A stretch of DNA of 23,405 nucleotides from the NCBI GenBank assembly GCA_002428445.1, contig DIWJ01000070.1:6730-30134 (forward strand), written 5' to 3'. Source of the stretch: Syntrophaceae bacterium UBA6109 (GTDB lineage: Bacteria; Desulfobacterota; Syntrophia; Syntrophales; UBA6109). Under the pieces are notes generated by a model that was not told the DNA's origin, made no database searches, and saw only the letters and a program-made list of their open reading frames with translations. Of this stretch, positions 1 through 23,405 are shown one piece after another (position 1 is the stretch's first letter; each line of letters starts with the position of its first letter). Position numbers and translations under genes: made by a program.

Positions 1-71
1 AGCTTGCTCCGGAGAGCTTCAATTAAGGGAAACAACGTACGAAACGGGCAGGAAAAAGGAGAACACGACGT

Positions 72-1508
72 ATGAAAAAGCAAAATACTCATGTGCTGAT
101 TGTCGGAGGCGGTCCGGGCGGACGCGTCTCTTACATGGTTCTGAAGAATCTCGGTGTCGAAAACGTCAGGATCGCGGCCAATGAAGAACCGACGGTCATC
201 TGCAGCCTTCCCTACGGGGTGGGGTGCCGGCTGATCCCCGAGGGGCCGGAAGCCGTGGTGGTGAACCTCGCCCAGTCCGACCGTCTGCCGAAGAGCATCG
301 TGGAGGACCTCATCCCGGGAAATGTGATCTCCCTGGACCCCGCAAAACGCCAGGCCGTTATTCGGAGCGGGGAGGAAGAAATCGTCATGGCCTTTGACAA
401 GGCCATCCTTGCGCCGGGTGCGGTTCCCTGGCTGCCCGCCGCCGAAGGCCTGCTGAAAGACGGCGAAGCGGAAACGGGTACCGGCATCTTCTATGGAAAC
501 GACTGGGTGGACAAGGGGCGGCTGGCGGATCACGTGCATGTCCTCAGGGGCGCGCCCGACGCCCGCCGTCTGGACGAACTCGCCGGGACGGGAAAGTCCG
601 CCGTGGTGGTGGGCTCCGGCGCCATCGGCCTGGAAGTGGCGGAGGCCCTTCATGATCGCGGGCTGACGATCACGATTCTCGAGGTCCTGGAACACCTGGT
701 GTCGGCCCTCGATGCCGACATGGCGGAGAAGGTCGAAGAGCGTCTGCGGCGGAAGGGCGTGGCCGTTTTCAAAGGGAAGGAAGCCGCTGTCCGAAAGGTT
801 CTGCCCGGCAAGGTGGAACTGGAGAACGGAACGATCATTCCCTGCGACGGCGTCGTTTTCGCCACCGGCGTCCGCCCCGACTTGCGTCTCGCCCGCCGGG
901 CGGGACTGAAAGTCGAAAAGGGAATCGTCGTGGATGCCTCGATGCGCACCTCCGCCGCCGACGTCTATGCTGTGGGCGACGCGGCCCAGATCTCCGACGG
1001 GGCCACCGGCCTTCCCCTCTTGCCCCTTGTCGGAACCCTGGCCATGCGGGAGGCGGTCGTAGCGGCATCCGCCGTCGCGGGCCGTCCCATGCCCCTTCCA
1101 CCCGTGACGGTGTGGGGGATAAGCGCCGTTTTCGGCCTCAACTGGGGCAGTGTCGGATGGACCGCAGAGGCGGCCGGGAGGGCGGGCATCCCGGCGGCAG
1201 CCCTGATTCAGCCGGTCCGCACCCGCGACTCATTCATGCCCGAGGGACGGGACGGGCTCTGGAAACTGATCGTGGCAACCGCCCCGCACGGGGAAATTCG
1301 ACCCGGTCAGATTCTCGGATTTCAGGTCGTCCAGGAGGGGGAGTCGCCCCTGAACCTCGCGGAACGTTTTATCGACATCATCGCCGGCAAGGAGACCGTG
1401 ATGGACCTCTTCGGACACTACTTTATCCACTCGCCGGCCCACAACTCCGTGAATGATCCCTACCTCGGGCTTCTCTTCCAGGCGCAGCGTCTTTTCCAGA
1501 AGACGTGA
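72..1508 (+). CDS. FAD/NAD(P)-dependent disulfide oxidoreductase, CoA-disulfide/polysulfide-reductase-like
   Basis: A 478-residue two-dinucleotide-domain flavoprotein of the pyridine nucleotide-disulfide oxidoreductase superfamily. Visible motifs are an N-terminal FAD-binding GGGPGG (residues 12-17), a second nucleotide fold GSGAIG (181-186), the ATG motif of the FAD domain (ATGVRPD, 264-270) and the second FAD contact VYAVGDA (298-304). A single Cys44 sits in CSLPYG, where NADH oxidases, NADH peroxidases and CoA-disulfide reductases carry their one redox-active cysteine, so the paired CxxxxC of glutathione/lipoamide reductases is absent. The C-terminal ~130 residues are the usual dimerisation domain; no rhodanese domain is fused. 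AAAAAGGAG lies upstream of the ATG. It precedes a YeeE/YedE transporter pair, which suggests reduction of a persulfide, polysulfide or selenium analogue. The exact substrate cannot be read from sequence; NADH oxidase or CoA-disulfide reductase activity is equally possible. Confidence 0.85.
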   Translation: MKKQNTHVLIVGGGPGGRVSYMVLKNLGVENVRIAANEEPTVICSLPYGVGCRLIPEGPEAVVVNLAQSDRLPKSIVEDLIPGNVISLDPAKRQAVIRSGEEEIVMAFDKAILAPGAVPWLPAAEGLLKDGEAETGTGIFYGNDWVDKGRLADHVHVLRGAPDARRLDELAGTGKSAVVVGSGAIGLEVAEALHDRGLTITILEVLEHLVSALDADMAEKVEERLRRKGVAVFKGKEAAVRKVLPGKVELENGTIIPCDGVVFATGVRPDLRLARRAGLKVEKGIVVDASMRTSAADVYAVGDAAQISDGATGLPLLPLVGTLAMREAVVAASAVAGRPMPLPPVTVWGISAVFGLNWGSVGWTAEAAGRAGIPAAALIQPVRTRDSFMPEGRDGLWKLIVATAPHGEIRPGQILGFQVVQEGESPLNLAERFIDIIAGKETVMDLFGHYFIHSPAHNSVNDPYLGLLFQAQRLFQKT

Positions 1509-1596
1509 CGGCGCGAAAGGGCCCTGGCGAAGCGGTGGAACCGGTGCGCTGAACGGCCGGTTATCGAAATTGGAGAGGATCTATCGAAAAACTCCA

Positions 1597-1625
1597 TTGA
1601 CATGAGATGCCATGTTCCTTAACAT
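1597..1625 (+). promoter_or_regulatory. Sigma-70-like promoter of the YeeE operon, with a dyad over the -10
   Basis: TTGACA (1597-1602), a 17-bp spacer and TAACAT (1620-1625) form a good sigma-70-type promoter in the 185-bp gap after the flavoprotein gene. A perfect dyad, CATGTT-CCTT-AACATG (1611-1626), overlaps the -10 and could be an operator. The predicted transcript starts about 60 bp before the YeeE start codon at 1694. Confidence 0.55.
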
Positions 1626-1693
1626 GAAGCACCATGGCGGGTGTTTCTTCGAACCGAACCGTTTCAAACCAACATGCGAGGAGGTAAAAAACC

Positions 1694-2221
1694 ATGGACG
1701 TCTTTCGTCAGAAAACCTGGTCTCCTTACATTGCCGGCGCCCTGGCGGGTCTCCTGCTGGTCCTGTCCGTCTTTCTCACGGGCAAATATTACGGCGCCTC
1801 GACCACCTTTGTCCGCGCGGCGGGCTTCATCGAACAGACCGTCGCGCCGGAGAAGGTGGCCGGCATGGAGTATTTCATCAAGGAGAAGGCAAAGATCGAC
1901 TGGCAGTTTCTCTTCGTCGTCGGCGTGCTCTTCGGCGCCCTGGCATCCGCCTGGCTTTCGAAGGAAATGCGCGCCGTTCCCGTGCCGCCGATGTGGGAAA
2001 GCCGTTTCGGGCCGTCCCGGACCCGGCGCTGGGTCGCGGCCTTCCTGGGCGGAATCGTCCTGATGTTCGGAGCGCGTCTTGCCGATGGGTGACCGAGCGG
2101 GCACGGTCTGAGCGGTCTGGCTCAGATAGCCGTCAGCGGTTATGTATCCTTGATCTGCTTCTTCCTGGCCGGCATCATCATGGCCAGAATCCTGTACGCG
2201 GGAGGGAACGGCCATGAATGA
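1694..2221 (+). CDS. YeeE/YedE-family transporter, first half, with in-frame TGA read as selenocysteine
   Basis: Read conventionally this gene stops after 132 codons at TGA 2090-2092. Reading through gives 175 residues, ending at a TGA that overlaps the next start codon (2214). The read-through junction is LADG-U-PSGHGLSG, which matches the YeeE/YedE (sulf_transp) signature in which a GCxSGHGxSG cysteine is essentially invariant, so residue 133 is selenocysteine in place of Cys. Forty-two further family-like codons follow, including a membrane segment (~142-167). Other hydrophobic segments are ~11-33, ~69-88 and ~112-128. In the YeeE structure known from Spirochaeta thermophila, the equivalent cysteine helps pass thiosulfate through the membrane. 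GAGGAGGT lies ideally before ATG 1694. A SECIS-like hairpin follows the TGA. The alternative is a nonsense mutation of a Cys codon; the hairpin and the intact downstream frame argue against it. Confidence 0.85.
2090..2133 (+). promoter_or_regulatory. Selenocysteine UGA codon plus bacterial SECIS-like hairpin
   Basis: The in-frame TGA (2090-2092) is followed 10 nt later by a stem-loop: ACGG (2103-2106) and TCTGAGC (2107-2113), hexaloop GGTCTG (2114-2119), GCTCAGA (2120-2126), three unpaired bases, then CCGT (2130-2133). The seven apical pairs are perfect. The loop begins 21 nt after the TGA. From memory, E. coli fdhF has the same GGTCTG at its SECIS tip, about 18 nt after its UGA. SelB binds such a loop to deliver Sec-tRNA. 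Confidence 0.8.
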
Positions 2222-2741
2222 ACTTCTGACCGGCGCCATCACGGGAATCCTCTTCGGATTTTTCATGCAGAAGGCCCAGGTGATCCGGTACGACCGGCAG
2301 CTGGCCGCCCTGCGTTTCCAGGATATGACGATCGTCAAGTTCATGCTCACGACCATCCTCGTGGCCATGGTGGGCATCTATCTCCTGCTCGACCTGGGGC
2401 TGATCAAACTCTCGGTGAAACCGCTGGTCCTGGGCGGCAACGTGCTGGGCGGCCTGATCTTCGGGATCGGCTGGGGCATCGTCGGATACTGTCCCGGCAC
2501 GGCCATGGGAGCCCTCGGAGAGGGGCGTTACGACAGCCTCTTCGGTCTCCTGGGAATGATCCTGGGCGCGGCGCTCTATGCAGAGATGTTCCCCCTGATG
2601 AAGGCCACGGTCCTGACCTGGGGGAATTTCGGAAAGATCACCCTCCCGGGCGTCCTGGGCATCAATCACTGGATTGTCATCGTCGTCCTGGGTGCCGCCT
2701 TTATCGGCCTCTTCCGCTGGTTCGAAAAGAAGGGGCTGTAA
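2214..2741 (+). CDS. YeeE/YedE-family transporter, second half
   Basis: A 175-residue integral membrane protein homologous to the second half of single-chain YeeE/YedE transporters. The diagnostic motif is GYCPGTAMGALGEG (residues 91-104), whose Cys93 corresponds to the conserved C-terminal-half cysteine of the family. Hydrophobic segments lie near 5-19, 41-60, 72-92, 107-123 and 152-168. Its ATG overlaps the last codons of the preceding gene (ATGAATGA), so the two are almost certainly translationally coupled and should assemble as a heteromeric transporter, with one half supplying Sec133 and the other Cys93. Split YeeE pairs of small proteins are common in bacteria. Substrate (thiosulfate, another reduced sulfur species, or a selenium species) is not decided by sequence. 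Confidence 0.88.
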   Translation: MNELLTGAITGILFGFFMQKAQVIRYDRQLAALRFQDMTIVKFMLTTILVAMVGIYLLLDLGLIKLSVKPLVLGGNVLGGLIFGIGWGIVGYCPGTAMGALGEGRYDSLFGLLGMILGAALYAEMFPLMKATVLTWGNFGKITLPGVLGINHWIVIVVLGAAFIGLFRWFEKKGL

Positions 2742-2979
2742 GGGCGCCGGACCCGGAGGGCGGCGCTATTCTTCCGGGACGGGCGCCGCTTTCGGGACCG
2801 GTGAGGCGCAGCCGGAATCGAAGTCTCTCCGGAGGGAACTCCGGGGAGATTTCCATTTTGAGGCGCGGACATCCGTCAATGTGCGACTTGACATCCAGCC
2901 CGGTCTTGCCGGTTTTTTCGGTGAAGAAGAAAAAATAGGTATTACGCACATCGCAGCGAAACATGGGAAAGAGACATCC

Positions 2980-4146
2980 GTGCTCCGCATCTGGCTCAAA
3001 TTCGCCGTTCTCGTATCGGGTGTGATCCTGCTGTCGCTCCTGTCCGTCTCCCTGTGGCGGGACAAGCAGGAGGAGCCCGCTGAGACGCCGCCGATCGTCA
3101 TCCGCGACGGGATGACGATCGGCGATTTCGGGCGCGAGAACGGGCTGCCCGGCGAGCTTCTGAAAAAGGCGTTCGGCCTGCGACCCGGAGACGACCTTGA
3201 AAAGAAGCTGGAGAGACTGGGCCTGTCCGGGGCGGAACTGACCGCCCGCGCCGGCAGGGCCCGGGCGCTGGCGGCGGAATACAAAGCGAAAAACTGGTTC
3301 AAGATCCCCCTCAAGTTCGCCCTCTGGATCCTGTTCCTCTCCGGAGTCTATGTCCTGATGCGGCGGAACAGGATCACACCCGGTCTGCGCAGAGGACTCT
3401 ATCTCATTTCCCTCAGCCTCTTCGGGATTGTCCTCGGGGCGGACCCCGGCCCCATGGGAACGATCAAGGACGCCATCGTGCTCTACGGCGAAAAGAAGGT
3501 TGTTTTTCCGCCCAGAATGATCGCCCTGGCGGGATTCCTGCTGCTGGCCGTTGCGGCCAACAAGTTCATCTGCTCCTGGGGTTGCCAGGTCGGGACGCTC
3601 CAGGACCTGATTTTCCGCCTGAACCGGAACGGCCGGGACACGAGCGGCATCCTGCGCCAGTACCGCGCGCCATTCGTCTGGACGAACGCCTTCCGGATCG
3701 CCTTCTTCATGGTTTTCACCTTTGCCGCCCTTGTCTGGGCCGCGGACCTGTTCGAGGCCATCGATCCCTTCAAGATCTACAAGCCGGCGGTCATCGGCAT
3801 CTGGGGCGGCGTCTTCATCGGCCTCCTGCTGATCGCGAGCCTTTTCATCTACCGTCCCTGGTGCCATCTGTTCTGCCCCTTCGGTCTGGCGGGCTGGCTC
3901 GCGGAGAAGATCAGCCTCTTCAAAATCCGGGTCAACTATGATACCTGCATCGCCTGCCGCGCCTGCGAAAAGGCCTGCCCTTCAACGGTCATGGGGGCGA
4001 TTCTGAAACGCGACCGGGTTATTCCGGACTGTTTTGCCTGCGGGAGCTGCATCGCCATCTGCCCGACGAAGTCGATCAGCCTGACGGCGGGGAAACGCGA
4101 CCTGCCGCCTGCGGGAAAATTCGCCGAACCCGCCGGCCGGTCCTGA
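2980..4146 (+). CDS. NapH/YccM-like membrane polyferredoxin (4Fe-4S)
   Basis: A 388-residue membrane iron-sulfur protein. From the chosen GTG it begins with a membrane anchor (~7-28), then a soluble stretch with an N-terminal 'MTIGDFGRENGLPGELL' module, then several membrane helices. Two cysteine pairs at helix ends, CSWGC (198-202) and RPWCHLFCP (Cys295, Cys299), are typical of NapH/NosR/CcoG-type quinol-linked proteins. Two [4Fe-4S] clusters follow: Cys323-326-329-333 and Cys351-354-357-361. The frame is open from 2674, inside the previous gene, but the first 102 codons are low-complexity and unlike the family. GTG 2980 has GGGAAAGAG just upstream and starts directly at the membrane anchor. 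It probably passes electrons between the quinone pool and a partner. Its position after the YeeE pair suggests a redox role in handling the imported sulfur or selenium compound. Confidence 0.8.
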   Translation: MLRIWLKFAVLVSGVILLSLLSVSLWRDKQEEPAETPPIVIRDGMTIGDFGRENGLPGELLKKAFGLRPGDDLEKKLERLGLSGAELTARAGRARALAAEYKAKNWFKIPLKFALWILFLSGVYVLMRRNRITPGLRRGLYLISLSLFGIVLGADPGPMGTIKDAIVLYGEKKVVFPPRMIALAGFLLLAVAANKFICSWGCQVGTLQDLIFRLNRNGRDTSGILRQYRAPFVWTNAFRIAFFMVFTFAALVWAADLFEAIDPFKIYKPAVIGIWGGVFIGLLLIASLFIYRPWCHLFCPFGLAGWLAEKISLFKIRVNYDTCIACRACEKACPSTVMGAILKRDRVIPDCFACGSCIAICPTKSISLTAGKRDLPPAGKFAEPAGRS

Positions 4147-4196
4147 AAAACGCGCCTTCTGGAAAAAGAAATGGAGGCTGCCGCCGCAGGCGGCGC

Positions 4197-4818
4197 GTCG
4201 CCCTTGCCGTGCAGGAAAGCCCGGCCGCGGCCGTTTCCCGGGAAGCGTTCCTGGAGGAACTGATCGTCAGGAGGGGGCTTTCCGGCAATTTCTGCCTTCA
4301 CAACGAGCGGTACGATTCCGTCGACGGCTTTCCCCGATGGGCCCGGGAGCCCTCGACAAACACCGAAAGGACCGGCGTCCTACGTCTACGGTCTCGAACA
4401 GTTCGAGCGGGGGGAAACCCATGATCCGCTCTGGAATGCGGCGCAGTCGGAAATGGTTCGCACCGGCAGGATGCACGGGTATCTGCGCATGTACTGGGCC
4501 AAGAAAATCCTCGAATGGACGAGGAGCCCCGAGGAGGCGATGGCGTTCGCCGTCTATCTGAACGACCGTTACGAACTGGACGGCAGGGACCCCAACGGGT
4601 ACGCGGGCATCGCCTGGCCCATCGGCGGCGTGCACGACCGGCCGGTTTTCGGCAGGGTGCGCTACATGAGCTTCAACGGCTGCAAGACGAAATTCGACGT
4701 GGAGAAATACATCTCCGCGCGGATAGGGACCGCGATCGCGCCGCCCGCTCTTATTCGCAGAAGTGCCGGTCCCCCATTGACCGGCCGCCGGCGGACTGGA
4801 ACGGCGTCTGGGTCGTGA
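4197..4818 (+). pseudogene. Class II DNA photolyase, 3' remnant with frameshifts
   Basis: Only the C-terminal ~175 residues of a class II CPD photolyase survive, in three frames. Frame 1 (about 4197-4349) encodes [17 protein letters not shown] and [12 protein letters not shown]. Frame 2 (4349-4381) encodes [11 protein letters not shown]. Frame 3 (from 4381) encodes [43 protein letters not shown] (as two adjoining blocks), [25 protein letters not shown] and [15 protein letters not shown]. Each shift fits loss of one base (near 4349 and 4381). The first ~270 residues, including most of the antenna and N-terminal domain, are missing; homology starts just after a GCCGCC/GGCGGC hairpin (4180-4194), 50 bp after the polyferredoxin gene. 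The frame beyond ~4720 no longer resembles the family. Sequencing error could explain the single-base shifts but not the missing N-terminus. Confidence 0.85.
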
Positions 4819-4860
4819 CGACGAAGTGAAACGCCGCCGCAATACTGCCGCGGTACATCG

Positions 4861-5496
4861 CTAACGCGGCTGCAGATAAGGGGCCAGCGCTTCGAAGCTC
4901 AGAAGAGCCTTTTCCAGTTCCTCGGGATTCGAGACGATTTCATCCCGCTCGAACCGAAGGCACCCGTCGCGGATATCGATATCGGAATTCTTCTCCAGAA
5001 TGCTCAGGATTGCGTTTCTCCGGGAGCCGTCCAGCCAGAGCAACGCGCTCGCCGGGTCGTTCCCCTTCACGACAAAGGCGGCGTCGAATCCGGGATCGTT
5101 CGTCTTGAGATCCTGGGCGCCGAAGAACTTGGTGATCTTGAGGAAGGTGTTTTCATGGTAGATGGACAGCCCGGCCGGAAGGTTCGGAATCTCCGCCGAC
5201 ATGATCGTATGAACGCTGCGGCTCCGTCCGGTCCCGCGAACCTCCGCCTGCAGGCGGAAGGGGAGGGCGTGAATCTTTCCGTGCACTTCCCCGGGATCCT
5301 GGAAGACGATGGCGGACCTCGACGAAAAGAGGCTCGGCGGGCCGGGGGGCACATGGTTGAAGCCGTGCCTTATGGCGAAAGACTTCCATGCTTCCTGCGC
5401 CCGCTTGCGTCTCCGGAAGGCGAGGATCATGGCAACGGCAACGGCGATCCCGATGACGTTCACGATGTAGGGTTCGAGATCGCTCCAGGAATCCAT
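4861..5496 (-). CDS. Membrane-anchored protein of unknown function
   Basis: Not recognised. From ATG 5496 it is 211 residues. The frame is open to 5574, but a GAGAGGAAGGA ribosome-binding site sits directly before ATG 5496. One N-terminal membrane segment (about 10-25) is followed by RRRKR, so the ~180-residue remainder should be cytoplasmic. That domain opens with AWKSFAIRHGF and later has DPGFDAAFVVKGNDP and a C-terminal LSFEALAPYL. Stand-alone proteins of this general plan occur in many delta-type bacteria without an assigned role. It stands alone: a photolyase remnant lies downstream, and repeats lie upstream. No catalytic motif is visible. Confidence 0.65.
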   Translation of the reverse strand: MDSWSDLEPYIVNVIGIAVAVAMILAFRRRKRAQEAWKSFAIRHGFNHVPPGPPSLFSSRSAIVFQDPGEVHGKIHALPFRLQAEVRGTGRSRSVHTIMSAEIPNLPAGLSIYHENTFLKITKFFGAQDLKTNDPGFDAAFVVKGNDPASALLWLDGSRRNAILSILEKNSDIDIRDGCLRFERDEIVSNPEELEKALLSFEALAPYLQPR

Positions 5497-5604
5497 CCGG
5501 TCCTTCCTCTCTTCATGAGAAGTCTGTCGGAATTCGTCGAAGAGGCGCTTGACCGGACACGGAAGGCGGACCAATGCTGGCCTGCCCCCTCCGTGTCTAA
5601 TCTA

Positions 5605-5735
5605 ATTCAACCGCCGCTCAGAAGTTTCACGGGTTCCCTCCAGGCGATTCAAAAATGCCCGGATGCAAGGCTCCCAAATCCTGAGGAGTGAGGCGTACTG
5701 GGATGTACGCCGCAACGACGAAGGATGAGGAAACG
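5605..5735. repeat. Dispersed intergenic repeat, copy 1
   Basis: About 131 bp, closely matching copy 2 (5857-5989) with a few substitutions and short indels. Shared blocks include ACCGCC..TCAGAAGTTTCACG, the run before GGCGATTCAAAAA, CCCGGATGCAAGG and GAGGCGTACTGGGATGTACG. The last block carries a 7-bp dyad (GGCGTAC/GTACGCC) in this copy. It lies between the 5' end of the hypothetical gene and rubrerythrin. No credible coding function; short open frames through it are not gene-like. Confidence 0.75.
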
Positions 5736-5753
5736 AAGCAGCCGGGTGTTTTG

Positions 5754-5786
5754 GCAGACATCCGAATTCACGATTCGGATATCTGC
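5754..5786. repeat. Long imperfect inverted repeat between the two dispersed repeats
   Basis: GCAGA (5754-5758) and ATCCGAAT (5760-5767) pair with ATTCGGAT (5773-5780) and TCTGC (5782-5786) around a 5-nt loop, with a single C/A mismatch: a 13-pair hairpin. A second perfect dyad, GCCTCGC-GTT-GCGAGGC, follows at 5826-5842. Neither has a U-tract on either strand, so neither is an obvious intrinsic terminator. Confidence 0.6.
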
Positions 5787-5856
5787 GATCCCCAGGGAGG
5801 AGATTGGGCTGTCATTCGCTCCCTTGCCTCGCGTTGCGAGGCGCACTCGCTGTCGG

Positions 5857-5989
5857 ATTCAACCGCCTGTCAGAAGTTTCACGGGTTCCCTGCAGGCGAT
5901 TCAAAAAGGCCCGGATGCAAGGCCCCCGAAGTCCTGAGCCCCTGAGGCGTACTGGGATGTACGTCGAAGGGCGAAGGACGAGGGAAACG
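5857..5989. repeat. Dispersed intergenic repeat, copy 2
   Basis: About 133 bp in the same orientation as copy 1 (5605-5735), starting ATTCAACCGCC and ending GGAAACG. The two copies are 252 bp apart start to start. The non-repeated spacer 5736-5856 holds the two hairpins. Together with copy 1 and the 6006-6026 fragment this fills the 521 bp between the two flanking genes, where no gene is seen. Confidence 0.75.
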
Positions 5990-6005
5990 CCGCAGGCGGG
6001 CTTTT

Positions 6006-6026
6006 TTCAACCGCCTGTCAGAAGTT
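6006..6026. repeat. Third, truncated copy of the dispersed repeat, overlapping the rubrerythrin stop
   Basis: Twenty-one bases are identical to 5858-5878 in copy 2, and the match ends inside the last codons of the rubrerythrin gene (stop at 6018-6020). Flanking CAGGCGG (5994-6000) and CCGCCTG (6012-6018) form a 7-bp dyad directly after the rubrerythrin stop on the minus strand. Confidence 0.65.
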
Positions 6027-6593
6027 CTCCGCCAGGACCTCATAGTACGACCGCGGATGATTGCAGGCGGGGCAGGTGTCCGGGGCTTCCGCGCCCTCGT
6101 GGACGTAGCCGCAGTTGAGGCAGTGCCACTTGACGGGGGCGCCTTTTTTGAAGACCTTGCCGCCGGCAATGTTTTCAATGAGCTTGCGATAGCGGCCCTC
6201 GTGGAATCTCTCGACCTTCGCAATCTCCTCGAAAGAGAGCGCAACCTCGGGGAACCCCTCGTCCCGCGCGTCCTTTGCGAAGTCGGCATAGAGCGTTGTC
6301 CATTCCGTTTTCTCGCCGGCCGCGGCGGCCGCAAGGTTCGCCCTCGTATCGCCGATAACCCCGGCCGGGTAGGCGGCGACGATTTCCACTTCGCCGCCCT
6401 GGAGATGCTTGAAGAAAATCTTGGCATGCTCCTTTTCGTTTTCGGCCGTCTCCAGGAAGATATGGGAGATCTGCTCGAAACCCTCCTTCTTCGCCGCACT
6501 GGCGAAATAGGTATATCGATTCCTGGCCTGGGACTCACCCGCGAAGGCGGCCAACAGGTTCTTCTCGGTCTTCGTACCCTTCATGCTTTTCAT
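6018..6593 (-). CDS. Rubrerythrin
   Basis: A 191-residue classical rubrerythrin: a ferritin-like diiron four-helix domain followed by a C-terminal rubredoxin-type FeS4 domain. Putative diiron ligands are Glu20, Glu53, His56, Glu94, Glu97, Glu128 and His131; the rubredoxin knuckles are Cys158-LN-Cys161-GY and Cys174-PA-Cys177. It reduces hydrogen peroxide in the cytoplasm using reduced rubredoxin or NADH-linked donors. ATG 6593 is chosen because GGGAGGAG lies 7 nt upstream and the protein then starts MKSMKGTKTEKNL as usual; the open frame extends to 6641. A weak promoter (TTGCGG at 6682-6687, TATGAA at 6659-6664, minus strand, 17-bp spacing) and a CCGGC-AAAT-GCCGG dyad (6633-6646) lie upstream. 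It is transcribed divergently from the FecR operon. It complements sodB, also in this window, in oxygen defence. Confidence 0.95.
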   Translation of the reverse strand: MKSMKGTKTEKNLLAAFAGESQARNRYTYFASAAKKEGFEQISHIFLETAENEKEHAKIFFKHLQGGEVEIVAAYPAGVIGDTRANLAAAAAGEKTEWTTLYADFAKDARDEGFPEVALSFEEIAKVERFHEGRYRKLIENIAGGKVFKKGAPVKWHCLNCGYVHEGAEAPDTCPACNHPRSYYEVLAENF

Positions 6594-6731
6594 AAATATC
6601 TCCTCCCAAAGAATGTTTTCACGCTGCTCATGGTCCGGCAAATGCCGGCCTGCGAATTTTCATAGTACAACCGTTTGCGACCCGCAAGCTTTTTTCTCTT
6701 TGTATTTACGCCACCTTCGTCATTTTTCCTA

Positions 6732-6760
6732 TTGACCGCGGGCGTTTTACCATTTATATT
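6732..6760 (+). promoter_or_regulatory. Sigma-70-like promoter of the FecR-kinase operon
   Basis: TTGACC (6732-6737), a 17-bp spacer and TATATT (6755-6760). This predicts a transcript start near 6767 and a ~107-nt leader before the fecR-type ATG at 6874. The AT-rich setting contrasts with the GC-rich genes around it. Confidence 0.6.
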
Positions 6761-6818
6761 TCAGCCGCATTCTTTGCCTCTCATGTTTTATCGGCCGGCG
6801 GCGCTGTTTTGGGTTCGG

Positions 6819-6847
6819 GATCCCCTCGGAGAGCGGGATCGTTTTTT
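6819..6847 (+). terminator. Terminator-like hairpin in the FecR-operon leader
   Basis: GATCCC (6819-6824) pairs with GGGATC (6835-6840) around a 10-nt loop, followed by G and six T (6842-6847). It lies between the predicted promoter and the first gene, so it would end a short ~80-nt RNA or act as a conditional attenuator. Confidence 0.5.
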
Positions 6848-6873
6848 ATCGTCTCGTCAGGAAAGGATCGGCC

Positions 6874-7680
6874 ATGTCGAAGTGCAGGACCTTCGGGGTC
6901 GTCATCGGGATCACCGCCTTCATCTTCCTTCTCGCATCAGCGGCGGACGCCGCCGGGGAAAAGTTTCTCACAGTCAAAATGGGAACCGGGGAGGCCAAGG
7001 TGGTCTTCCTGAAGGGAACGGCGACCGCGACATCGTCCGGTCAGAAGGCGGTCCGGGCGCTCAAGGAGGGAGACTCTCTGAAACCGGGGGATCAGGTCGT
7101 CACGGGCGCCGACACTCTTTTGGAAATGATGTTACCCGATCGCAGCATGATGCGTTTCGGGGACAAGACGAACTTCAAGATTGTGCAGCTGTACATCGAC
7201 AGCGACAAGAAGGCCCGGGAAGTGAAAGTGCACATGAATGCCGGCAAGACCTGGAACAACATCCGCAAGGTCTTCTTCGGCGTGAAACCCAAGATCGAGG
7301 TGACGACGCTGACGTCGGTCTGCGGCGTGCGCGGGACGGTCTATCGCATGAACGTCGAGAACGACCAGTCGGTTCTGGTCCGCGTCTACACAGGCGAGGT
7401 GGGCGTCTGGAGCGGTGCGCCGATGGTCGAGGAAGGCGAAAAACCCGGTGTGCTGAAGGCTCCGAAGGCCGTTTCCGGTCCCAAACCGGTGGCCGGTCCG
7501 CGGAAGGTCACGATGGAGGAGTGGGTTTACATCGTGAAGTCCATGCAGCAGATCCGGGTCAGTTCGCAGGGCGTACCCGCAAAGCCCGAAGAATTCTCGG
7601 ACCAGGAGGACAAGGATCCCTGGGTTGACTGGAACAAGGCCCGGGATCAGGAGGCAGGAAAGGTTCCAGATCTTCAGTAA
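6874..7680 (+). CDS. Secreted FecR-domain protein
   Basis: A 268-residue exported protein. A Sec signal peptide spans residues 1-26 (hydrophobic core VVIGITAFIFLLA, cleavage likely after ADA). The FecR domain follows: LKEGDSLKPGDQVVTGADTLLEMMLPDRSMMRFGDKT (about 63-100), then the second conserved block with SVCGVRGTVYRM and VLVRVYTGEVGVW (about 146-180). The C-terminal third is charged and low in complexity. FecR domains of this free-standing type are periplasmic and are often encoded next to CHASE2 signalling proteins. It sits 58 bp upstream of a CHASE2 kinase, so it may present a signal to, or be sensed by, the kinase's periplasmic domain; that link is inferred from context. GGAAAGG precedes the ATG. 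Confidence 0.85.
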   Translation: MSKCRTFGVVIGITAFIFLLASAADAAGEKFLTVKMGTGEAKVVFLKGTATATSSGQKAVRALKEGDSLKPGDQVVTGADTLLEMMLPDRSMMRFGDKTNFKIVQLYIDSDKKAREVKVHMNAGKTWNNIRKVFFGVKPKIEVTTLTSVCGVRGTVYRMNVENDQSVLVRVYTGEVGVWSGAPMVEEGEKPGVLKAPKAVSGPKPVAGPRKVTMEEWVYIVKSMQQIRVSSQGVPAKPEEFSDQEDKDPWVDWNKARDQEAGKVPDLQ

Positions 7681-7738
7681 GATGCGCGCGAAGCCGGACA
7701 CTGCCGTCCGCTGACGTCACTTTGTCGAGGAGAGCTTC

Positions 7739-10225
7739 ATGGCCAAGTCCAAGAAAGCCGTCGTTTCGGGTCTGGTGATCGGACTGATTCTGATGATCTT
7801 CACCCTGGCCGCCGGCTTCTTCCAGTGGGGGCCGATCGAAACGCTGGAATACAAATTCTATGACCTGGGCCTGAGCCTGCGGGAACAGCCCGCCTCTTCG
7901 CCGGTCGTGATCGTGGCGATCGACGACGAAAGCATCAACGCCCTGGGACGCTGGCCGTGGCCCCGGGGGTACATCGCCCACATGATCGACGCCTTGAGCG
8001 GCCACAATGCCAAGGTCATCGGCGTCAACATCCTTTATTCCGAGAGCGATTTCAACCAGGGGCTCCTGGAGATCCGCGACATCGTCAAGAAGATGGAGGC
8101 CGACCCGACCCTCGCCAAGAATCAGCAGGCCTCGAACATCTACACCGTTCTGAAAGAGGCGGAGCAGCGTCTCGACAACGACAAGACGCTCTCGACCTCC
8201 ATCGCCAACGCCAAGCGCGTCGTGTTGCCCTTTTACTTTGTTCTGGGAAGCCCCGTGATGATGGACAACGCCGGTCTCCCGGAATACCTCCGGAAGAATT
8301 CGGTGAGCTTCCATAATCCGCTGCCTTTGACGACGGCCAGAGAGCTTCTCCCGCCGATCCCGGAATTTGCCTCCGCGGCGGCGGCGCTGGGTCATATCAA
8401 CCTCCGGGCCGACCGGGACGGCACGGTCCGCAGCGAAATGCTGCTGATCGACTACGGCAACCGGGTCTATGCCTCCCTTCCGCTTCAGCTGACCCTGAAA
8501 TACCTCGGCCTGAATCTTCAGGATATCGTCGTCGGCGAGGGCATCAGGTTTCCGCGGATCAACATCCCGACTTACGAAGATCATCGGATGCTCATCAGCT
8601 ACAACAGCAACTTCACCGCCTATTCCTTCGTGGACGTCATGAACAACAAGGTGCCCGGAGAGGTCTTCAAGAACAAAATCGTTCTTCTCGCCCACAGCGC
8701 GACGGGACTGGGGACGATGCAGGTCACCCCCATCGGAACGACGGTGCCGGCGGTGCTCATCATCGCCAACGTCATCAACAACATCCTCAACGGCGATCAC
8801 ATTCAACGGCCCGCCTGGGCGCTGCCGGCGGAGATGGGCGTCGTAGCCTTCTTCGGCCTCTTCCTGGCGATCGCGATCCCGCGGCTGAGGGCCGGCATCA
8901 GCGCGCTGCTGTCGCTGGTTCTTCTGATCGCGTGGCTGGTGACGGGCGCCTATTTCCTCCTCCTGCAGGGGATCTGGGTGAAGGTGTTCTATCCGACGCT
9001 GCTCCTGCTCGTCGGCTACATCGTGCTGGTATCGAAAGAATACCTGTTCACGGAACAGTCGAAGGAACGCATCGAGGCGGACAGCGTCGAGACGAACAAG
9101 ATGCTGGGGCTTTCCTTCCAGGGCCAGGGCATGCTGGATATGGCCTTTGAGAAGTTCCGCAAGTGCCCCATGGAGGATGACGCCATCAAGGAGCTCCTCT
9201 ACAACCTCGGCCTGGATTTCGAACGGAAGCGCATGTTCAACAAGGCCGTGGCTGTCTACGAGCATATCGCGACGGCCGGCGCGTTCAAGGACGCCGCGGA
9301 GCGCATTACAAGACTCAAGACCGTGGGCGAAACGATGATCTTCGGCGCCGGCGCGGCGCGCAAGGAGGGGACCGTCATCATGGAGGGGAGCGCCCAGACG
9401 AAACCGACGCTCGGCCGCTACGAAGTCGTCAAGGAACTCGGGCACGGGGCCATGGGGACCGTGTATCTGGGGAAAGACCCGAAGATCAACCGCGAAGTCG
9501 CCATCAAGACGCTGCGGTACGAGGAATTCGATCAGGAGCAACTGGCCGAGGTCAAGAAGCGTTTCTTCCGGGAAGCCGAGGCCGCCGGAAAGCTTGCCCA
9601 CCCCAACATCGTCACCATTTTCGACGTTGGCGAAGATTACGAGATCGCTTACATGGCCATGGAACTGCTGGACGGTTCGGACCTGGAGAAGCGCGGTTCC
9701 AAGGATTCCCTGCTGCCGCGCCGTGAAGTCGTCAGGATCGTCTCGGCGGTGGCGAGCGCGCTCGACTATGCCCATGCCAACGGCGTCGTTCACCGGGACA
9801 TCAAGCCCGCGAACATCATGATTCTCAGGAACGGCGAGGTGAAGGTCGCCGACTTCGGCATTGCCCGCGTCATGGCCAGTTCCAAGACACAGACGGGCGT
9901 GATCATGGGCACCCCCAGCTACATGTCGCCGGAGCAGATCGCCGGGCAGAAGGTGGACGGGCGGTCGGATCTGTTCTCCCTGGGCGTCGTCTTCTTCGAA
10001 TTGCTGACCGGCGACAAACCATTTGCCGGCGAAAGCATCGCAACCCTGATCTACAACATCACGACCACTGCACCGCCGCGTCTGAGGGAATTGGCGCCGG
10101 ACATTCCGGAGCCCTTCGATGCCGTCATGGCAAGGATGCTGGCCAAGGACAAGGAGCAGCGCTATCAGCAAGGAAAGGATATTGTTGCGGCTCTCAACGA
10201 ACTGCTGAAATCCCTGGAGGCCTGA
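7739..10225 (+). CDS. CHASE2-domain transmembrane Ser/Thr protein kinase
   Basis: An 828-residue receptor-like kinase. The order is: membrane helix (~9-28), extracytoplasmic CHASE2 sensor (~35-355, with VVIVAIDDESINALGRWPWPR near its start), three membrane helices (~366-382, 388-410, 417-434), a TPR-like helical pair (~455-520), a juxtamembrane linker, and a Hanks-type kinase domain (~559-825). Kinase features are complete: glycine loop LGHGAMGTVYLG, VAIK with Lys590, HRDIKPAN with catalytic Asp687, DFG with Asp705, and the activation segment ending GTPSYMSPEQ. The kinase should therefore be active, phosphorylating Ser/Thr in response to a periplasmic signal. The linker has threonine-rich motifs (GETMIFG with Thr532; GTVIMEG with Thr545) that could be phosphorylation or FHA-docking sites. 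GAGGAG precedes the ATG. A PP2C phosphatase starts one base after its stop codon. Confidence 0.95.
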   Translation: MAKSKKAVVSGLVIGLILMIFTLAAGFFQWGPIETLEYKFYDLGLSLREQPASSPVVIVAIDDESINALGRWPWPRGYIAHMIDALSGHNAKVIGVNILYSESDFNQGLLEIRDIVKKMEADPTLAKNQQASNIYTVLKEAEQRLDNDKTLSTSIANAKRVVLPFYFVLGSPVMMDNAGLPEYLRKNSVSFHNPLPLTTARELLPPIPEFASAAAALGHINLRADRDGTVRSEMLLIDYGNRVYASLPLQLTLKYLGLNLQDIVVGEGIRFPRINIPTYEDHRMLISYNSNFTAYSFVDVMNNKVPGEVFKNKIVLLAHSATGLGTMQVTPIGTTVPAVLIIANVINNILNGDHIQRPAWALPAEMGVVAFFGLFLAIAIPRLRAGISALLSLVLLIAWLVTGAYFLLLQGIWVKVFYPTLLLLVGYIVLVSKEYLFTEQSKERIEADSVETNKMLGLSFQGQGMLDMAFEKFRKCPMEDDAIKELLYNLGLDFERKRMFNKAVAVYEHIATAGAFKDAAERITRLKTVGETMIFGAGAARKEGTVIMEGSAQTKPTLGRYEVVKELGHGAMGTVYLGKDPKINREVAIKTLRYEEFDQEQLAEVKKRFFREAEAAGKLAHPNIVTIFDVGEDYEIAYMAMELLDGSDLEKRGSKDSLLPRREVVRIVSAVASALDYAHANGVVHRDIKPANIMILRNGEVKVADFGIARVMASSKTQTGVIMGTPSYMSPEQIAGQKVDGRSDLFSLGVVFFELLTGDKPFAGESIATLIYNITTTAPPRLRELAPDIPEPFDAVMARMLAKDKEQRYQQGKDIVAALNELLKSLEA

Positions 10226-10226
10226 G

Positions 10227-11033
10227 ATGGAGCTGCTCGTCGGTGCGAAGACGGACGTTGGCCGGACGCGGAAGAACAACGAGGACAACTTTCTCGTCAT
10301 GGAAAAGCCGCGGCTGCTCCTCGTCGCGGACGGAATGGGGGGACACGCCTCGGGGGAAATTGCGAGCCGCATGGCCGTCGACACGGTCCGGAACTTCTTT
10401 GACGGCGGAGGGAAAAAGAAGACCCTGCAGATCGGCGCGTACGACGAAGACTACTCGGAGGCGACCAACCGCCTCGGCTCGGCGATCCGGTTCGCGAATA
10501 TGGCGATTTTCGAAGCGGCGGCCGGCAATCCCGCCTGGCAGGGGATGGGGACGACCGTCGTGGCGGCGCTTGTCACAGACCGCAGGCTGAGCATCGCCCA
10601 CGTTGGAGACAGCCGCCTCTACCTGATCCGCGCCGGCGGCATCGAACAGCTGACCGACGATCATTCCGTCGTCGCCGAGCAGGTGAAGCGGGAACTGATC
10701 TCCAAGGATGAGGCTCAGAAGTCGGAGATGAAAAGCGTCCTGACCCGGGCGCTGGGCACGGAAGCCGAAGTGGACGTCGATCTGTGTGAAATGACGATGT
10801 CCGACGAGGACATCCTGCTCCTGTGTTCGGACGGGCTGTCCAATATGGTGACCGACGAAGACATGCTGTCGATTGCAAGTCTCAGCAAGGATCCCGACGC
10901 GGCCTGCACGGCCCTCGTCGATCTTGCCAACGGCAACGGGGGCAAGGACAACATCACGGTTGTAACGGCCTACCTCCTCAAGGAGGGCTGGCTCTCTTCC
11001 TTATTGAAATTTTTCGGGTGGGGCAGGAGGTGA
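10227..11033 (+). CDS. PP2C-family Ser/Thr protein phosphatase
   Basis: A 268-residue bacterial PPM/PP2C phosphatase. The metal-binding and family motifs are all present in order: RKNNEDN, VADGMGGHASGE, GMGTTVVAA, IAHVGDSRLYL, DHSVV, LLLCSDGLSNMV and GGKDNITVV. It would use two Mg or Mn ions to dephosphorylate phospho-Ser/Thr, most likely on the kinase encoded just upstream or on its targets. ATG 10227 follows the kinase stop by one base, so translation is coupled. A short tail (EGWLSSLLKFFGWGRR) after the catalytic domain is hydrophobic and basic and may bring the protein to the membrane. No signal peptide is present. Confidence 0.95.
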   Translation: MELLVGAKTDVGRTRKNNEDNFLVMEKPRLLLVADGMGGHASGEIASRMAVDTVRNFFDGGGKKKTLQIGAYDEDYSEATNRLGSAIRFANMAIFEAAAGNPAWQGMGTTVVAALVTDRRLSIAHVGDSRLYLIRAGGIEQLTDDHSVVAEQVKRELISKDEAQKSEMKSVLTRALGTEAEVDVDLCEMTMSDEDILLLCSDGLSNMVTDEDMLSIASLSKDPDAACTALVDLANGNGGKDNITVVTAYLLKEGWLSSLLKFFGWGRR

Positions 11034-11036
11034 CGC

Positions 11037-11744
11037 ATGGCTAAGATACTGTTGAAGTTCAAGGAGGCGGTTCTCAAAGAGATACCCCTCGACAAGGACG
11101 TCCTGACGATCGGCCGCAAGGAAGGCAACGATATTCCCATCGAAAACCCCGCCGTATCGGGTTCTCATGCAAAGATCGTCAAGACGGATCAGGGCTTCGC
11201 CGTCGAAGACCTCAACAGCCTCAACGGGACGTTCGTCAACGGCAAGAAGATCTCCAGGCATGACCTGAAGCCCGGCGATTCCGTCCTCGTGGGCAGCCAC
11301 GTCCTTGCCTTCATCGGCGACCAGGAAGAGGGGGAAGCCAAGCTGCAGCCCGCCCGGACCCGGTCCATGGACGAGACGATGGTGCTTTCTCCCCTGGAGC
11401 AGAAGAAGATCCTGGCCTCTGCAGCGCCGGCGGCGGACAAGAAGGAAATTCTTGGAGGCTTCCTCGTGATCGAGGGTTCGACCGAGAAGAAGGACTATCT
11501 TCTCAAGGAGCGGATCACAACGATCGGCAAGGACGACAGCGCCGCCATCAAGCTCAAGGGCTTCTTCGCACCGAAAGTCGCGGCTTTGGTCAACCGGCGC
11601 AAGGAGGGGTATTTCATCACACCCTCCGGCGGGAAGGAGATCAAGGTCAACACAGAAAAGGTCGAACAGCGCTGCGACCTCAAAGACGGCGACGTCGTTG
11701 AAGTCGGCGACCTGAAGATGCAGTTCTACATCAAGGAAGAGTAG
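11037..11744 (+). CDS. FHA-domain protein with a second, degenerate FHA-like domain
   Basis: A 235-residue cytoplasmic protein. The N-terminal FHA domain (about 1-95) keeps the phosphothreonine-binding residues: Gly26-Arg27, SGSH (41-44) and NGTFVNG (63-69). A linker (about 97-136) carries DETMVLSPL (Thr114), resembling phosphorylatable Thr motifs of small FHA regulators. The C-terminal ~95 residues show an FHA-like rhythm (TTIGKDDSAAIKL ... LKDGDVVEVGDLKMQF), but Arg is replaced by Lys and the S-x-x-H pair is missing, so it probably cannot bind phosphothreonine in the usual way. It follows the phosphatase by 3 bp and ends the operon, so it is a likely reader of the kinase's output. Confidence 0.9.
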   Translation: MAKILLKFKEAVLKEIPLDKDVLTIGRKEGNDIPIENPAVSGSHAKIVKTDQGFAVEDLNSLNGTFVNGKKISRHDLKPGDSVLVGSHVLAFIGDQEEGEAKLQPARTRSMDETMVLSPLEQKKILASAAPAADKKEILGGFLVIEGSTEKKDYLLKERITTIGKDDSAAIKLKGFFAPKVAALVNRRKEGYFITPSGGKEIKVNTEKVEQRCDLKDGDVVEVGDLKMQFYIKEE

Positions 11745-11790
11745 TCTTTCCCAGCCTCCGAGCCCCAGGACCGGCGGGAAAAAGGCCAGG

Positions 11791-11826
11791 AAAAGGCGGC
11801 AGGGATCTGCCGCCTTTTCTTTTTGT
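11791..11826 (+). terminator. Strong intrinsic terminator after the FHA gene
   Basis: A 12-bp perfect stem (AAAAGGCGGCAG, 11791-11802; complement 11807-11818) around a GGAT loop, with a T-rich 3' side (TTTTCTTTTTG). It closes the signalling operon and separates it from nadK. Confidence 0.9.
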
Positions 11827-11915
11827 TATTCGATAGATGGATGAATTTAAAGAGTCGTGGACAGGGGGGGAGATTTGTGGTAGTCGATACGAAAATTTTT
11901 TCACCGGGGCCTCTC

Positions 11916-12794
11916 ATGCGAATTACTCGAATCGGAATCGTCGCCAATGCGGAGAAACCGAAATCTCCGGATTACGCATTGCGGCTGGCCGATTGGGGAC
12001 GTCGAAGAGGCCTGGAGATCTTTCTCGAAGACCGGATCGCCGCAAAGGTCGGCGAAGCCGGCCTTCCCCTTCCTCAGCTTGCCTCTTCCGTGCAGCTGCT
12101 CGTTGTCTTCGGGGGCGACGGAACGATCCTCCGGACGGCCCGCACCGTCTGCACCCATGCCGTTCCCATCGTCGGCGTCAATCTCGGCAGCTTCGGATAT
12201 CTCACCGACGTCAATCTCAGCGAGATGTTCGACGCCCTGGAGATCATCCTGAAAGGCGATATCCGCATCGAGAAAAGAATGATGCTCGACGTCGTCCTCA
12301 ACGACGATAAGGGCGGAACCGAGGTTCATACCGTCCTCAACGATGCCGTGATCAACCGCGGGAACCTCTCGCGGCTGGTGCAACTGGAGACGCTTCTCGA
12401 CGGCCGGTACCTGACGACGTTCAAGTCGGACGGATTGATCATCTCGACGCCGACGGGTTCAACCGCGTACTCCCTTTCCGCCGGCGGCCCCATCGTCTTT
12501 CCGGCGCAGCAGTCGATCATCATCAACCCGATCTGCCCGCATACCCTGACGAACCGCCCCATTATCCTGCCGGCCGACGTCGAGCTCAAGATCATCCTGT
12601 GGACGAAAGACCAGGGGGCGACCCTGACGCTCGACGGGCAGAGCTCCATCCATCTGCGGCCGGGCGACACGGCGACGGTCCGCAAGTCGCAATTCATGAC
12701 CCATCTTGTCTGTTCTCCGCACCGCGACTATCTCCAGATTCTCCGGTCGAAACTCGGCTGGGGAGGGTTGCCCTCCGGGGCCGGAAGCAAATAG
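11916..12794 (+). CDS. nadK: NAD kinase (ATP- or polyphosphate-dependent NAD+ phosphorylation)
   Basis: A 292-residue NAD kinase making NADP+ from NAD+. Diagnostic segments are VVFGGDGTILRTAR (the GGDGT catalytic motif), NLGSFGYLTDV, NDAVINRGNLSRL and the glycine-rich DGLIISTPTGSTAYSLSAGGPIV. Start choice is uncertain. ATG 11916 gives the usual MRITRIGIVAN beginning but has only GGGGCC upstream; GTG 11877 has a stronger GGGGGGGAG just before it and would add 13 residues. The frame is open back to 11823. It is the first gene of a tight run with recN, whose ATG lies two bases after the nadK stop; nadK-recN adjacency is widespread in bacteria. Which phosphate donor it uses cannot be told from sequence. 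Confidence 0.95.
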   Translation: MRITRIGIVANAEKPKSPDYALRLADWGRRRGLEIFLEDRIAAKVGEAGLPLPQLASSVQLLVVFGGDGTILRTARTVCTHAVPIVGVNLGSFGYLTDVNLSEMFDALEIILKGDIRIEKRMMLDVVLNDDKGGTEVHTVLNDAVINRGNLSRLVQLETLLDGRYLTTFKSDGLIISTPTGSTAYSLSAGGPIVFPAQQSIIINPICPHTLTNRPIILPADVELKIILWTKDQGATLTLDGQSSIHLRPGDTATVRKSQFMTHLVCSPHRDYLQILRSKLGWGGLPSGAGSK

Positions 12795-12796
12795 GC

Positions 12797-14479
12797 ATGT
12801 TGCGAGAATTGAGCATTTCGAACTTCGCCATCATCGACAGCCTCTCGGTTTCCTTCGGCGAGGGGTTGAACGTCATCTCCGGGGAAACCGGCGCCGGCAA
12901 ATCCATCCTCATCGGCGCGATCAGCCTCCTGCTCGGCGACCGGGCCTATGCCGACATGATCCGGTCCGACGAGGACGCGGCCGTCGTCGAAGCCCTTTTC
13001 GAAGTCGGCAGCGACGGCCTCCTCGGCGAGAAGCTGCGGGAAATGGGGTTCAGCGGGGCGAAGGAGGTCGTGGTCAGGCGGATCGTCTCCCGTTCGGGCA
13101 AGAATCGGGCGTACATCAACGGCGGCCTCGCGAATCTCGCGATGCTCTCCTCTCTGAGCGGACGCCTCGTCAATATCTGCGGCCAGCATGAACATCAGGC
13201 GATTCTCGACGCCGCCGGCCATGTCGATATCCTGGATGCATTCGGAGACCTGGGGACGCTCCGGTCGGCGTACGCCGCCCTGTACGGCGAGTTTCAGGAA
13301 CGCAAACGCATCGTGGACGAGCTTGAGGAGAAAAACCGCCGGCGCGCCGAGCGGGAGGAGCTGCTCCGCTTTCAGCGTCAGGAGATTTCGGCGGCGGAGC
13401 CCGCGCCGGACGAGGACCGGCGTCTTCTCGACGAGAAGAAGGTGCTGAGCAATATTCAAAAGCTCCGGGACCTGGGAACGGCCGCCTACGAGGGCCTCTA
13501 CGGGAAGGGAGGTTCGGTGCTCGAAGAGCTGCGCGGCGTCATCGCATCTCTCCGGGAAATCAAGAAGGTCGATGCCGCCTGCGATCTCGCGCCGGAAGAG
13601 GCCGACGGGCTTTTCTTCCAGTTGGAAGAGATCGCCTTCGCGCTGCGGCGCTATCTGGAGAATCTTTCCGTCGATCCCGAACGTCTTGAGGCCGTCGAAG
13701 AGAGGCTTGCGGCACTCGGGCAGCTCAAACGCAAGTATGGGCCGTCCCTCGAGGATGTCCTCCGGCGCCTGAAGGAAATGGAGGAGGAGCTGGAGAGGAT
13801 CAGTTCCGCGGAGGAAACGGTCGACGGCCTGCGCCGGGAAATCTCCGAGCTTCAGGAGCGCCTGCTGGAGAAGGCCGGCGAGTTGTCCCGGGAACGAAGG
13901 AAGACGGCCAGGGCGCTGAAGAAGGCGATGGAAAAAGAAATCGCCTCCCTGAACATGGCCGCGGCGAAATTCGAGGTCTTCTTCCCCGAGCCGGCGCTTA
14001 CCCCCGAGGGAGCGCCGGTGCTGCGCGACAAGGGGATCGACGAACCGGAATTTCTCCTGTCCGCCAATGTCGGCGAAGAGATGAAACCCATGAGCCGCAT
14101 CGCCTCCGGCGGCGAGCTCTCCCGGATCATCCTGGCCGTCAAGAAGGTCCTGGCGCGCACGGGTTCCGTCGGGACCGTCGTTTTCGACGAAGTGGACAGC
14201 GGGATCGGCGGGTCGACGGCCGAGGTCGTGGGCCGCAAACTCAAGGACGTTGCGAAGCATCATCAGGTGCTGTGCATCACCCATCTGCCGCAGATCGCCT
14301 GCTACGGGGATCTTCACTACCGGGTTTCCAAGGCGGTGAAAGACGGCAGGACGGCGACGCAGGTGGACCGGCTTTCCGACGGCGCCCGTCTCGAGGAGAT
14401 CGCGCGGATGCTGGGAGGTATCGAGGTGACGGAGGCGACGCGAAGGCATGCCCGGGAGATGCTGGCCAAAGCGCGATAA
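12797..14479 (+). CDS. recN: DNA repair protein RecN
   Basis: A 560-residue SMC-like ATPase acting early in double-strand-break repair. Walker A is GETGAGKS (29-36), close to the N-terminus as expected. The GQHEHQAIL element near 133 and two long charged coiled-coil stretches (~150-240 and ~310-400) flank the middle. The ABC signature SGGELSR is at 437-443, and Walker B is VVFDEVDSGIGG with Asp464-Glu465, followed by ITHLPQIA. Full family length, no missing element. The ATG at 12797 is chosen because it gives the canonical MLRELSISNFAIID start and follows the nadK stop by two bases; the longer open frame from 12599 overlaps nadK and is not used. Confidence 0.97.
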   Translation: MLRELSISNFAIIDSLSVSFGEGLNVISGETGAGKSILIGAISLLLGDRAYADMIRSDEDAAVVEALFEVGSDGLLGEKLREMGFSGAKEVVVRRIVSRSGKNRAYINGGLANLAMLSSLSGRLVNICGQHEHQAILDAAGHVDILDAFGDLGTLRSAYAALYGEFQERKRIVDELEEKNRRRAEREELLRFQRQEISAAEPAPDEDRRLLDEKKVLSNIQKLRDLGTAAYEGLYGKGGSVLEELRGVIASLREIKKVDAACDLAPEEADGLFFQLEEIAFALRRYLENLSVDPERLEAVEERLAALGQLKRKYGPSLEDVLRRLKEMEEELERISSAEETVDGLRREISELQERLLEKAGELSRERRKTARALKKAMEKEIASLNMAAAKFEVFFPEPALTPEGAPVLRDKGIDEPEFLLSANVGEEMKPMSRIASGGELSRIILAVKKVLARTGSVGTVVFDEVDSGIGGSTAEVVGRKLKDVAKHHQVLCITHLPQIACYGDLHYRVSKAVKDGRTATQVDRLSDGARLEEIARMLGGIEVTEATRRHAREMLAKAR

Positions 14480-14511
14480 GGGGAGATGATGGAGGATCGG
14501 TTGGGAAAGCC

Positions 14512-14982
14512 ATGTTGAGAAAAGCACGCATCGAAGACGCAAGAACCATTCACCGGATGATCAACGCCTCTTCCGCCAAGGGAGAGATGCTGTCGCGCTC
14601 GCTCATGGACATCTACGGCAGCCTCCGTGATTTCTTCATATTTATCGACGAGGGTACGGACAGCATCGTCGGCATCTGCGCCATGTGCATTGTCTGGGAG
14701 AATCTGGCCGAGATCCGCTCGCTGTATGTGGAAGAGGATTGCCGCAAGAGCGGCATCGGCCGAAAGCTCGTCGAGGCCTGTATCTCCGAAGCCATCACCC
14801 TGGGGCTGTTCCGGATTTTCGCGCTCACGTACCAGAAATCTTTCTTCGAACGCCTGGGATTCCAGCAGGTAGATCGGGCCATCCTGCCGGAAAAGGTCTG
14901 GTCGGACTGCTTCCGTTGTTCCAAGTATCCGGACTACTGCGACGAAACGGCCGTGCTCTGGAGTTGCGATGACAAGAGCTGA
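14512..14982 (+). CDS. argA: GNAT N-acetyltransferase, short ArgA-type N-acetylglutamate synthase family
   Basis: A 156-residue single GNAT domain. The acetyl-CoA loop is RKSGIGRK (78-85) after the strand EIRSLYVEED, and the end of the fold carries FALTYQKSFFERLGF. The C-terminal WSDCFRCSKYPDYCDE, with Cys133, Cys136 and Cys143, is characteristic of the short stand-alone family assigned to N-acetylglutamate synthesis, the first step of arginine biosynthesis, in organisms lacking the long kinase-fused ArgA. The cysteines could hold a metal ion, which is inference. ATG 14512 gives the normal start; the frame is open further upstream inside recN. It overlaps the start of the next gene by 14 bp. 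Assignment to the family is firm, but the exact substrate is less so. Confidence 0.8.
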   Translation: MLRKARIEDARTIHRMINASSAKGEMLSRSLMDIYGSLRDFFIFIDEGTDSIVGICAMCIVWENLAEIRSLYVEEDCRKSGIGRKLVEACISEAITLGLFRIFALTYQKSFFERLGFQQVDRAILPEKVWSDCFRCSKYPDYCDETAVLWSCDDKS

Positions 14983-16225
14983 GGGCTGCGGCCGCCCGCC
15001 GCTGCCGATCCGGAAAGGCTTTGCCGGCGGGCTGCGGGCGGTATTCCTGCTGGCCATTCTCGTCTTCCTCCTGGGCTGCGACCTTCGCATGAAGCCAGCC
15101 GCTCCGGGAGTGACGACCCCCTCGCCGGACGCCGAAGGGCTTGCGGCGGTATCGCCGGACGATCTCGACGACGCTTCCCTGGAAAAGGCCCTGGCGGCAA
15201 GCCTGCGCTACTACGAATCCCTCCCGCCGTCGACCGATTACCCCCTCGGAAATCGCCGGGTGAATGTTCGGGAACTTCGGGAGTCCCTGCTGTCATTCCG
15301 CGGGATTCTCCATTCCCGGAAGACGTGGCCGGATCGGGAGCGGGAAATCCGCCGCGTTTTCGATTTTGTTCAGTCGGAGGGGGCGGACGGCAGGGGCACG
15401 GTCCTGTTCACCGGCTATTTCGAGCCCGTCCTCCAAGGTTCTCCTTCAAGGACGGAGCGCTTCCGTTATCCCCTCTACGCGGTGCCAACCGACGCCGTCA
15501 CCGTCAATCTCGGCAAGTTCAGCGACCGCTGGCGGGGCGAACGAGTCGTCGGCCGTCTGGGGAAGAGGGAATTGGTGCCCTACTACAGCCGGGATGAGAT
15601 CGACCGGGGAGGCGCATTGGCCGGCCGCGGTCTCGAACTCCTCTGGCTGGACGATCCCGTCGACCTGTTTCTTCTGCATGTGCAGGGATCCGGGATCGTC
15701 CGGATGGAAAACGACCGCGCCGTTCGTGTCCACGGCATTGCCAGCAATGGCCGGCCCTACCGCAGCATCGCCAGGTATCTGGCGGATCGCGGCGAGATTT
15801 CCGCGGGGGAGACCGCCTACCGGAACTTCAAGGCCTATCTGCGCGGACTTTCCCCCGACCAGTGCCGCCAGGTGCTCGCGTACAACGAACGATATATCTT
15901 CTTCCGGCTGGTCGAAGAGGGACCGGTAGGCTCGCTGGGATTTCCGGTAACGGCCGGCCGCTCGATCGCGACCGATCCGCGCGTCTTCCCGGAAGGGGCG
16001 CTGGCGTTTGTCCGACTGCGGAAACCCGCTCTTGACGCGAAAGGGAACATCCGGGAATGGAATCCGGCGACCCGCTACGTCTTCAATCAGGATAAGGGTA
16101 GCGCCATCAAGGGGCCCGGGCGGGTCGATCTTTTCTGCGGCACGGGCGGGGAGGCCGAGATGCTCGCGGGAAGTCTCAAGGAGAGGGGGGAGCTCTTTTT
16201 TCTGCTCAGGAAGCCGGACCGTTGA
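14969..16225 (+). CDS. mltA: MltA-family membrane-bound lytic transglycosylase (lipoprotein)
   Basis: A 418-residue murein hydrolase that cleaves peptidoglycan glycan strands to give 1,6-anhydro ends, probably anchored in the outer membrane. The hydrophobic leader AVFLLAILVFLLGC ends in a lipobox with Cys37. The MltA domain follows (FTGYFEPVLQGS, RFRYPLYAVP, RGLELLWLDDPVDLFLLHVQGSG, VHGIASNGRPYRSI), then the C-terminal 3D domain with TAGRSIATDPRVFPEGALAF and NQDKGSAIKGPGRVDLFCG containing the conserved aspartates. The leader preceding the hydrophobic core is long (about 22 residues), so a start slightly downstream is possible. Start 14969 overlaps the upstream acetyltransferase gene by 14 bp, indicating coupled translation. 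Confidence 0.92.
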   Translation: MTRAEGCGRPPLPIRKGFAGGLRAVFLLAILVFLLGCDLRMKPAAPGVTTPSPDAEGLAAVSPDDLDDASLEKALAASLRYYESLPPSTDYPLGNRRVNVRELRESLLSFRGILHSRKTWPDREREIRRVFDFVQSEGADGRGTVLFTGYFEPVLQGSPSRTERFRYPLYAVPTDAVTVNLGKFSDRWRGERVVGRLGKRELVPYYSRDEIDRGGALAGRGLELLWLDDPVDLFLLHVQGSGIVRMENDRAVRVHGIASNGRPYRSIARYLADRGEISAGETAYRNFKAYLRGLSPDQCRQVLAYNERYIFFRLVEEGPVGSLGFPVTAGRSIATDPRVFPEGALAFVRLRKPALDAKGNIREWNPATRYVFNQDKGSAIKGPGRVDLFCGTGGEAEMLAGSLKERGELFFLLRKPDR

Positions 16226-16327
16226 ACGCCCCGGGGTGGGTTCCCTGAAGAAGTGAAAAGGGTCCGACCGTCTCCGGAGGCAGTAAATACGGCGCTTTTC
16301 GGCATTTCACAGAGATTTTTTCCTTGA

Positions 16328-16356
16328 TTGTTGGGTTTCTTTGTGTTACGCATAAG
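16328..16356 (+). promoter_or_regulatory. Possible promoter upstream of the HU gene
   Basis: TTGTTG (16328-16333), a 17-bp spacer and CATAAG (16351-16356). Each box is only a partial match. The region (16320-16356) is the most AT-rich part of the 357-bp gap after mltA, and the next 130 bp contain consecutive dyads. Confidence 0.35.
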
Positions 16357-16364
16357 CACCTTCT

Positions 16365-16495
16365 GACCGTCGGCAAGGTCCGTAGAACCTGAGAAAGAGA
16401 GCCTCAGGGTCTGGAAAGCCAGACGTGGAGCGGTTTTTACAGAGGGGATCTTCTGGGAAGAAAGAGCGGCACGGGTCTCGCCCCACAGGCGGGAC
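16365..16495 (+). other. Candidate structured leader or small RNA before the HU gene
   Basis: No gene is seen in the 357 bp from 16226 to 16582. Within it four local hairpins follow one another: GACC/GGTC (16365-16380), CCTGAG/CTCAGG (16388-16408), GTCTGG-AAAG-CCAGAC (16409-16424) and GTCTCGCC-CCACA-GGCGGGAC (16475-16495, one G-U pair). No tRNA-like or recognised riboswitch pattern is visible. It could be a structured 5' leader of the HU mRNA or an independent small RNA. Confidence 0.35.
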
Positions 16496-16582
16496 GGGAT
16501 TCGGAACAGGAAAGCAAAAGGCCAGGGACGGAATTGGCCGTTCATTGATTCATAATCGACACGAAAGGGGGACAACAAAGGA

Positions 16583-16855
16583 ATGACGAAGGCAGAATTG
16601 ATTGCGGTGATGGCAGGGGACGCGGGAGTTACGAAAGCGGCGGCGGCGAAGGCGTTGGAATCTTTCGCGATGGCGGTGGCCAAAGAACTGAAGAAGAGCG
16701 GAAAGCTCGGCCTGGTCGGTTTCGGGACTTTCTCGGTTTCGAAACGCAAGGCTCGCGAAGGCCGCAATCCCCAGACGGGGAAGGCGATCAAGATTCCCGC
16801 CAAGAAGGTCGTGAAGTTCAAGGCTGGGAAGGCACTCGCCGACAAGGTGAAGTAA
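16583..16855 (+). CDS. hup: HU-family DNA-binding protein
   Basis: A 90-residue nucleoid protein of the HU/IHF family. MTKAELIAVMAGDAGVTKAAAAKALESF is the dimerisation helix pair; LVGFGTFSVSKRKAREGRNPQTGKAIKIPAKKVVKFKAG is the signature plus the DNA-bending beta arm, with the GRNPQTG tip that inserts in the minor groove. The lack of a distinctive IHF extension and the alanine-rich helix fit HU rather than IHF. It bends and compacts DNA as a homo- or heterodimer. It is a single-gene unit: AAAGGGGGACAACAAAGGA upstream supplies the ribosome-binding site, and a strong terminator follows. A second HU/IHF-type gene lies at 20275. Confidence 0.95.
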   Translation: MTKAELIAVMAGDAGVTKAAAAKALESFAMAVAKELKKSGKLGLVGFGTFSVSKRKAREGRNPQTGKAIKIPAKKVVKFKAGKALADKVK

Positions 16856-16874
16856 CAAGAACCGAACGTTGTTG

Positions 16875-16915
16875 AAAAAAGGCCTCCGGGACCTTCACGG
16901 TCCGGGGGCCTTTTT
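16875..16915 (+). terminator. Intrinsic terminator after the HU gene
   Basis: AAAAAGGCC and CCGGGACC (from 16876) pair with GGTCCGG and GGCCTTTTT (to 16915) around a short TTCAC loop, with one unpaired position. The T-run follows directly. A and T tracts on both sides would let it work on either strand. Confidence 0.9.
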
Positions 16916-16928
16916 CGTCGCCGGCAGT

Positions 16929-16957
16929 TTGACAGGGGGACCCCTTTCTGTTATAGA
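16929..16957 (+). promoter_or_regulatory. Sigma-70 promoter of the trpS-scpA-scpB-rluB operon
   Basis: TTGACA (16929-16934), a 17-bp spacer and TATAGA (16952-16957), the clearest promoter match in the window. The start of transcription should fall near 16964, leaving a ~70-nt leader. Confidence 0.75.
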
Positions 16958-16984
16958 TCCCGCGACTTTCCGAATTCAAGACAC

Positions 16985-17017
16985 CCGCGCCCGCATCTGT
17001 CAGCGCGGAATATTTTT
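16985..17017 (+). terminator. Possible attenuator hairpin in the trpS leader
   Basis: CCGCGC (16985-16990) pairs with GCGCGG (17003-17008) around a 12-nt loop, followed by AATATTTTT. The interrupted U-tract makes termination uncertain. No T-box elements were recognised in this short leader. Confidence 0.3.
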
Positions 17018-17034
17018 CAGGCGGTGGAAAAGAG

Positions 17035-18024
17035 TTGGCGACGCGACGAATCCTCAGCGGAATGAGACCGACGGGAAAGCTGCATCTGGGAAATCTGCAT
17101 GGCGCTCTTGCCAATTGGATCAACCTGCAGAACCACGGCGGCTACGAGTGTTTCTATTTCGTTGCCGACTGGCACGCTCTGACGAGCGACTACGCGAACA
17201 CCGCCGAGATTCAGCAGAACACTTTTGACATGGTCGTCGACTGGCTGAGCGCCGGCCTCGATCCGCACAGGAGCACCCTCTTTGTCCAGTCCAGCATCAA
17301 GGAGCACGCGGAATTGTTCCTTCTCCTGTCCATGATCACTCCGCTCGCCTGGCTGGAGCGGAACCCCACCTACAAGGAAATGAAAGAGGAACTCGTCAGC
17401 AGGGACCTGTCCACCTTCGGTTTTCTCGGGTATCCGGTTCTTCAGGCTGCCGATATCATCATGTACAAGGCCAACGGGGTCCCCGTCGGCGTCGACCAGC
17501 TGCCGCACGTCGAGTTGACGCGGGAAATCGCCCGCCGGTTCAATTTCCTTTACCGGGAGATCTTTCCCGTCCCCGACCCGCTGCTGACGGAAGTTCCGAA
17601 ACTGCTCGGGATCGACGGGAGGAAAATGAGCAAGTCCTACGACAACGCCATCTTCATCGGCGATCGAGGCGAGGTCCTGGCCAAGAAGGTCGGCTGCATG
17701 TTTACGGACCCGCAGCGGATCCGCCGGACGGATCCCGGCCGGCCGGAGATCTGCAACGTGTTCACCTTTCACGGGCTGTACGCTTCGGCGGAAAAGGTTC
17801 AGGAGATCGACCGGGACTGCCGGGGCGCCGCCATCGGCTGCACCGACTGCAAACGCCGCCTGTACGAGGAGCTGGAGGAGGCATCGCGGGGAATTCACGA
17901 GCGCCAGGATTTCTACCGCGCGCATCCGGAGGACGTCCGGGCGGTGATCGAGGACGGAAACGGACGTGCGGCCGCGATCGCCGGAGATACCATGAAAGAG
18001 GTGCGGGAAGCCGTGCGCATATGA
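17035..18024 (+). CDS. trpS: Tryptophanyl-tRNA synthetase
   Basis: A 329-residue class I synthetase charging tRNA-Trp. The HIGH-type signature is PTGKLHLGNLHGA (HLGN at 17-20) and the KMSKS loop is intact at 197-201. The Trp-specific segments VADWHALTSDY, GFLGYPVLQAADIIMYKA and VPVGVDQLPHVELTREIARRFN are present. Family length is normal. The start must be TTG 17035: it gives MATRRILSGMRPTG, matching the family, and no in-frame ATG or GTG is near upstream; GTGGAAAAGAG lies just before it. A rare start codon would lower yield. Its stop overlaps the scpA start (ATGA), so trpS heads a coupled operon with chromosome-segregation genes. Confidence 0.97.
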   Translation: MATRRILSGMRPTGKLHLGNLHGALANWINLQNHGGYECFYFVADWHALTSDYANTAEIQQNTFDMVVDWLSAGLDPHRSTLFVQSSIKEHAELFLLLSMITPLAWLERNPTYKEMKEELVSRDLSTFGFLGYPVLQAADIIMYKANGVPVGVDQLPHVELTREIARRFNFLYREIFPVPDPLLTEVPKLLGIDGRKMSKSYDNAIFIGDRGEVLAKKVGCMFTDPQRIRRTDPGRPEICNVFTFHGLYASAEKVQEIDRDCRGAAIGCTDCKRRLYEELEEASRGIHERQDFYRAHPEDVRAVIEDGNGRAAAIAGDTMKEVREAVRI

Positions 18025-18773
18025 CCGACGGGTACGAAATCAAACTCGACGTCTTTCAGGGGCCCCTGGATCTCCTCCTGTATCTCATCCGGAAGAACGA
18101 AATCGACATCTACAACATCCCCATCGCCCTCGTCACCGAACAGTACCTGCAGCACGTGGCGATGATGCGATCCCTGAACCTGGACCTTGCCGGCGAATAT
18201 CTTCTTCTGGCGGCGACGCTGATTCACATCAAGTCCAAGACGCTGCTGCCGCCGGAAGAGCAGGAAGGGGAGGAACCGGAAGAAGAGGACCCGCGGGCCG
18301 ACCTCGTCCGCCAGCTTCTGGAATACCAATCCTTCAAGGAGGCGGCGATGCAGCTCAGCGGCCGGGACATCCTGGAGCGGGACGTCTTCAAGGGGGCGCA
18401 TGTCGCCGAACCGCTCGAAGCCGCCGGAGGCGAGGAGATCGTCGAGGTCGATATCTTCGCGCTCGTCGAGGCCTTCCGGAATATCGTTTCCACAATGGGC
18501 CGGCCGGATCTCATGGAGATCGACGTGGAAAAGATCTCGCTCGCGGACCGCATCAACGAAATCATGGACCGCTTGACGCAGGCCGGAAATCTCGCCTTTT
18601 CGGAACTTTTTGAACAGGGCGCCGATCGGCGCCGCATCCTTTATACCTTTCTGGCGATCCTCGAACTGATGAAACTGAGAGTGATCCGGGCTTTTCAGTC
18701 TCGCTCGTTCGGGGTGATCCGGATCTTCCTTGCTGTGGAGTCGACGGATGGAACAGATCAAACCGATTCTTGA
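18021..18773 (+). CDS. scpA: Segregation and condensation protein A
   Basis: A 250-residue kleisin that bridges SMC heads and binds ScpB in the SMC-ScpAB condensin. The N-terminal signature YEIKLDVFQGPLDLLLYLIRKNEIDIYNIPI is typical, followed by AGEYLLLAATLIHIKSKTLLP and an acidic linker (EEQEGEEPEEEDP, ~82-94). The C-terminal winged-helix region has FLAILELMKLRVIRAFQSRSFGVIRI, which contacts the SMC head. A short tail (VESTDGTDQTDS) extends past it. Its ATG overlaps the trpS stop by 4 bp, and its 3' end overlaps the scpB start by 26 bp. Confidence 0.96.
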   Translation: MTDGYEIKLDVFQGPLDLLLYLIRKNEIDIYNIPIALVTEQYLQHVAMMRSLNLDLAGEYLLLAATLIHIKSKTLLPPEEQEGEEPEEEDPRADLVRQLLEYQSFKEAAMQLSGRDILERDVFKGAHVAEPLEAAGGEEIVEVDIFALVEAFRNIVSTMGRPDLMEIDVEKISLADRINEIMDRLTQAGNLAFSELFEQGADRRRILYTFLAILELMKLRVIRAFQSRSFGVIRIFLAVESTDGTDQTDS

Positions 18774-19413
18774 GGCCCTCCTGCTGGCGTCAGAAGCACC
18801 GCTTTCCGTGGAGAAGATCCGCGATCTCCTGCCGGAGGTCGAACGGGACGAAATCACCCGGCAGCTGGCGGAACTCGTGTCGGAATACGAAGTGAGGCAA
18901 GGGGGATTCCAGCTGTGCGCGGTGGCGGGAGGCTACCAGTTCCGGACGCGGCCGGACTTCAGCCCGTGGATCAAGAAGCTCAAGGGAGCCAGGGCGCAGG
19001 TCCTGAGCCCCGCGGCCATGGAGACCCTTGCCGTCGTCGCCTACCGGCAGCCGGTGATGAAGTCCGAAGTCGATAAAATCCGCGGCGTCGATTCGTCCGC
19101 CTCCGTCAAGGGCCTTCTCGACAAGAAGATCATCCGCATGGTCGGGAGGAAGGACGTGCCGGGAAAACCGATGCTCTACGGGACGACGAAGAAGTTCCTG
19201 GAGATGTTCAATCTCAACGACCTCTCGGAATTGCCGACGCTCCGGGAATTGAAAGAGCTCGAGGGCGGTTCGGAATTGCAGGCACGCCTGGAGTTGGAGG
19301 AGCTCGAGGGCGGTTCAGAATCGCCGGCGCCCCGGGATTTGAAGGAAAGCGAGGGCGGTGAGGCACTGCCGGAATCCCAGGATTTGAAGGAACGCGAAGG
19401 CGGTGATGCGTGA
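18748..19413 (+). CDS. scpB: Segregation and condensation protein B with a repeat tail
   Basis: A 221-residue ScpB, the dimeric winged-helix partner of ScpA in the SMC condensin. The core (about 1-160) is canonical: IKPILEALLLASEAPLSVEKI, GGFQLCAVAGGYQFRTRPDF, LSPAAMETLAVVAYRQPVMKSEVDKIRGVDSS and KPMLYGTTKKFLEMFNLNDLSELP. From residue 165 it carries a 57-residue acidic tail of four imperfect 15-residue repeats ending GG. ATG 18748 is preferred over the frame opening at 18730 because GGAG lies 8 nt upstream and the protein then starts MEQIKPILEAL as usual. The start lies inside scpA, and the stop overlaps the rluB GTG. Confidence 0.95.
   Translation: MEQIKPILEALLLASEAPLSVEKIRDLLPEVERDEITRQLAELVSEYEVRQGGFQLCAVAGGYQFRTRPDFSPWIKKLKGARAQVLSPAAMETLAVVAYRQPVMKSEVDKIRGVDSSASVKGLLDKKIIRMVGRKDVPGKPMLYGTTKKFLEMFNLNDLSELPTLRELKELEGGSELQARLELEELEGGSESPAPRDLKESEGGEALPESQDLKEREGGDA
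19240..19410 (+). repeat. 45-bp in-frame tandem repeats in the 3' end of scpB
   Basis: Four consecutive units: 19240-19284, 19285-19329, 19330-19374 and a shortened 19375-19410. Each encodes a variant of xxxLKExEGGSExxx. Units 1 and 2 share the run GAGCTCGAGGGCGGTTC; units 3 and 4 have drifted. The last unit also supplies the ribosome-binding region of rluB. Confidence 0.85.
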
Positions 19414-20129
19414 AGGAACGTCTGCAGAAGATTCTCTCTCAGGCCGGGGTCGCCTCCCGGCGGGCCGCGGAACAGTTGATGGTTGCGGGCAGGGTGCGGG
19501 TGAACGGGATCGTCGTCAAAGAGCTGGGCTCGAAAGCGGATGCGCAGTCGGACGAGATCCGGGTCGACGGCAGGCTGATCCGCGCCGAATCCGAAAAGGT
19601 TTACCTGATGCTGCACAAGCCGCCGGGATACGTAACAACCCTGCATGATCCCGAGGGCAGGCCGACGGTTGCGGACCTCGTTGTCGGGGTGGGCGAGCGC
19701 GTATACCCTGTGGGCCGGCTGGATTACGACTCGGAGGGGCTGCTGATTCTGACGAACGACGGCGATTTTTCACAGAAGGTTCAGCATCCGCGCTATCAGA
19801 TCCCCAAGACCTATCGTGTCAAGGTGAGAGGAACCATGACCGCGCCGGAGCTTCGCTCCCTCGAGCGGGGGCTCGACGTGGACGGCGAATTGTTTCGGCC
19901 GGCGCAGGTGCGGGAGGAGAAGGAAAATCGCGGCAGCACCTGGTTCCTTCTTTCGATTGCGGAAGGGAGAAACCGCATTATCCGCCGGGCTTTCCAGGCG
20001 TTGGGACACCCGGTCGCAAGGTTGATCCGCCTGAAAATCGGCGAAGTAGCCCTGGGTTCGCTCTCTTCCGGCGAATATCGCCACCTCACGAAGCGCGAGG
20101 TCGAAAGCCTCCGCTCGGCCGCCCGATGA
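19410..20129 (+). CDS. rluB: 23S rRNA pseudouridine synthase, RluB/RsuA family
   Basis: A 239-residue pseudouridine synthase. The N-terminal S4 RNA-binding domain (about 2-60, starting ERLQKILSQAGVASRRAAEQL) precedes the catalytic domain, which carries the linker VYLMLHKPPGYVTT, the catalytic motif GRLDYDSEGLLILTNDG with Asp105, KTYRVKV and GRNRIIRRAFQALGHPVARLIRLKIG. The overall pattern and the scpAB context fit RluB, which modifies the peptidyl-transferase region of 23S rRNA, better than RsuA. The GTG start at 19410 overlaps the scpB stop (GTGA). It is the last gene of the operon; no clear terminator was seen before the next promoter at 20154. Confidence 0.92.
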   Translation: MKERLQKILSQAGVASRRAAEQLMVAGRVRVNGIVVKELGSKADAQSDEIRVDGRLIRAESEKVYLMLHKPPGYVTTLHDPEGRPTVADLVVGVGERVYPVGRLDYDSEGLLILTNDGDFSQKVQHPRYQIPKTYRVKVRGTMTAPELRSLERGLDVDGELFRPAQVREEKENRGSTWFLLSIAEGRNRIIRRAFQALGHPVARLIRLKIGEVALGSLSSGEYRHLTKREVESLRSAAR

Positions 20130-20153
20130 TGGCGATTTTGCAAAAAAATTGTC

Positions 20154-20181
20154 TTGACATTCATTTAAAAATACATAATAG
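20154..20181 (+). promoter_or_regulatory. Promoter upstream of the IHF/HU-type gene
   Basis: A perfect TTGACA (20154-20159) is followed by an AT-rich stretch with CATAAT (20174-20179, 14-bp spacing) and TAATAG (20176-20181, 16-bp spacing). The exact -10 is ambiguous, but this is the only AT-rich block in the region, so it is very likely a promoter. Confidence 0.6.
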
Positions 20182-20274
20182 TCGCCCCCAGTTGTTTTTG
20201 ATTCATATGTTATTGATATCTCTGTTTTTATCTCAGAAATGGCAAGCTGAGAAGGTGCAGTTAAGGAGGCCCGT

Positions 20275-20556
20275 ATGAACAAGTCGGAACTCATCGAAGA
20301 GCTGAGCAGAAAAGAGAACCTGACCGAAAAAAAGGCGATCGATATCGTGAATTTGATTTTCAAGGGATTCACGGATGCACTCAATAAGAGCGGTCGCATT
20401 GAAATTCGGGGATTCGGGAGCTTTGTGGTGAGGGATTACGGCGCCTACACGGGCAGGAACCCCAAGACGGGAAAGAACATCAAGGTCTCTCCGAAGAAAC
20501 TGCCTTTTTTCAAGGTGGGCAAGGAACTCAAGGAGAAGGTCGATCGCAGGAAGTGA
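20275..20556 (+). CDS. ihfB: HU/IHF-family DNA-bending protein, IHF-beta-like
   Basis: A 93-residue member of the HU/IHF family. MNKSELIEELSRKENLTEKKAIDIVNLIFKGF is the helical dimer core; RIEIRGFGSFVVRDYGAYTGRNPKTGKNIKV is the strand, arm and proline tip, and the ending PFFKVGKELKEKVD matches IHF beta more than HU. It would bend DNA at promoters, origins or recombination sites. TAAGGAGG precedes the ATG at a good distance. It is a single-gene unit with its own promoter and terminator. The IHF-beta label is a likeness judged by eye; a second HU (16583) would leave the partner subunit outside this window. Confidence 0.85.
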   Translation: MNKSELIEELSRKENLTEKKAIDIVNLIFKGFTDALNKSGRIEIRGFGSFVVRDYGAYTGRNPKTGKNIKVSPKKLPFFKVGKELKEKVDRRK

Positions 20557-20605
20557 CACCCGGGGAATGAGGGGCGCTCACTGCAGGCAAAGCAAGAATG
20601 TCAGG

Positions 20606-20638
20606 AAAGGGGGATCGGAACAGCGATCCCCTTTTTTT
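20606..20638. terminator. Intrinsic terminator between the IHF-type gene and radC
   Basis: GGGGATCG (20610-20617) pairs with CGATCCCC (20624-20631) around a 6-nt loop, flanked by AAA and a run of seven T (20632-20638). It terminates the plus-strand gene; the T-tract is on the plus strand only, so action on the converging radC transcript would be weaker. Confidence 0.85.
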
Positions 20639-20659
20639 GTCCGTTGATCTCCGCAGCCC

Positions 20660-21349
20660 TCATCGCATCATCCCCTCCTCGCGGAAGCTGAAGACCTTCT
20701 CCTCGCCCACGATCAGGTGGTCGTGGATCAGGATATCGAGTACCCGGGCCGCTTCCTCGATGGTCCGGGTCAGGCGGATATCCGCCTCCGAAGGGACCAC
20801 GTGGCCGGAGGGGTGATTGTGAACGAGGATCAGCGCCGAGGCCTTGCGTTTCAGGGCGTGCTCGATCACCTTGCGCGGATAGACGACGGCTTGATTCACA
20901 ACGCCCTTCTCGAGGATATCGACATCCATCATGCGGTTGCGCGTGTCGAGGTAAATAATCCGGAACTGCTCCTCCTTGAGCCCGCCCATGGTGCAGCGGC
21001 AATAGTCGAGCAGTTCCTGCGTACAGGAAATCTGAATCCTGTCCATGGCCTTTTCCTTGAGGTACAGATCGCCCAGATCCTTGACGAGCTTGATCAACGC
21101 GACCGCGTGCTCTCCCAAACCCGGTACCGAAAGGAGCTCGGCCGCATCCGACGCAACGACGCCGCGGAGTGAACCGAAGCGGCGGAGCAGTTCTTTGGCT
21201 AGGGGTTTCACATCCCGCCGGGGAAGGGCGAAGGTCAGGAGCAGTTCGACGGCCTCGTAAGGATGAAAGGCCGCGATGCTGGAGGAAAGATATTTTTCCT
21301 TCAGGCGGCGGCGGTGGCCGCTGCAATCCGATGCCTTCGGTCGGGTCAC
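20660..21349 (-). CDS. radC: RadC-family JAB domain protein
   Basis: A 229-residue RadC. The N-terminal helix-hairpin-helix-like half has GHRRRLKEKYL, PYEAVELLLTFALPRRDVKPLAKELLRRFGSL and LLSVPGLGEHAVALIKLV. The JAMM metal motif is complete: His177-Asn-His179-Pro-Ser, then Asp190, in ILVHNHPSGHVVPSEAD. Full family length. The name is historical; a DNA repair role is not established, and the domain resembles a metallo-isopeptidase. The start is GTG 21349, with GGAG about 10 nt upstream. It lies 108 bp downstream of sodB on the same strand; the two may share a transcript, but a GC-rich hairpin stands between them. Confidence 0.93.
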   Translation of the reverse strand: MTRPKASDCSGHRRRLKEKYLSSSIAAFHPYEAVELLLTFALPRRDVKPLAKELLRRFGSLRGVVASDAAELLSVPGLGEHAVALIKLVKDLGDLYLKEKAMDRIQISCTQELLDYCRCTMGGLKEEQFRIIYLDTRNRMMDVDILEKGVVNQAVVYPRKVIEHALKRKASALILVHNHPSGHVVPSEADIRLTRTIEEAARVLDILIHDHLIVGEEKVFSFREEGMMR

Positions 21350-21391
21350 GGGCGATCGCTCCGGTTAGCGGTGGCGTTTTTCAGGCAAACG

Positions 21392-21418
21392 GGGAGGGCG
21401 GAAGAACGCCGCCCTCCC
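21392..21418 (-). terminator. GC-rich hairpin between sodB and radC
   Basis: GGGAGGGCGG (21392-21401) and CCGCCCTCCC (21409-21418) form a perfect 10-bp stem with a 7-nt loop. It lacks a U-tract on the minus strand, so it may be a weak terminator or an RNA-stabilising 3' structure for sodB. Confidence 0.4.
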
Positions 21419-21457
21419 TCTCCGATGCACTGACGGGCGCTGCGGCCGCCGGAGGAA

Positions 21458-22045
21458 CTAGAGGCGGCTGTTGACGAAATCCCAGTTGATGAGCTTGTCG
21501 ATGACGGCCGCCAGGTAGTCCGGACGCCGGTTCTGGTAATCGAGATAATAGGCGTGCTCCCAGACGTCAATCGTCAGAAGCGCCTTCTGGCCGTGCGCGA
21601 GCGGTGTATCGGCATTGGGGGTCTTCACGATCCTGAGACGGCTGCCGTCGAGGATCAGCCAGGCCCATCCGCTTCCGAACTGAGTGATCCCGGCGTTCTT
21701 GAGTTCTTCGGCGAATTTCTCGTATCCGCCCCAGGTTTCCTGGATCTTTCCGGCAATGGCGCCGGCAGGTGTTCCGCCGGTCTTTGGTTTCAGGCAGTTC
21801 CAGTAAAAGGTGTGATTCCAGACCTGGGCGGCGTTGTTGAAGACGCCCGCCTTCGCCGCATCTCCGGCGGTCTTCCGGACGATCGTTTCCAGATCCGCGT
21901 CAGCGAGGTCGGTCCCTGCAACAAGCTTGTTGAGGTTGTCCACGTAGGCCTTGTGGTGCTTGCCGTAATGGAATTCGATCGTATTCGCGCTGATGACGGG
22001 GGCCAGCGCATCCTTCGCGAAGGGCAGTTCCGGTAGCATAATCAT
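21458..22045 (-). CDS. sodB: Superoxide dismutase, iron-type
   Basis: A 195-residue Fe/Mn-family superoxide dismutase. Metal ligands are His26 (EFHYGKHHKAYVDNLN), His78 (VWNHTFYWNC), Asp160 and His164 (DVWEHAYYLDYQNRRPDYL). Gln74 in NNAAQVWNHTFYW is the hallmark of iron-type enzymes, where the manganese type places Gly. No signal peptide, so cytoplasmic. ATG 22045 is chosen because AGGAGG lies 7 nt upstream and the protein starts MIMLPELPFAKDAL; the frame is open to 22267, running into the IS element. Its upstream region is only about 85 bp before the IS256-type element begins, so its native promoter may have been displaced. Confidence 0.95.
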   Translation of the reverse strand: MIMLPELPFAKDALAPVISANTIEFHYGKHHKAYVDNLNKLVAGTDLADADLETIVRKTAGDAAKAGVFNNAAQVWNHTFYWNCLKPKTGGTPAGAIAGKIQETWGGYEKFAEELKNAGITQFGSGWAWLILDGSRLRIVKTPNADTPLAHGQKALLTIDVWEHAYYLDYQNRRPDYLAAVIDKLINWDFVNSRL

Positions 22046-22163
22046 AGGGCAACCTCCTGTTCCCAATCTGTATTTTGGCGGCAGCATATCAGTTTCGTCG
22101 GTGCGGCGCAAGGCTTCGCCCGTCATGGGTGATGTATCAGATCTTGTGTCAGGGATAGAAGAA

Positions 22164-22210
22164 GGGGTATCTCCCGGTTTGCGAAGACCGATAAAGAAAG
22201 GAGATACCCC
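22164..22210 (+). promoter_or_regulatory. Inverted repeat sequestering the transposase ribosome-binding site
   Basis: GGGGTATCTCC (22164-22174) is perfectly complementary to GGAGATACCCC (22200-22210), which contains the AGGAG ribosome-binding core and ends at the base before the ATG (22211). The 25-nt loop has a further small CGGT/ACCG hairpin. A transcript entering from outside would fold and hide the start region. Confidence 0.65.
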
Positions 22211-23398
22211 ATGGAACAAGTAGTTCGGAGTTTGCCACAGGCGTTTCGTATAATCAAGGAGATGCATTTATATGGTGACGAGGAGACGGATTATCGAAGT
22301 TTAGCGCGGGATTCATTGAGCAAGATCCTGGAAGACCGGATGCGGGATCGGATAGACAAGCATCTGGCAGGGATGGCGTATCGGGAAGAGGCGGATCGTC
22401 GGAACGGTTATTTCAGCCGTCACTTTTTGACGGAGTTAGGGGACTTGTTGCTGAAGGTTCCCCGGACAAGAACGACATCGGGTGTAGGAGTGATCCAGGC
22501 GTACAATCGCCGGGCGGTTCAGGTGAATCGGATGATTTTGTCCTGTTTTGTGTTGGGTTTATCGACAAGGAAGGTGAGTAGCGCTCTGCTGCCGGTTTTG
22601 GGAGAAGCGGTAAGCGCCGCGACAGTCAGCCGGGTATCACGGATCCTGGATGTGGCTGTTTCGGCCTTTCACCGGCGGCCGATCCGTCGGTCGTATCGGT
22701 TTCTTTTCCTGGACGGAGTGGTGTTGAAGCGGAAAACGGGGATGGGGTCCGTCAAGCGAGTGGTCCTGGTGGCCTTGGGCATGACCTCAGAGGGGAAGAA
22801 GGAGGTCATCGACTTCACAATTGCCCACGGCGAGTCGCAGGCCGCATGGGATGCCTTCCTGTCCGATCTGTACAAGAGGGGGCTGAGGGCGGAAGGAATG
22901 GAGTTGATCGTGACGGATGGCGGCAAGGGGTTGCTGGCTGCCTTGCCCTTCGTCTATCCAGGCATCCCCATTCAACGCTGTTGGGCTCACAAAACCCGAA
23001 ACGTCCTGAACCATATCCGAAAAGCGGATCAGAAAGTTGCCAAGAAGGACCTGGCTGCCGTCAGCAATGCCGAAGGAATCAGACAGGCACGAACCGCTTT
23101 GAAACACTTCGCCTCCAAATGGGGCAATCTCTACCCCAAAGCCCTTGCTTCTCTCAGAGAATGCGAAGAAGAACTCTTGGCCTTCTTCCAGATTCAAGAC
23201 AGAAATCTCTGGAAGAAGATCCGAACCACCAATCTCATTGAACGGAGATTCCGCGAGCTCCGAAGACGAACCAGACCCATGGGCATCTTCTCCGATAAAA
23301 CCAGCATGGACAGAATCCTCTATGCCATCTTCGCCCATGAAAACTTTAAAAACAAAACCGGAGGCCCCTTCCTCTTAAACCTGACACAAACATCTTGA
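22211..23398 (+). CDS. IS256-family (mutator-type) transposase
   Basis: A 395-residue DDE transposase, near the usual family length and uninterrupted. The three catalytic positions can be placed in FLFLDGVVLKRK (first Asp), LIVTDGGKGLLAAL (second Asp) and TTNLIERRFRELRRRTRPMG (Glu in the IER block). IQRCWAHKTRNVLNHI carries the conserved CWxHK pattern. The N-terminal ~90 residues hold the DNA-binding region. ATG 22211 follows AGGAG. The stop codon (23396-23398) lies in the right inverted repeat. No frame disruption suggests a recent, possibly still mobile, copy. Confidence 0.95.
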   Translation: MEQVVRSLPQAFRIIKEMHLYGDEETDYRSLARDSLSKILEDRMRDRIDKHLAGMAYREEADRRNGYFSRHFLTELGDLLLKVPRTRTTSGVGVIQAYNRRAVQVNRMILSCFVLGLSTRKVSSALLPVLGEAVSAATVSRVSRILDVAVSAFHRRPIRRSYRFLFLDGVVLKRKTGMGSVKRVVLVALGMTSEGKKEVIDFTIAHGESQAAWDAFLSDLYKRGLRAEGMELIVTDGGKGLLAALPFVYPGIPIQRCWAHKTRNVLNHIRKADQKVAKKDLAAVSNAEGIRQARTALKHFASKWGNLYPKALASLRECEEELLAFFQIQDRNLWKKIRTTNLIERRFRELRRRTRPMGIFSDKTSMDRILYAIFAHENFKNKTGGPFLLNLTQTS

Positions 23399-23405
23399 CG
23401 TTACC

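Follow-up and report, generated by a model that had tools for sequence, protein, structure and literature searches.

The gene at 1694-2221 of the window (the whole 23,405-nucleotide stretch of contig DIWJ01000070.1 analysed here) very probably encodes a selenocysteine (Sec)-containing, PmpA-type subunit of a two-subunit transporter of the YeeE/YedE family (PF04143). The region is confirmed as one open reading frame that is read through an in-frame TGA. Comparison with related loci indicates that the UGA at codon 133 is almost certainly decoded as Sec, at a key substrate-handling position, which places the residue on the substrate path of a transporter and not in a redox enzyme.

Selenoproteins of this kind are already known, and the gene described here is an additional member. 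PF04143 is given as a selenoprotein family, with WP_012471001.1 as the example, in a table row of each of two reviews, from 2022 (PMC9312934) and 2026 (PMC13188914); the latter also contains one mention of the family among predicted Sec-containing transporters. The remark in the first-pass annotation of this DNA that YeeE/YedE did not seem to be among the commonly listed selenoprotein families is therefore corrected by these tables. Judged by its table entry, the listed protein shares Pfam family and motif with the window protein (GUxSG in the 2026 table, GUPSG in the window). Whereas the review tables offer a single accession, the data presented here comprise 79 loci with the TGA, their spread through the phylum, a covarying selenocysteine insertion sequence (SECIS), a partner subunit, a position at the first relay cysteine of the TsuA path, and repeated exchange of Sec and Cys. 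PMC13188914 cites PMC5029168 and PMC2398784 for the family, but neither names it in its main text, and PMC12013277 does not name it either. A literature search found no paper devoted to YeeE/YedE as a selenoprotein and, in the open literature searched, supplements aside, no account of a PmpA-type subunit with Sec in the position of Cys293.

An in-frame TGA replaces a conserved cysteine

Translation of 1694-2221 gives 175 codons interrupted by a single in-frame TGA. With this codon as Sec (U) the product has 175 residues and reads ...GARLADG-U-PSGHGLSG..., the TGA preceding both PSGHG and the final hydrophobic segment. Of the two alternative frames past the codon, one holds several stops and the other a single stop near its end, and PSGHG occurs in neither. 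The first-pass annotation had read the TGA as a replacement of the motif cysteine within a frame that stays open up to a start/stop overlap with the partner gene, and had expected gene callers to shorten the protein to 132 residues. These readings all stand: PSGHGLSG follows in the same frame, which runs on to the terminal stop; the ATG of the partner lies inside the end of the upstream gene; and the database protein for this frame (P0017) has 132 residues, ending before the TGA.

Table 1. Positions of the features of the predicted selenoprotein gene and its partner in the window
Feature	Position	Strand	Remarks
Shine-Dalgarno-like element GAGGAGGT	1678..1685	+	8 nt upstream of the ATG; from sequence reading
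PmpA-type (C-terminal half) YeeE/YedE subunit	1694..2221	+	ATG 1694, stop TGA 2219-2221; 175 aa with TGA 133 as predicted Sec
Predicted Sec codon TGA, residue 133	2090..2092	+	aligned with TsuA Cys293, position hand-counted along the alignment
Predicted bacterial SECIS hairpin	2106..2127	+	stem 2106-2113 with 2120-2127 (8 bp), loop GGTCTG 2114-2119; folding and covariation
PmpB-type (N-terminal half) YeeE/YedE partner, 175 aa	2214..2741	+	Cys93 (TGT 2490-2492) aligned with TsuA Cys91

In a protein homologue search with 3922 matches, 70 of the best 120, which were listed, stop exactly one residue before the TGA site, one of them being the window's own entry. The remaining 50 continue past the site and all have Cys there. 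The Sec reading corrects a gene that is shortened at the same residue in 69 other database proteins among the matches listed.

Related loci give the same picture. A scan of genome contigs retrieved 16 loci, 54-86% identical to the window gene, and all 16 carry TGA at codon 133. Sampling was extended to the order of a related genome, in which 64 of 155 genomes matched at 1e-15, and to a sample of the phylum, in which 75 of 395 matched at 1e-40. The locus set drew on 60 of the 69 matching stretches from the order (the nine omitted were remote or second copies) and 70 additional ones from the phylum sample; with 13 duplicates dropped it comprises 134 distinct rows, including the window. The comparison that the first-pass annotation had suggested, of TGA with the motif cysteine in related genomes, came out in favour of its proposal: codon 133 is TGA in 79 loci, TGC in 33 and TGT in 22 (55 Cys), and TAA, TAG, Trp or any other codon is found in none of the 134. 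The motif search that located the site limited the choice of residue in one part of the set and favoured Cys or a stop in another, so rare other residues may be under-counted; TAA and TAG were detectable. Where loci with more than one stop were inspected, the extra TGA is the normal stop or lies beyond it, except in L051 (genome G143), in which a further in-frame TGA precedes the Sec codon by 30 codons, at the place of Ser103 of the window protein. This second TGA may reflect a sequencing error or decay.

The sequence beyond the TGA bears the mark of translation. Simple Nei-Gojobori counts pooled over pairs of 20 close loci gave pN/pS ratios of 0.21 for codons 5-132, 0.15 for codons 134-169 and 0.16 for codons 146-169, which lie beyond the hairpin. 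The codons after the TGA are thus under purifying selection, which is what translation past the TGA predicts.

A covarying, SECIS-like hairpin follows the TGA

The first-pass annotation had pointed to a hairpin after the TGA, and such a hairpin, with an 8-bp stem and a GGUCUG loop, is borne out by comparison across species. The hairpin (22 nt, -12.4 kcal/mol) starts 13 nt after the TGA and its loop lies 21 nt from it. A similar loop occurs in the SECIS of E. coli formate dehydrogenase. With a loop of 6 nt, a stem of 8 bp and the above spacing and energy, the hairpin fits the bacterial SECIS model set out in PMC13188914 (loop of 3-9 nt with G in the first two positions, stem of 4-16 bp, spacing of 16-37 nt, at most -7.5 kcal/mol). 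Folding energy by itself is unremarkable, the 46-nt stretch having a z score of -1.64 with 11 of 200 shuffles equally good, and was rejected as proof of a SECIS. An Rfam search of the window gave nothing above cut-off, and no SECIS family was among the four weak matches in 1500-2900.

It is the cross-species comparison, and not energy alone, that makes the hairpin more than a chance structure. In the first set, with 43 TGA loci (40 distinct rows), the stem columns are paired in 91.6% of cells. Cells altered on both sides of the stem number 25, compared with 7.2 in shuffles, and the covariation score is 0.233 against 0.125; 0 of 500 shuffles reach either value. The register of the stem is specific, as sliding the partner strand by 1-3 columns reduces pairing to 19-43% (43% or 37% for a single column). 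Two of the five covariation measures are unremarkable: 41 of 500 shuffles reach the observed value for double-change pairs, and 496 of 500 that for further pair types. The clearest covarying pair joins a Leu and a Gln codon: 34 of 43 rows have CTG with CAG and 8 have TTG with CAA, the two changes being silent; one row has neither combination. The inner loop differs in some rows (GGTTCGCT).

A loose SECIS definition fits 78 of the 79 TGA loci, yet 42 of the 55 Cys loci satisfy it as well, and it was rejected as a discriminator; only position-specific tests therefore separate Sec from Cys loci. In the first set a contiguous hairpin with its loop 16-37 nt after the codon and an energy of at most -7.5 kcal/mol is present in 35 of 43 TGA loci, compared with 3 of 21 Cys loci. 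At least four of five stem pairs at the fixed place are found in 69/79 TGA loci and 14/55 Cys loci. Six TGA loci (L071, L094, L095, L121, L124 and L131) have a poor stem at the usual place (2/5 pairs), and L095 fails even the loose model; the SECIS of these loci, if any, must be of a different form.

Most relatives possess the selenocysteine machinery

In the first set of 16 genomes tRNA-Sec scored over cut-off in 15 and SelB in 14, compared with 5/14 and 2/14 control genomes. Across the order the corresponding figures were 125 and 141 of 155 genomes (controls, 2/14 each). Among the 39 genomes of the order that have the Sec form, tRNA-Sec was detected in 36, SelB in 38 and at least one of the two in all 39. 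SelA was found in 15 and SelD in 16 of the 18 related genomes tried; all 16 SelD matches themselves contain one in-frame TGA. The machinery does not separate carriers of the Sec form from carriers of the Cys form, the 18 closest Cys-form genomes (remoter Cys matches omitted) having SelB in 18/18 and tRNA-Sec in 16/18. SelB was below cut-off in G012, and both SelB and tRNA-Sec were below cut-off in G008, which is labelled Planctomycetota and may represent a misplaced contig. The TrpS encoded in the window is at most 79% identical to the TrpS of the 138 matching genomes among the 155 of the order, which places the window near this group, the Syntrophales, yet close to none of the genomes compared. 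No tRNA genes were found in the window.

Alternative readings of codon 133

An ordinary Cys gene that had acquired a nonsense codon, or had been misread in sequencing, would likewise yield the 132-residue database protein. The first-pass annotation had considered a chance nonsense mutation unlikely, and this judgement is strengthened by the recurrence of TGA at this codon in 79 of the 134 loci, TAA and TAG being seen in none, by purifying selection beyond the codon and by the conserved hairpin; the chance that the TGA is an accident of this kind is close to nil. That UGA 133 is a genuine stop and the 132-residue product the working protein is scarcely more probable. Such a product would retain most of the length of the protein, but PSGHG and the final hydrophobic segment come after the UGA, pN/pS is low over codons 134-169, and every Cys relative among the 120 listed matches continues past the site.

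That a suppressor or recoded tRNA inserts Cys or Trp at UGA 133, with no Sec involved, is marginally less improbable than either, and still very unlikely. Homologues do have Cys at this position, and the machinery data derive from relatives and not from the window's own genome. A covarying SECIS with a GGU loop, and the presence of SelB and tRNA-Sec in relatives, argue against such decoding; TGA also serves as the terminal stop of 1694-2221 and of several relatives, and a Trp codon occupies the site in none of the 134 loci. The proposal of the first-pass annotation that Sec takes the place of the family cysteine is, by contrast, supported by TGA as the sole stop codon at the site, the covarying SECIS, the selection beyond it and the machinery of relatives.

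Two half-length subunits correspond to the halves of TsuA

Both proteins of the pair belong to PF04143, scoring 85.2 bits (Sec subunit) and 62.3 bits (partner) against a cut-off of 27. On the 310-position profile the Sec subunit covers positions 172-309 and the partner 15-147. In 131 of the 133 other loci the partner has a match immediately downstream, and Cys occupies the PmpB site in 124 of the 128 loci in which a motif search detected the motif; the search gave no motif in 6 of 134. Residues 65-174 of the Sec subunit align with residues 235-334 of the thiosulfate transporter TsuA (6leo). Counted by hand along the printed alignments, Sec133 corresponds to TsuA Cys293, and Cys93 and Ile24 of the partner to Cys91 and Cys22, respectively. 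This correspondence agrees with the published accounts of both systems: according to PMC11582611, PmpA represents the C-half and PmpB the N-half, with Cys at the Cys293 and Cys91 places, and PMC11073785 orders the cysteines along the thiosulfate path as C293, C91 and C22, the last being at the YeeD side.

The window pair, likened by published description, conforms to the PmpA/PmpB type, with adjacent C-half and N-half genes and the expected residues at the Cys293 and Cys91 places. The PmpA and PmpB proteins of Serratia and Hyphomicrobium, as described in PMC11582611, are likewise encoded by adjacent genes matching the two halves of TsuA, but PmpA has Cys where the window subunit has the predicted Sec, and the proteins have ~130 residues compared with 175 for each window subunit. 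TsuA (YeeE) of Spirochaeta thermophila (6leo/8k1r) has halves homologous to the window pair, and the first and second path residues align. It is, however, a single chain with three cysteines and a YeeD partner, whereas the window has two chains with Sec, one Cys and Ile at the third place. No YeeD-like CPxP frame was found in window positions 1-5000. The TsuA equivalog model NF052577 (cut-off 400 bits) gave only 55.7 and 51.9 bits with these half-length chains, in which the third position is Ile. An AlphaFold2 model of the single subunit had a mean pLDDT of 56, and the partner is probably needed.

We infer that the pair functions in transport. In the proposed mechanism SelB and tRNA-Sec, aided by the hairpin 13 nt downstream, would decode UGA 133 as Sec, and the PmpA-type subunit and its PmpB-type partner would together rebuild the equivalent of one TsuA molecule. 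Sec133, in place of Cys293, would be the first path residue and presumably the outermost, the third being at the cytoplasmic YeeD side; Cys93 of the partner would stand in for Cys91, while the place of Cys22 is taken by isoleucine. Most likely, thiosulfate, polysulfide or a similar sulfane-sulfur anion is bound or passed on by the selenolate at the entry site. As the start of the partner overlaps the stop of 1694-2221, both subunits would probably become scarcer if the UGA were not decoded, and the transporter would thereby depend on selenium. A more speculative extension, to which we attach a low probability, is a covalent relay from selenium to sulfur: thiosulfate or polysulfide would donate a sulfane sulfur to the outer selenolate, which would carry it as a selenopersulfide and pass it to Cys93. 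Anaerobes of the phylum would then adjust import through exchange of Sec and Cys at a single gate residue, synthesis of the subunit itself being dependent on selenium.

It is also conceivable, if rather unlikely, that the transporter carries selenium and not sulfur species, like the YedE selenium transporter. The family contains a selenium-linked YedE that, according to PMC5322559, is split into two genes in archaea, and the window pair, a distant homologue, shows weak matches to the models of the YedE selenium-metabolism membrane protein, NF033796 (32.8 bits; partner 26.7) and TIGR04112 (26.8 bits, partner only). These scores are far under the cut-offs of 350 and 200 bits, which is weak evidence against selenium transport as both models were built for full-length proteins. 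The genes flanking the pair, an oxidoreductase upstream (72-1508) and a NapH-like ferredoxin-type gene on the other side, are not selenium genes by family searches. For the upstream oxidoreductase one distant match (31%, L071) was found, with at least 1.9 kb before the codon covered in 36 of 133 loci; the ferredoxin-type gene gave one weak 80-residue match, in L029, where it lies on the opposite side of the pair, and 41 of 133 loci cover at least 2.1 kb after the codon. Neither gene is counted as part of the transporter system and neither is conserved, so the context does not fix the substrate; transport of a sulfur species remains the preferred reading.

Sec and Cys have been exchanged repeatedly

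How losses and gains of selenoproteins balance in bacteria is, by its title, the subject of PMC1794560. For the present family, a quickly built tree with 132 loci (two short ones being omitted) and 49 full-length Cys proteins, 181 rows in all and with truncated Sec database proteins left out, requires at least 30 changes between Sec and Cys. The minimum is 25, 19 or 10 when branches under 80, 90 or 95 support, respectively, are collapsed. For the local clade (60 rows) a carefully built tree gives 9 changes, or 3 if only branches of at least 95 are kept. The Cys loci L028 and L029 sit within a Sec clade yet keep the hairpin, the GGUCUG loop of L029 being unchanged, which suggests a change from Sec to Cys that left the SECIS behind; the direction is deduced from these features and not given by the tree. 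Natural relatives of the two forms, such as L020 (Sec) and L029 (Cys), which are 83% identical at the DNA level, provide a means to test what selenium adds. One genome (G384) has both a Sec copy (L080) and a Cys copy (L111) of the PmpA-type subunit.

Other features of the window

Positions 4230-4830 of the window look like a decayed remnant of a class II DNA photolyase; a Pfam search of 4453-4815 within it gave no match. Genes for FecR-domain, CHASE2-Ser/Thr kinase, PP2C phosphatase and FHA proteins occur in a run at 6874-11744, likely a signalling operon, and 22211-23398 is a full-length match to a Mutator-family transposase (PF00872).
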